Source of the DNA: Favolaschia claudopus
Taxonomy: Eukaryota > Basidiomycota > Agaricomycetes > Agaricales > Mycenaceae
NCBI GenBank assembly: GCA_037176885.1
Contig: JAWWNJ010000156.1
Span: 434,001 to 498,000, forward strand
DNA: 64,000 bases
Direction: 5' to 3'
The notes under the pieces are model-generated. The model was not told the DNA's origin. It saw only the letters and a program-made list of their open reading frames with translations, and did no database searches. Shown one piece after another: positions 1 to 64,000 of this stretch (position 1 is its first letter; each line of letters opens with the position of its first letter). Both the position numbers and the translations under genes were made by a program.

Positions 1-355
1 TATAGCCACGAATTTGGCCATCCTAAAGCGGAATTTGATCCGAAACGCCTCTTCCGGGGCGAATTTGATGGCCCATCAATGGTCAATCCGTCTCCAGATA
101 TAGGTAATTCATGAATTCGGTCAGAAGAGAGTTATGGGGGCGAATTGGAATGTTGAAAATCTTCTCAAGTCCCGCCTCAATGGTATTTTCACCCCCTTAA
201 AATGTTGTTTTTCCAGCGAAAATTTGGCCACTTCCCATCAGAAAGTTTCCACGGTCCAAGATTTCGGAAAACGGCCACTCTTGGGTATTCCAAGTCGATT
301 GGGCCGAGTTTCAAATCAAAATTCCAAAAAATTGCGGCGTGACATGAAGTCACGT
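1..355 (-). repeat. MITE family A, truncated inverted copy
   Basis: Reverse-complement copy of the element that follows at 540-1040 and of the complete copy at 34236-34752. It is cut at one side by the window edge and at the other stops at 355, a few bases inside the terminal repeat, so the terminal GGTGGGGG motif is missing. Reading frames inside it are repeat sequence, not genes. Confidence 0.85.
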
Positions 356-429
356 GATCAAAACAGCGGCTATTAGCAAACATTAACAAAAACTATAAGG
401 GAACACACCGGGCGGAAAGTGATGTAACG

Positions 430-597
430 ATGGACACGCTCATGATCCACACTAAGCGGATTGTTGGAAAGGAACGGCAGGCGGCGGTGGCCGTTTTCGT
501 CGATTGTAACGCGCATAAGATCGGGACGAGGAGGGATCGCTTCATGTCACGCCGCAATTTTTTGGAATTTTGACCTGAAACTCGGCCCAATCGACTT
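430..597 (+). pseudogene. short coding-like fragment between inverted MITE copies
   Basis: The spacer at 356-539 between the two inverted MITE copies is unique in this window. On the plus strand it holds an open stretch beginning MDTLMIHTKRIVGKERQ and running into the right MITE copy. The stretch is short, I do not recognise it, and it may be a remnant of the gene into which the repeats inserted. An accidental open frame is also possible. Confidence 0.2.
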
Positions 598-1040
598 GGA
601 ATACCCAAGAGTGGCCGTTTTCCGAAATCTTGGACCGTGGAAACTTTCTGATGGGAAGTGGCCAAATTTTCGCTGGAAAAACAACATTTTAAGGGGGTGA
701 AAATACCATTGAGGCGGGACTTGAGAAGATTTTCGACATTCCAATTCGCCCCCATAACTCTCTTCTGACCGAATTCATGAATTACCTATATCTGGAGACG
801 GATTGACCATTGATGGGCCATCAAATTCGCCCCGGAAGAGGCGTTTCGGATCAAATTCCGCTTTAGGATGGCCAAATTCGTGGCCATATTCACGAAAGTC
901 AACGGAGGGTAAAACTGGTCCATCCAATCTGTTCTACTCCGTAAAAGGATGCGATTTCTGCAAGATCAAGAAATTTGGGTGACTGTCACACAAGTTATTA
1001 GCGTCACAACATTGTCCATACAAAGTCACGTCCCCCACCA
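540..1040 (+). repeat. MITE family A, direct copy
   Basis: Nearly complete copy of the 517-bp element at 34236-34752. It ends at 1040 with the terminal sequence CACGTCCCCCACCA followed by TA at 1041-1042, as in the complete copy. The first bases of its left terminus are missing. With the inverted copy at 1-355 it forms a palindromic cluster of about 1 kb. Confidence 0.85.
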
Positions 1041-1042
1041 TA

Positions 1043-2547
1043 CATGGGGGGTTTGGAATCGGAAGACATGATCATGGAAGAATTTACAGGGAAGACGAAG
1101 GTAGAAAAGCGGGAGGAAATCGATGCTGGGCATTATCGGTGAAAGCGGACCTCTTTTAAACCACTCCAGAAACAAAGAATGTGCCGATTCGGGCAAGTAA
1201 AACGTGGTGCTCAATTAAAATGAACATCGAGGCAACCGGAGGAACGTGTTGCGGTCCCCAAAACCCAGCAAAATTTATCGAAGTCGAAATTCGAAGGCCG
1301 TTGACATTACACGAGGCACCATAAGACGTATCGTGCGCCCGGAGAGACTTTGAATATGTATGTTGAAGAACAAGAAAATCAAGTGGAGGGACATTGGCGA
1401 GGATGTAGATGGTGGTTAAGAGAAGAAGAGAGACTGTGGGAGAGTCTCTGTCGACGCTAACATACATGTTCTGAAAACGGCGGTGTCGGCATTATACGTA
1501 AACAGGCCGGTTCTTCCGGCCTCGAGGCTTAAGAACGCCGATGGAATTGTTCGTGCAAATAATTAGCTGACTGGGGACAGTCAGAAGGTGTGAAAAAGGG
1601 AGATTAAGAGCGGTAGCAGATTCATGTGGGAAACACTCACCGGGAGAGGTGAATTTTTGATTTTCAAGATGACAGAGTAGTGGGTAAGGGTAACAGGTGG
1701 GAGCTCGACCCGGAGTCTGCACGGCAGCTGCAGGATCAACTGCGGCGACTACGGGATCAGCTACGGCACTGCGGCTTGCCTGCGGATCGTCCCTAGAAAG
1801 GAAATACGGCTTTGGATTGGGTGAAGCCGCTGGCTGCGGGAACTGCAGAGGCTGGGGTATTTATAAGGCGAGCCAAAATGTACAGTAGGTAGTGAATTTT
1901 ACGCCCGGGTTTCCACCCGTGTTTTGTGGGACTTGCGCTTGAACGGAACGGAATTTTATTGGAACAATTGGTTGAACGGATTGGATTGAACGAGATCGGA
2001 TTTCAAAATTAATATTACATCGAATCACGACTACGAACGGGAACCGAGCAGGCGTTTTTAATAATCAATTACATACCTCTTTTGGATTCGCGCTTGCCAT
2101 TTCCTGTGGCACGAACCCCCGAACTTGCGTCTGCCGACGCAGAATTAACCGTTATTTAACGAGATGGTCTCTCGGCAGTGCAGCATCTCCTTCTGGTAAT
2201 TGTAATTTTGTCGTGTTCTCTTAGGGTAGCTGGTTGGGTTCGCTCATTGGTTGACTTTCGTTCATTTCACATCACTGCGGCCTGCGGAGTGGATATTTAC
2301 CTGCTTTCGTGCTCTATCGACAAATTAGGAATTCATTTCCGTTTATCAGCTCAACAGCCTTTGCAACAGCTATGGACTACGCCGCAGGCAAGCAAAAACA
2401 TGTCGGAAAAATCGAAAAAGGCTTATAAGGCCTTGGAGCACCTAACGGCCTTATAAGGTCTAACAAGGTTGGCGGGTAGTCTTACAAGGTGTCGCAAGGT
2501 CATATTGGGCCGTGTAAGCTGGGCCCAAGGAGAGTAGATAATAGCCT
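1043..2547. other. no confident gene
   Basis: Only short open frames are present, such as a 103-residue minus frame at 1156-1467 and a 76-residue minus frame at 1492-1722. Neither has a motif I recognise. Around 2420-2500 there are small imperfect repeats built on CTTATAAGG / ACAAGGT. A host gene lost to decay is possible, but nothing supports a specific call. Confidence 0.5.
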
Positions 2548-2749
2548 GTTTGCGATGCAGCCATTGAATGGCTAATGGCTACGCAAGTGCCCGAATTCCG
2601 GCGTATTGACGAAAGCTACCCCCGGTCTGAGCATCCAATTTTTTATTCCAAATAGCTCTTCTTGACTTCGACATAAAAGTTTAGCCAATCAAACTTTCCT
2701 AATACGGAAATCGGTAGCCATTCAATGGCTCCAATGGCTCTTCGCAAAC
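2548..2749 (+). repeat. MITE family B (AGCCAT-rich TIRs)
   Basis: An element of about 200 bp with imperfect terminal inverted repeats, both beginning TTTGCGA and containing AGCCATT...AATGGCT. A second copy lies inverted at 51683-51891. The target duplication is unclear, although TAATAG occurs on both sides. The TIR style resembles fungal hAT-type MITEs, but without a clean 8-bp duplication the superfamily is inferred. Confidence 0.7.
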
Positions 2750-2767
2750 CCTCTAATAGAGATTGGA

Positions 2768-4700
2768 TTAGTTACCCAAGCGTAAATACATGTCATAGTC
2801 AGCGGTATCTATCAAGTAATAGAGATTATCCTTGTTTGAGCCGAACGCAGGACACATATAAGCCCCCCGGATGAAGTACTTCATGAAAATGAAGTCCATT
2901 TTCTTTGGTTGCTCGTATACCAGACAGCCGTCCCACACAGTATTTGGCTTCCAGGTGCTGGGCTTGAGCATAGTCACCAGTGCGACGTCGTATTTCTTTC
3001 CGTCCAGAGTTTTGCAGGTAAAAAGATCGTGTAAACGAGCACAAGGCGGGTGCTTTGGCGGCGAGGTTGTATTGACAAAGACGAAGTCGTGCCGCTCTCG
3101 AGTGTGAAAGTCCGGACTGCAGCGCAAGATATCACGTTTCTGCGTCCAGTCTTCCTTGGATTGATATTCCAGGTAGAGACAGCGATGTCGACGAATCTAT
3201 CATAGTTTCAGAATACTCAGGGAGGAAGAGAATACCAGAGATTATCGAACTCACCGAAATAGTATCTCCAAACAAGTCTCCCGGTGCTTCTTCGGGAAGA
3301 AATTTGCGGAGCCGTCCATCGAATCTCGCATAAACAGGGTTTCCTACCATCTCGTCCTCGACAACTTTCGATGTCAACCACCTCGTAGAAGCACCACACG
3401 ACCAATGATTCCCCGGGTCCGATTCAGGTTCGTCATTAACTTCAGAGGCCGACTGTTCAGATTCCCGCTTGTTATTTGCGTCGTCGAATGCCTGGACCTT
3501 CATACGGATCATAGCAATAGCCTCTTGATTCTGGTCAATTCGAGCGAGCTGCAAAACAGGTGCATTTAAATGCAAACTTCATCGGGGAGTGCGAACGAAC
3601 CTGCGGATCTTCGTCTTTGCCATTTGTTTGGCCGTAGGCTTCCTTGACTTCTTGATGAAAACCTTCTCCGAGTCGCGTCGTGTAATTATTTGTCGTACCA
3701 GTTTCCCGCAGGTCGCGAACTACATGGGAAACGGCATGCTGCTTTGGGAAGTCGAAATTTTTCCCGTATTCACTTGTCACGCGCTAAAGAATTTCAGAGA
3801 TGTTCAACTTACAGTTGCACCGGTACTTACTGAACAAAACTTTTCATACTTCTTGATATAGGTACGAAGCCGTGTGATTCGCTCTTCCGTGGTGCAATGG
3901 AGGCCGACCATGAGCCGGTATTGCTGGTAGGTTCGAATGCAGTGTACAAGAGCCGAGTTTCGGGGAAGCAGTTGAACAAGGCATGGGAGAACGCACTAAT
4001 ATGGGTTAATTATAAGCAGAGACGGAATTACAGAGCGACTGACCTTTAAGATGTCAAAGAAGGATTGCCCGTCTGTATAGTCAATGGTGGTAACATTTGG
4101 AAAATGTTTCAGTCCCGACCATCGAGGCATAGAGGCCATGCTACAGTAATTTTAGATTGTACAGAGATGAACACGAATTTGAACTACAAACTCACTTCTG
4201 TGCGAATCGACCTTTATACGCACGCGCCTTCAACACCTCAAGAATCAGTGGCCATAAATGTTTTTCCCACTTTCCGAGATCGTCCGAATGGAGTACATCG
4301 TAAAGAGCCCCAAGATGCGGATCCGAGTTTGCGAGCAACCAGAAAAAGTTCTGTCAAGAGTCAAGCAACGGCTAGATGTGCAAGCACGATGAAAGTTTGT
4401 TACCTCCGTGAGATGTAACTCGTATGACTGCAGAATTCTTTCTTGCTCAGTTTTATTGAGGGCTTCAAGAGCTTCAGGGTGAATTCCTTCGACAATCGAT
4501 GTTGTTCTCCTCTCGGAACAAGGCATCGCGGGCATGGGAAATTTGCCAGCGCAGCTCGGCATGCGCACATAGTACATGCTTCCTTGCCGTCGAGGGAATG
4601 AAAGGGGACAGCGGGAAATAAGACACGGTCAATGCCGTCCCCACATTTGACCGTCTCACCGTGCCGCGAGGGACGAATGAGCGATCCGAAAATCAAGAGC
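2768..4700 (-). CDS. Plavaka/Tnp2-like DDE transposase, multi-exon, 5'-truncated
   Basis: Transposase of the fungal Plavaka (CACTA-related) type. Successive minus-strand exons carry the family landmarks. At 4400-4700 are SRHGETVKCGDGIDRVLFP and the zinc-binding-like CPRCLVP. At about 4190-4350 are NFFWLLANSDPH and DVLHSDDLGKW. At about 4045-4140 are PRWSGLKHFPNV and TDGQSFFDIL. At 3535-3780 are KNFDFPKQHAVSHVV and TRLGEGFHQEVKEAYGQTN. The C-terminus (2768-3127) contains FHTRERHDFVFVNT and ends at a stop. Frames change at short introns, for example after the segment at 4201. The exon starting near 4700 has an acceptor-like AG, but I cannot find the expected upstream exons, so the 5' end is missing or displaced. 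No stop codon interrupts the recognised exons, so the decay is limited. The substrate would be the element's own termini; none were identified nearby. Confidence 0.7.
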
Positions 4701-5624
4701 TGAGGGTTTGTTTCTCAATTTGCTTCCTGCCGTCTCCCACCATCGATCTCCTTCAGCAGCCGTCAACCCGAACGCTCGTGCCTTCCTTTTCAAAGCTTCA
4801 AGTCTTCAACGCTGCTGGCAGTCTGCTGCGTTGGTTTCTACTCAGAACTCTATCGATTCCACACTGCTTGGTTGTCGCTCAGTGTCGCTGCGATCTCCAA
4901 GAATATCGCTACAGGTCTGATGAACCATTGTCAAGTTTCTTTCCATTCCTCGTCAAACGGTCACTTTGTGGCTTCAATATTACCCATCTTTGTCATTCAA
5001 CATTGCTCTATAGCTGTTCATACTCAACACAATCGAATTGCACTCGAATCAAGGCCGTGCCACTGCCTGCCCTCAACCCCATCAATCTTTTTTTGTTACA
5101 TTTTTTCGAATGCTGGCAAGCCTAATCAATCAACTCATTGAATATTTTCTGCCGTCCCATCCCAATTGATCAAATTCAAGGCACTTCATCGGAGCTCGAA
5201 TGACCGCCGCCTCAATATGGTTCCGAAGATTTACAATGTTTGGGCCATTGATGAGAATAACAAGCAACACAGTAGGTATTTGGATACAGAGATACTTACT
5301 GGGAGACTTCTCACTCTTCATCACTAGATCCTTGAGCTGAATCAAAGCAGTCGTGGCTTCTGAGGTACGTCGCTGAAAAAGAACAATCGATTGGCAGCTC
5401 GCTTTCCCGGTTCAGATTCGAGTAGTGTATTCCGAGTCCATCGGAGCGAAGTGCAGCTCGTGCAGTCCATATTCTTCCACTAGTGTTGTTGTCGATATTG
5501 ACGTCAAACTAACATACAGGGAGCAGCGGGACGTGGAACTCAAGCGAGTCCGCCATTTATGTTCAATGTCCATGCCCCGCGGGTGCCGGAGCGAAGCGGA
5601 GGCGTATCTTGTAGAAGGTTGAAA
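4701..5624. other. no confident gene
   Basis: A minus frame at 5130-5345 and a plus frame at 4661-5125 are open, but neither matches the expected N-terminal half of the neighbouring Plavaka-like gene. The region may hold displaced 5' exons or unrelated sequence. Confidence 0.4.
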
Positions 5625-6794
5625 TCAGCTTCGTTGGATTGTTGGATTTGATTTGATTGGGTTTGGGGCATTTGTTGATTTCACCTTCGGTTCTCCCGCT
5701 CGCGCTTCATCGTCACTGTCCGGAACCTCAAAGATCTCCGGGGACACTGATTGAGAAACAACCCCGACTTCAGGTTCCGAAGTGGAACTCGTCAGAGTTG
5801 TGCACGCTTTTCCGCACACGGGATCGGGATCGCCACTAAGAGAAGGAACGATAGAGTGGAGGACACGCTGCCCAAAGCAGCGGTGCGGCAAAACGTGATC
5901 GGGGAGGCGGCTGGTAGGCCCAAAAAGAGGCGTGGAGAGAGGTCCAGAGGATCGTTGAAGTCAGAGGTATCAAGCTAAACGAATCAAGTCAACGAAAGAT
6001 TTGAAATAATTTCAAGGAGTCGTTTACGCACCACCTTCGGTAAAATGCCGCACCAGATAGTGGCTGAGGTCGGTGCACTGGTTACCGCGAAATCGTTCAA
6101 TGCTGCACCAGAAGCCGGGATGTCTGTGTACGAGGGGGGGGGGACCAGACTTGCGCTTCTTTTCCGGAGGCGAAGTCGGAGTCAACACCGATGAACCAGC
6201 ACCCAATCCATGCAAGTTGCGTTGGATCGAAGCCTGACGAGCCTGTTGAACGGAAGCAGTCAAAGGCCGAGCGAGACCGGTGAAGGCAACAACAGGGCGA
6301 TGGGGAACGATGACAGAGGAAGCGGTAGAAGATGCTGCAGCAGGGACAGGCTGGGGAAGCGAATGAGAGGGAGTCCCGGAAAATACAGCCGAAGTGGTGG
6401 TGGTCGCGGTAGTGGTTAAGCTTGATTAAATTAACGGATCAATGAACATCGCGTAATGATGAAATACCCACGTTGCGGGGGGTTGAACAAGTTGAGCGTG
6501 AGCCGACCAACGGGCACCACAAATGCAAATCAAACGCATGGTCCAAGTAACACTTGCCTTGAAAGAAGTCAGAATAGAATAGCACACATTCAAAACACAA
6601 ATTGGACTTACCGACCAGAACGAGGCACAACGGCCATCACTCGTTCCGCCGGGGGCAAACATCTTGTTTTGTTCGGTGAGGTCGGAAAATTGAATCGTGT
6701 GGACCAAGTAGGGATGACCGCAGGAGAAACAGATCGTCTCCGGGTTGTCAAAGTCCTGTATTAGTTCGTTTAAGGCAAGGAAATGGAAGAACAT
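5625..6794 (-). CDS. uncharacterised basidiomycete protein with CxCGxxxxxH motifs
   Basis: Three minus-strand open segments (6426-6794, 6024-6263, 5625-5891) could be exons of one gene. The first contains CFSCGHPYLVH, then GGTSDGRCASFW, then CICGARWSAH, a repeated Cys/His pattern likely to bind zinc. The middle part is proline/lysine rich. The last part is acidic (EVPDSDDEARAGE) and ends at a stop. I have seen this two-motif arrangement in many mushroom proteins of unknown function. Exon boundaries are not established and the start is unknown. It may be host-encoded or transposon-associated, since it sits beside a transposase on the same strand. Confidence 0.35.
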
Positions 6795-8693
6795 ACAGGT
6801 GCGGCGAAATCAATTTACTTACCAAATATGGAAATTGCCATCAAAGCTACCCTACTGCACGGAAAAACGACTCACTGGTCGGTGGAAATAGGATAGACGG
6901 GATGTATTCCTTGTGTAGAATAGGTCTATCTACAAAAGCAAGCCGAATCTGTCATGTTTGTGACAGGTTTTGGATGAATTTTCCTGGACAAGCTCGCCGG
7001 CCAGCTCGGCAAAATCCATACTAGTATGTGTAGTTGCAAGGGATGTGCTCCCTCTTTTCTTTCTCTCCTCTATGACATGTATTTTCTAGCAAATCTAGCC
7101 ATTTGCTACTTGCAGCTGATTTTTTTTTCTTGGTTACCGCTTAGCATAAGCACTCAACTTCAGCTTAATCCTCCACATTATCGGCTCATGACCCATGCCA
7201 GTTGAGCCCAAGTCACTTGGGCCCATTGCATCCGCCTGACAGGCTCGGATCACTGATGTAAATCAAATCCGAGGAGCCAAGTCCGAACCACACAACACGT
7301 CAACAACGCGTCGCGCTACGCTGGATGTATGGAAACTAAGGCCCCTGAGAGAGGCTGCGTGACTCTTTAGCCGACTGTAGATAGGTTTAACTTGCATAGT
7401 AACTGGTTTTGTAATTGTCATTATCTTGATTTTGTTGTGATCTGTTCTTGAGGGTCGAGGTTGAGGACTCGGAGTACTGTACTAGTGTTCAAGCTCGGAG
7501 TATCAGACGAGAAGTTGGTGTACTGAGCACAGGGTTCTGTTCATTGTACATGCTACATCTTGTGTAGAGTTTATGGTATCTATAGTTGTCAATGAATATA
7601 AATTTGTCAACTTGAAGCAAGGAATGAAACACCTCACCAGTCACAATTTGAGTAGACAAAAACTCAACCGCTTTCAAGCATCGTCTGACGCGTATGTAAA
7701 ACGTTCTTTGCGTGCTCGTCGAGGACTCGAGGGATTTACGAAGGTGATTGATTGTACGTGACTCGGAGCGCAAGTTGATTTGAATTTTCTGAGCCTGAAT
7801 TTTGCAGAAGCATGCCTCACCCTGGATATGCATTAACAAGGCGACAGAGTAGACCCGTGTAATCACTGGCAATTAGCTACTGGATACATCTGCGTCGTCG
7901 AAGCTTCGACTGAGGCTTGCCAGGTTAAAGATTAAATTAATGCGCGGCTTGGCTGCGAGCGGCAGATTCAGACTCAATCTCGGATGAAATAAGATCAAAA
8001 GCCATGAGTTTTGCTTTAAGAATGGGATTATACAAATGTATCGAGATATCTCAGAGAGAATGCCCAAGAACGCCCGAAGTTTCTGAGAATGCTTCAAGTT
8101 GGGCCTGAAGTTCACCATTTCAATCCTTTGACCAGAAGAAACACTGCCAGTGGTTGGAAGGGCAGTAATAGAGATAGTTTTGAATCTTCAATCCAGGCTA
8201 TTCTGTTGGGAGAACAACCGCAGTGAGTGAGCGAGGAGCCAGCGCAAGAACTGAGTGTCCACGTTTGATCGGCGCCGCGGGATTGGCCGGAAACACGTGT
8301 CAGCAGCGTGATGTGTGCGAGATCAATGCGAGATAAGGATAAGATGAATCGTTTGATTTTCATTCGCTGGACCCTAGTCTATTTGAGGCGATTCCTTTAG
8401 TTGGTCTTGGGCCTTGCAATCAATCACCATCAACGTAGCCGAGACTTGGGCTTCAAAACTTGATTTCCCTCTGTGTTGCATTCAAGAAGATTTTTCAGCC
8501 CGGAAATCAACGGTACAGCTGCCAGATAAGTTACTGAATTCCCTCCCTTTTCCCCCCTCTTTTTCTCTTTTTTCCTTCCTTTTCTTTTTGATTTTTTCGC
8601 TCGTCTCCACCGACATGGGACATGGGCCACATTATCTTCTGTTACTGCATGTATGAGCCAGATCAATCAGTCAATGCTTTCTATCAAGCAAAA
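6795..8693. other. no confident gene; pyrimidine tract
   Basis: Open frames at 7489-7872, 7873-8118 and 8112-8363 (all minus) have no recognised motif. Another minus frame near 7900-8110 reads like a coiled segment but contains stops further on. A long T/C tract at 8540-8600 precedes ACATGGGACATGGGCC; a very similar tract and motif occurs at 37780-37870, suggesting a dispersed repeat. Confidence 0.45.
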
Positions 8694-10043
8694 TTAAATT
8701 AAATACGTCTACGCCTCCAAATACTCCACAGCGCATACGAAATGCAGCTCAGGAGCAAGAGCGTGTCAATCGCATTCTGGATAGCCCTGTACACCGGAGA
8801 TTGCCTTTACAGCAACCAAATTTGGTTCAGGTTAACTGGAATGGTGAGCAACTTCAACTTACACCTCGCACAGCGGGCCGAATTGCTGAGATGCAGAACA
8901 CTGGGAATAGCTGGGAATGCTGGTATTTTAGCAGGACAGAATGAAGACCAGGATATGCAAAGTTCACCTCCGTCACCAACATGTAGACCTCAAGGTCCAG
9001 AGCCACCTCCGGTGCAGCAGAATCCTGTACAGCCAGCGCAAAATATACTAATATAGTACAAAAACGGGGAAATGCTCAACCCAATGCTCAAGCTCAAAGA
9101 AGACCAGTTGCTAGAGAGGCACATCCTGACAATCCTGACCTGCTATATTGCACAAGTGGCAGCCAGATTCAATTTCCAGGATATTCTTACTGAATTTCAA
9201 TTTCTTGAGCCTTTTCAGCAGTTGCATGATAGGCCGCAGTGTACTATGTAGTATGTAATTCAGTAAATTGCATGTACGGACTGAAACAAGCTTCCCCTCC
9301 TATGTGAACCATTGTCCACATACATCATATTAGTAACTAACGAGCTTTAGGCACCGATCGGGCCCGCCGGTAACTTTACCGTCCCTGCCAAATTTCTGCC
9401 GTACGGTATGTCTGAGGAGTTCCCGCCTATGATTGCTTGCCGACGGCGTCGCTCTGCTCGCTACGTTCTAGTACCTTCGGAGGAAGCGCTGCCGCTGCTT
9501 GGTCCAAACAGCGAACACTGAACAGACTGCTAGCGCCTGGCTGAACTCTAATCAGAGGTATGTTTTAATTTTATATGGAATGGTACCCCGGAATTCACCC
9601 GTACTGTACCAACCTGTATGACTGAAACGTAACGCGTAACACGGAGGCCCGTTTCTGCAATCACCCAAATAAGGCAGGTCACCTTCCATAAAAGGGTGAT
9701 TGGTAAGCCGTTTCAGCCGTTTCAGCCTGTAACGGCCCGCGTTTCAGTCATACAGATTGGTACAGTATATTCGGAGTCGTCGAGCGCAGGTGGGCCGTAT
9801 TTATGCGCATCTACGACCGAGATGACGATGCTCATGATCTCACTCCCCGAGCAGCAGAAGGAGGCTCCGCAGAAACCACTCCAAGTTCAAGTGGATCTGA
9901 CACCTTCCAAACATGTCAGCGCGCAAGTGAACGTCGGGATCAAATTGCACAACAAATGTGGGTGTCTAAGTATAAGGCTGTCTTACGAGCGCGCGGGGAG
10001 CCAGTACCAGGAGGCCATTTTGTGTGTGATACATAAATTGTAA
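8694..10043 (+). pseudogene. decayed gene of an unnamed basidiomycete family, split by repeats
   Basis: Two coding-like parts on the plus strand appear to belong together. The first (about 8694-9196, with a frame change near 8940) is proline/glutamine rich, with QRIRNAAQEQERVNRIL and ends with DNPDLLYCTSGS. The second (about 9790-10043) contains MRIYDRDDDAHDL and RRDQIAQQMWVSKYKAVLRARG. From memory, mushroom genomes hold many proteins with an N-terminal LL(Y/F)CTSG motif and a C-terminal MR.YD... then QLW..Y arrangement. Their function is unknown to me. About 600 bp between the parts, including a 162-bp MITE, and the frame change indicate an inactive copy. Confidence 0.35.
9604..9765 (+). repeat. 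162-bp MITE with TA duplication
   Basis: Terminal inverted repeats of about 26 bp (CTGTACCAACCTGTATGACT at the left, one mismatch at the right) are flanked by TA at 9602-9603 and 9766-9767. TA duplication and CTGTAC-type ends point to the Tc1/mariner superfamily. It lies inside the decayed gene at 8694-10043. Confidence 0.8.
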
Positions 10044-10239
10044 CTACTGTAGATAGGATAATTCTGTTTAGAAACCCGGGGTGACAGAAACCCTCCCATT
10101 TCTTAATGAGTTGATGAGACGATGATATCACTCCGTGTCGCTCCACTCCGCGTCATATGACTCATATTTTGATCAATCCATCACAGAATTTTGTGGACGA
10201 GACGGGCTGACGAGCTAAGAATTGAGCACCCCTAGAAAC

Positions 10240-10400
10240 TAGTGCTGCCGCTGGCTGAGCTGAGCCGAGCTCCACCTCGAGTCAGCTCGGGTTAAAAAGG
10301 AAATTTGTGATCGCAACAGGCTGAAAGAAGAGACCGTTTCCTTTTTCGACCGAGCTACCTCAAGGTGGAGCGCGGCTCAGCTCAGCTCGCGGCAGCACTA
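10240..10400 (+). repeat. hAT-like MITE (TAGTGCTGCCGC ends)
   Basis: A 161-bp element whose ends TAGTGCTGCCGC and GCGGCAGCACTA are reverse complements, followed inward by GGCTGAGCTGAGCCGAGCTC-type sequence. The ends and the AGCTCGGCTC-rich arms match the 613-bp element at 39758-40370, which has a clear 8-bp duplication. Here the flanking octamers (CTAGAAAC and CTACATAG) match only partly, so this is an older insertion. Confidence 0.75.
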
Positions 10401-12000
10401 CTACATAGTACTTAGAAACCCCTCACAAACCTAAAATGGAAACCCTCTTACGGCGGCTTTGATGGGATCGGCAAGAGTTTGAGCGGTGGGTAAGCCGGCG
10501 GCGCTTCGAGTGCCCTCCGCTTGCTATTTTGAGGCTACTTGAGACTTTTTAATTCATATCCACATTCGAGATGCTGTTTCTGTAAAGAATTGAGGGCGTC
10601 GGTCATGAACGGGGAAGTCGGCAGCTCAAAGGAAACAGCGCGATACGGTGGAAGAGACCCAGAGGGCGGTATGTAACTTACACGGGTACAAACGTAGTAG
10701 AAAATCGCTGCTTGAGGCTCATACAAGCTTGATATTTGCTTAATGGAAGTATAAAATGCTGTGAAAACAGTCAGGAGGAGACAGTGCTTTTCTTGTCTCG
10801 ACAAAGAATATCCCGAGTTTCAATGGATTTTGCGTATTTCTACCAGGGTTAAGCGAGAATCAATTTTCATGATACTAGGGTACATTGCAAACTATCTAAC
10901 TCAGCCAGAATGAAGGGGGGGGACATGTATTTCAAGGCATCGACACGAAATCAGTGGGAAAGTTGCTTAGTCAGCGCACGATCCTTTTTGGGGTGATTGC
11001 CCATACCCACGGACCGATCACAAATCACCATCGAATCTCAACACACCCCCTCGAGCATGCGCACAGATCTAGAGAGCGATCCGGGGAATCCTCCGACCAG
11101 ACAACCAAGGAATAAACGAATGTGAGCATGCATGCACCAAGAAAAGAAGCGGCAAATGAGCGAAAGGGTGCTGCTGCTGATCGAAACATGAATGAAAGAG
11201 GCCTGGAAAACAACCAAGCAACCTAAGCCCTGTTGGTGAGGGACGACACTGGGACGACGAAACGGTTTTCGAAGGATGTGGGGGAATGGCCGGAGATGCG
11301 ACGCTAACTGATACAGCTCTCAGGATCCCCCAAGGCGATCAATGATAACGCTGACATGGTAGAAGACAGAGATATTGAACAGAAGGAATATGTGTCGCGA
11401 GAAGACGATGGATGGAAAAGGTGGCGACAGCGACGGGAAGAGATTATTTTTCCGAGGAGCCAAACTGCGCTCAGGTTCCGAAGGGAACAGCTAGCGTCTC
11501 GACCTGGTGGATAACCCCAGGGAGCCAAACTGCGCTCCGGCTTCAAGAATGGGCTGCTAGCGTCTCGAGATCCAGAATTATTTGGGCCTCAATTTCAATT
11601 TTCCTGAACTCAGAATTACCCAAAGAGCTCAAAAAACGTGGTCCGAAGTTTTACCTACGCGGCGGCTAAATTTTCGGCCGAGAAACTTTTCCCAGTTTTG
11701 CCATTTGAGGCGATTTCCGCGGAGTGAAAAAAATCCGGTTTTCTGAGCACCGCCACAGGTCACATGGCACTTCCCCTTATGGGATAACAGCCTGAGACTG
11801 TTGGGATTCCGCTGTCAAACAGCCGTATGTAACGGTGAAAGACATTTTGATATCTCCCTAACCGCTCGATAAAATGTTTTCATTCAGAGATAATCATATT
11901 CTCCTAGCTAATCCGCATCTACAGTTGAACATTTTATTAGGCTCGTGGACCAGCCGGCCCGGTGATAAATGATGCCATCGCAGGACTCAGACAACAACCG
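10401..12000. other. no confident gene; short duplicated segment
   Basis: Only short unassigned frames occur. A segment starting GAGCCAAACTGCGCTC and ending GCTAGCGTCTCGA is repeated at about 11457-11505 and 11521-11570, a local imperfect duplication. Confidence 0.5.
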
Positions 12001-12351
12001 GGACCGACTGGGCTACCCCGTCGTGTGTTTTGGTGACGGTCGTTTCCCCCGCCAAATGAGCGGGTACGACTTCAGAAAACGCGATGTTTCAAAATTTTGG
12101 GTTTTTGAATTCCGAGGTGAGGATGGATAGTTTTTGATTCTCTATCGAATGAGCCCCATTTGTTTTTCCCGACCACCCAAACAAATGAACGTTAGGCTCA
12201 TTCGATAGAGAATCAAAAGTTATCCCACCTCAGCCTGGAAGTCAAAAACCGGAACTTTGCAGAAATCGCGTTTTTCAAAGTCGGACCCTCTCATTTGGCG
12301 GGGGGAACGATCGTCACTGAAATACGCGACGAGCCGGCCCAGTCCGTCCAC
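12001..12351. repeat. fold-back (inverted-repeat) element
   Basis: Two arms of about 150 bp are reverse complements around a short centre near 12166-12195. The left arm includes CGCCAAATGAGCGGGTACGA and CTATCGAATGAGCC; the right arm has the complements. A further inverted match, GTCCGTCCAC...GGTTAC against GTAACC..GTGGACGGAC, extends to about 12463, so the element may be larger or nested. No coding capacity is visible. Confidence 0.75.
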
Positions 12352-12582
12352 GAGGTTACCCTTTTGTTGACGTTCCCATCATTGTTTTGTCTGATGTTGT
12401 CTCTGTTTGCTCTCCTTCCCGGTTTCAGGACTGTAACCGAGTGGACGGACTGGCTCGCGAGTCTAACATTTCATAATGCATAGCGTCCGTGGACCCACAA
12501 GCGCTATGCATTATGAGCAATATGCATTCCTACATACTGTCACACAATGTGACATGTGTGACATTGTCACGAATTTACTATA

Positions 12583-13056
12583 CAGTCGAACCTCTCTTAA
12601 CCCATACCTCTCGGTGGATGGCCAAGGCTATGGGTTATGAGAGGGTATGGGTTGATGGGGGCATTACATAATATTTAAATTCAATATTTTCTTTAAATAA
12701 ATAGGTGTCAACACAGATTTTAAACCAAATCTACGCATGATCAGCTTACGCACTACTTTTTGCGTCTCGATGTAGATTCCCGACCAAGCCGATGGTTCAT
12801 AACCGTCGTCGGCAAGTCGTCGGACCATGATATTCGATGGATCCGCTGACATAAACCGTCAATAACCGAGGTCCGAGGAGCCAAAATTGCCATTTTAGGG
12901 CATGTTCACTATGGGTTTTCGACTCAAATGGCTATGGGTTATGGGTTACCGGAAAATTATGGAATTTCCCTGCAAACCACCATGGTTTTTAAAGATTTCT
13001 ATGGGATAAGAGGGGGTATGGCTTGATAGGAGTATGGGTTACGAGAGGTTCGACTG
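12583..13056 (+). repeat. pogo-like MITE with TA duplication
   Basis: Ends CAGTCGAACCTCTCTTAACC (left) and its near-complement GGTTACGAGAGGTTCGACTG (right) are flanked by TA at 12581-12582 and 13057-13058. CAGTCGAACCTC-type ends with TA targets are typical of pogo/Fot1-group fungal transposons. A 62-residue minus frame inside (12664-12852) is not a recognisable transposase, so the element is non-autonomous. Confidence 0.85.
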
Positions 13057-13304
13057 TATACGGAAGTGCGGCAGATGCCGGATTGTCCACGGACCACCAG
13101 TTGTCGTAAAAGCGGTCAAAATCATGTAACAAGTTATAAACTGGTGTTTTTGACGTGAATAGTACCCATATGCGCTAGAAGAGTGACACAAACGGCCAAA
13201 TTGCCACCAAATTGTATCAATTTTGCGATCTCATAATGCATAATGCACTAAAAACTTGCCCCAAACCTTATGCATTAGGCAATATGAGAAAATGCATAAA
13301 ACAC

Positions 13305-14741
13305 TAGTCTCGTGATGCCATCCCAAAGGGAACCCTGTCATAAGAGTCTGTAACAATCAACGGCCACATAACCGTACCATGGCTCTATCAAAATTGATGG
13401 AGTTTTCCCACAATATGTGGACTTTACCTCCTCTCATTCTGCTTGATTCGACAGCGGAACTTGACAATATTTGGGCAGAGTCTACTGCTATGATGCAGTT
13501 AAAGTCTATCTGTGCAGTTCAAGTCACATTTCTGCGTCAAATATCAGTGCTTTAAGAGGTTTGAGCATACTGCGTAATAAGGATGACTGTTACGTCCCAA
13601 AACGGGTCGAGAGCCTCAAGTAGCTCATCTTTTAGCCCTTTGCGCACTTTCAGCGAACTTTTGACAAGTTAGACCGTTTTGGGAAGTGCTGTCAGCAGAA
13701 TTACGCACAGGCTGAATATTGTGCAGCTACGACCATGGTTAAAGAAAAAATTTGTTTGGAAGGCTTAATAGACTTTGGGCAGCTAAACATTCCTAATATG
13801 CACAAATTCTATGAAGAAGTGAGCAAAACGAGGGGAAGTAAAGTCCACATCTCCATCAATTTTGATAGAGCCATGGTACGGTTATGTGGCCGTTGATTGT
13901 TCCAGACCACTGTGGTTGCAGAACCCCATGAATTTCCCATAGCCGGACCATGAATTCCACAATTCACGGGTTTATCTAGTGGATTCAGATTCATGGGGTT
14001 GTGACTTCACGTACCTGATTCACAAAATCAGAGTCCGCAATATGAACTACGTGAATTTCACTCGAAAATCGAATGAATGCATGTGTGTGAAAACTGCTCA
14101 GAAAGTTCATTCCTCGCTTCCTGGCAACTCTTGGATATTCACCCGTAAACCTCGTGAAATTCATGGAGTTAAAGTTGCCTCGAACGCGGTACATGGTTCT
14201 GGTCACCAGTACTGGTTGTGTTCCTGGTCAATTTACATACTTTGAGTACCGTAACTTAGTAATCGTTAGTAAATGAAGACTTGTTGTACTCGTTCCAAGT
14301 CTTCATTTACTCGTTCAGTAATTACTTCCGTACAAAAAAGATACGACTAATACTTGTATGTTGCGCTGGTCAAAGCGAGGGGTACTGTACGTAGTAGATT
14401 TTTCATGCAGTTTCCACTGTGTTTCCACGTATTTTTCAAGTGACTTCCCGGAGTATTGGAAGGGAATCCAACACAGTGAAAGAGTTTTCATTGGAATATG
14501 AGGTGGATATCATTCCAAAACCATATTAACACCATGAAATGTCCCACTCACATAGTTGGACCCAGTGAAAATATCTCCGTGAAATTCACAACTCCATAGT
14601 GGTATTCACAGAGTTTTGTGGTGATTTTCCCATTGAAACCTTGTGAACCAACTATGGGAAAGTCAGGGGGTTATGCGACCACAGTGGACTCTTATGACAG
14701 GGTTCCCTTTGGGATGGCATAAGAGTCTGGTCACGAGACTA
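13305..14741 (+). repeat. Mutator-like non-autonomous element with 9-bp duplication, interrupted
   Basis: The flanking direct repeat ATAAAACAC occurs at 13296-13304 and 14742-14750. The ends TAGTCTCGTGA and TCACGAGACTA are inverted repeats. The inverted match continues inward for about 90 bp (ATGCCATCCCAAAGGGAACC; CCGTACCATGGCTCTATC), with a few extra bases at the right. A 9-bp duplication with long TIRs is characteristic of MULEs. A CACTA-like element (13908-14686) sits inside the right TIR; without it the element is about 655 bp. No transposase is encoded. Confidence 0.85.
13908..14686 (+). repeat. CACTA-like MITE (CACTGTGGTT ends), GAC duplication
   Basis: A 779-bp element beginning CACTGTGGTTGCAGAACCCC and ending with the near-complement ...GCGACCACAGTG. 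GAC is present at 13905-13907 and 14687-14689. A second copy in inverse orientation is at 60594-61357, flanked by TTT on both sides. A CACTG terminus with a 3-bp duplication fits the CACTA superfamily. It carries no recognisable gene and interrupts the Mutator-like TIR. Confidence 0.85.
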
Positions 14742-14929
14742 ATAAAACACCAGCCTACCAAGTTGGTGGACCCCAAAACACTATGCAGAATGAGGTTTAT
14801 GCATTGTGAGCATATGCATTATGAGATGTTCAGCTGTACGGGTTTTGATTGAGTGGTGCTCGTTCGTTTGTGCTTACGTCTGTTGACACTTCTGTCATCG
14901 GTCTACTGGAGGATGGCCCTCGTGGTATA

Positions 14930-15316
14930 GGCAACCTTCAATATATTCCACCTCTATAGTTCTGCCGAACGTGGTCGCCAAAAATGTCCACCCACTTAAT
15001 CCGTTGGCCATCGGTTCCATGACTAACATGTGGAATGGGACTCAATTCTATATTGGTGAAATTCTCGATGTTATCAAGAAGGGTGCAAATGGACGTTACG
15101 GTCCGTCCTTGCAGAGCTCTGCGTCTCCTTCTGGCCTTGCTTTCCTATCCCTAAAAGTTTATCTTCCTCTTACAACGGTACAAGCCATCTTTATTCTTCT
15201 GTTGACATAAACTGATCGTTGTGGTATAGGGAGGGGAGGCTGACAGCTATCTACAAAACACTGGAGCGTTCCGAAAAAAAGTTCCCGCTGATGAAGTGAC
15301 GTCAGTTACCATATAA
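14930..15316 (+). pseudogene. C-terminal piece of an uncharacterised basidiomycete protein
   Basis: The plus frame from about 14960 contains QFYIGEILDVIKKGANGRYG followed by LAFLSLKVYLPLTTV. An intron of about 50 bp would join it to GEADSYLQNTGAF and a stop at 15314. From memory, the VGEILD-YKKG.-.RYG motif followed by a L-YL-VY-P segment occurs at the C-terminus of many long mushroom proteins without assigned function. No upstream exons are visible because a transposon cluster lies immediately 5'. I therefore regard it as a gene end cut off by insertions. Confidence 0.35.
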
Positions 15317-15437
15317 GGCAGGCACTGCCCTCCAATGCCGCCAACCGACGGCTGGCGCGTCAGAGCGGGGCGTCCTCATGTTGCAGCCTACGGAGCGTAA
15401 TTGGAGTATTCGATGACGGTGTGTCATAATCGAGGTG

Positions 15438-15445
15438 TATAAAAA
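15438..15445 (+). promoter_or_regulatory. possible TATA element
   Basis: TATAAAAA lies 36 bp before the ATG at 15481 of the following gene, a plausible TATA-to-start distance if the leader is very short. Single short-motif evidence only. Confidence 0.25.
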
Positions 15446-15480
15446 CAACGAATAATTCATGGAGCCTCATATTTACAAAG

Positions 15481-16865
15481 ATGAATCCTCAAAATCCACA
15501 ACGCTACGCAACAACTCAGTATGTATCTCCTTGGAATGGGTTCGATGCCTCCTTCAACGAACACAAAGCTTGCTGTTGCCCAACTTTAACACACAATGGA
15601 CCAAGGTGCTTTTGCCAACATGGGGTACATGGCACCCGGGCCGGGCTACGCACCGCCTCAGTACATCTCCCAGCCTCGGGACCCCATTCCAAGCTCTCAG
15701 CCCCCGAGTCTTCGTGAGTCCTTAGAGCATAATAATTACCTTGAGAATCTGAATACATACCGTTGAATTGTCTGATAGCTGGATGTCCATGTCCCAGGGC
15801 CTGCAGTACAGGAAACAGCTACGACTCAGGCTACTGCTGTTCCACCTACCGTCCTCGAGATTTCCATTGACAATATTGTGCCCGAGGATTTTCTTACCCG
15901 CATCTGTGCGCGAATGGAGATTCCCGATGGTGATGCCCAACTGGGATGGAAGTCAAGCGATGATTTGAAACGGGGACTTCCCAAACGGCTGAGCACTGAA
16001 GACGATGTCAAAGCTGCGTTTGACTACTTCCGCCCAATTCTTTTGAGCAAGCGTCGCCGGAAGAAAATTTTCATGGAGATCATATCTGGTGAGTCCGTCG
16101 CTGTCCGTGTTGAGCTGCCAATGAATCTGATTTATACATTCCAAGGCCAAACCAGCCGAGAAAACAGCCGCGGCGCACAAGGTCACTGAAACCGCCTACC
16201 GCGATGAACTCAACATCGTAAAGGCTGCGTTGGCGTGCGAGAAACACCGCGGCCACAATCGGTGGTGTTATGTGAGGAGGGACAATGAGAAGGGAGAGCG
16301 ATGTGTCCCGCTGAGCTTAGAGGATGTTACACTTTGGGCAAGGAAATTGGTACGTTGCGCGCGTTATCATATACATCCCGAAATCAATTCTGATATTGCC
16401 CAGCACAAAGATAAAGCCAAGCCGGAGAACGAACGCGAACTAGATGACAAGTGTACCAAATACCCCGATGTTTTCAAACTCGACGACATGGAGAAGGTCG
16501 CACCCGAGCGCGAGGAGTGCAGCAAAAATCGTAAGAAAGGCAATGCTGCCCCCGAATTCCATCTTCACATGCCGGCGTCCATGGCCGGAATCTTTGGCGA
16601 CGTCAGCAATGCACAACCGGCGCCGAAACCCGCTCGCGACACCAACGCGACACCGAGGACTCGGACAACGACTCAGACGATGACGCACCTGCTGTCTCTA
16701 TTTCCGACGTTCTCAGTGTTTTGCACAAGAAGATGCTTTTATGTCAAGGAGATTGGGATGGTGAAAGGTGCCGTGCAGGAGTTTATAAAGGTTGCTAAAA
16801 AGGTCGCAAAGGGGAAGGGCAAGAAAACGGCGCGCGTAGAGAGCGAACACGACAAAGAGAATTAA
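15481..16865 (+). CDS. uncharacterised multi-exon protein (CEKHRGHNRWCYV family)
   Basis: Plus-strand gene with several small introns. Recognised pieces in order: a Gly/Pro/Tyr-rich N-terminus (GAFANMGYMAPGPGYAPPQY, about 15605-15665); then, after an intron starting GTGAG near 15715, IVPEDFLTRICARMEI; then, after an intron ending near 16145, CEKHRGHNRWCYVRRDN and PLSLEDVTLWARKL; and finally a short-helix C-terminus, EIGMVKGAVQEFIKVAKK, ending with a basic tail and a stop at 16863. I know similar proteins as a widespread mushroom family without assigned function. The C-terminal helix pair resembles a SAM-like fold, but this is only an impression. Both 15481 and 15596 offer an ATG; the first exon is unsettled. 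A small frame change near 16640-16735 could be an intron or a lesion. Confidence 0.55.
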
Positions 16866-18308
16866 ATGTAAATATTATAATGTCCACGAAAACAAATCTA
16901 ATGTACAAATACAAGAGCCAAGTCAACTAAATACCCACAGTCGCGATACCACGACTCGATATTCTTGGGTGTCATCGTTCAGAAAACAGCCTCCCACAAC
17001 ATTCCCGAGAGAGTGGAATTCTGAGACTATCTCTCACTCAAACCCTGGCCAAAATGTCGCTCGTTGGAGGCTTGGAGCGCTATGCGGGGCGTACAGTACT
17101 GATTTTGCAAGTGATGGGAGCCCTTACATAACCGGCATCAAAGGCGCAGCCATTGCCGGTCACCACATCTTGATTGGGCTCATTGATCATGTCCGTGGAG
17201 GGTTATGTCCGGAAAAGGCATACTCCTGTGATCCGACCAGTGCCGGGTCACATGAATGATGATGTCAATCAAATTCCTGTCTCTTAAGTACCTCGTCGCG
17301 TCGCGCTCTACGCACTTCGTTGCTCGCAAGCATGAATGGAGGGGCTAGAAAGAATGCCGGAAGACGGCCTCCCAGAAACCCTTTCGTGCTCGGAATTTGG
17401 AGGAGGAAGAGCTTGTTGTATTCAACTTTCCGGACGGCAGGACTGCTGGTTTGGAGCTTCAGTTGAGTGTCTAGCGGAGAATTGACATCGTTTGAGGACG
17501 GCGCAAGTCCGAATATTGGTGTGTGTTTTTCCTTGACGTTCAGACGGTGTTCTCTGACCCTAACTATAGATGTTCTCATCACATTTGCCACACCTGTTCA
17601 TTAGGCCAAATAGTTGTTGAAATTTTGAGATCACCAGAGCCCACCTGTAATTCAAATCACTTCAGATCTATCTATGAACATATTAATGGTGAGCTTTTAA
17701 GGCTTGATTTAGACTGGAAAAAGTCAAGCACGTTGAATTGGAAATCAAACTCTGTTGAGATTAAGTCGAACTTCGAGTTTAGGTTCATAAAAGTCTGGTT
17801 GTCAAAAAATAAAAATATGGGAACATGTGCAGAGTTTATTATGGGGATTGTATGCTGTAGTACACGGCCTTTGCATGAATTGGGAATCTGAGACGCCGCA
17901 CGAGGAGTGATCCGGCGAGGGCAAAATTATTTCGCCGCGTCGAGTTGGCGCGGCGGTGGTGCGGCGCCTCCGCGGCGGCGGACGCGCTACTTGAGCCTAC
18001 CTCAAAACTTACCAAGCATGTATCTCGCGTTCTTGTATCGTTTAGCTGTAATGTGTAAGGCGGGGATATACCTACCTATAGACTTGTATGAATGATGAAG
18101 GAAACTTTTTGGGGGGAGCTTTAAACACCGTCTTGAAGGCTGTTGAAAGTGGGTTGGGTGCGGTGCTGATGCGGTAGGAAGCGGCGATCGAGCGGCGGCC
18201 GCGGCGAAATCTTTGTCAACTTCGCCGCGTCACCTCCCTTTGACGCGGCGATATCGTCGCGTCACGCGGTAGTCTGCGGCGCTGTCAAACGGTGGATGCC
18301 GCGCAGTC
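16866..18308. other. no confident gene; GC-rich patches
   Basis: Unassigned frames occur at 16969-17259 (+), 17265-17591 (-) and 17523-17891 (+). Two patches rich in CGCCGCG/GCGGCG (17890-17990 and 18180-18290) contrast with the surrounding composition and face each other loosely as inverted repeats, so 17891-18290 may be a decayed TIR element. Confidence 0.4.
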
Positions 18309-19352
18309 GTGGATGGCCTGGAGAGACCACGGGGATTGGTAGTGAGCACGTGCCCTCTCTCTCTGTCAGCCTCAGAGATTTTTTCTTCCTTCGCTCTCAT
18401 CTCTTCTTCTAGCTTTTGGCCTCCGTGGCTTCGTATCTACCTCCGTGGCCTTGCCCTCGTTCTCATACTAGTTTTTGTTGTTTCGCATTGTACACAGCTC
18501 TAGTTCGACGGGCCTGAGGACCTCGCGGGGTTCGGAGGCACTTCTCTCATCCGCTGGCTCCTTGCGGACTTCTGCAGCCCCCAGTTCAAGTGGGCTGCTC
18601 CGTGCCCGTTCCACTTGCAACCCTTCACAAGCTCCAGAGGTATGTGAAGCTTGTGGAACGGGCCGTCATCCCCCTCTCCTTCTTTTCGACTCTCTGGCCA
18701 CAATGTTCCCGCCCTTCGCCGTCACTCTCGTATTTCGATCTGGCGGTCTACCACCCGGCTTTCTGTGGAGGGCCTTTGGCGTCCGTGCAAGTATCTCCCC
18801 CGCCTTTCGGCTGGTCGATTGCACTCGCTTCATTGGGCTGCCGAGGCCCTCCCTCTTGTAGGAGCACTGCGGGGCTCATAGCTTAGCCCTTCCGCCAATT
18901 TATACAGATCTAGTACCTCTCTCTCTCTCTCTCAGAGCGAGCGAGACCAATCCTGGATGGCCTGGAGAGACCACGGGGATTGGTAGTGAGCACGTGCCCT
19001 CTCTCTTTGTCAGCCTCAGAGATTTTTTCTTCCTTCGCCCCCATCTCCCCCTCCAGCTTTTGGCCTCCGTGGCTTCGTATCTACCTCCGTGGCCTTGCCC
19101 TCGTTCTCATACTAGTTTTTGTTGTCCCACCCACCATCCCCAGCTTACTTGTCCCATTTGCGTGTTTGTGTTAGTTAGGCTTATTTAGTTTTTAGCTACA
19201 CGGTGGGCTGCCGAGGCCCTCCCTCTTGTAGGAGCACTGCGGGGCCCTCCCTCTTGTAGCAGCACTGCGGGGCTCATAGCTTAGCCCTTCCGCCAATTTA
19301 TACAGATCTAGTACCTCTCTCTCTCTCTCTCAGAGCGAGCGAGACCAATCCG
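18309..19352 (+). repeat. long direct tandem repeat (two units, second internally deleted)
   Basis: Unit 1 (18309-18951) and unit 2 (about 18952-19352) both start GGCCTGGAGAGACCACGGGG and both end with a CT run followed by CAGAGCGAGCGAGACCAATCC. Unit 2 lacks about 350 bp present in unit 1, and a short GGGGCCCTCCCTCTTGTAG stretch is duplicated in it. Two LTRs in tandem, a SINE-like repeat or a satellite seed are all possible. The 350-bp extra block in unit 1 has open frames but no motif I recognise. Confidence 0.65.
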
Positions 19353-19356
19353 AGAG

Positions 19357-19734
19357 ACCATCTATTATGGCCGTGACCCTCAATTTTGGAAGCGGACGGC
19401 ATTTAAATACAATTGGACTAAACACAGCCGGCATGAAGCTCGTCCCAAGCCGTCATACGACGGCCGTGCACCCGATATCATAGCGCGTCTGACAAAGAAA
19501 TCGAAATCGGCAAAGAAACCGCGCCAATATCTATTCAATCACGAATTCGTCGCTGACCGAAGAAGCCACGTCACTGGCTGCACGCCTCGGTCGTCAGCTA
19601 ATTTACAATCCGCACGTAGAATGCCGAGCGCCACATCCAACTGCCACGGGTTTTGCATAGAAGATTTCTTCTGTACGGTAGCCGAGATCGATACGGTTCG
19701 ATTTCGGCCGAGTTCACGGCACATCATTAATATT
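19357..19734 (+). pseudogene. open coding-like fragment without start
   Basis: Directly after the tandem repeat a plus frame stays open for over 120 codons without an ATG near its start. It contains IYYGRDPQFWKRTAFKYNW, then a lysine-rich stretch KKSKSAKKPRQYLF. The compositional bias looks coding. The tandem repeat may have separated it from its 5' exons. I do not recognise the family. Near its end (about 19673-19711) lies a stretch of about 38 bp that recurs inverted at about 29412-29450. Confidence 0.25.
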
Positions 19735-19757
19735 GTGACAGCTAGTCACAGTAACGA

Positions 19758-19804
19758 CGCTGAGCACTTTTACCATCAGTAAATGATGGTAAAAGTGCTC
19801 AGCG
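19758..19804. other. near-perfect hairpin
   Basis: CGCTGAGCACTTTTACCAT is followed after a few bases by ATGGTAAAAGTGCTCAGCG, giving a stem of about 20 bp. A weaker relative (GTTCACTTTTACCAACA ... GTAAAGTTGAAC) lies at 19971-20010. It may be a tiny MITE. Confidence 0.7.
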
Positions 19805-20319
19805 GGACAGCCACAGTATCACTCTCCTAATGCCCAAGTGCGAATCTGCAACCAGGCTATTATCCTGATTAGATCTGACTTCATAGAGTGTATTGAATTC
19901 ACCTCAGGGTGTATTTTAATTTCTTTCCAAGACTACAAACTCAACAGGTGAGCCCGTAAAATTCACCGTTGTTCACTTTTACCAACAGTATTGATCGTAA
20001 AGTTGAACAACGGCGAACACAGCCATCTGTGACATCATAGCTATGACGCATTAGCTCTTGAGTAAAAGTTCTCAATTCCAAAGACGTCATACGCTCGGCG
20101 CCGAGCTCGGTCCACTCCTCAGCGTCCTCCTCCACCCCCCTTCATCTTACCTCCCTTCATGTTCGACGTCTTGTCTGACGAGTGTTTTACACTCTCAGGC
20201 AGCCTCACCTCTTCACTTTGTGTACTACTGGCGCCTCATACCTCACACCTTGCACCACTCCACTCGATCTCGTTTGGCTAAGGCGTATAAACTACAAAAT
20301 AAAACTGTTTTCATGCACA

Positions 20320-22051
20320 TCACATAGCCTCAAGAACCTGCGCCATCTCCGCAAATACCTCCCAGCTGTTCTCCAGAGTGATTGTATTGAATGTCAGTCC
20401 CGCAAATATTTCTGCCGCAACACCATCAAATTCGGGAGTAACCCACAAAAGATGCGAGTCTCGAGGTCCCACTTCCTCAGAAAGTGCATCACGCAGGTCC
20501 CGAAGCGCGTCAGCTGGGACTTGAATACCACAGTGCAGACCACCAAATAGACCTGGATGCGCAAGTGCATCCGCCGGTGCATGCCCCGAAGGCATCTCCT
20601 TCTCAGGCTGTAAACGAATAATGTGCTGGTTCCAGTAGGTGCGAAACTCATCGAGCTTGGCTTGAACAAGCGGCGGGAAGATCCAATTGAACAGATCCCT
20701 AGCATATCAAACCGTCAACACAAATCCCGCTAATGATAAAACCCGTACTGGTGAAACGGGGCTTCTTCAACGAATATCCGCTCATTCTTGCCGCGAAGAA
20801 CGCACATATTGAAACCCCACTTGTCATGGAGCCACCGCCAGAAAGCCTCAATTACCGTGTTATGCACACTTTTGAGGAAAGCAGCAGCGGGATAAACACC
20901 TGGATCAATGTCCGGTGCAAAGGCGTCCCTAAAGTTGTCGAGGTCGTCAATGATGTTCAGCAAAGGGAGTCTAGATGCGGGAAACGGACCTGATTGCAAC
21001 CTGTATAGCATACTGCCAACCTGTCTCAGAACCTTTGTCGGTTGTTATCTGAAGCGGCGCAACTGAGATTGTTGTGAGTAGTTCCATCGCTGCACTCACA
21101 GAAAAAAAATCAACGTACTTCCATTCTCTTCCAAGAAGTCCAAAAACAGATGACCAATCGCTCCCGCCGTTCGACAGTTAGGAACGACATTCATCTTGAG
21201 CAGATAGGCTGTCCATTTGTCTTTGTACGCATAAATAGGAAGCCCCAACCCTCCCATCTTAAGAGCACCTGCCGCCAGCTTCTCATGCCCGTCCGAAGAA
21301 ACCTCGTGGTAGGGACCAATTGCGGACAAAGACTGACGTACTACAGTAGATTTCTTTCTTCCCGGATAACGTTGATTGAAGCCTTCAGGGAAATGCTCCA
21401 ACATTGTGGCGTGCACAGCATCGCTATGAGATGTTGAGTTAGATCCTTATAAGAACAAAGTGAGAACTGACCGTGAAACCATTATGCCCTTGTCTTTCAA
21501 CTTGTCCTTGACGAACCTCGGGCCATTGTTTTGAGTGACGTCTTGTTCCACTTCGTCGAGAATGGCCTGAACAGTGGCTTCATGTGGACGAGTCCGACTG
21601 TCCCGCCGCACAGATGGAATTTCCAATCGACGCTCAATCTGATTCAGTTTGGCGATGCTAAATGTATGTTGAAAATAAAATCGGGTAAAAGTTGATCTAT
21701 CAACTTGCCCAATCTGCAGGTTGTGGTCCTCTTGTAAACGTGAAAGCTTCTCATTTTGTTTGAGTCCCCATTTTACGTATTTTAGCAAGGAATCTTTCAA
21801 GACATCGTCCGGGGGATCTTTGAGATGATTTTATCAATGAGGCAAACTGTAGGTAGAACAGTCAAACGTACATTCTTTCCTTCCATAACCATTTTTACCT
21901 CGAACGTTAGGCATTGTACGGTGTTGATAGAGAAGAAGCTCGAAACCAAGGAGCGAATCTGAAGTGAAATCTTTGACAAGTCGCAACTAATGTACCTTGC
22001 AAAGTCCCACAACGTTTCCGAGCCGAAGTCGACGTACGCGCCATGCCGCAT
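20320..22051 (-). CDS. integrase-core (rve/DDE-like) protein of the Agaricomycete family, multi-exon
   Basis: Minus-strand exons carry a retroviral-integrase-like catalytic core. The segment at 21447-21800 holds the N-terminal helix-rich part with LEIPSVRRDSRTRP and ILDEVEQDVTQNNGPRFV. At 21096-21416 is GPYHEVSSDGHEKLAAGALK followed by LPIYAYKDKWTAYLLKM and AGAIGHLFLDF; its DGHEK aspartate is the likely first catalytic residue. At 20730-21011 is SVHNTVIEAFWRWLHDKWGF, whose NTVIEAFW glutamate is the likely last catalytic residue. The exon near 20320-20705 carries a helix around ...WNQHIIRLQPEKEM and the C-terminus ending VLEAM. Recognised exons lack internal stops. Integrase-core proteins of this type are numerous in mushrooms and are presumed transposon-derived. 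It is transcribed divergently from the zinc-ribbon gene at 22261. Exact splice sites and the start codon are not settled. Confidence 0.65.
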
Positions 22052-22152
22052 TCTTGGCGCTCAATTTCACCACTGTATATATCCGCACTGTGGCATCCGC
22101 AGTCCAAACCCACAACAAGTCCGAGCCGCAGTCTACGTATGCGCCCTGCCGT
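22005..22152. repeat. two-copy tandem duplication of about 104 bp spacing
   Basis: CCCACAACGTTTCCGAGCCG at 22007 and CCCACAACAAGTCCGAGCCG at 22110 start two similar segments, each followed by AGTC(G/T)ACGTA(C/T)GCGCC. The repeat sits in the intergenic space shared by two divergent genes. Confidence 0.6.
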
Positions 22153-22260
22153 CTATATCCGAGCACCATAGTCGCTAACTGATCCACTTCCTGGCCGACA
22201 CTGGAGAGTGCTATAAAAGATGAAGTATCAAAACAATCGAACTTCATTCTCTCTTGCTTG

Positions 22261-23094
22261 ATGGCCGACGAGGACGAAAATTCAGCAGAGTGCAATGACT
22301 GTGGACAAGCCTTTCCGCTTCGACAGGGCACAGGCCTTTGCCCCAAGTGCGTCAAGCTTCAGCCACTTGACCTCAACAGTCGGGAATATGCCGATATACA
22401 AGTCAGTATTTGATTGAGAATCGGGATGATTTTGCACTGATACTGGTGACTGCAGAAATGGCCCCAGTGCACAGTCTGTGGTATCACACGACGTAATATG
22501 GTCCCAGCCTCTTCGGATTCGATTCAAACCTGCGGATCTACGGCTTGCTTGAAGGCGGCTGTTGGTGAAGGGCCAGGTATTTGTTTGGCTTGCTTAGTTG
22601 GACCGAATTTCAATATTTCTTAGCGCCACTGGGTCCGTCGCTTGCTGCAAATGCTGCCTTCGAGTCAAATCAGCGTCGGGTCCAGCTCATGAGGGAACGG
22701 CTGAAAAAATTTGGGCCCCAGGCAAAAGGTGCAGCAGGTACGACATTGACTACTGCCAGTCTGCAAAGCCACGAGAATGGCGGTGGAGCACCTGGAGAAC
22801 CGAAGATCTGGATCTGTTGGCAGGTAAGCATTTTCTCGCCTGCTTTGCATAGTAGTACTCGCTGAATTCAGGTTCTATTCAAGGTCCGACTCAGCAGTCA
22901 ACCAAAGGCGATCGCTGCCAGTCTTGGATATCATGCAAAAGGATGGGCCGTATCGTTGTTCATGCCAGGTTAGTCTTTTACGTCGTATATTTCAATTCCC
23001 TCGATTGAATAATGGAGAAAACAGACATCAAAGCTGAGATCGTCAAAGTCATCAATACCGAATGGTGTTCGTTGAAAGGAACACCTCTCCTGCC
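22261..23094 (+). pseudogene. N-terminal part of probable alpha-type-kinase-family protein, truncated by gypsy A
   Basis: Five exons can be read. Exon 1 (22261-22400) encodes MADEDENSAECNDCG...GTGLCPKC, exon 2 (from 22456) KWPQCTVCGITRRNM, together a double CxxC zinc-ribbon-like N-terminus. Exon 3 continues with an Arg-rich helix (NQRRVQLMRERLKKFG) and EPKIWICWQ. Later exons give KAIAASLGYHAKGWAVSLFMP and DIKAEIVKVINTEWCSLKG. Introns are 45-60 bp with GT...AG. From memory this Cys-rich start followed by a P-I--CW-V strand is typical of the large mushroom family of atypical alpha-kinases; the kinase domain itself is not present here. The last donor site (GTGAGT at 23095) is followed within about 50 bp by the broken end of a gypsy element, so the gene is cut in an intron. 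Confidence 0.5.
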
Positions 23095-23141
23095 GTGAGT
23101 CTCCCTTGCTTGTGCTGGGAATTTATCTCATTGTATGTACA

Positions 23142-23665
23142 TGGGTCGCCCTGACGCGCTTTCTCGGAGACCGGACCATGGAGTGCAGGACGATAATCAG
23201 GACGTTACCCTGCTTCGACCCGAGCTGTTCCACGTTCGGGCCACCGAAGCCCTGGTTATTGCTGGCCCTGAGGCTCCCCTCTTGCGCGACATTCGCGATG
23301 CGCTTGCCGGGGAACCCGACCTTGAAGAGCCCATTGCCCTGACTGCGAAGGAACTCCTCAAGGCCCGAGGTGTGCGGTCTGCCCGGTCTTCGGAATGGCG
23401 TATTGAAGGTGGACTCCTTTACTTCCGGGGGAAGGTTGTCGTCCCCCGAGACAAGGACCTCCGCCGACGCATCCTGGAGCAACACCATGACACGCGTGTT
23501 GCAGGCCATGCCGGTCGTTTCAAGACTCTGGAGCTCGTGTCTCGGAACTACTGGTGGCCCCAACTGTCGCGCCATGTCGGACGGTACGTTGCGACTTGTG
23601 ACTTGTGCTGCCGCACCAAGGCGCTTCGTAGACTGCCGATTGGTGAGCTCCACCCTACAGAGGTT
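23142..23665 (+). pseudogene. gypsy A integrase, N-terminal zinc-finger part
   Basis: Starts with the RNase H/integrase linker [17 protein letters not shown], then the H-H-C-C zinc finger. Visible in order are [19 protein letters not shown] (histidines), [20 protein letters not shown] and the final CxxC (CDLCCRTK). The frame stops shortly after GELHPTE because of the insertion at 23666. Joined across that insertion, the frame would continue into the catalytic core at 24766. Confidence 0.8.
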
Positions 23666-24765
23666 TGTCGGAAAAACCCCAGTTCGCTTATGACGGATTG
23701 ACCCGGATTATGGCCTTATCACGGCTTTCAAGCCTCCCACCGGGGGATTATGATCCGTCATAAGCCGTTCTAATCGGCCCACCGCCGAAACAGTACCAAA
23801 TGTTGCGGTAGCTCCACCGCCCTTTTCAAACGTACTAGAAATCTCATTTTTCTGGTCCATAGACCTCAAAGAGCTGGTGGTCGTATCGACTTCAGTTTCC
23901 TTAAGACTGTGCCCTACTGTGCCGGCGTTGCCGGGATCGCTTACGGCACCTTCACACAGACTCCACAGCTGGCCTTCACAAATACCAAGAGGTGCTGCGG
24001 ACAGCGTCCCACGCCTCTTCCTCCTCAACCACCACCACAACTACCGCACAAGTCTCGTATTCAGGTCATCCTCGTCGGTGCTACCACCTCCTGTGATCCA
24101 CGTCTGCCTTCGAACACGTCTTCCGTCGTTCGAACTGTTTCACCTTACCTTGTTAACTTACAGTTAGCGCGGTCCACGAAATTGTTCCCCCCACTGGTTT
24201 TGTCGAAGTTTGAGGTGTACTACGAGGGCCAAATGTTCGCGGGTTCCCTGGTGAGTTGTTGCCCCTCGACTTTTAGTTGTGTCTGAAATTGTCTGAGTTC
24301 TCATGAATTAATTCTTGTCACGTAGTAATATCGGTGCGCTTAGCAGTCTCTTCTCTGTTCTTCCCGGTTCTAATGACCGCTTTCCAGCGCTGTGTTGCAT
24401 CGGGTATGATTCGAGTGGTACGTTTGCACAGTGTTTGCTCATAGGTAGTTCCGGCGTCGGATTCGAAGTCGAGGTTACCCCGTAGGCGATCCGTGCTGTG
24501 GCGGGTAGCACCCAGCCGTTGTTGTAGCCCATGAATACATGTTTTTGTCACAATAATTGAGCCCTTCGTTTCTTAAATGTGCGGTAATGCGCGGTAATGC
24601 ACAGTAATGGCTTGTAGACACCTAAATCCCGTATAATCCCCAGCATGGATTATAGCGGCTTGAAAGGTTTACACCTATGCGCTATAATCCCCTTATGGAT
24701 TATGACCTCATGGCGGCTTATATTGACTTACGAGCCGACACAAGCTGCGCAGGATTTTTCCGACA
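23666..24765 (+). repeat. 1,100-bp TIR element with TT duplication and subterminal repeats
   Basis: Ends TGTCGGAAAAA and TTTTTCCGACA are perfect 11-bp inverted repeats flanked by TT (23664-23665 and 24766-24767). Removing the element plus one TT restores the gypsy frame ...PTEVPEERWH.... Subterminal copies of GGATTAT(A/G)....GGCTT are clustered near both ends (23696-23775 and 24630-24720), the arrangement seen in CACTA-type elements. An internal plus frame (23909-24286) is proline rich and unrecognised. The superfamily is uncertain: a 2-bp TT duplication with TGTCGG ends is not a combination I can assign. Confidence 0.75.
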
Positions 24766-26120
24766 TTCCCGAGGAGCGCTGGCACACCGTCTCAGTCGAC
24801 TTCATTGTCGAGCTTCCGGAGGCCCATGGATGCGATGCAGTCATGGTCGTTGTCTGTGCCCTTGGGAAGAGAGCGCACTTCATGGAGTGTCACACCACCA
24901 TTGACGCGGTTGGCGCTGCTCGGCTGTACTACCGGAACGTCTGGCGCCACCATGACCTGCCGGAGAAGTACATTTCGGATCGTGGCACCCAGTTCATTGC
25001 AGAGTTCACGCGCGAGCTTTGGCGCCTCGTTGGGGTCACCCCAGCCACTTCTACGGCCTACCATCCGCAGACCGATGGCCAAACGGAGCGCGTTAACCAG
25101 GAACTCGAGCAGTACGTCCGGCTCTTCACCAATTACAAGCAGGACGACTGGGATGAGCTGCTGCCTGCAGCGGAGTTTGCGTACAACAACCACATGCACT
25201 CCTCCACGCAGCAGGTACCGTTCATGACGGACACTGGTCGGCTTCCACGGATGGGCTTTGAGCCCCACGCTGCACGTTCTAGGTTAGAGGCTGTGAACGA
25301 GTTCCACGATCGGATTGCGTCAGGGGTTTCCGAGGCGAAGGCGGCACTCGTCAAGGCCAAGGCAGAGTACAAGCAGTACTATGACCGCCGGCGGACACCA
25401 GCTCCAGACATCAAGGTTGGTGACCGGGTGTGGGTTGATGCTTCAGATATCCGCACCACCCGCCCTTCGGTGAAATTCTCCCACCGGCGTATCGGCCCCT
25501 TCAAGGTTCTGAAGGTCGTCGGTAATGGTGCCTTCAAACTGGAGCTGCCGCCCCGGTACTCTGCCCTCCACCCTGTCTTCCCCGTCGTGAAACTTCAGCT
25601 TGTGGAAGCCGATCCATTCCCCACTCGCCCCAGACACGAAGAGCCGCCACCAGTCCTTGACGTTCCTGGCAACAAGCAATGGGAGGTCGAGGAGATATTG
25701 GATGCCAAGATCCGCTATGGGAGTCTATGGTACTTTGTTCGCTGGAAGGGTTATGACCCGTCCCATGATCAATGGGTGAAGCACTCTAATGTCTTTGCCC
25801 CGGACGCTGTCGCTGCTTTCTACCGCAAATACCCTTCCAAACCTCGCTCCATTGCTGTTGCTGCCTTTGATTCCCTTCCCTTCCGTGACCGCTCGTCAAC
25901 TCCAGCTCAGGTGCGATCTATGCGTCGAGGCGCCGCATTCCAAGGGGGGGATGATGTCAGGGGAACTCCCCCTTTTGGCACTACACAGCCACCTATGACG
26001 CAGGCCTCTTGCAGATTTCCCACTTTCCTGTCAAATCCCCAAAGCCCTATGTCATCGTGGAGTAAGGCATGTGACTTGGCCCGGGATCATTGCCGATCGC
26101 TCCGAGCTTGTGGGAACTAG
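24766..26120 (+). pseudogene. gypsy A integrase catalytic core and chromodomain
   Basis: The open frame carries all three catalytic residues: D in [11 protein letters not shown] in ISDRGTQF and E in [12 protein letters not shown]. It is followed by the GPY/F-type region [16 protein letters not shown] and a C-terminal chromodomain, [20 protein letters not shown] then [12 protein letters not shown]. The chromodomain places the element among chromoviruses, where it directs integration to marked chromatin. There are no stops through the chromodomain, so this portion is young. It lacks its own start because the gene is split at 23666 and truncated at 23142. Confidence 0.85.
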
Positions 26121-26308
26121 TTACTATATGTTTACTGCACCTAGCGTGGGAATCCTCAGCCTTTCTTCTCTTTGGATTCTCCCTCGCTAGGTGCGCTGTG
26201 ATGTATTCTTAGTAGCTTCTTAATTAACTTTGGATTCTCCCTCGCTAGACCCTCGAGACATCTCGGGTCCTAAAGGTTGCCCTTACAAGAGCACTATACA
26301 CTACCAAG
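25952..26308 (+). repeat. probable 3' LTR of gypsy A
   Basis: AAGGGGGGGA (polypurine tract) ends at 25951 and is followed by TGATGTCAGGGGAACTCCCC, a typical LTR start. Inside are two copies of TTTGGATTCTCCCTCGCTAG. The right boundary is inferred near ACTATACACTACCA; there is no second LTR in the window to compare with. Confidence 0.5.
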
Positions 26309-26492
26309 GGGGGGCGGAGAGTTGCAAACGAGCGTGGGTCCTCTGCCGGGTTGTCTCGCAGACCCGGCCAACATGAGCGGTTGAAAAGCCTCGAGATTTG
26401 AGGTAAAAAATCCCCGCACTGTCGAGGGTAGTCACGCCGTCTTCAACACTGCAGTCCCCTTGGGCGCACATGCACATGTTATGTTAAGTAGT

Positions 26493-29063
26493 TCAAAGTG
26501 TTATTGGAACTGAATTTTGGGGGTGGGAGAGGTAGAAGTCCCGCCGGATTCTCAACATGGGCGTCGAGTAAAAGATCTCCAGAACATCGTAGCAGTATTT
26601 TGCGAGGAGAGCGGTGACCTCTCGGCGCGGGAGCAGATCACGGAAGAAAAGGCCGGCATCGGTGTAAGCGCCCTTCATATTCGGCAGCGTCGTGAATAGC
26701 TTGTCGTAGAACGCGCGACGGAGCCCCAGCAAAGGTGTGTGCTTACAGCCGAAAAGCGCGTGTACTGGATCCTCAATGCAGATTTTACAAAATCTGCATA
26801 ATCTCCACATTTCGGGGACTGCCTCAGGTCGATCTCGATCTGCCCAAGTCATTCTCTCGCTGGCAAGGGCATGAGCGGACAGCAAGATGTGCGTTAGAGC
26901 CCTACGGTGCTTTGCATTATTGACTCGCAGATAATGTCGGAAGCAAAGGACTTTGCAAACCAGCTTTTTTCCGTCGGGCTCCAACCGATTCGCAAACATA
27001 TCCCGCGTTTTGCTGTAAGACATCAGCGAAGTCTGTAGGTAGCCTTCCATGGACTTTGTGAGGCTCTTGAGCAACCCTTCCACCGTTGATCTGCTGACCG
27101 CGTCCGGACGTCTCAGGTCCCACCAGATAGGCACGGGCAGTTTCGACAGCACTAAGCAGATGTCATTAATCCACGAAATTTTGTGTTGTCTTGCCAAGTC
27201 CACTGAACCTAGCAAGCCGTCGGCAACCAGTCGTTCCTCAGCTTCGAGTACGACCAGATGACGGAGGTAATTTAGAAGCTGCCTTGCTCGTCGATAGCGA
27301 ATAGGTTCAAGCCCGGTTTCAGTAAAGAGGATTGCTGTCATACTTCTCGAGGTGAGGCCGAGCATCCTTCGAAGATAGTGCTGCTGAATTGCCTCCTTTT
27401 CCGCAATACGGGATTCCACGACATCAGGACATATGTCCGCGCCGGAAATGAGGTATGGGTCTACACGGGCCATGTACAAGGTTCGCGCGTCCCAGACTGG
27501 TAGATCTCCCACAAACCGGTTAACCCCCAAGCAGACATTGGCGACATTTTGAGCTTTTTCGTTGTAGACTCGGTGGTGCTCGGAGTACATGTCCTTCGAT
27601 CGGAAGTCATGCCAAATTCCCACATATTTCAGCACCGAAACCTCTTTGATCTTACGGCCATTCAAGGTGAACTCGAGGTCTTCTTTCGGGCGAACTCCAG
27701 CCACTGCGAACTCACATTTCAGCTCCTGAATTTCGCATCCCATGTCACCCATTTGCCTCCCAGTTTCATTCAATTTCTTCTGGAAGCTGGGTGCAGAGGA
27801 CGCTGTAATCATCAAGTCGTCTGCCTGTTCGAGTTTGGGGACAGCCTTTCCGTTGAGGGTTATATCACCGGGGAATGCCTGCAGCTTTAGCGCTTTCAAG
27901 AACAGGTTCCAGAGATAAGGTGATGTAGGGTCTCCCGTTAGGACTCCAAGCAACGATCTAAATGTTTCCGATAGCTGGCCGTTCAGGCGAACCATATAGA
28001 CCATTCGATCGTACAGCATCATTATCCAGTCAATGTACGGGCCCCAAATGCCGTCTGCCTGAAGGCGGTTCCACAACACAGACCTGTTGGTAGCGGGAAA
28101 AGCATTCTTGAGATCAATGTATCCGAGGATCAGTGTTCGTCCCTCTGCTAGTGCTCGGTCAGCCAAGACTCGTAGCAGGAAGGAGTTGTTATTGGTCCGG
28201 TAGCCTTCCCTGAATGCGTTTTGAGATCTCGGTAGGAGCTTAGCATCCTCTGAATATTCTCTAATCCGCCAATCTAATATCAGCATCAGAGATTTCAGCA
28301 ATGAGCACTCGAGGACTAGCAGTCGATGAGATTCCGGGTCTTTTGGATCTTTTCCTCGCTTCAGAATTCCAATCACCAGCGACGCGAGCCAGAGTGAAGG
28401 TGCCGACATCTTGTCTAGGCAAGCTTGGAGAAGTTTTCTCAGTGCTACATTCGACATCGCTAAGATGTCTCGATAAGAGAAGTCATCAATACCCGGCACA
28501 CTGTCCTTGGTGTGCTCTTTGATGTGAGTCTTCAAACGCTCGATTTCTTCCGCGCATAATTTCCGCGAGAAGCTACGCCTCGGTGAAGTGTCAACGTTTG
28601 ACTTTGGCCACGACTCCGCCAATTCCTTCTGTAACTCGAGCTGCTCATTGTTGAATGAAGCCGGGGTCACTTCTGGTAGGTTCATTCTCGCTTTGAACGT
28701 CTCGGTCAGCTGCTCAATTGTAACCTCTAGCGGCCGTGGGCGTGGATCTGTCCAGGATCGGACGAGTCGCCAAAATGCGCCGGCATCACTTCCGCAGGCC
28801 ATCAGAGAATCCCGCAGCTCTAGTTCAAGTTGTCGCGCTTTCTCTCTGCCTCGATGAGAGTCAGGTTCGTCATCATCGCAGACATCTTCCACATGTGCGC
28901 GCGGACGAGGGGGAGCAACCTCTGGAAGAGCTGTTGACACTTTGGGAATAGATAGCGGGATTGCAGCTTGTTCTTGTCGCCACGGAGAATTCTCGAGAGG
29001 TGTGTAGTCCGTCTGCAATGGGGGTAGCCATGCACCTGACTTCGCAGCCCTTAGTACAACCAC
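26493..29063 (-). CDS. LINE (non-LTR) reverse transcriptase, 856 residues, endonuclease absent
   Basis: One uninterrupted minus frame. Residues about 95-135 hold the LINE linker AFWRLVRSWTDPRPRP. The RT follows, with ILKRGKDP at about 233, GYIDLKNAFP (first catalytic Asp about 317), GDPTSPYLWNLFL at about 378 and LEQADDLMI (catalytic ADD, about 414-416). The thumb then shows LKYVGIWHDF. The C-terminus has a zinc-finger-like CRFCKICIEDPVHALFGCKH. The catalytic box reads QADD where LINEs normally have YADD or FADD. No apurinic-type endonuclease precedes the RT, so the copy is 5'-truncated or the ORF is a stand-alone type. No stops occur, so the copy is recent or under selection. The first in-frame ATG is at 29063, which is not necessarily the native start. 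Confidence 0.8.
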   Translation of the reverse strand: MVVLRAAKSGAWLPPLQTDYTPLENSPWRQEQAAIPLSIPKVSTALPEVAPPRPRAHVEDVCDDDEPDSHRGREKARQLELELRDSLMACGSDAGAFWRLVRSWTDPRPRPLEVTIEQLTETFKARMNLPEVTPASFNNEQLELQKELAESWPKSNVDTSPRRSFSRKLCAEEIERLKTHIKEHTKDSVPGIDDFSYRDILAMSNVALRKLLQACLDKMSAPSLWLASLVIGILKRGKDPKDPESHRLLVLECSLLKSLMLILDWRIREYSEDAKLLPRSQNAFREGYRTNNNSFLLRVLADRALAEGRTLILGYIDLKNAFPATNRSVLWNRLQADGIWGPYIDWIMMLYDRMVYMVRLNGQLSETFRSLLGVLTGDPTSPYLWNLFLKALKLQAFPGDITLNGKAVPKLEQADDLMITASSAPSFQKKLNETGRQMGDMGCEIQELKCEFAVAGVRPKEDLEFTLNGRKIKEVSVLKYVGIWHDFRSKDMYSEHHRVYNEKAQNVANVCLGVNRFVGDLPVWDARTLYMARVDPYLISGADICPDVVESRIAEKEAIQQHYLRRMLGLTSRSMTAILFTETGLEPIRYRRARQLLNYLRHLVVLEAEERLVADGLLGSVDLARQHKISWINDICLVLSKLPVPIWWDLRRPDAVSRSTVEGLLKSLTKSMEGYLQTSLMSYSKTRDMFANRLEPDGKKLVCKVLCFRHYLRVNNAKHRRALTHILLSAHALASERMTWADRDRPEAVPEMWRLCRFCKICIEDPVHALFGCKHTPLLGLRRAFYDKLFTTLPNMKGAYTDAGLFFRDLLPRREVTALLAKYCYDVLEIFYSTPMLRIRRDFYLSHPQNSVPITL

Positions 29064-31559
29064 CTCGATGAAAGCTCAGAAAAGTCGCAAAATGTTCTTA
29101 ATTGAAGCAAGAGAAATATAGGAGACTACATATATATATTTGAGACAGAAAAAAAGCTTTGGGACGAAAAATATTCCGGGACTCGGAATAAAGCACCGAA
29201 TCGAACTTGGACTCGGATTAGACAGCATATGTATTACGACGTGCTCGAGCGACAATTAAAACACCCAAACACCCTACAAACTGAAGGCAGAGGACACCCT
29301 GGGGTCCTAGATGGCCGGCGTGCATGGCCATCACCCACCCATCAAGGATCGTCCGATGGGAGGCCTGGTCAGGTTTTGTTGCCATACAATTAGGCATCAA
29401 AGGCTGGCATCGGCCGAAATCGAACCGTATCGATCTCGGCTACCGTACTTCTGGGGGCTCGCTCGAGCTCCCCTTTATCTCCTCACAAGACCTTCTCGTG
29501 TCTACGAACAATCTTTGCTGAGTCCACTCACCGGCCTGGGGGGCACTGAGCGCCGTTCGCGGCTGCTGGTGATCCTCTACTCGTTGATTTCGTGATCGAG
29601 AAGCTTAGACGCTTCATATACGTCGCCGAGCGTTGTTCACCAGCTATCGATGTTCGTCACACGGGTATCTTAGGATGGGGTTCGGAAGATCTGGCACGGG
29701 AGAGAAGGATTCAAGGAGGACGAGAGTATAGCAAGCCATGCATACTTCCGGTGTTGCTGTCGTCTTCGCCTCGGAAATGAATTCCGTTGGAACCACGAAA
29801 TCAGCGTGACTGGGGAGGCTCTTCGTAGCTACAGGCCTTAGATCCTCGTACCGACCATGGTTGAATGAAATCGGCTCTCAATTCGTCGTCGCAACGTTCT
29901 CGTGAGACGACTCTTTGGTCATCAGATCCAGTTCACTCCGGAAGCTGCACTACTCTTCCGCCGACCTTTCAATGTTCAGGCGCACGCTGAAGAATGAAAG
30001 GACTGTGTCGTCGGAAACACCAAGCGCCGTTCGCGGCTGCTGGTGACTGTCTGTTCAAGGACTGTGCGAATGGGGGGCTGGGATTTCAGCTTTGAAATTT
30101 TTTCTCTTCTTCGACGCTATCGCTGGGGGGTGATGGATAAGTATAAGCTATATCGACGAAGAAGAACACACTTTCAAGCCCTTCTCAGCCTTGCTCTACT
30201 CCCGTTCAAAACTCGAGTACGTTCATTCGCTACTGAGCGTCGGCATCTGGATGTCTATGACGCCCCTTGGAACCCTTCCCAAACTGCTGAGACTCTGGTG
30301 AGATCTTCTCGTCAGCGGCATGTACAGTCCCTCTGGCGGCACGGACTGACTTTGAGCTCCCGTCGTTGGATTAAAGCTCGAAGCTCCAGTCTGAGCGCTG
30401 TAGCACGCGGCCGTCTCTGAAGAGAAATTATCCTCTACAATCGACGACGCACTGCATATAGCACTGCTGAGATTGGAAGAACATGGTCTTGGTGGTTTCG
30501 GGATAGGATACAATGCTCGGTCTAACCGAAACCAATGAAGGCTGTAGGGTTTGAAGTTATTAGACGAGGAAGCGCTGACACAGCGCGTCTGGCTGCATGC
30601 CTCAGTCGTTTGAACCCATGCATTCAAGGAAGAAAAATGGATTGACAGTCAAGTACTACAAGGTGTACAGATCCGAGTGGGAAATAGCAGACACTTCACT
30701 TCGCATGGTCATCAGTTAACGCCTCGGGAGATATGAGTGTGTGGGCGTACCCCAAGGTCCTTCGTCCTGTCATACGTTCCTTCCCTGACATTCCTCCGTC
30801 GACCTCACCGCACTCCTTTTGACACCCGACTGTCACTCCGTCTTCAAGTCGCGAATTCAATCGTATGCGATTGGGAGGCGCGGAAGCCGGAAGTCGCCAA
30901 CGTGGGGCACAGAGAAGCACGGAAGCGAACGTCTTGAGGCTGCTGCTCCCGATATTGTCGACTTCAAAAGGCAGGCTTGGGCGGCGTACCTTGTTCCTTT
31001 CGACCCCTGCTGTCGTCCACGACGCGCTCCTTTGACACCCATTCTCCACGCTCACCGTTTCCGCGCAAATTCTGGTCGCATATATTCACAAAGCGCGGCT
31101 GCTCGCATTCGCCAATGGGCGAAAGGTTCTCGAGCGCGTTTCGACGCCGCTGGGAACGGATCGAGGAATGGGGGCAGCTATTGGCTCCACTTGCGGTCAT
31201 TGTTAGTTGACTAGTCGCGAGATATGTATGCAGAGGGGTGTACCTCGTCCTCACTCGCCTTCTTGCGCGTTTCTTTGGCCATGTCATGGACGTCAAGCAC
31301 CTCCTCCGTTTCGTACAGGTCTTCTGCATATCTCGCGTTATCAAGGGAGAAGGCAAGCGAAGTGAAATCGCGTACCCGACGTCAAGCTCAAAAGTCGATG
31401 ACCGCTGGGGGGCTTTGAACGGTGTCGACACAGAGCCCAACAAGGTCACATCGTCGGTCTGTTAGGGTCCGCGGACGTGCATTATCAATACCTGGGCTGT
31501 GCAATTCCATCCCCCGACCACCTCGTTGCTCAACCTCCAGCCTCTCCGTCCTCAAGCTG
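29064..31559. other. no confident gene; repeated motifs
   Basis: Several frames of 60-160 residues are open, but none has a recognised motif. Repeats seen: GCGCCGTTCGCGGCTGCTGG at 29549 and 30029, and about 38 bp (TCGGCCGAAATCGAACCGTA onward) at 29412 that recurs inverted at about 19673. A hairpin of about 25-bp arms (CGCGAGATATG...GCAGAGGGGTGTAC) spans 31212-31338. The 29100-29200 part is A-rich next to the 5' side of the LINE ORF. Confidence 0.4.
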
Positions 31560-31566
31560 CGAAGTG

Positions 31567-31684
31567 TCTTAGCGTAACTTAGCGTCACTTTGGAGCACTT
31601 GGGAAAAATTCCACGCCAAACTTTTGGTGAGAAATACTGTTAAAAGTGACGTCAAGTGCTCCGAAGTGACGCAACCGAATGGAG
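31567..31684 (+). repeat. MITE family C fragment (GCGTCACTTTGGAGCACTTG)
   Basis: TAGCGTCACTTTGGAGCACT...CCACGCCAAACTTTTGGTGA is shared with 53318-53410. The right end, AGTGCTCCGAAGTGACGCAA then CCGAATGGAGCC, is the inverted counterpart of the 53318 copy's start (GGCTCCATTCGG). Confidence 0.7.
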
Positions 31685-31859
31685 CCTTAGAGTTACTCCG
31701 GGAGCAAGTTTGGGCTTGGGGTTGGGCTTCGGAGATAAGTTTGATCTGTTACGAACAGCTGTTTGACAGCGGCAAAAAGCGTGGCAACATGTCCGCTTGT
31801 TGTTGGCGCAACATGGCTGCTCGTCGGCGCCAACGACTTACTGGATAGTGGTAAGTATA
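31685..31859 (+). repeat. repeat family D (GTTACTCCGGGAGCAAGTTT)
   Basis: Shared almost base for base with the inverse-oriented stretch at 34850-35008, and in part with 33808-33875. It includes AACAGCTGTTTGACAGCGGC and GCTCGTCGGCGCCAACGA. Ends and class are unknown. Confidence 0.75.
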
Positions 31860-31872
31860 TTCAACACTGGTA

Positions 31873-32378
31873 CTGTAGTATTTCGGTCAATTCACCCGGC
31901 TTGTGACCTGTGACATCTCGGAACGAATTTTGAAGTTCGTCAATGGGCCGCAGAGACTGTGACACCCCAGAAATATTCACCAATGCCTCGAGAACATCTC
32001 CTTTCGTATGCCAATTTACTGCACTGCGCTCTAGAATGCAAAATAATATAGAATTTATTTGCAATTTATTTTCAAGAATCCAACAAGTGCGCGGCGAAAT
32101 AGGCCGAGATACAGCCGCGGCAGGTGCCAAAGAAGCCGGAAAACGGAGCAAAATGCCAGAAACCGGCATTTCGAGTGATATGCCCGGTATTCTGCCACGG
32201 AAGCGCGCCGAATGGTGCGCTGAGAAAAATTTGTATTTTTTTCGGCATTTTTCGCAGATTTTGGAACTTTTTTGTCACATTCGTCCAAGGCCTCGGTGAC
32301 CTGTGACACGTACGAAAAAATTCGTCAATTTGGGGGGCCTGTGACGCGTGACAGACGAATTGATCGAAATAGTACAGT
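31873..32378 (+). repeat. 506-bp MITE with TA duplication
   Basis: Ends CTGTAGTATTTCGGTCAATT and its near-complement AATTGATCGAAATAGTACAG are flanked by TA at 31871-31872 and 32379-32380. Inside each end are GTGACCTGTGACA-type direct repeats. Most likely a Tc1/mariner-type non-autonomous element. Confidence 0.8.
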
Positions 32379-32380
32379 AG

Positions 32381-33187
32381 TAGCACAAAGTCTGGTAATT
32401 CTATTGAAGTTGCTCAGAGCATCCCCTGAGCCCCAGCACTGGTGGCAAATTGCTTGTAACTTGAGGAGGCTTCAAGGTAACTTGCACAACTTGATGCTTA
32501 CTGAATTCTTTCTTAATTAGCAAGCAACCATTTAGTATATAGGTGTTGGTAGGGTATATATATTTATTTACAGCACATGGGGTTCAAACAGGTCAATTGA
32601 ACTTGAGTTGAACCAAAGTTGAACACTCGGAAAAGTTCATTCGGCGCCAATTCGGTGTGCAGTCCGAAGTCACATGACAATGACAGTGACGGTCATTCCC
32701 GAAGTCCGAGGCCACGGACTCAGGCAGTGCTTACAAAGCATCCGGACGGACATTTGTAAGCATCTGCATTCTGGAGCCCTATACCGATGAATGGGGAAGC
32801 AAGCTTCCCCATCAATCAATCAATCACACGACCTGTTGCCGAAATTCCCTCGGACTCTGGTTATCTCACCTCGGACTTCTCACACAATGTCAACTGCGGC
32901 AAAACTCGGCTTCTTCTGAGCTTTCCGGAGCAGAAGACTGGCCGATTTTTCATGTTAATGCTACAGTGGAACTGCGCCTACAGGGAGTCTACACTCTGCT
33001 TGAATCTGTTATCCTCGCTGCAAATGCAGCTGATGCCTCTGTTGCTGCTGCTGCCGTCACTCCTCTGCCTGCCACAGCTCCTGTTGCTGGAGTAGCTTTC
33101 AAGGATACCCCTGGCGAACGTAATGAGCGATTTCCAATTTGTCGTGATGATTTTTTGATGGGACATCAAATGTGCAAACCATAGCCG
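32381..33187. other. no confident gene
   Basis: A plus frame at 32966-33184 is alanine/proline rich (ADASVAAAAVTPLPATAPVA) and unrecognised. Nothing else stands out. Confidence 0.5.
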
Positions 33188-33560
33188 TCACTCTACTGAC
33201 TGATTAAAGGTCGGTTTGGATTGATTGCTACCGTGGCTACTGTCAGCTGAGTTACACGCCCCGAAAGTCGCGCTTTCGGGTGTTCGGTAGAGGGCCTGGA
33301 GTTGGGGACCGAGTGGCATAGTATAGAATTCCCTGGCTGCGCCGGTGACGGGATCGTAGCGAGGAGTTCCGCAGAATGTGCAACTTTGGCGATCAGAGAA
33401 GGGACCAGTGTATGCCATGCACGTATTGGGGCACATGTGTGAGAGAATGGGAACCACACCAGTCCACTCGGCGACCTTTTTCTTTATGGAGGGAACTGAG
33501 TTCGGGAAGGGAAGTGAACGTCATCCTCGAGAAGGGAAATAAATCCCATCTCATATGATG
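33188..33560 (-). pseudogene. Tnp2-type transposase N-terminal fragment
   Basis: The minus frame contains MCPNTCMAYTGPFSDRQSCT, FCGTPRYDPVTG and EFYTMPLGPQLQALYRTPES. These are hallmarks of the N-terminal zinc-binding part of Tnp2/CACTA-type transposases of mushrooms (C..TC.A-TGP, C--CG-PRYD, IP-GPQLQA). The preceding residues KKKVAEWTGVVPILSHM also fit. The catalytic domain is missing downstream, where the sequence ends in unrelated DNA, so this is a relic. Confidence 0.6.
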
Positions 33561-33584
33561 AAAGACCCCCCAACAGATCCTAGA

Positions 33585-33809
33585 CTAATACCGAGTAGGT
33601 GCAGCTGCTCTTGAAACCCGTTGAGCTAACCCAGAGATGTTGTTTGTAGCAATCATCTCTCTGATTTCTTCGACGTTCAAGGAACCGTCATCTGAATGGC
33701 TTTTTGCATACCAACGAGAGGCCTCTTTGGCTCTGCGTCTGAAAATTGTGTTCAAAGTCCAGTAACGACAACGTGGATGCTGTGCAAAACGCCCATCTTT
33801 GCAACGCAT
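33585..33809 (-). pseudogene. Helitron-like N-terminal fragment
   Basis: AQHPRCRYWTLNTIFRRRAK...LNVEEIREMIATNNISGLAQ resembles the Helitron_like_N segment of fungal Helitron replicase-helicases (HP-F-YF-LNT-MRW, L-V-DLR-M). Rep and helicase motifs are absent. It lies 25 bp upstream, on the same strand, of a Tnp2 fragment from an unrelated element, indicating a graveyard junction. Confidence 0.5.
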
Positions 33810-34233
33810 AGTTACTCCGGGAGTGAACTTGGGTTTGGGTTTGGGCTTGGATTTCGGAGATAAGTCTGATTGAGTGACATCAAATGATCATCAGTCACCA
33901 TTCATCACTCGTCTTGGTGACAGCAGGTGACAGCGGTGGATTCCCTCGGTTTGGCGGTACAAGCTTTAGCTCCCTGCCTCCGGCACGGCCGACTCGCTGC
34001 GCTCGCCGGCCTTCCTCCGTTCGGTCACACAGCTTGTTGGGGCTGGCCGCCCCAAACCCCGCTGCGCTCGCTCCGCTCGCGACGTCTAGTACGATCTCAA
34101 CATCTCGACATTGACCCCGTGATTTTCTGTCAAAAGTCACGCGACTGATGGCCTGGCCCTCTTTTCAAGTATAGGATCCCCGCCGTCCCGCCCCTCATTC
34201 CCGCCCTCATTGCGCCTGCATCAGAAGCGCACC
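33810..34233. other. repeat D fragment and composition-biased DNA
   Basis: Starts with a partial copy of repeat family D (to about 33875). It is followed by a region rich in CTGCGCTCGC / GCTCCGCTCGC repeats at 33990-34085. No gene is supported. Confidence 0.5.
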
Positions 34234-34235
34234 TA

Positions 34236-34752
34236 TGGTGGGGGACGTGACTTCATGTCACGCCGCAATTTTTGGAATTTTGTCGGCCCAATCGACTTGA
34301 AATACCCAAGAGTGGCCGTTTTCCGAAATCTTGGACTGTGGGAACTTTTTGATGGGAGATGGCCAAATTTTCGCGGAAAAAACAACATTTTAAGGGGGTG
34401 AAAATACCATTGAGGCGGGACTTGAGAAGATTTTCAACATTCCAATTCGCCCCCATAACTCTCTTCTGACCGAATTCATGAATTACCTATATCTGGAGGC
34501 AGATTGACCATTGATGGGGCATCAGATTCGCCCCGGCAGAGGCGTTTCGGATCAAATTCCGCTTTAGGATGGCCAAATTCGTGGCCAAAATCACGAAAGT
34601 CAACGGAGGGTAAAACTGGTCCATCCAATCTGTTCTACTCCTCAAAAGGATGCCATTTCTGCAAGATCAAGACATTTGGGTGACTGTCACACAAGTTATT
34701 AGCGTCACAACATTGTCCATAAAAGTTTGTCACAAAGTCACGTCCCCCACCA
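34236..34752 (+). repeat. MITE family A, complete copy (517 bp)
   Basis: Ends TGGTGGGGGACGTGACTTC and AAGTCACGTCCCCCACCA are inverted repeats, flanked by TA (34234-34235 and 34753-34754). The TA duplication and G-rich ends suggest a Tc1/mariner-related MITE. It matches 1-355 (inverse) and 540-1040 (direct) closely, apart from short indels. Confidence 0.85.
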
Positions 34753-34754
34753 TA

Positions 34755-35008
34755 GGAGCGAGATATTTACAGAAATATTCAATCTTTGCGAGATGGCCCG
34801 TTTTATCAAAGAGGGACGGTGTACATCGTACTGATGGCTTCAATTGGTGAGCTCGTCGTTGGCGCCGACGAGCAGCCATGTTGTGCCAACAACAAGCAGA
34901 CATGTTGCCACGCTTTTTGCCGCTGTCAAACAGCTGTTCGTAACAGATCAAACTTATCTCCGAAGCCCAACCCCAAGCCCAAACTTGCTCCCGGAGTAAC
35001 TCTCAAAT
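34755..35008 (-). repeat. repeat family D, inverse copy
   Basis: Begins directly after the MITE A target site and extends further than the copy at 31685, adding about 95 bp (GATATTTACAGAAATATTCA...). Ends with ACTTGCTCCCGGAGTAACTC. Confidence 0.7.
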
Positions 35009-35041
35009 GTTACAAAATTGAGGTTTTGAGCTACAAGATTG

Positions 35042-35155
35042 TTTGTCCATTTTCGGCGAAACATCAAGTATTTTTGATCTTGGTGATGGTCAGTAATTTG
35101 TTGTAGGTGCAGTCTACATACACCCAGCTCCTTAAATCATACAAAAAGGTGCAAA
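35042..35155 (+). repeat. repeat family E
   Basis: GTGATGGTCAGTAATTTGTT...GGTGCAGTCTACATACACCC is found inverse at 41512-41625, where it replaces part of gypsy A copy 2. Confidence 0.7.
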
Positions 35156-35951
35156 GACGAGTATATGTGCAGCGAGGAAAATAATATATTGAATCATTTG
35201 TAATTTTACGCAGCTACATATTGGTCGGCAACCTGCCCAGATGTGTGCACCCTCAAGAGCGCCCATTTAGCCCCCGCCAGGATGCATCATGGCGCTGCAC
35301 ACACGCGTGCGGTGCGCGCGCCAGCTGAGACTCACGCTGGCGCTATATTGTTGCTTGCCCTCAATACAACTTGAATTTTGCTGTCTCGACGCTTTTTGGC
35401 TGGAAAGCCAAGCGGCCGGCATCCTAAAGAGTTCCCACTTGCATTACCATATATGGAAAGTACCCTTACCAGACTGCGAGAGCGCCAGAGAAGCTGGGAA
35501 ATGGCGCAGAGGTGCCAGTATACGTAGGTACCTCGGCATTGCATAGCTACCATCAAAACCCAAGGAAGAGCCTAAAAAGGCAATATAAACTTGCGCTTTA
35601 GCCACTGTACGGACAGAATTGGGGCTGTTTGTTACTGTTTGTAGCAGGAGCCACATCCAATGGATGTCCTAAGGGCTCTCAGGACAAACCCCATCGTTAG
35701 CGGTATTCTTGGGAGGACCTTCCATATATGGTGACGAGTGTTGTGAGAATTTTGGAAACCACTCTTACTATGCATTGAAGAGGTCCTGAGCTGATACTGA
35801 CCAAAAATAATAATCGTAGTGAGGGTTTCTAGCATAGAGTTTTGTTCGGGTATAATGTTTTTGGCCAAGGCACACCTCTGTAAAATCGTAGAAGGCTTGT
35901 TACCGATATAAGATACAATCAGCAAGTACTTTGAGGCAATAGAGAGGTTGC
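35156..35951. other. no confident gene
   Basis: A plus frame at 35289-35546 and a minus frame at 35632-36009 are open without recognisable motifs. Two CCATATATGG palindromes occur at about 35448 and 35723. Confidence 0.5.
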
Positions 35952-36340
35952 GCAAAAGCCATACGAGCCATCTGGTGGCTTTTGGCGTGTGCGCAGCCGA
36001 TGGCTCCAATGGCGGCTGATCTTGGGCATTCTGTTCACAACTGCATCAAAACCATCCCTGCTTATCTAGATAAAGCCCGGTGATGAACTGTGGACCTTCA
36101 TGACGGGCAATAGCCGGACAGTGAGGGAGAGACCACTCAAGCAGAGAAACTGTTGTTGATGCCATAAATTAACCGTGGATTCTGGTGATTTGGGGAAGCA
36201 CATGACAGCTACTATAAACTGTGCGGATATGTTGCATACAATATAAGTTTGATGCTTAAACGTCCCAGAATTAGGAGCCATATGCTGCGCACACGCCCAA
36301 AGCCATCTGGTGGCTCGTATGGCTTTTGCGCAAACAGGTT
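35952..36340 (+). repeat. MITE with about 54-bp TIRs (TTGCGCAAAAGCCATACGAG)
   Basis: The left arm TTGCGCAAAAGCCATACGAG...GTGTGCGCAGC is inverted at 36273-36340. The TTGCG...AGCCAT layout resembles MITE family B but is a different sequence. No clean target duplication is visible. Confidence 0.7.
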
Positions 36341-38712
36341 AATATCTACATGTGCGATGGCTGTGGACGCCCATGTCCTTATTTGGACCCCGTGTCTGAT
36401 GGGCCTCGGCCCGATCATTTCTCTGTGATCTGGTTGTTCAAGTTGTATTCTTCGCTATGAACACGTCCCGCACGATCTAACAAGCTAGAAATTACTTTGA
36501 ATTATTTACCTCTCTGTTTCTGTCCACAAAATGTACAATGCAAACTGAACTCAAAGCAGTTTGAACTGAAACCCGACAACTTCTCAGATGTTGTCGATGG
36601 GGGTGTTACTGAGCTCAGAAACCAAACAGAAAATTATCTTCGACGTATTGTCAAGTTCAGTCAGTTATAGTTCACAATTTCCAGTGCCGGAATGGACAAG
36701 AGAACGAATTTATAAAGGACAATGCATGATCATTTGTACAACAGCTCCCAACACACAATGGCAAAGGTGACATCCGGCCGCAGAGTCCAGACGTAACGAG
36801 CCCGATGTAAGTATCAAGCTTGTAGAGTAGCTCATTGTGGACAAATAGTAGAACCTTACCTCAAAACATGAAGTCAGAATTTATTATGCTTTCGTCAGTG
36901 CGCAATGTGTGAGAGGCAGTCGACGGAAAGGAGATGGCGGCGCTTGACAATGTCGACAACGACGTGTATGTGAGATGCGAGAAACTGAAGAGCAGCGCGG
37001 CTGTGTTTCCAACAACTTGATGGATTAGTAACATCCAACGCAAGGACAGAATACACATCGAAAAAAGGAACCGCACACCGACTTCAAGACACGGACTTGT
37101 GTGAATTCGGTTATTCTGGTCAACGTGCTTCAGCGCATGCCGGGAAGCTGCACCTGGCGGCTGTTTGAAGCAGCAAGCTGAAATATATCCAAGGTAGCAG
37201 AGTAGAAGTGCAGTTGGTGAAGGCTCTCAGAGTCGAGGCAACGCAGTGTTTGCTTCCAAGAAAGATCGGCAAAGAGAAAGCAAGGTTGGAAAAAGAAGCT
37301 GTCAAAGCATTTGAAGTCGAGTGTCGAATGGATACAGCAGACATCAGAGAGTACAGCAAGTGCTGGCACGCCGTCCAGATAAGACTCCGAGTCTTACTCT
37401 TATTCGGGCTTGAATGAGAACAAGATGTACAGAAATCAGACTGAGTTGGGTTGCAACGACTCAGAAATTTAAGCCAATAGTCAGAGACAAGCAGAGAGAG
37501 AGACAGAGCAAGGCAGACTCGCAGAAGGACGCGGGAGAGGGAGTCCGGGACAACTCGGAGGACGTTCCGTTGTTGTTGCGTTGCCAACGCCGGTTGCGGC
37601 AATCTAAATGAAAATATCTTGGCCAGATCCTTAGTCCATTCGGGGAATGGACTAAGGACGTGCCGCAAACTGCCGCGGCCGGATTAGAACATGGGAATCA
37701 AGATGAATTCTAATGCAGTGTACGTTTGAGAGCATATTAGGCCTCGAGAAGCTGGGGGCAAATGCAATCTTGAATTTGAAATTCTCTCTCTTTTTCCCCC
37801 TTTTTTCTCTTTTTTCGCAACTTGAATAACTTGATTTCTTCGGCCCGTCCACAGACATGGGACATGGGCCTAAGTAATACCTGCTTGCTCGTCATTACCA
37901 CTATAACGGCTGGTATCGAGCCTAGGTAATCCGCGGCTATTCCGTATTTTTTCATTAATTTATCGTGATTTGTAAGCGGCGGCCAAAATTTTGAGTGTTC
38001 CGTAACTTGTTTGGACATTTGCCGGCCAACGGCTCGATAGAATTGGATGATTTATACATGGACAGAGAGCTCTCCATGAGATCTGTCGATTGGCACGCTT
38101 TCAGGGGAAAAAATAATTACATAATTTTTTTTGTCGATCTCGTGTGTCCACAACTGTACTGTGACCTCAGATTTTATTTGGCCAGTTTGTAACCTTGTAA
38201 ATAGCCTCATAAGAAGGTAATCTATGATTCTACTGGAGCAAAACTTGAAAAACTTGAAGTTTGTCATTTTCTCCGCCCAATTTCGCGATTTTGATTGCGC
38301 ATCAGGCGGTCCGGCGGTGGCGGTGTCCCGCCATCCACTGGGCCCGCATTTTGCCCGCATTCGTCCTCATCATCCGCGTGCCCAAACTGCCTGAAAAGGA
38401 TCTCAAGGCCACTGGGGCTCGCTGGGGATGTTTCTCTCCCAACATCGGCCCCCAAAATCGGCCGGAAAGCTCGACTTTAGTACACACAATTTTTGTTTTT
38501 CCCGCAAAATTCCGCGCTTTCCAACCCTAACTTCTGAGTACCTCCGATTTCTTTGAAATGAAAATTTTGCCTATAAACCACCCCCCAAGTTCCTTCCAAA
38601 TCTCAAAGCATTTTGACCTGAATCGAGGACAGCAACTCTATATCACCGAGAATGATGTGCTGTATGTTTCCCGTTCTTTCCTGACACAATCGGTGAGCCC
38701 TGTCAACAATAA
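36341..38712. other. no confident gene
   Basis: The longest frame is a 182-residue minus frame (37120-37668), serine/leucine rich and without motif; its opposite strand has a lysine/glutamate-rich frame (37208-37417). A T/C-rich tract with ACATGGGACATGGGCC (37780-37870) repeats the one near 8540-8640. The rest looks like decayed repeat DNA. Confidence 0.45.
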
Positions 38713-38714
38713 TA

Positions 38715-39412
38715 CACTAACTCGGCAAAAAAAATGTCCGATTGATTTCTGGCCTGTATTTCGATGATTACTGCCGCCTTTGGCTTCAAACAACTTGTAG
38801 TTGTGTTCATAGGATCCAGATGCCTTATTCTTTGGGTTTGGTTTTGTGCAAATTTCTGATACACCATCACGCCGAGCGCAAACATGGGAATTTTGATATC
38901 GGCCGACTTTACAAGTCAGTCAAATTCTTTTGGTGCGGGGAGCTGATCTGCTCATGTTATAGCCTGAGGTCCAGCGAGCTATGCGCCAATTTAAACTGTG
39001 GAAAAATATACAGGCAAACAGGCGCTATAGCCCTCGCAAAGTGACGATTTTCGACCGAGTTGACCGGAATTTGCCGAAATATGCCCAAAATGGCAGTTTT
39101 GTCGAGCCTATAGCGCTTCAACGGCTGAATATTTTCATAAGGTTTGACTTGTGGAAGTACTTGTATTTGGGTCTTCTTTCATCCTGCACACTCAGATATT
39201 GTCAGAAAAAATCCCTACTCAAATTGAAAATCTGGCTATTTGGGAATTCTGCTCATTTGATGGCGGATCAAGGGATTGCACGGCGGCGATGTAGCATACC
39301 AATTGGTCTCAGTATCGTGTGCACGCTCAGAAGTTGTTTGCTCTCGAATACAGATATTAACACCGCAATACGGACAAAAAACCCATCGGACATTTTTTTT
39401 GCCGAGTTAGTG
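38715..39412 (+). repeat. 698-bp MITE with TA duplication
   Basis: 28-bp perfect TIRs begin CACTAACTCGGCAAAAAAAA and are flanked by TA at 38713-38714 and 39413-39414. It is non-coding: frames inside are short and unrecognised. Likely Tc1/mariner-type. Confidence 0.85.
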
Positions 39413-39550
39413 TAGGATGCTTTCCCTCGAGTGCAAGGCATGCAGAAACTGCAGCTACCGAGACGCAGATAAGTGCAGGAAAGGATGTAAAAAAACAAAC
39501 AAACCATGTACAGAGCTTCCCACATCGCAATGAATTGTGCTCTGGGGGGG

Positions 39551-41465
39551 GAGCTCGTGCCGGACTCTAAACCCACGAACTGCAAGGTCTACCCAATCTC
39601 GCCTCTCGAACAGAAGGAACTTGATGCCTTCATCGAGGAGGGACTTGGCACTGGCCGGATTCGACCGTCAAAATCACCCGTCTTCTTCGTCAAGAAGAAG
39701 GACGGCGGACTTCGGTTCGTACAGCACTATCGAGCTTTAAACGCTATGACCGTGAAGTAGTGTTGCCGCGGCTCGGCTCAGCTCGGCTGAGCCGATAGAG
39801 CCGAGCTATTTTAAGCCGAGCTGAGCCAGCCGTTACCAAGGTGGCTCCACGTGGCTCGGCTCAAGCTCAAGCCGGCTTGAGCCCAGCTCAGCCGCAGCTC
39901 AGAACAATTTTCTAATTTCCGCGCTGCCCATTGCGCCAGAGCTTCAAATGACCTTCAGAGCACTCTTACACCCCTCTCTTACCATTCGACTGAATACCTC
40001 GCGTCTTGAGCCGTCTCAGTAGTGATTTTGTCATCGCTGGGAAAAATTTAAAAATAATTTTAATTTGAATTTAATAATCATTTAACGAGCCACGTTGCCC
40101 GCGGTGTTGTCCAGACAGTCAAATAGCTGACGAGTGTTCAGAAAATGTTAGGAAGAGTGTTTAGATGTTATTGCTATGTAATGGGGTGCATCTACGATGT
40201 CCAAAATGCAGCTTTGGAAAAACCCCTCTGAGCCGTTAGCTAGCCGCGGCTCAGCCGCAAGCCGCTCGAGCCAGCCAGTTATAAATAGCTCGGCTCGGCT
40301 TTTGCGGTGATGGCTCTGGAGCCATCAAAAGCCGAGCCGAGCTAGCCGAAGCCGAGCCGCGGCAACACTACCGTGAAGAATCGTTACCCGCTCCCCTTAA
40401 TCAACGACCTCATCAACCGACTCAGGGGAGCCCGGTACTTCACGAAGCTCGATGTCCGATGGGGCTTAAACAACGTTCGAATCCGTGAAGGTGACGAGTG
40501 GAAGGCAGCGTTCCGGACCAACCGGGGACTGTTTGAGCCGCTGGTCATGTACTTCGGTCTGACCAACTCCCCTGCAACCTTCCAGACCATGATGAACGAC
40601 ATCTTCCAGGATCTTATCCTCTCTGGCGACGTCATGGTCTACCTCGACGATATCCTCATTGCCCACTCAGACATCCGTCGGCATCGAGAGATCGTCCGAG
40701 AGGTCCTGCGGAGGCTTCGCGCAAACAAGCTTTACCTTCGAGCCGAGAAGTGTGAGTTTGAGCGGACCTCCATTGAGTACCTCGGCGTGATTATCTCCCA
40801 CAACCACGTCGAGATGGACCCTGTAAAGGTTGCAGGAGTGGCAAGCTTGGCCAGCGCCTGAGAATAAGAAGGATGTGCAGCAGTTCCTTGGCTTCACAAA
40901 CTTCTACCGCCAGTTCATTGCGAGCTTCTCAGACGTTGCTCAAGCCCTCTTCAGACTCACCAAGAAGGGCATCGCCTGGACCTGGGACCCTGAAGAGCAA
41001 GCTGCCTTTGACGAGCTCAAGCGGCGGGTGACTCGGGACCCCGTTCTGGTTCTCCCAAACCCCGAACGCCCGTACCGGCTTGAGGCTGACAGCTCTGACT
41101 ATGCCACCGGTGCCGTCCTCTCCCAACAGGGTGACGATGGCAAGTGGCATCCGGTTGCGTTCTACTCCAAAAGCCTGAACGAGGTGCAGCGGAATTACGA
41201 AATTCACGACAAGGAGATGCTTGCGATTGTGCGAGCCCTTGAGGAGTAGCGCCACTTCCTTGAGGGCGCGCAGCACCCGGTTGAGATCTGGACGGACCAC
41301 AAAAACCTGGAATATTTCCGGAAGGCCCAGAAGCTCAACCGTTGCCAAGCTCGGTGGTCTCTCTACCTCTCCCGTTTCGACTTCTCGCTGCACCACCAAC
41401 CGGGTTGCCTCATGGGTCGCCCTGACGCGCTTTCTCGGAGACCGGACCATGGAGTGCAGGACGAT
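39551..41465 (+). pseudogene. gypsy A reverse transcriptase and RNase H
   Basis: The RT begins with [20 protein letters not shown] and [20 protein letters not shown]. After the MITE it continues with [35 protein letters not shown] (catalytic Asp) and [11 protein letters not shown] (YLDD). RNase H follows: RLEADSSDYATGAVLSQQGD, HDKEMLAIVRALEE and [10 protein letters not shown]. Defects are a small indel causing a frame change near 40850 and a TAG at 41247, where the frame expects a tryptophan (EE-RHFLEGA). The product is therefore inactive. Confidence 0.85.
39758..40370 (+). repeat. 613-bp hAT-type MITE with 8-bp duplication
   Basis: CCGTGAAG at 39750-39757 is duplicated at 40371-40378. Ends TAGTGTTGCCGCGGCTCGGCT and the complement ...CCGCGGCAACACTA form TIRs extended by AGCCGAGCT-rich arms. 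Precise removal restores the RT frame NAMTVKNRYP. An 8-bp duplication and these ends fit the hAT superfamily. A shorter relative is at 10240-10400. Confidence 0.92.
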
Positions 41466-41626
41466 ACTCGTAGTGAGAAAAAGTCATGGACGGTCGGTTC
41501 TTTGACCAATCTCGGCCGTCTTTGCACCTTTTTGCATGGTTCCAGGTGCTGGGTGTATGTAGACTGCACCTGTAACAAATTACTGACCATCACCGAGATC
41601 AAAAATAATTGATGTTTGGCCGGGCA
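41466..41626 (-). repeat. repeat E inside gypsy A copy 2
   Basis: The gypsy sequence stops after DHGVQDD and resumes at HTVSVDF; about 160 bp of repeat E replaces the integrase zinc-finger region seen in copy 1. Within it, TCATGGACGGTCGGTTCTTTGACCAATCTCGGC precedes the part shared with 35042-35155. This is a deletion plus insertion, since about 220 codons are missing. Confidence 0.7.
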
Positions 41627-42104
41627 CACCGTCTCAGTCGACTTCATTGTCGAGCTTCCCGAGGCCCATGGATACGATGCAGTCATGGTCGTTGTCTGTG
41701 CCCTTGGGAAGAGAGCGCACTTCATGGAGTGTCACACCACCATTGACGCGGTTGACGCTGCTCGGCTGTACTACCGGAACGTTTGGCGCCACCATGGCCT
41801 GCCGGAGAAGTACATTTCGGATTGTGGCACCCAGTTCATTGCAGAGTTCACGCGCGAGCTTTGGCGCCTCGTTGAGGTCACCCCAGCCACTTCTACGGCC
41901 TACCATCCGCAGACCGATGGCCAAACGGAGCGCGTTAACCAGGAACTCGAGCAGTACGTCCGGCTCTTCACCAATTACAAGCAGGATGACTGGGATGAGC
42001 TGCTACCTGCAGCGGAGTTTGCGTACAACAACCACATGCACTCCTCCACGCAGCAGGTACCGTTCATGACGGACACTGGTCGGCTTCCACGGATGGGCTT
42101 TGAG
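41627..42104 (+). pseudogene. gypsy A copy 2 integrase core
   Basis: Near-identical to copy 1: [33 protein letters not shown] (Asp retained, next residue C instead of R) and [12 protein letters not shown]. Interrupted after MGFE by the 4,087-bp transposon; the rest of the protein resumes at 46192. Confidence 0.85.
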
Positions 42105-42584
42105 TGGGGTTGGGCCCGATCAGTGCCGAATGCGGCCTCTTTGTACTTGTTTGCCCCCAATTGTGCATGGTTTCCGTTTCCCTCCGATTCCAAATCGCGC
42201 CCCCGTGTGCCTCAGCCTCTGCGAATATTAGCCTGATAGCATTGACTTGTATAAGAATGCGTTCCGAGCAAAACGGACAGAGGGATTCGGAAAATGTTCA
42301 AAATTGAGTGAACAGCATGCAAAATAGTCAACGATTTAAGCCGTTTTCCGTCAAAATTGCACCCCAGCAAAATTCCTCTGTCCAATCTGTGCGAACTGGT
42401 CTTGTCAGACGACCCAATAGATAAGATATGGTAAAGATCTGGTGCCTGACACTCGGGGGACCGCCCCGGAAAGAACATCAAATCGCGTTACATGTGTGAC
42501 ATGTCACTCGATTAGATTGCCTTGCTCTTGACGCGTCGCGCTCATTTCTGGAATCCTGCGCCTCTATCTCTGTTCCCTGGCCCC

Positions 42585-45500
42585 ATGACACGAAAGAAGT
42601 CTGACAAGCAGCTGGCTGGCTTAGCTCTGGCTCGTGGATCCCGACACAACACCGCTAAGAAAGAAAATCTCTTGCCGACACTCTCCTCACCTCCTCGCAC
42701 GAAAACGCGTGCCCAGACGAATCTCTCCGCCTTGACTGACCGTATTGACGCTCAGAAAGTCGAAATCTCGAGCCTCCGCACTGAAAACACTCAGATCTCT
42801 CTCAAAAACTCTCACTTGGCGACAAAACTCGACCAGTCTGCTGCAGCCATATCTGTATTGGAGGAAGAGAAGGTTGTGATGGTGGAGGAGCTCGAGGCTG
42901 TGAGGATGGATTTAGACGAAGCCAACACGGTTATCTCCGACCAGCAGCGGGTTATACAACAGAAAACTCAGCGGATCAACCGTCTTATGCGCGACAAAGC
43001 AAATCTATCTGCCAAACTTGGTGCGGCACAGCAACAACTCGTAGCGGCGGTTCTTCGTGCAGAGAAGGCAGAGAAGCTTACGGTCTCGGACTCCCTTCGC
43101 ATCGAATCCCTCCTACGCACTGTTTCCTTTCTAAACAACAACATCAGTCATCACGAGCAAAAGAATAAAGAATTATACGGCACCCTTCGCGCTACTCGTA
43201 AACAAGCTCAGCGCGCTAAAACTTCGCTGCAGATCGTTCGGAAGGAGTTATCTCGGAAATCGAAATGGGTTGGGAAGACGCACCGCACCTACAACTCAAA
43301 CTACCGATCCCTTGCGCTGGCATTTCACAAGGCCGGCTGCGCTCAACATCGAATTGGTTCGCTTCTCGTCCGCGTCGGAAATGTTCTCGGAGTCAAAGTC
43401 TCACATGCTATGAGCCGGCGTACGATCTCCCGTGTCATAAAAGAGGCCGGAATCAAAGTTCGGCTACAACTCGGGCATGAGATAGCGCTTGCAAAGAGTA
43501 AGACCCAGTTCTTGTCACCTTGAAAAATTTGTTCTGATGATAGTTTCATGGCAGATCTAGTCCTCAGCAGTGACGGCACCAGCGTACGAAACCTCCAGGT
43601 TGAGGCTCGACACATTACCCTCGAAGCACCGACCTACACAAACGATCCCACGGCTCCTCAGAAATCATTCCGCACGCGCGTCGTTGGATTGGAGAATGCT
43701 CTGGACCACACCGCACAGACACAATTTCGTGGATGGGAAGAGGCCAACCGCAAGATCTTCGAGACATATAGCAACAGTCCTCTGGCTGAACGCGACGCTC
43801 TCAATGGAATTAATTTGGAGCTCGATGATATGTGGCGGAAGATGGTTGCTTACAATGCGGACCACGCGTCTGATGTACGCTTGGCTGCGACGAAATGTAT
43901 CGAGAAGAAGAGGAGTGTACTGGAGAGGGATGCAGGGGAGAATGTGATCCAGAATATGTCGGACGAGGAGCTCAAGGACGCACTGTGGGATGTGGTGCAG
44001 GAAATGTGTGATGATCCTGATGGGCTAGATCCAACGTGAGTGTCGATTCAATTTTACCGTGGCTTAGTGGCGCTAAAATTCACATTTGAGTTCTCTCGAC
44101 GACAAATTACGCACCGAGGCGCTTCAGGCCCTAGCTCGACACCTTGGCTCACAAACCATTGAGTCTCTTTCCCAACGAGAGCAAGATCTTCTCCTTCGGG
44201 TCGTGATAGCCGGTTGCTGCGACCACAAGGATCACAATTGTACGAAAGCAGGTGTCGCAGGGATGAATGCAGCGTGGGAGGAACTCGGACTCACCCCGCC
44301 AGTGCTGCTAGCGAACAAGGACAATGCTGCGACGATTGCCCTTGGGACAGACGGCGATTCCGATGCTGTCGAACGTGCAATTAAGGCGAGTCAAAACGGT
44401 GGTTACAAGCTAGTTTCAATCTGCGGGAATCTATTTAGACACAAAGACGACAAGCGCGGTCACCAAGATTTCCATCGGCACTACTTCGAACAAGTCAAAT
44501 TCGACGTTACTGGCGAGCATTCAACCGTAAAATTCCCTGATACTTCGAATATCCGCTTTGGATCACACTGTGCTGGCGCCGCTGAACTCGTCAAATTCCA
44601 CTCGGCGTATCTTGACTTCCTGGCGATCATCCGGGACTCGAAACAGACGGCAGGCCTCAACCATTCCGAGCAGAACGCCCTCAACGGACTCAAAGACATG
44701 GCTACAATGACAGAATGTTGTGTAATGACGCTATACAAGAACGCCGTGTCTGATCCCTACATCGCCGCTACCCGTAAACCCGGAGTTAACCACGCAGATC
44801 TTGGTCCCCTTCACGAGCAAGTCATCGCACACATTCAGAAATTACACGACAACCCCGATCTACTGCTTGATCCCACCTCTCACACAGGCGACGCAACACT
44901 CGACGGCTTACCTTACCGAGACCAATTTGCGGTTGACTCTGTGCACTTCATGGCCGAACACAACAATCTTCCTCACCTCGAGGTCATTTTGAAGGCATTT
45001 CTCAAAGCGACAATTCCTGCATGGCAGCGGTTCTCAGAGGAGTGGAAACCCGGGAGCATTCTAGACTCACTTTCGCCTGCCGAGAAACTTTTGATGTTTA
45101 TTCCTGCCAACAACGATGCGAACGAAGGTCTTTTGGGCGGTTGGCGTGTCTGGTCTCGGCGCTCCGGCATCACCATCGAAAACTACAGCTTCGAAACCGC
45201 CTATCATCACAACGACACCGAGGCATTCGCACATGCCATGCTCACCGAGGAGGAGGATCAAATTTATATCATGCGGTTGGCTCGGATCGAGGATGCGAGT
45301 GGGGCGGCGAAGAAATTCCGGGAGGAGCTGCTAGCTTTCAAGCAGCGGGTTGCAGAGGAGGCGAGGGTGAAGCAGCAGGCAAAGCAGGACAAAGCAGCGG
45401 ATCGCAATGCGACACTCAAAGCCGTGACAGTCATCACTGACGCAGAGGTGCTCGGAAACCTCAAGCGCGACCTCCTCCGCCAACAACTCGACATTCGTCG

Positions 45501-45726
45501 CGAGATTCTGAGAGAGGATGTGATTAGCAAGACCCTTCTGAAGGACATGAAATCAAAGCCGGCCATGCTACAAGCAATCTTGGCCTCAGACGCTCGGTAT
45601 GTTCATGTAAACCCGTTCTCCGCAGACAAGTCTTATGCATTTCTAGTCGGTTGGCTGTCTAGTAGCCTTGAATGTTATCATATGGACCCCTTAGATAATA
45701 CCCAGTGTATTTCAGTGTCAATCTGA
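42585..45726 (+). CDS. putative transposase of the 42105-46191 element, three exons, about 1,009 residues
   Basis: Exons 42585-43497, 43555-44035 and 44091-45726 join in frame; introns of 57 and 55 bp start GTAAG and GTGAGT and end in AG. Residues about 30-230 form a long coiled coil (e.g. ISSLRTENTQISLKNSHLA). About 240-295 is helix-turn-helix-like: LAFHKAGCAQHRIGSLLVRV then MSRRTISRVIKEAGI. Splicing creates LVLSSDGTSVRNLQVEARHI (Asp 311). Exon 3 has the cluster CCDHKDHNC (507-515), then FPDTSNIRFGSHC (Asp 615) and NNDANEGLLGG (Glu 810), followed by a charged helical tail. I propose D311, D615 and E810 as a DDE triad; this is inference. I recall the SDGT, CCxHKD, FPDTSN and NDANEG motifs in many unannotated mushroom proteins, but in no named superfamily. 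There are no stops, so it could be active. An upstream in-frame ATG at 42522 would add 21 residues. A further 3' intron after 45598 (GTATGT) is possible. Confidence 0.75.
43498..43554 (+). other. intron 1 of the putative transposase
   Basis: GTAAGA at 43498 and GGCAG ending at 43554. Without splicing a TGA at 43521 would stop translation. With splicing, the motif SSDGTS follows directly on QLGHEIALAK, as I recall it in related mushroom proteins. Confidence 0.75.
44036..44090 (+). other. intron 2 of the putative transposase
   Basis: GTGAGT at 44036 and TTTGAG ending at 44090. Splicing skips an in-frame TGA and joins DGLDPT to SLDDKLRTE in the frame of exon 3. Confidence 0.75.
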
Positions 45727-46191
45727 ATCGTTGGCGTCGATAACGTTGAGTAATAGGTTGACAATGTTCATTTGCGATCAATTGCTGGATGAGCCATCAA
45801 AGGTGTGATGTTGGTTCGTGTCTCCTTCAACAACCGCATACACAATGGACACCAGATTTGGAATAGCTCTACTACACCACAGAAAGTGTCCGTTCTGAAT
45901 TTATTGGCCTTTTACGAGCATATTTGGTGGAACTTGGGGACCGAGAAATACTGACCAAAATTGCTTGATTGAGGACGCTGTAGAACAGCGAGGACAACTC
46001 AAGACACCACAATTTTTTGCAGAAGGCACCCAAATTGATGTATTTCCAACTTTCCTGTTCAAAGTTGACCACGCGCATACTTGTTGCTGCAGAACATCTC
46101 AAATGTTGAAAAAACCGCCCCTTTTGGGATTTGATTGGGGAACAAACAAGTACAAAGAGGCCGCATTCGGCACTGATCGGGCCCAACCCCA

Positions 46192-46772
46192 CTTTGAGCC
46201 CCACGCTGCACGTTCTAGGTTAGAGGCTGTAAACGAGTTCCACGATCGGATTGCGTCAGGGGTTTCCGAGGCGAAGGCGGCACTCGTCAAGGCCAAGGCA
46301 GAGTACAAGCAGTACTATGACCGCCGGCGGACACCAGCTCCAGACATCAAGGTTGGTGACCGGGTGTGAGTTGATGCTTCAGATATCCGCACCACCCGCC
46401 CTTCGGTGAAATTCTCCCACCGGCGTATCGGCCCCTTCAAGGTTCTGAAGGTCGTCGGTAATGGTGCCTTCAAACTGGAGCTGCCGCCCCGGTACTCTGC
46501 CCTCCACCCTGTCTTCCCCGTCGTGAAACTTCAGCTTGTGGAAGCCGATCCATTCCCTACTTGCCCCAGACACGAAGAGCCGCCACCAGTCCTTGACGTT
46601 CCTGGCAACAAGCAATGGGAGGTCGAGGAGATATTGGATGCCAAGATCCGCTATGGGAGTCTATGGTACTTTGTTCGCTGGAAGGGTTATGACCCGTCCC
46701 ATGATCAATGGGTGAAGCACTCTAATGTCTTTGCCCCGGACGCTGTCGCTTCCAAACCTCGCTCCATTGCTC
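46192..46772 (+). pseudogene. gypsy A copy 2 integrase C-terminus and chromodomain
   Basis: Resumes at [17 protein letters not shown] and continues to the chromodomain ([20 protein letters not shown]). A TGA at 46367 replaces the tryptophan of GDRVWVD. Compared with copy 1, about 24 bp are missing after FAPDAVA. The match to copy 1 ends at SKPRSIA. Confidence 0.85.
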
Positions 46773-48980
46773 CCCGACCGGAGAGTCGTGCCTCCTCGAC
46801 AAAATCACGCCCCGTTTCCCCTGACTTCTCCTACAGTCAGGCGGCGAGACCCCATCACCTTCGGGTGGGGAGACCGCTTTGCCTTCGGGCGTTGAACCGT
46901 TGCCTTTGGGCAACGAGACCTCATCGTCGATACCCTCGACGCATACCGAGCTCACTGAGCCCGTGTTGACCTCAGCCGTAGATTGGGGGATGCTTGACGG
47001 AGCCCTTGCCATGCCTCGCATGGCAACACCCGGTCGTCATGCTTCGGTGGATTCACTCACGGTAGTAAACTCTCAAAATGTTTTATCCCGTTCCACATCC
47101 ACCGCCTCGCGTGCGATTCAGAATATGAGTGTTGACAAGCTTGTGAGTGCTGCTCGCCGCCACCAAGCTTTGGCACAGGAAGCTTTGGCTGCTGCATCGA
47201 GGCATGAGGTAACTATCCCGCGTGAGATCCCGCCCGTTGATGAGAACACGAACTTGATAGATATTTATGATAGATCGGCAGTGAATGTGCCTGAAACTAT
47301 TGTCAGTCCGGCCATACCTTCTGGTGTTGGAACCTCCCGCCAGAAAGGTAAAGGTACTGACCCTCGCAACTGGGGTGCAGCTAACATCTCGGAAGATTTC
47401 TCTGAGCGCGATATCGACGCAAAGAACCCCTCTTGAGAATTTCGCCGAAATTCGCCAAAGAAGAACAGCTTTCACCGCCACCTGAGTTCTTTGATCAAAT
47501 GCCAATCACCTTGGCTTCTGAACGGACCGAACCCCGAACTCCGAGATCATTGCTCAAGCCGATGAAGGATTCAATTAACTCTGGCCAGAGTGTAGATGAA
47601 AAGATTGCTGATCTGCAAGCGCAGATCAGCAGCTTGCAACGTTCTCGGACGATAACGCCCAAGGTTAACTTAACCCGGGCACAGACTGCTGTCAAAAACA
47701 GCATTGATAGACAGATCGGTGAGGATCACGGAGCTCGCGGATTCCGTCCCGATCCCACTCCTGCTGTACGCGTTGCGCCAGGCAGCTTTATAGAGCGTAC
47801 GTTGCGCAATGCCGAGCGCGTAGATGGTTCACCCACCCCATCCGACCCATCTGATTCGTCGAGCTCAGACTCTGAGCCCTCGATGGATCAGGTTCCGGGA
47901 AGTCACACCCGTCGCGTCATTGTCGCAAGCGCCGTTCCTCTAAGAAGAAACAGAGTTCTCACGGGAAGAATAAAATGATTTTGAAGCCTATACCTCCAAA
48001 GGAATATGATGGCTCATCGGATGCCATTGCATTCCATCGATTCGTCAAAGAAGGATCGAATTATGTCCAACTTGGCAAAGTTCCAACCGACCAGCGAGTC
48101 TTTTACTTGTCGTGCTACTTGACGGCTCGTGCACTCGAATTCTACAACAGCAAGGTTGAGAATGACGAGCATGTTTGGACTCTAAGTGAGTTCTTTTGGG
48201 GTTTTTGTTTCCCTGTGAACTTCCGTGAGAAACAACGCACTCAATTGCGGTCTTGCGTTCAAGGCACCAAATCAGTATTGATTCACAAGGCTGAATGGGA
48301 GCGAATTTACAATACCATTGGCCTTGAAGCAAACCAGGAAAAGGTTGTGATGTTTTGGCGTAGCCTCAACGCCGACATCCGGAAAGAAATGTTTCGTGAT
48401 AAGCTCGATCCCGAAATCTCTTCCTGGGCTTAAGTCACTGCTGGTGCCGAGAGCGCCGAAATTATCGTCAAGGTTGACGATGATAATGATGAGCTTGATA
48501 TGGCTGGATCGAGTAAGACTCAATCCAAGCCTGATGACCAGATTTTGTTTTTTTTGGTCCAGAAGCTGAACTCAGATTCGAACGGGAAACGTCGTACTGG
48601 AGGGCGCGTTATCTCGGTTTCCAGTGTTGAGCCCGAACCTTCTACGACTGCGTCGAAATCTCGCGACAGCGGCAAGCAACTTTCGGTTAAGAAACGAAAT
48701 GAATACCTTGCCGCAGGTTTATGCTTTAACTGTGGTGTAACAGGGACACCTTTCTCGCAACTGTCCTGAACTCAACACGATGGTTTCGAAAGGAAAACCT
48801 CCCGGTTTTGCATCCCACGCAGTTGATTTCGCGCTGAACGATGATCGCGATGCTCTGTTGGAGAGCACGGAAGTTTTTGAACACTTCTAGATTCGCACGA
48901 TTTCCTCCCTCGACATCGAAATGGTCGTCGAGGAGGGCGAAGATACCCAAATGGTTTGATTTTGATTTTTCGAAGACCAT
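46773..48980 (+). pseudogene. gypsy B gag polyprotein
   Basis: Several plus-strand frames form one decayed gag. The N-terminal part is Ser/Thr/Pro rich with MSVDKLVSAARRHQALAQEA. The middle has a coiled segment, VDEKIADLQAQISSLQRSR. At 47975-48433 is the capsid-like retrotransposon gag domain: YDGSSDAIAFHRFVKEGSNY, YLTARALEFYNSKV and EFFWGFCFPVNFREKQRTQL. At about 48720 is the start of a CCHC knuckle (CFNCGVTG) that is frameshifted before its final H and C. Stops at 47434 and 48431 and the frameshift make it non-functional. It belongs to a different lineage from gypsy A, as judged by its integrase end downstream. Confidence 0.7.
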
Positions 48981-49197
48981 TTCGAACGTTGAATTGATTA
49001 TTTATTGATTTTTGTATGAAGATTGAGCTCGTCGTGGTCGACGATCTGGAGGGCGGATGTGACGGATCGGCGTTCGCATCCGCTGACGAGATCTGCCCGT
49101 GTCGTCCCCATGACTCCACGCACACAGCCTCGATCTTCCTGTATAAGTAGTTAAGTTCTTGTCGTAGTAGCTTTTCCCTTGATAAATCTAAGACTTA

Positions 49198-49886
49198 CAG
49201 TGGTGGCAAATAGAAATTGCCTGTGGCTTTTTGGTAAAAATCTCGATGTATACATCACCGAATGACCTCAAATAAGATGTAGAGATGGGTATGTGATACT
49301 TCTGTACCTCTTAGAACACTCAGCAATATATCATGCACTGACAATGCATCAATAATGGATGGTTTCCGTTTTTTGCCATATCCGGAAAAACACAATGTAC
49401 CCTCAGCAAAAAAGTGTCATAATAGGATAAAAGTACTTGAGAAAACAATGCTAGTTCTCACTTTGATTGACTGGAATTGATCGTCATTTGAGCTCACAAC
49501 AGCCGCTCGAAGTAGGTCATTTTAGCTATTTTCTCTACATTTTCAGCTATTTTGTGTGAAAATAGCCAACTCTGAGCGGTTGTTGTGAGCTCAAATGAGG
49601 GTCAATTCCATTCAACAAAAGTGGTAACTAGGACTGTTTTTCAAGTACTTTCATCCTATTGTGACACTTTTTTGCTGAGGATACATTGAGTCTTTCCAGA
49701 TATGGCAATAATAAGAAACTGTCCTGTTATTGATGCATTGTCAAGGCGTAATATATAACTGAGTGTTCTAAGCAGTACAGAGGTATCATATATTTATCTC
49801 TACATCTTTATTTCAGGATCATTCCGGTGAAGTTTACAGCAAGATTTTGGCCAAAAAGCCACGGCAATTTCTATTTGCCACCACTG
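49198..49886 (+). repeat. 689-bp Tc1-type MITE at the gypsy B deletion point
   Basis: TIRs of about 37 bp begin CAGTGGTGGCAAATAGAAAT and are flanked by TA (49196-49197 and 49887-49888). The centre is a second palindrome (GTTGTGAGCTCAAATGA...). CAGTGG(T/C)GGCAAA ends are shared with the complete Tc1 element at 53599-55188. Related copies are at 58115 and 60465. Confidence 0.85.
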
Positions 49887-51541
49887 TACACCAGTTCTTT
49901 TTGTTTGATCCACTTGTGCCGGAACTCGACTCGCCTTCGCTTCCGTCACAGACGGGATATTCCCCGTTTTTTCTGAATACAGGCAGAATGCCCCGCTCCT
50001 TGCTATGGAACGCAGATCGTTCCCAGGAGTACCGTGGAGTCGCTAATTTTGCGCTCCAACGGCGGCTTGCGATCATGGCTGCCCATGATAGCATGATTGC
50101 CGCCCGAGTCAAACAAACTCGAGCTGCTAATCGCAAGCGCCAGCCCGCAACTTTTGAAGAGGGAGATTTGGTCTATCTCTCTTCAAAGAATCTCACATTT
50201 GCGAAAGGACTCGCTCGCAAATTAATTCCTAAGTTCATCAAGTATGCTATTACTCGGGACTTTGGAAATAATTCCTTTCAGTTAGACTTACCTGCTGATA
50301 TGATGCGGCGTGGTGTTCATGACGTATTCCATGCCTCTCTTCTGAGGATTCACGTCCCGAATGATGACCGTCGCTTTCCTGGACGGCTTGAATGCCAACT
50401 TGGGATTTCTCTGGACGACGAAACCAACGAGTGGGCTGTTAAAAAAATTATCAACCACTACGGACGTCGTTCCAAGGCTTTTTTTGAAGTACTCTGAAAG
50501 TCTGGTGATAAAAACTGGATGCCGTATCAACAGGCCAAGAAATTGCAAGCCTTAAGCGATTATTTGGAGGCTGTGGGCTCCACTGATATCAAGGATCTGC
50601 CCTACGGCTCGGGCAGACCTGACCGTGAAGAGGAGCTCTATGCTGGTTCAATTATGACGTATTGGTGGGCATTAAAAGAAGACGAGCGCATCGGGGAATT
50701 CATACCCAAAGCTACGTCTCCCACAATGGCTAACATCTTCGAACCCGGCTTTATTCTTCCCGAGCTCTCCCCCGAACTCGCGGCCTGGAACCGCGAGCAC
50801 TACGCTTTCTATCGTGCCAATTGGGCTTACGGCATCGTCGAATTCAATGGCAATGATCTCTACGTTGTCTCTGCTCCCCAGCTCCGGGACTACGCCGATT
50901 ACAACGTCTCCCTTTGCACCGGCGAAGGTGCCACCATACCGCAGTATGTTCCTGTTGGCTACAACAAGTTCGCCAAGGACATGACTGGCCATGATAACTC
51001 CGGCTTCGGTTGGGCCTACATCGAAGACGGAGTCCTCATTTTTGAGGACACTCTTACTCCCGCGACTCCCGAATCCTTCCTCGTCCTCGACCACCAAATC
51101 ACCGACCGCTACGTCGGCCCCTCGGACGTCATTGTCACGGGCCAGTGGTACGAGAATGCCGAGCGCCTCGTTCGTCTCGACCAACTTCGTGAGACGAAGT
51201 ATTATCATCAGCGCCAGACCAAGAAGAACAAGCGTTCTTCTGGCCCCGACCTCGCCTCCGCCTCCGCGAAGGCCGCCCTCGCGAAGAAGCAAAAGGCCTT
51301 AGCGAAGAGCCGCGTCGGCTCAATGTACGAGCCTCGGGTAACAACAAATACGCAGTATCCGGGTCATTCGCGTTGTTGTTGTTTGAGTCGTCTGAGTGGT
51401 CAAACTCCGAGTCATCCTAGGGTATGGCTCAATTTTTTCTACATGTATCAACTGAGGCGAACGAAATTACCACGACTGGTGCAATTGGAACTTGGAAGCG
51501 GGGATCGAAATCCGCAAATGCAAGCGACCCGTCGGGCTTGA
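49887..51541 (+). pseudogene. gypsy B integrase C-terminus, chromodomain-like segment and tail
   Basis: The frame after the MITE has SQTGYSPFFLNTGRMPRSLL, then GDLVYLSSKNLTFAKGLARK and DVFHASLLRIHVPNDDRRFP, the C-terminal part of a gypsy integrase. A chromo-like segment follows (EWAVKKIINHYGRRSKAFFE), with a TGA at 50495 where a Trp is expected. The frame continues as MPYQQAKKLQALSDYLEAVG into a long tail (50519-51541) including YWWALKEDERIGEF. That tail after integrase is known to me from mushroom gypsy polyproteins but has no assigned function. Protease, RT, RNase H and the integrase core are missing between 49190 and 49887. Confidence 0.7.
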
Positions 51542-51682
51542 GTGCCATCGAATGTGTAAATGTAAGTTAGCGTGAGTATTAACGCCGTAGTTGACAAAGA
51601 CATACATAACCGAGCGCAAATTGAAACAGCGATGCTTCGACATTACAGGATCGAGACGTTGAACTCGACCGACATTAGAGGA

Positions 51683-51891
51683 TTTGCGAAGAGCCATTGG
51701 AGCCATTGAACGGCTACCGATTTCCGTATTAGGAAAGTTTGATGGGCTGAACTTTTATGTCGAAGTCAAGAAGAGCTATTTAGAATGAAATTCGGATGCT
51801 CATACCGGGGGTAGCCTTCGTCAATACGCCGGAATTCGGACACTTGCGTAGCCATTAGCCACTCAATGGCTGCATCGCAACAGGCTATTCT
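51683..51891 (-). repeat. MITE family B, inverse copy
   Basis: Reverse-complement of 2548-2749 with few differences. It lies directly at the C-terminal edge of the MULE-like fragment that follows. Confidence 0.75.
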
Positions 51892-52140
51892 ACACATTTT
51901 TCTTCCAGCTGGCGATAGCGCTCAATGCAAGCGGTCGGAACAGGATTCATAGAACAACTACTTCCTTGGCACTTAATCGCACCCAAGCAGCGCCGCGTCC
52001 TTTCAGCCATTTCTTTCCACGGCTGTGTTTCCATAACCCAATTTGTTCCCAGGTCCTGCGTAGCGTGAAACTGTTCCGCTGTTAATGAGAATCTGAGATC
52101 ACCGTCTGGCCAGCAATCTCAGGTGAACGGTGTTTTAGGA
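51892..52140 (-). pseudogene. MULE-type WRKY/GCM1-like zinc-finger fragment
   Basis: The minus frame reads DGDLRFSLTAEQFHATQDLG, then ERTRRCLGAIKCQGSSCSMN and CIERYRQLEEKC. The layout 'RRCLG-I-C---C----P' is that of the zinc-binding N-terminal domain of Mutator-like transposases in mushrooms. The catalytic domain is not found; downstream sequence is MITE B, so this is a relic. Confidence 0.4.
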
Positions 52141-52887
52141 ATAACCTCGGGACTATGAGAAGGCGCTACGTTCGTTCGTACAAATGATCATCAGTAATGA
52201 GGAGCGAGATATGAAGCGATATATGAAGGCAAACCTGCTAAGTTTGATTTCGATTTACGACGTGCCGCAGCGGTGTCATCAGGAGCTGTAGCAGTAGAAG
52301 CAAGAACATTGGAATTTTTGATGGCGATGAGATTGCCTGAAAAACCCGTTTGAATGTTATGTTAGACCTGCGGGAAAAGAAGTTTGATTAAAACCAAATA
52401 AAAACTCGCCGTTTTCATCGAAGTACGGAACGAGTTGTGGAACACGGGGCCTTGTCAGGTATTCGTAGATAGTTTTGACAGCCCAGATGATTTGGTTCAG
52501 ATTGCTCAGGACGAGGCAGACAACCAGAGTATAATATAGAAGATCAGGCATATATGGCGGCAAGAAGAGACCCAGTAATAAGAGGAGCCAAGGGTTTCAG
52601 TTTCATTGTGAGACAGGGCCAGCAATGAGAGGCGGTGCCGATATGAATGTCCATTGTAAGCCGGCGGGAGGGATCAGGATGAGGAAAGCGTTCAATCTCT
52701 TCCCACATAACTCCCTGCCAGTAGCGCGTCGTCATTCGACGCAGCAGCCCAGTGGCGTCCTGGACATCATCCGCCTCAAGCGAATCCGAGTCAAGCCATG
52801 CCGGCCGGGCGCGCGTTTGAGACGGGCGTGAGGTCGGACCTCCAGCTCTGGCGGTCTATGGGGGCCTTTGGCGCAATTTCCTGATGG
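52141..52887. other. no confident gene
   Basis: Two short minus frames (52357-52563, with a hydrophobic start MPPYMPDLLYYTLVVCLVLS, and 52544-52735) could be exons of a small gene, but nothing is recognised. Confidence 0.4.
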
Positions 52888-53110
52888 ATGTCCATCGAGA
52901 CCTACGTCAAGACGATTCGCGAGCTCGGTAGCCTGCTCAACAGTCTTGGTGAGACTGTCTCTGATTCCCTCATCATTGCGTGCATTCTTGCATCGCTTCC
53001 TTCCGATTTCGCTCCCGTCACGTCCGCTGAGGATGACTCCCGTGCTGCCGACATCTATATAAGAAACCCCGTGGGTGTCCTGGTTAACTGTCAGAGTGGA
53101 GCGTACTGTT
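52888..53110 (+). pseudogene. copia-type gag (UBN2-like) fragment
   Basis: SIETYVKTIRELGSLLNSLG, then VSDSLIIACILASLPSDFAP matches the usual pattern of Ty1/copia gag (helix, L--LG-.., D--I----L-SLP-.F). No other copia domain is present. Confidence 0.5.
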
Positions 53111-53317
53111 GAGATGGTGAGATTTTGCTGGCCGGAGGTCGCCGCCAAACATCTGGCATCCGAGACACCGCCATCAACTCTTGCTCCACACTCCACACTC
53201 CACCGCCGTCCGCTCAGCTCAACACGTTTGCCGACGATTATGACGCCGTCGCCGCTCCGTAGACTAGAAGATGAATATATCGTTACTTTCTAACCTCTAC
53301 CTTGTGTGAAATCTAGG

Positions 53318-53410
53318 CTCCATTCGGCTGTTGGGTCTTAGCGTCATTTAGCGTCACTTTGGAGCACTTGGGAAAAATTCCACGCCAAAGTTTTGGTGAG
53401 AAATATTTGG
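53318..53410 (+). repeat. MITE family C fragment
   Basis: GGCTCCATTCGGCTGTTGGG...TAGCGTCACTTTGGAGCACT...AAAGTTTTGGTGAGAAATA, shared with 31567-31640. The right part is replaced by a region with three TGCACAGGTT repeats (53490-53590). Confidence 0.65.
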
Positions 53411-53598
53411 CAGTAATACTGGGCCATAAATGTGTTCCAATCTCAATTTTTTACACAACCGCAGACAAGAATAATACACAGGTTGGAGGAAAAAAATATG
53501 CACAGGTTATATTGTGCTGAGAAATGCGCATGTTTGCATTCAAAAAATATGCACAGGTGTGTCGAGCCGTTCAAAATTCTGCACAGGTTCAGCGACTA

Positions 53599-55188
53599 CA
53601 GTGGCGGCAAAATCTGATGTCACCCCCCAAAAAGGGAAATGCCATCAAAAATAGTCCTGCTCCCCTCTCTCGAGCGACACGATGCCTCGACTCGGTTGAA
53701 AATTGTGTATTGTAGTGTATATGGGTCTATAGTAGCCCTCTGCAACACTCTTGGGTGAAAACAAATCATTGAAAGCTCGAGCTCAATCTTTTTGTGCATC
53801 ATGGTGATGTCATCACACATTCTCAACCTCCACCACCACAGCGCGATGGCGGACGACGCGTCCAGCGTGCGCAACTACACCCACTGCACTCCCACCAAGC
53901 GCAAAGCCCTGCTTTTCTATAAAAATCGCGACAACATGTCTTGGCGAGAAATTCTACAGCAGCCAGAGTTCCGTGGTACCGGCATCACCAAGCGCACTTT
54001 GCAGCGCTATTACGAAAAAGTCACCGCCAACGACGAGAATTGTTATGTCTCGGGGAGGAAGGACAATCCGGGTGGGAGACCAAGGCGAATTTCAGCGGAG
54101 GCCTTGCAAGAAGCCACGAACAGGCTTGATTCCGGGGAGCTCGAGGACGGCGAGGATGTTCGTCGTCATGTCGTCCCTTATGCTCCCGATCGCACAGTCC
54201 GCAATTCTCTCGCTCGTGCAGGCTACCCAGGCTTTGTACAGAAGAAGAAACCGAACCTTCTTCCGCACCACATTGAGCAGCGCAAGGCAATGTGGAATCA
54301 GTATCAGGCTTGGCAGGATCCCGCAGTGTTTTCCCGTGGGATAATGATTTTCTCGGACGAGAAAAAATTCATTCTCCATGGATCAGATGGAAGGAAGTAC
54401 TGCCGGCGTCCACGGGGAAGGGATGCCCTTGTTGACAGGACCGTCCAGCGTCAGGTAGCTCATGGGCGAGGGAAGGGAACAGGTCGGGGAAAGCTTAATG
54501 TTTGGAGTTGTCTTCATCCCTTGGGAACTGGCCCTCTTGTTCGTGTGGAAGGAATTTTGACCGCAGTACAGTATATCCAAATCCTCCAAAATGGCCTACT
54601 CCCCACCATTCTACGGCTTCCCCTCCTCCAATTACGGGACTTCTTCTATTTTCAGCAGGACAATGATTCAAAGCATACAGCACATCTGACGAGGGACTGG
54701 CTGCGCCAGGAGAACATCAATGTGTTCAATTGGCCCGCCAACTCGCCGGATATGTCCCCCATCGAGAATTGCTGGGCTGAACTCAACCGCCGTGCCCGGC
54801 TTGACACGGAGTATTTCAATATTCACACATCCGAGGAACTTTTCGGGTTGTTGCAGCGCATTTGGGGGTCAGAAGATTTTCAGATATATGCCAGGAAAGT
54901 GTACAACTCATTTCCCAAGCGCTTGGTAGAGTTACAGGAGAATAACTTTCAATGGGTTGACTATTAATGCCTGTATTTGCCGAATTTCATGTATTCTCTT
55001 GTAATATGGCCCAAATTGTCTTTTTTTTGTCGAAATTCTTCGAGCACAAGCTACTATAGACCCATATACACTACAATACACAATTTTCAACCGAGTCGAG
55101 GCATCGTGTCGCTCGAGAGAGGGGAGCAGGACTATTTTTGATGGCATTTCCCTTTTTGGGGGGGTGACATCAGATTTTGCCGCCACTG
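53599..55188 (+). mobile_element. complete Tc1-type transposon
   Basis: 1,590 bp with TIRs of about 140 bp beginning CAGTGGCGGCAAAATCTGAT, nearly perfect complements, flanked by TA at 53597-53598 and 55189-55190. It contains one intact transposase gene. The long, well-matched TIRs and open gene suggest a recent insertion. Confidence 0.93.
53846..54967 (+). CDS. Tc1-family transposase, intact
   Basis: Cut-and-paste transposase. Numbering from the upstream ATG at 53792 (391 residues), the helix-turn-helix region spans about 33-75 (TPTKRKALLFYK...TKRTLQRYYEK). A basic GGRPRRIS motif lies near 94-101. The DDE catalytic residues are D189 (IMIFSDEKKF), D290 (FQQDNDSKHTA) and E325 (SPDMSPIENCW), with 34 residues between the last two, the DD34E signature of Tc1. 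I prefer the ATG at 53846 (MADDASS), because the preceding residues lie next to the terminal repeat, but 53792 is open too. No stop or frameshift occurs and the gene has no intron. Confidence 0.92.
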   Translation: MADDASSVRNYTHCTPTKRKALLFYKNRDNMSWREILQQPEFRGTGITKRTLQRYYEKVTANDENCYVSGRKDNPGGRPRRISAEALQEATNRLDSGELEDGEDVRRHVVPYAPDRTVRNSLARAGYPGFVQKKKPNLLPHHIEQRKAMWNQYQAWQDPAVFSRGIMIFSDEKKFILHGSDGRKYCRRPRGRDALVDRTVQRQVAHGRGKGTGRGKLNVWSCLHPLGTGPLVRVEGILTAVQYIQILQNGLLPTILRLPLLQLRDFFYFQQDNDSKHTAHLTRDWLRQENINVFNWPANSPDMSPIENCWAELNRRARLDTEYFNIHTSEELFGLLQRIWGSEDFQIYARKVYNSFPKRLVELQENNFQWVDY

Positions 55189-55190
55189 TA

Positions 55191-55543
55191 TTCCGCATCT
55201 TGTGACTTCGCTTCATTTAGCTTCATTGTATTCGGAAAGAGGCAGCCGTAGTTCTGTGCGGGCGAGGAGTAGTCAGCCGGGGAATGTAACCGGCCGAGGT
55301 CCTGGTCGTGGGGCGATGGGATGCACGAGAGGCACCTAACACCCCACTCTACAGACTGCCTCGGAAATACTAAGTAAGTTACAAGATGATCTAACTTGAA
55401 AAATCCGCCACAAAACAAGCTCGAAACTCGAGATGGCAACGGAAAACCAATACAGGGTGTGGTGGGTGGGCAAAGAAAATCTTGAGATCTGCGAAGGATG
55501 AAGTGTGTCGAGGAAGCTCGACAGAGCGTCGTGCCGTGTGTGC
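55191..55543. other. no confident gene
   Basis: A minus frame at 55170-55631 overlaps the end of the neighbouring transposon and has no recognised motif. Confidence 0.45.
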
Positions 55544-55713
55544 GTGGTAGTGGGTACGGGCATTGCCCTTGCCAAAAGCGGCAGCTTTGGTTGTGTTTGG
55601 TTGGCGTGGGACCTCGGTTCCAACTTCGCAAAGGCTTCAGCCTCTTACAACGGCGTCCTATCCCTTAGGTCCATTGATAAATGTTGTAGGGAATAAGCAT
55701 TTAAACAAAAGTA

Positions 55714-55821
55714 CTATGCCAGATTTTTGAATTTTGATGTGATTTGGTATGAGATCGCCTTTTTTTCGGAAAACCCAGCACCTTCACAACACATAGGGAA
55801 AATTTGAATAATCCGGCATAG
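55714..55821 (+). repeat. 108-bp MITE with TA duplication
   Basis: Ends CTATGCCAGAT and ATCCGGCATAG are inverted with one mismatch and flanked by TA at 55712-55713 and 55822-55823. It is nested in the 1,214-bp element. Confidence 0.65.
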
Positions 55822-56026
55822 TACTTCTCTTGAATGATGGATTCTGAGCAAAATTGCCCGCGGTGGTCAAAGGATTGGGCCGGATTTGAAGGACGAGAAG
55901 CTTTTCTACGGAGACGACTCGAAACCCCCAGTTCTATGGCCCAAATATCCCTGTTTTACTCCACTTAGTATTCAGAAAGCTCTCAGTACTTGATATGAAT
56001 GTATCTTGTGAATTCTTTCCAGGTAA

Positions 56027-56572
56027 ATGAGGCAGCAACAGTTGTATGTAGGCGATCAATGGAATTATCAAAGTAATATGCTGATAACTTTCTCAAATCA
56101 TCAGAGATTCACTAAAGCCAAAGTGGAACCATGTATGAATTTACTGCCTTCCCAAAGGTTATATGCCGGATTTCTTGTTTTCGACCTTCGGGGCTCACAG
56201 GACATTGATTTCAGCAAAATCGAGCTGGAAGTCATAATTTCTGGCAACGAAACACAGTGCTCTGTTAATATTATGATACACCCGCCTATACCAAGCAAAC
56301 CTCCCACATAAAGCGTGGTATTCTGAGCCACCGTTCAGCCTGCAGAGCGAGCTGTATGTGCCATTGTTGAAGCTTGTGACGATTGTGACATGCGTGACGA
56401 GGAAGCGAAACCCGTTGACTTCTGGTTCAAATTTGAGCCTGAAGCGAGATTCCAAGGTAGAAAGTTTGTTTTTTGTGCTGTGGAAGCGCTTGGAGGTGTT
56501 TTCCATGTTTTCTTCTACTACCTACATCCCGATGGTATGCCATTCCCACCTCAATTGCCCGATATCACTTGA
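56027..56572 (+). pseudogene. two open frames inside the non-autonomous element
   Basis: 56027-56311 encodes 94 residues including GSQDIDFSKIELEVIISGNE. 56390-56572 encodes 60 residues including VDFWFKFEPEARFQGRKFVF. The composition looks coding and both differ from the transposase of the large relative. They may be captured host exons or remnants of a diverged internal region. I do not recognise them. Confidence 0.25.
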
Positions 56573-56771
56573 GAGATGAAGAATTTCCTGAATATTTTTA
56601 CAGATCCATGCTACAAGACATTATTTGAACACTTTCCTCCCTTATGTCCATGCTTCTACATCGTTGTGGAACGCAGAAACCGACGGAACATGCGGAGAAG
56701 GAGTTTGATTGGGGGCAAACAAGGCCAAAGCTGCCGCTTTTGGCAAGGGCAATGCCCGTACCCAGTGGTAG

Positions 56772-57101
56772 AAGTCGGAAAGAGGAGAGTCACGTGACTC
56801 AGCACTCCGCTGTCACAAGACACAGCACTCCTTTCGCGGGTGATGGCAAATCGGTCGAGATTCCCACGCTTCTTATCAATCTCCAAGGGGAAAACCCTCG
56901 GCCGGGAAAACGAGTTTTCGGCATCCAGAAAGCCCTCGAAATGACCGATTTTTCTACTTACGAGTACGGAGGTCGTAGCGCACTTCTCCATAAATCCCCG
57001 CCTTCCCTTCCCAGTCGGCACACTATTGCCGCGCAACGCCGAAACATTTCCCTCCACATCACTGTTGGCGATGTCAAGTTGAGAAATGCTTTTCAAAGAT
57101 A
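56772..57101 (+). other. open frame without recognised domain
   Basis: The plus frame that starts at 56644 inside the element continues to 57123 with TPFAGDGKSVEIPTLLINLQ and GKRVFGIQKALEMTDFSTYE. It is possibly part of the gene into which the element inserted. No homology is recognised. Confidence 0.3.
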
Positions 57102-58060
57102 TCAAGATTGGAGAGCACGATAAAGTGAGGCCAGTCTGCTGTTAATTGCTCGGAGCCAACGATTCCGAATTTTCGCTAGCGGGGCGGATCCAGTTTCTTG
57201 GATCACCCTTTCATTTCTTAATTTCCATATCAAATGAGCGACAGACGGGTGGCTCCAGCATTCTCGCATTTGGTCGCACCGCCGGCCATTATCTGCCCCA
57301 TGGTGCGTCTCAATTCCTTCCCTGTCTTCATTTTCCACATTTCAGACGCAAGGTCCCAGACCTCTTTTTGCCCTGGTTCTTCGCATTGAGTCAGTATATG
57401 CTCCATGGACTCGTAGGTTCCACATCTTCCGCACATTGCCTTGTGCCTGTGATTCGGGATATTATCCCAATACTCACCGACTTTGTAGGCTCCGTGTATC
57501 AGCATCCAGAGGAAGAATCTGATACTTCTTGAAATATCTTTGTTGAATGTCGCCCTCCAGATTTTCCTCGATGGGGGTTCGTCCCCGTTGCTGTTCGCCG
57601 CTGCAGCTTTCGCCAGCGCCATGTTCCGAGTCGTCGCAGGTCGTCTGAGTAGTGCCTGGTATGTACGTGGGTTTCTCCATCTTTAACTTTTTGATGATTT
57701 TGTAAGCCAGGGATTGAGTCATGCTCTTCAGTTTAGCCCCCAGGAGTACGAGCGATGCTTGCGCTTCGATGTTCAGGTTATCCTCCTCAGGTTTCAGGCT
57801 CCCTTCCCTAGCGAGTTTATCGGCCCCCTCATTTCCCACATTGCCGGAGTGTCCTTGAACCCAAGCCAACTCCGTCGGTGCCTTCCTTTCACGGATCTTG
57901 GCAGCGGTAAGTCTTGCCATTTCTGTAGATTTTTTGTGAGTCCGTCCATTGCGTATCTTGAATCAGTATATATCCGTAGTGGGGCTGTCAAGGGTACGCG
58001 CTCAACTGCTTCCTTGATAGCAACCACCTCGCCTAAGGTAGACGACAAGCAAACGCGGAC
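57102..58060 (-). pseudogene. Tad-like LINE RNase H and C-terminal zinc-finger region
   Basis: In minus order: a ribonuclease H fold piece, STLGEVVAIKEAVERV with LRIYTDSRYAMDGL (catalytic Asp) and TELAWVQGHSGNVGNEGADK (His/Asp). Next is a zf-RVT-like segment, IRFFLWMLIHGAYKVGEYWD and CGRCGTYESMEHILTQCEE. The typical end is AHLIWKLRNERVIQE and NRWLRAINSRLASLYRALQS, followed by a stop. Frames change at least three times, so it is inactive. The RT and endonuclease are absent upstream, where a MITE begins at 58115. This is a separate copy and lineage from the RT at 26493-29063, which lacks RNase H. Confidence 0.75.
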
Positions 58061-58114
58061 AACCCTTCCAAATCGGGAAGTTTGATCCAGTTACCATATA
58101 TGGTAATTGAACCG

Positions 58115-58471
58115 CAGTGGTGGCAAAAAAAGAATGGCCGTGGGTTTTTCGATACTTTCTGGGCATGTACCGGGCCGAATTGGCTGAAATAAAATGTAGA
58201 GATGGATATATGATCATTCTCTACCATCTAGGGCAGTTATTTGAATATCATGTTCTGCAGATCACCTGATAAGAAAATGATTTCAGTTTTCCCCATAACC
58301 GGAAAAGCTGAATGAGCTCTCATCAAAAATCTGTCAAGATAGCCCGAAAGTACTTGAAAAATAAAGCTAGCTCATCCCTTAGTTGGATGGAATTGACCCA
58401 AACTTTCTTTGAGCCCAAAGACACCGTCGGTGACTCGAAACACCTTGTTGCATTGTTTTCTGCGGCCACTG
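58115..58471 (+). repeat. Tc1-type MITE remnant(s) between LINE tail and F-box gene
   Basis: Starts CAGTGGTGGCAAAAAAAGAA and includes GTACTTGAAAAATAAAGCTA, shared with 60475. The right end (TTTTCTGCGGCCACTG, TA following) does not complement the left end beyond 7 bp, so two different elements are joined. The same right end recurs at about 58648-58688. Confidence 0.65.
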
Positions 58472-58757
58472 TATCACGTCGAACGAGTGCTCTCGTGTAC
58501 ACATAACCCTGTTTACGATCAAAATTGTACCCCCCGAATTATTAATAGTCTTTATTCACCAGCTTTATAGCGGACACACACAAAATCCTTGGTTCAATTC
58601 ACCAACTTTATAGCGGACACACTAATCCTTAGACAATAGCACTGTCACTTCAACGCTTTGTTGCATTATTTTCTGCGGCCACTGTACATTCGTCGGATCC
58701 AATCGAGGGCTGTTGTATCCCAAATCTCTAAGCAAGCACTGGGTGGCACTCATACAT
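58472..58757. repeat. short repeats next to MITE end
   Basis: TTCACCA(G/A)CTTTATAGCGGACAC occurs twice (58556 and 58598). TTGTTGCATT(G/A)TTTTCTGCGGCCACTGTA occurs at 58446 and 58663. No gene. Confidence 0.6.
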
Positions 58758-60206
58758 TTAGGCATAGTAATGGATCGAGACCGTCCCACCCACGGTGACT
58801 GCAACAACCGCGCCGTTTCGCGCCAACCTCATGCAGCTCCAATTCTTTTTCCGAGACAGCACCCACCGTGACGTCGCGCGCCGTTTTCCCGTCCTCGCTG
58901 ACAGGGCGTCTACAATACTAGAGCCGGCGTTAGGGTCTGAGCTTGCCAGCCACTGCCCAGCGTTGAGGCAATAGCCCGCATACGAAATCTGTGGAGCGGA
59001 TAACTGCGCTGAAGAAGCAAGAGCAGAAGGGTGGATAGAGATTTGAAGCTTGGAAGGAAGTTTGAATGCCGGTAGCAAACAGTAAATTACGACGGCTTGG
59101 CTTCGGAGCTGGCCCATGACGAGGTCAGTGGCTCTACGCAGCATGGAGCTGTGGGATCGAGTAGGCTTGTGGGCATACACGCCTACCCTGTACGCGTCGC
59201 GGTATAACAGACTAGGGTACACCCACAGCTTGGTATAAGTGCCTTCGTCCAGAGCATCTTGTCCATTTGTCAGAGGTTCAAGCTTTGCGAAAGGGATGTC
59301 GGGGAAGGGTATCGTTTGGAAGTCCGTATCGAGAAACTGAAACCCCACCCACATCAAGTCCAAATCAGCGAGGGAGGTAACTGCCAGGTATGTGTGAAAC
59401 GGCTTTTCGTCCTTGGTATAGAGGGCTACAAGATTGTTGGGAGTCAACTTGGTCTTGACCTGCAAGGAAGGCGGTCAGCATCTTGACGTAAGACAAGACA
59501 CAATCACATCAGCTCACAGCCGTATACGGAGAGCTCATGTAATCCAGCCTCAGACACTTCCCCCGCCGCCAATTAATAAGGACGACTTCCGTCTGGTTGA
59601 CATGGTACGGAATGAAAGCAAATACAAGCAGCTCTTCCACAAGGCAAGGCTCTCTGCACGAACCACTCCCCGTAAACGCTAAGCTGAACACCTCGTTGAC
59701 CTGATCATTCAGAAGATCAACCTCGTGAATGGTTAGACGGTCACTTGCGCATCGGGTTAGCACTGAAGAATGTGTGGGGTACATCGGACCTACGAGGATG
59801 GGCTGGTAGCGGGAACAAGAAGTACTCGAAGGATTTGTCCGCCTGCGAGTAGCTCAATCGACCAGAGGGTGCGCTCGTAGTCGAGAGGACAGCAGTAAAT
59901 TTTACGGCCTGTGTCAACATGGTGTATTTGAAGTGAGTTCAAGGTGCATAACCCTATATATTGCCCTCCTCCTAGAAGATGCAAATCGATAATCTCTTCT
60001 ACTGGCTGTGAAACGAGGAAGCTTAATCGGCGTGCCGGTTGGCTCAAAGAAAATGTGGACAGCCAGGACTTGGGACCCCCAACCGCGCATTTGACTATCT
60101 GGATGAGCTCAACGGTTGAGACGCTGAGGCGATTGATCGGAGGGAGGTCGAGTAACCCATTGAAAGCGAGATTATCCAAGATGTCTAGCCAGAGCTGTTT
60201 TGTCAT
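58758..60206 (-). CDS. F-box-like basidiomycete protein, multi-exon
   Basis: Host-type gene. Exon 59790-60206 begins MTKQLWLDILDNLAFNGLLD and continues with the aromatic/hydrophobic repeats usual in mushroom F-box proteins (VEEIIDLHLLGGGQYIGLCT, LQIHHVDTGRKIYCC). The next exon (59509-59784) holds LVFAFIPYHVNQTEVVLINW. The large last exon (58758-59465) includes LADLDLMWVGFQFLDTDF and ends at a stop with VGGTVSIHYYA. The beta-strand-rich C-terminal half resembles the propeller-like region that follows F-boxes in this family; substrate is unknown. I see the N-terminal helix only weakly as an F-box. The introns are about 50 bp. No stops were noticed, so it may be functional. It is hemmed in by MITEs on both sides. 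Confidence 0.5.
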
Positions 60207-60464
60207 TGTAATGGCTCGGAGGCCTCTGCTTGCCTGTTTACCGACGGAGACTCAGCAGCTGATAGCGGGAAAGGAAATTACTAAACCCTGGAGAGAAAAA
60301 CAGTAGCATGAACCCCAGATAGAGCCAAAATTTGCAGGATAATGTCGGTGCCAAGATCCTCCAGCATCGCGAACTGAGTATGGTACGGTGACGAGGCAAG
60401 TGGATCAGGTGATCAAAAGACCCCGACTTTGTTGACAGCAACCCCGCCATTGCAAGGGCGATGG
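60207..60464. other. upstream region of the F-box-like gene
   Basis: Probably holds the promoter and possibly a first exon of the minus-strand gene. Nothing specific is visible. Confidence 0.35.
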
Positions 60465-61535
60465 CAAATCGGTGTACTTGAAAAATAAAGCTGGCTCATC
60501 CCTTAGTTGGATGGAATTGACCCCGGTTTGAGCTCGCAATGGCCCGTCCAAGTTGGGCATTTTGAGGATTTTTATTGGATTTTCTCTTATTTTCACTGTG
60601 GTTTCCGAACCCCCTGACTTTCCCATAGTCGGTTCACAAGGTTTTAATGGGAAATTCACTGAAAAACTTTGTGAATTTCACTATGAAGTTGTGAATTTCA
60701 CGGAGATATTTTCACTGGGTCCAACTATGTGAATGGGACATTCCATGGTGTTAATTCACATGGTTTTAGAATGATATCTACCACATATTCCAATGAAAAC
60801 TTTTTTCACTCCCTTCCAATGCTCCGGGAATTCACTTGAAAAAGTATGTGAAAACACAATGGAAACTGCATGAAAAATCTATTACCCACTCCTCGCTTTG
60901 CCCACTATCAAACCTACAAGTATTGGTTGCACTTCATCTGTACTGAGGTACTAATACTGCAGATTTACTTACAAGTCTTCACTAACAACTATTAAGCTAC
61001 ATTGCTTAAACTATCCAAATTGACTATGTTACTGCATTAGGAGCACAACCAGTACTGGTGACCAGAACCATGTACCGTGTTCCGGGCAACTTGAACTCCA
61101 TGAATTCCACGAGGTGCATGGGTGAATTTCAAAGACTCGCCTGGAAGCCAGGAATGAATTTTTTGAGCAGTTTTCACACAACTGCATTCATTCAATTTTC
61201 AAGCGAAATTCACATAGTTCGTATTGGCCTAACATAATTATGTGAATGAGCTACGTGAAGTTACAACCCCCTGAATCTGAATTCACCAGATAATCCCATG
61301 AATTGTGGAATTCATGGTCCGGCTATGGGAAATTCAGGGGGTTCTACTTCCTCAGTGTTTTGGGTCAAAATGCCCAACTTGGACGGGCCATTGCGAGCTC
61401 AAATCGGGGTCAATTCCATTGAGTCAAAGTGCAAACTAGGTCTCTTTTTCAAGTACTTTTTTCCATCTCTACATTTTATTCCAGCCAATTCGGCCCGGAA
61501 AGTATCGAAAAACCCACGGCCATTCTTTCTGTACT
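60465..61535 (-). repeat. Tc1-type MITE (CAGTGGTGGCAAA family), interrupted by a CACTA-like element
   Basis: Sequence before 60594 (GTACTTGAAAAATAAAGCTG...GAGCTCGCAATGGCCCGTCC) and after 61357 (ACGGGCCATTGCGAGCTCAA...CGAAAAACCCACGGCCATTC) forms a palindromic MITE related to 58115 and 49198. The last bases of the right TIR are missing where it joins the Plavaka relic at about 61535. Confidence 0.7.
60594..61357 (-). repeat. CACTA-like MITE, second copy, TTT duplication
   Basis: 764 bp, starts CACTGTGGTTTCCGAACCCC and ends ...CCTCAGTG, flanked by TTT on both sides (60591-60593 and 61358-61360). It is inverse to the copy at 13908-14686 and shares most of its length with it. Confidence 0.85.
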
Positions 61536-63075
61536 TGGTCAATCGAGCGACAACCTCTTGATCCTCGTCGCGAATAGAAATCTGCTTATTCTAAGTGTTT
61601 TCATTGGAGTAAGATTCAACATTAGCTCACCTGGGCTTCCGTGTTGCGCTTATTTGTCTGGCCATAGTGTTGTTTGACTTCTTGGTGTATTCCCTCCCCC
61701 GTTCGAGTGGTACCGTTGCGCAGCACACCCTTCAAACGAACATCATCGAGGGCGTGTATAAGATAGTGTTGTTTCGGAAACTTGAAGTTCTTGTCGTAGT
61801 CCTCGGAAACGCGCTTCAGATAGAACTAGTCAGCAACTCGAGCTTAATGTAAAATGGTGGCCGTACCTTGCACCATTTTTCGTAGTCTTCTATGCATTGT
61901 TGAACGACAAGCTGTCGACTCGTCGTCATCACGCGTAAGCAAGCAACATTCGACACTTCAACAGGGCTCGGATGCACGGTATTCGATTTTGGGGGGAGAA
62001 TCTCGCAGAGAATGTAAACAATACACTAAGAGGAAAGGGTTTCTCAGCATCTCCTTGAATTTCGTAGACAAACAATTGCCCAAACAAAACTCTGACCTTG
62101 AGAATATCGAGATGAGTTTGGCCGTCAGTGAAATCTTTCGTAGCCAAGTCGTTGATATGTTTGAGATTTCGCCAGCGAGAGAATTTTGCCATTCTATGAC
62201 GGAAGTTAATTGAGTATCTACGCGGATCGGGAACATACCGTTTGGTGACTTCGGCAAGCAGACCGAGTTTCTCGAGGAGATCTAACGTTAGCGACCACAG
62301 GTGGTGTCCCCACTTGCCTGCCTCGAGAAAATGGAGGAGATCATAAATGAACGAAAGGTACGGGTCAGAGAAACGGATGTTCCACATGAAATGCTGAATA
62401 AATCAGTATCTAGACAAGCTTTCCAAATAAACTCATACCGGTACGTCGTGCAGACCGTGGTCCATCAAGAGCTTATCTCGTTGAGCTGCTGTGGGAGCAC
62501 ACCTGGCTCTTTCAACCACATTCCGCATCGCTTCAGAGCTGCGCAACGGAAAGAACTGATGAAGGCAGTCGAGCATCTCGTGAGAAACGAGACAGCGGGG
62601 GCAAGGGTGTTTCGCTCGGTTAGCTCGGCAACAGGTGAAGCTCCACGCCTCCTAAAATCCAAGGACTCAATTAAGAACCCCGGATAAAGGTTGCGAACCA
62701 CATCATCACCGCAACGGACAGGTTCCCCAAACCATGACTTTTTCCAGATCGTTTCGAAGAGCTTTTCCATGACTTGCTGGTAGATTTCACGCTTGAATTG
62801 ATTGAATTCGTAGTTTTGACGCTCCGTACGATTTTTGGAATGACCAGGGTCTTCAACCTAAGAAAATCGAATTCCAAACGAATTCTGCTTTCGCTGAGAG
62901 TGAAGAAACACACACCATAATCATGAATCCAATTATGACTCCGCCTCCATTGCCCGATGCGTTTCTGATCTCGGACGGCAGCCAGAGAGCACGGAGCACG
63001 ATAGGAAACATCTTGACGTGGCTCGTTACAAGACCCTTGTCCAGCCAGATGTGAAGCGGTAGCCAGCAGTGCATG
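61536..63075 (-). pseudogene. Plavaka/Tnp2-like transposase relic, both ends lost
   Basis: Minus-strand pieces in order: LHIWLDKGLVTSHVKMFPIV and LPSEIRNASGNGGGVIIGFM (62900-63070). Then YEFNQFKREIYQQVMEKLFE, GEPVRCGDDVVRNLYPGFLI and a CPRCLVS motif (62560-62840). Next, MWNIRFSDPYLSFIYDLLHF and GKWGHHLWSL (62240-62390); NLKHINDLATKDFTDGQTHL (about 62110-62190); YDKNFKFPKQHYLIHALDDV and TTRTGEGIHQEVKQHYGQTN (61610-61800); and RDEDQEVVARLTKYRK at the 61535 end. Introns and frame changes alternate. The C-terminal FHxRxRxD region seen in the copy at 2768 is absent, replaced by a MITE. It represents a different subfamily from the 2768-4700 gene. Confidence 0.65.
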
Positions 63076-63076
63076 A

Positions 63077-64000
63077 GTGGATTTGCAATCGTGGCTGGTG
63101 CATACGGTACGTGCCAAGAAAAAATCTCCGCAAAAAACTGACAAGTCGGTTCAGTTCAACAAGGCGATGGATAGGCAGCGGTCAAATACCTCCAGTCGTC
63201 TTCGCAACGATATTGGAGCTGTCTTCGTCGCCCATCTACACCCTCGCGTTGGCGATGCTTTGGACATTCAAGATATGGCGCTCCGTGCTGGGTACGCCGA
63301 CCTCATTGGCGGGAGAAAGGACGACTCCGGCAAAATAACATTTCATCCATTTGATGCACCGGCCCTGCATAGCGACGGCGCGGACCGCCTCAACGTCGAA
63401 ACATTCCTGAAAAACAAGCTTGTCATGCATGTATGTATCATGAAATTGTGGCGCGGGTTGTGAAACTTACATTTGCAGGTCGCTGCCGCCGTCATTTATG
63501 GGAAGAAAAAACCTATCAAGATGGCGACCAACAAGCCATGCGTTTCCGGGCCCCGTTGCATGCAACAGATGCACAATATTTCGAACTCCACACCAGGCTT
63601 TGTTGCCTGCGCAGGTGCTCTTGTGAGTCCGAATACTTTGACAGCCGGCTGACACTTACTTCTATGCGAGACGCTTTGGGCCCTGTCGATGGACGTCGAG
63701 CTCAAGAAGAAAGGTCAGCAAACAGGAATCAATTGGTACTCATGCTACGAATCGTACCTGCGTTACCTTCTTGAGGGGCTTCGCAATCGCTCCAAGCCCG
63801 TTCTCGCACTTTTCAGAGAGTGGGATGCGGAGCTTTTCCCGGACAGTGAAATGAGTCTTGGGGATGTCAGAGTCACGAATGGCGCTGCCGGTGGTGACGA
63901 GCTGGATGCTGCGTTGGATGCGATCAGAAATGCCGAGGTCGAGGAGGAGGAGGACGTTGACATGGACAATGCGGGGGATGGCGAGACCGGTAATGGCGAG
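63077..64000 (+). CDS. DUF6698-type basidiomycete protein, 3' end outside the window
   Basis: The plus-strand gene starts at 63077 or slightly upstream. Exon 1 (to about 63430) contains SRLRNDIGAVFVAHLHPRVG and RLNVETFLKNKLVMH. An intron (GTATGT...GCAG, 63431-63478) leads to VAAAVIYGKKKPIKMATNKP and PGFVACAGAL. A second intron (GTGAGT at about 63624) leads to LWALSMDVELKKKGQQTGIN, YLRYLLEGLRNRSKPVLALF, REWDAELFPDSE and a Glu/Asp-rich tail still open at 64000. The last part matches what I know as DUF6698 (GI-Y---Y--YL--L--G...-L---WD-.-FP). Function is unknown. The family is abundant in mushrooms and often sits beside transposase genes, as here: its start overlaps the 5' side of the Plavaka relic in head-to-head arrangement. 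Confidence 0.65.

Follow-up and report, generated by a model that had tools for sequence, protein, structure and literature searches.

What kind of mobile element interrupts a Ty3/gypsy integrase gene of the fungus Favolaschia claudopus (Mycenaceae), and to which group does its protein belong? The locus lies in a 64,000-nucleotide stretch of genomic DNA (the window), in which an earlier note had described, from the sequence alone, a complete transposon of an apparently undescribed superfamily. We analyzed the ends and insertion site of the element, its copies in the host assembly (264.6 Mb, 460 contigs), and the relatives, domain matches, and predicted structure of its protein.

Element ends and insertion site

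The window element is a complete DNA transposon, as the note had held, with terminal inverted repeats (TIRs), a target site duplication (TSD), and unfilled sites elsewhere in the genome (Table 1). Its 2 ends were inverted-identical over exactly 49 bp and differed from bp 50, bearing out the perfect 49-bp TIRs reported before, and the TIRs begin with TGGGG. CTTTGAG was present on both sides, and because the bases outside the 2 flanking copies differ, the duplication is exactly 7 bp, the length read originally. With each 120-bp flank as its own query against the host genome (best 40 of 300 and best 40 of 293 candidates), the 2 flanks matched adjacent places in at least 7 other gypsy copies (C151, C137, C138, C86 twice, C20, and C3) at 99-100% identity, overlapping by exactly 7 bp with a single CTTTGAG, and these copies therefore represent unfilled sites. 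The left flank matched the Pfam rve integrase core (PF00665) at E 8e-6 and 26.5 bits, below the curated cut-off of 32.6, and the short right-flank piece had no Pfam match. Joined without the element, the short flanks formed a single open frame of 69 codons, in keeping with the claim that the insertion lies in a gypsy integrase whose frame is restored on removal.

Table 1. Features of the element and its insertion site, in positions of the window
Feature	Position	Strand	Evidence or remark
Complete transposon, 4,087 bp	42105..46191	+	TIRs, TSD, and at least seven other gypsy copies with the site unfilled
Left TSD, CTTTGAG	42098..42104	+	
Right TSD, CTTTGAG	46192..46198	+	
Left TIR, 49 bp	42105..42153	+	
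Right TIR, 49 bp	46143..46191	-	
Inner 14 bp of left TIR, TTTGTACTTGTTTG	42140-42153		Similar form in subfamilies A, B, C, E
Ty3/gypsy integrase frame interrupted by the transposon, left part	41616..42104, resumes after 46198	+	PF00665 match; open joined frame
Exon 1: coiled-coil-like N terminus, then a helical region ahead of the catalytic core	42585..43497	+	Weak coiled-coil Pfam matches
Intron 1 (GTAAGA...GGCAG)	43498..43554	+	
Exon 2: predicted RNase H strands 1-4 with D311 and D407	43555..44035	+	
Intron 2 (GTGAGT...TTTGAG)	44036..44090	+	
Exon 3: predicted strand 5, CxxH motif, helical insertion domain, E810, C-terminal helices; stop	44091..45726	+	
D311 codon (SDGT), predicted first catalytic D	43572..43574	+	D in 54/61 aligned proteins; end of strand 1 in a relative's model
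D407 codon (ADHA), predicted second catalytic D	43860..43862	+	60/61 aligned proteins; end of strand 4 in a relative's model
C507-x-x-H510 motif past strand 5	44215..44226	+	Both residues in 60/61 aligned proteins
D615-R620, FPDTSNxR[FY] motif; may correspond to hAT 'D..TRW'	44539..44556	+	D 58/61, R 58/61
E810 codon (NDANEG), predicted catalytic E	45124..45126	+	60/61 aligned proteins; near start of helix 575-590 in a relative's model

A single long gene was found in the element, comprising 3 exons with 1,009 codons plus the stop and 2 GT-AG introns, in agreement with the three-exon gene of about 1,009 codons read previously; an alternative first acceptor gives 1,007 codons.

Copies in the host genome and target preference

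A left-end probe of the element gave 29 matches in the host genome, and a protein search with exon 3 gave 79 scored places among 463 candidates, with some copies counted as 2 places. Identities of the copies clustered at about 100-93%, 82%, 71%, 58-61%, 48%, and 33-41%. The TSD counts rest on 21 copies with both ends read, leaving out those in which 1 end was not fetched, not found, or lost (L014-L028, L047-L052, L055, L056, L058-L061, L084, and L032 with L083). Exact 7-bp duplications flanked 15 of the 21 copies, compared with 0 of 420 mismatched pairs of left and right flanks, and are thus not due to chance. They were identified in 5 of 6 copies of the window-like subfamily A (the window, C59, C20, C14, and the short copy C137, with C1 as the exception), both copies of subfamily B, 6 of 10 in C, 1 of 2 in D, and the single copy of E. 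The C137 copy was internally deleted to 488 bp, and its outermost base differs at 1 end. Among the 6 copies lacking an exact 7-bp TSD, C17b had a 6-bp duplication, C22, C82, and C122 had a near-duplication lying 1-4 bases off the end, and C1 and L064 (on C3) had none.

Comparable inverted ends were present in subfamilies B to E. The TIRs start with TGG in A, B, and C, with TGGGGGTCGGC in D, and with TGATGACGGGC in E, and an inner block of similar sequence (Table 1) recurs in all of these but D. In the E copy L062, the inverted repeat extends 1 base past the end used, which was set at T since another E copy, L061, has a different base at the next position. The check on homologous loci proposed in the note therefore returned host-genome paralogues down to 34% identity with TIRs (TGG or TGA start) and mostly 7-bp duplications, and the suggestion that this insertion ties an orphan protein family to a mobile element was upheld, with paralogues repeatedly bounded by TIRs and TSDs. 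The family has moved in the past, with a 7-bp stagger, and left TIR-bounded copies. The hAT domain PF05699 had 150 scored places in the same genome; 1 of the 79 family places had one of these as a neighbor within 5 kb (at about 4 kb, on C30), and none coincided.

Read on the plus strand of the record, the 15 exact duplications had T at position 2 in 11 cases and A at position 6 in 9, with T in the remaining 6, and their symmetrised pattern approaches CTAWTAG. The family target, nTnnnAn, equals the 8-bp nTnnnnAn pattern preferred by Hermes (excerpts of PMC10368747) minus 1 base.

Relatives and search for named families

Two protein searches yielded 128 distinct related proteins. Those with names were, among the matches listed, hypothetical or uncharacterized mushroom proteins, except for 1 Laccaria "glutamic acid-rich protein", and come from Agaricomycetes; the unnamed remainder is probably metagenomic. 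As the note had supposed, the gene belongs to a widespread family of unnamed mushroom proteins, whose members turned up here solely in Agaricomycetes and among the unnamed sequences. No Favolaschia protein of the family was among the relatives listed. Both searches scored only the approximately 8,000 candidates (7,991 in the second round) with the most words in common, which leaves room for remoter relatives, and no named transposase was among the matches listed in the second round. Stretches matching a peptide pattern were found in viral contigs (28) and in a prokaryote genome collection (19), with 0 confirmed as relatives in either.

The absence of a match to any named transposase family, claimed from the sequence, held in HMM scans. 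No Pfam transposase model matched any of 60 family proteins at E 0.01, where the 4 weak matches were to other families, and coiled-coil or weak matches were all that came from scans of Pfam at E 1 (best 25 of 48 families) and, with 5 proteins each, of NCBIfam and PHROGs. Precomputed annotation placed PF14916 on 3 of the 128 relatives and nothing on the other 125. Likewise, none of the 24 matches in a PDB sequence search (E up to 10) was a transposase, and coiled-coil proteins or regions ranked highest. We compared the family with literature including excerpts of PMC12730594, PMC3706591, PMC4763223, PMC7780238, PMC4455052, PMC10368747, and PMC9674265, and its description was not found there; Repbase, supplementary files, and most subscription journals lay outside this scope, so that a Repbase entry is possible.

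Predicted structure and catalytic residues

The structure prediction recommended in the note was made for 2 relatives (AF2 models of P0006 and P0071) rather than for the spliced protein of the window itself. For both models, the hAT transposase Hermes scored far above all other structures. Its score was twice that of P and ISCth4, and the Hermes-like fold includes the helical insertion domain. Foldseek TM-scores against Hermes were low (0.14-0.43) with large rmsd. Transposases other than hAT, P, and IS256 were not prominent in the match lists, which proves nothing against them; to our knowledge, several other CxxH superfamilies have no solved structure, making the fold test one-sided.

Catalytic residues were located through the topology of the relatives' models and the alignment, not by superposed coordinates. 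The RNase H fold anticipated in the note was recovered, and of its triad D311, D615, and E810, the first and last were retained by topology and conservation, whereas D407 replaces D615 as the second D. We rejected D615 because it sits in a loop of the helical part, while D407 ends strand 4. At the place of the first catalytic D, P0006 has H and P0071 has D (D100). The window protein is accordingly predicted to have a DDE/D RNase H core with a D after strand 1, a D after strand 4, and an E on the last core helix, and this active site is predicted to be intact. The FPDTSNTR[FY].S motif around D615 may be the counterpart of the hAT "D..TRW.S" motif.

Comparison with hAT

We selected 33 fungal (mushroom) hAT proteins as controls from 101 found. 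At E 0.01, the hAT C-terminal dimerisation domain (PF05699) matched 0 of 60 family proteins vs 27 of the 33 controls; the BED zinc finger had no match in the family, and its model also matched 0 of the 33 controls. Comparison of the family with the hAT profile in hhalign gave probabilities of 0.7% and 0.5%, and once gappy columns were removed, the real profile was equaled or outscored by 10 of 60 and 14 of 60 scrambled ones (59 column shuffles and 1 reversal), so no sequence kinship with hAT is shown. The best full alignments placed the family's DTSNTR/TSNNR on hAT "D..TRWSST", which is suggestive only, because the scrambled profiles score equally and the A1 match left the TRW motif after trimming. 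The distance from CxxH to the motif so aligned was similar in the 2 groups, with a median of 108 in the family (78 of 128 proteins) and 77-143 in hAT (19 of 33 controls), whereas the distance from the second D to CxxH was about 105 in the family (52 of 128 proteins, range 67-116) vs 31-34 in hAT (19 of 33).

The family resembles hAT (Hermes, Ac, and Tol2, and the fungal Restless and Kat1) in its predicted fold with a helical insertion domain, in the residue order D-D-CxxHxxN-E, in a target tending to have T as its second and A as its next-to-last base, and in the possible "D..TRW.S" counterpart. It differs in lacking PF05699 and above-chance sequence similarity, and in a stretch from the second D to CxxH that is longer by about 70 residues. 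hAT TSDs are 8 bp, against 7 bp in the family, with groups of 5, 6, and 7 bp also existing, and hAT TIRs are short and of CAGNG or TAGNG type, which the family's 49-bp TGGGG ends do not fit. Counting against the reading preferred below are the missing sequence-level kinship, the low TM-scores, the long D407-to-CxxH gap, and the 6 of 21 inexact TSDs.

Classification and proposed mechanism

Taking the evidence together, we consider it probable that the element is an autonomous DNA transposon of the cut-and-paste type, belonging to a so far unnamed lineage in fungi, with a transposase that is a distant structural relative of hAT. That the gene encodes no transposase, being a host gene family or a passenger merely inside the element, is barely credible: most collected relatives are indeed annotated as hypothetical proteins in NCBI genomes, but no other long gene was found in the element, the predicted RNase H core has conserved acidic residues, and the paralogues share the TIR and TSD boundaries. 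Nearly as improbable is membership in the KDZ group, as the KDZ Pfam domain (PF18758) matched none of 60 family proteins at E 0.01 in a scan with no KDZ positive control. Kyakuja (KDZ) elements share Agaricomycete hosts and 7-bp TSDs with the family, but the 2 Kyakuja families described in excerpts of PMC12730594 end in CA..TG and are without TIRs. Remote membership in some other superfamily with CxxH (P, MULE, Kolobok, Dada, or IS256) is unlikely, though less so. The P element and the IS256 family (ISCth4) do combine RNase H with a helical insertion, and IS256 has CxxH as well, but both were outscored by Hermes, and none of the 60 proteins had a Pfam transposase match at E 0.01. Dada is likewise comparable in its 6-7-bp TSDs and an insertion separating the second D from D/CxxH; in the portions of the literature consulted, however, it targets small-RNA genes, TIRs are absent from Dada-U6 and Dada-U1, and a DEDDy exonuclease forms the insertion, whereas the window copy lies in a gypsy integrase with 49-bp TIRs.

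The remaining question is one of rank. A much-diverged clade inside hAT, a new group in the manner of hAT5, hAT6, and hAT7, overlaps the preferred reading and is a real but lesser possibility, favored by the Hermes-like fold with its insertion region in the relatives' models, the nTnnnAn target, the hhalign placement on the TRW motif, and the similar distance from CxxH. The hAT7 elements of rust fungi, compared by description only, share 7-bp TSDs and a fungal host but are assigned to hAT on transposase similarity in excerpts of PMC12730594, whereas no such similarity links the family to the 33 mushroom hAT proteins. The absence of PF05699 or any other hAT Pfam match in 60 proteins, profile scores not above those of scrambled profiles, an A1 alignment then off the TRW motif, the long TGGGG-type TIRs, and the extra residues before CxxH all weigh against such a clade. 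We give a little under even chances to a new eukaryotic cut-and-paste superfamily, sister to hAT rather than within it, with 7-bp duplications, TGG/TGA TIRs, a coiled-coil-like N terminus, a D-D-CxxH-E core, and an additional helical segment separating the second D from CxxH. Under the Repbase rule, as given in part of PMC4455052, a superfamily shows no PSI-BLAST convergence with the transposases of another, and exceptions exist. No convergence with another superfamily was found in 2 word-limited search rounds and 1 profile-profile test, which covered hAT only, and we therefore refer to an unnamed lineage probably working in a hAT-like manner, be it a superfamily or a hAT clade. The earlier note is borne out insofar as no named-family HMM matched; its implied lack of kinship to any superfamily is not supported, given the models' match to Hermes.

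For the preferred reading, the transposase would bind the 49-bp TIRs through its N-terminal coiled-coil and helical region, and the RNase H active site (D311, D407, and E810), with the auxiliary CxxH, would excise the element, probably via a hairpin on flanking DNA as in hAT. In excerpts of PMC4763223, the CxxH histidine of Hermes belongs to the active site, and a CxxH double mutant of Kat1 nicks DNA but makes no hairpins. The free 3' ends would then attack the nTnnnAn target with a 7-bp stagger, leaving the duplications and target pattern that we observed. Shortened copies with internal deletions, for example that of 488 bp, would probably be moved in trans.

Implications

The element gives 128 unnamed proteins a likely function as transposases and ties them to mobile DNA whose termini are defined, which allows repeat libraries of mushroom genomes to be annotated accordingly. 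Further, the window copy looks intact, and its activity is therefore directly assayable. A link to hAT through structure but not through sequence allows the origin and boundaries of the hAT group to be tested, and the pairing of a 7-bp stagger with a target pattern like that of hAT is a natural comparison for what determines stagger length. If the family is a new superfamily, part of the DNA repeats now left unclassified in expanded mushroom genomes would belong to it.

Internally altered copies of the transposon and a nested insertion

A short copy of 488 bp on contig C137 (L013) was identified as a MITE-like, internally deleted derivative retaining both TIRs, with the duplication CTTTTTT and with G replacing T as the outermost base of one end. 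Exon 3 of the copy on contig C14 was interrupted (L012, locus positions 2856-6024) by an insertion of ~3.2 kb that starts with TGT, ends with ACA, and is bordered by the 5-bp duplication GATCC; this insertion is like an LTR retrotransposon nested in the transposon copy. Genes of other mobile elements were also annotated in the window.

Genes of other mobile elements in the window
Feature	Position	Strand
Integrase-like frame with chromodomain (Tf2-1 type)	24618-26117	+
Reverse transcriptase	26496-29075	-
DDE_3/Tc1-type transposase	53759-54964	+

Displaced duplications and shared flanks

The subfamily C copies on C82 (L042/L066), C122 (L044/L075), and C22 (L040/L070) had the near-duplications TACTCA, CACTCA, and CACCCAA, with 1 to 4 extra bases between TIR and near-duplication, as if flanking bases had been carried along or repaired in.

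The right flank GGAGTCCGGACGG was common to the copies on C20 (L010) and C40 (L018), with 6 bases missing in the C40 copy where the element meets the flank; this pattern resembles duplication of the locus accompanied by a small deletion. In 4 partial subfamily A copies (L015, L023, L024, and L025), the right end was truncated in the same way and the foreign sequence that follows it was also shared, which suggests that these copies were carried inside another repeat.
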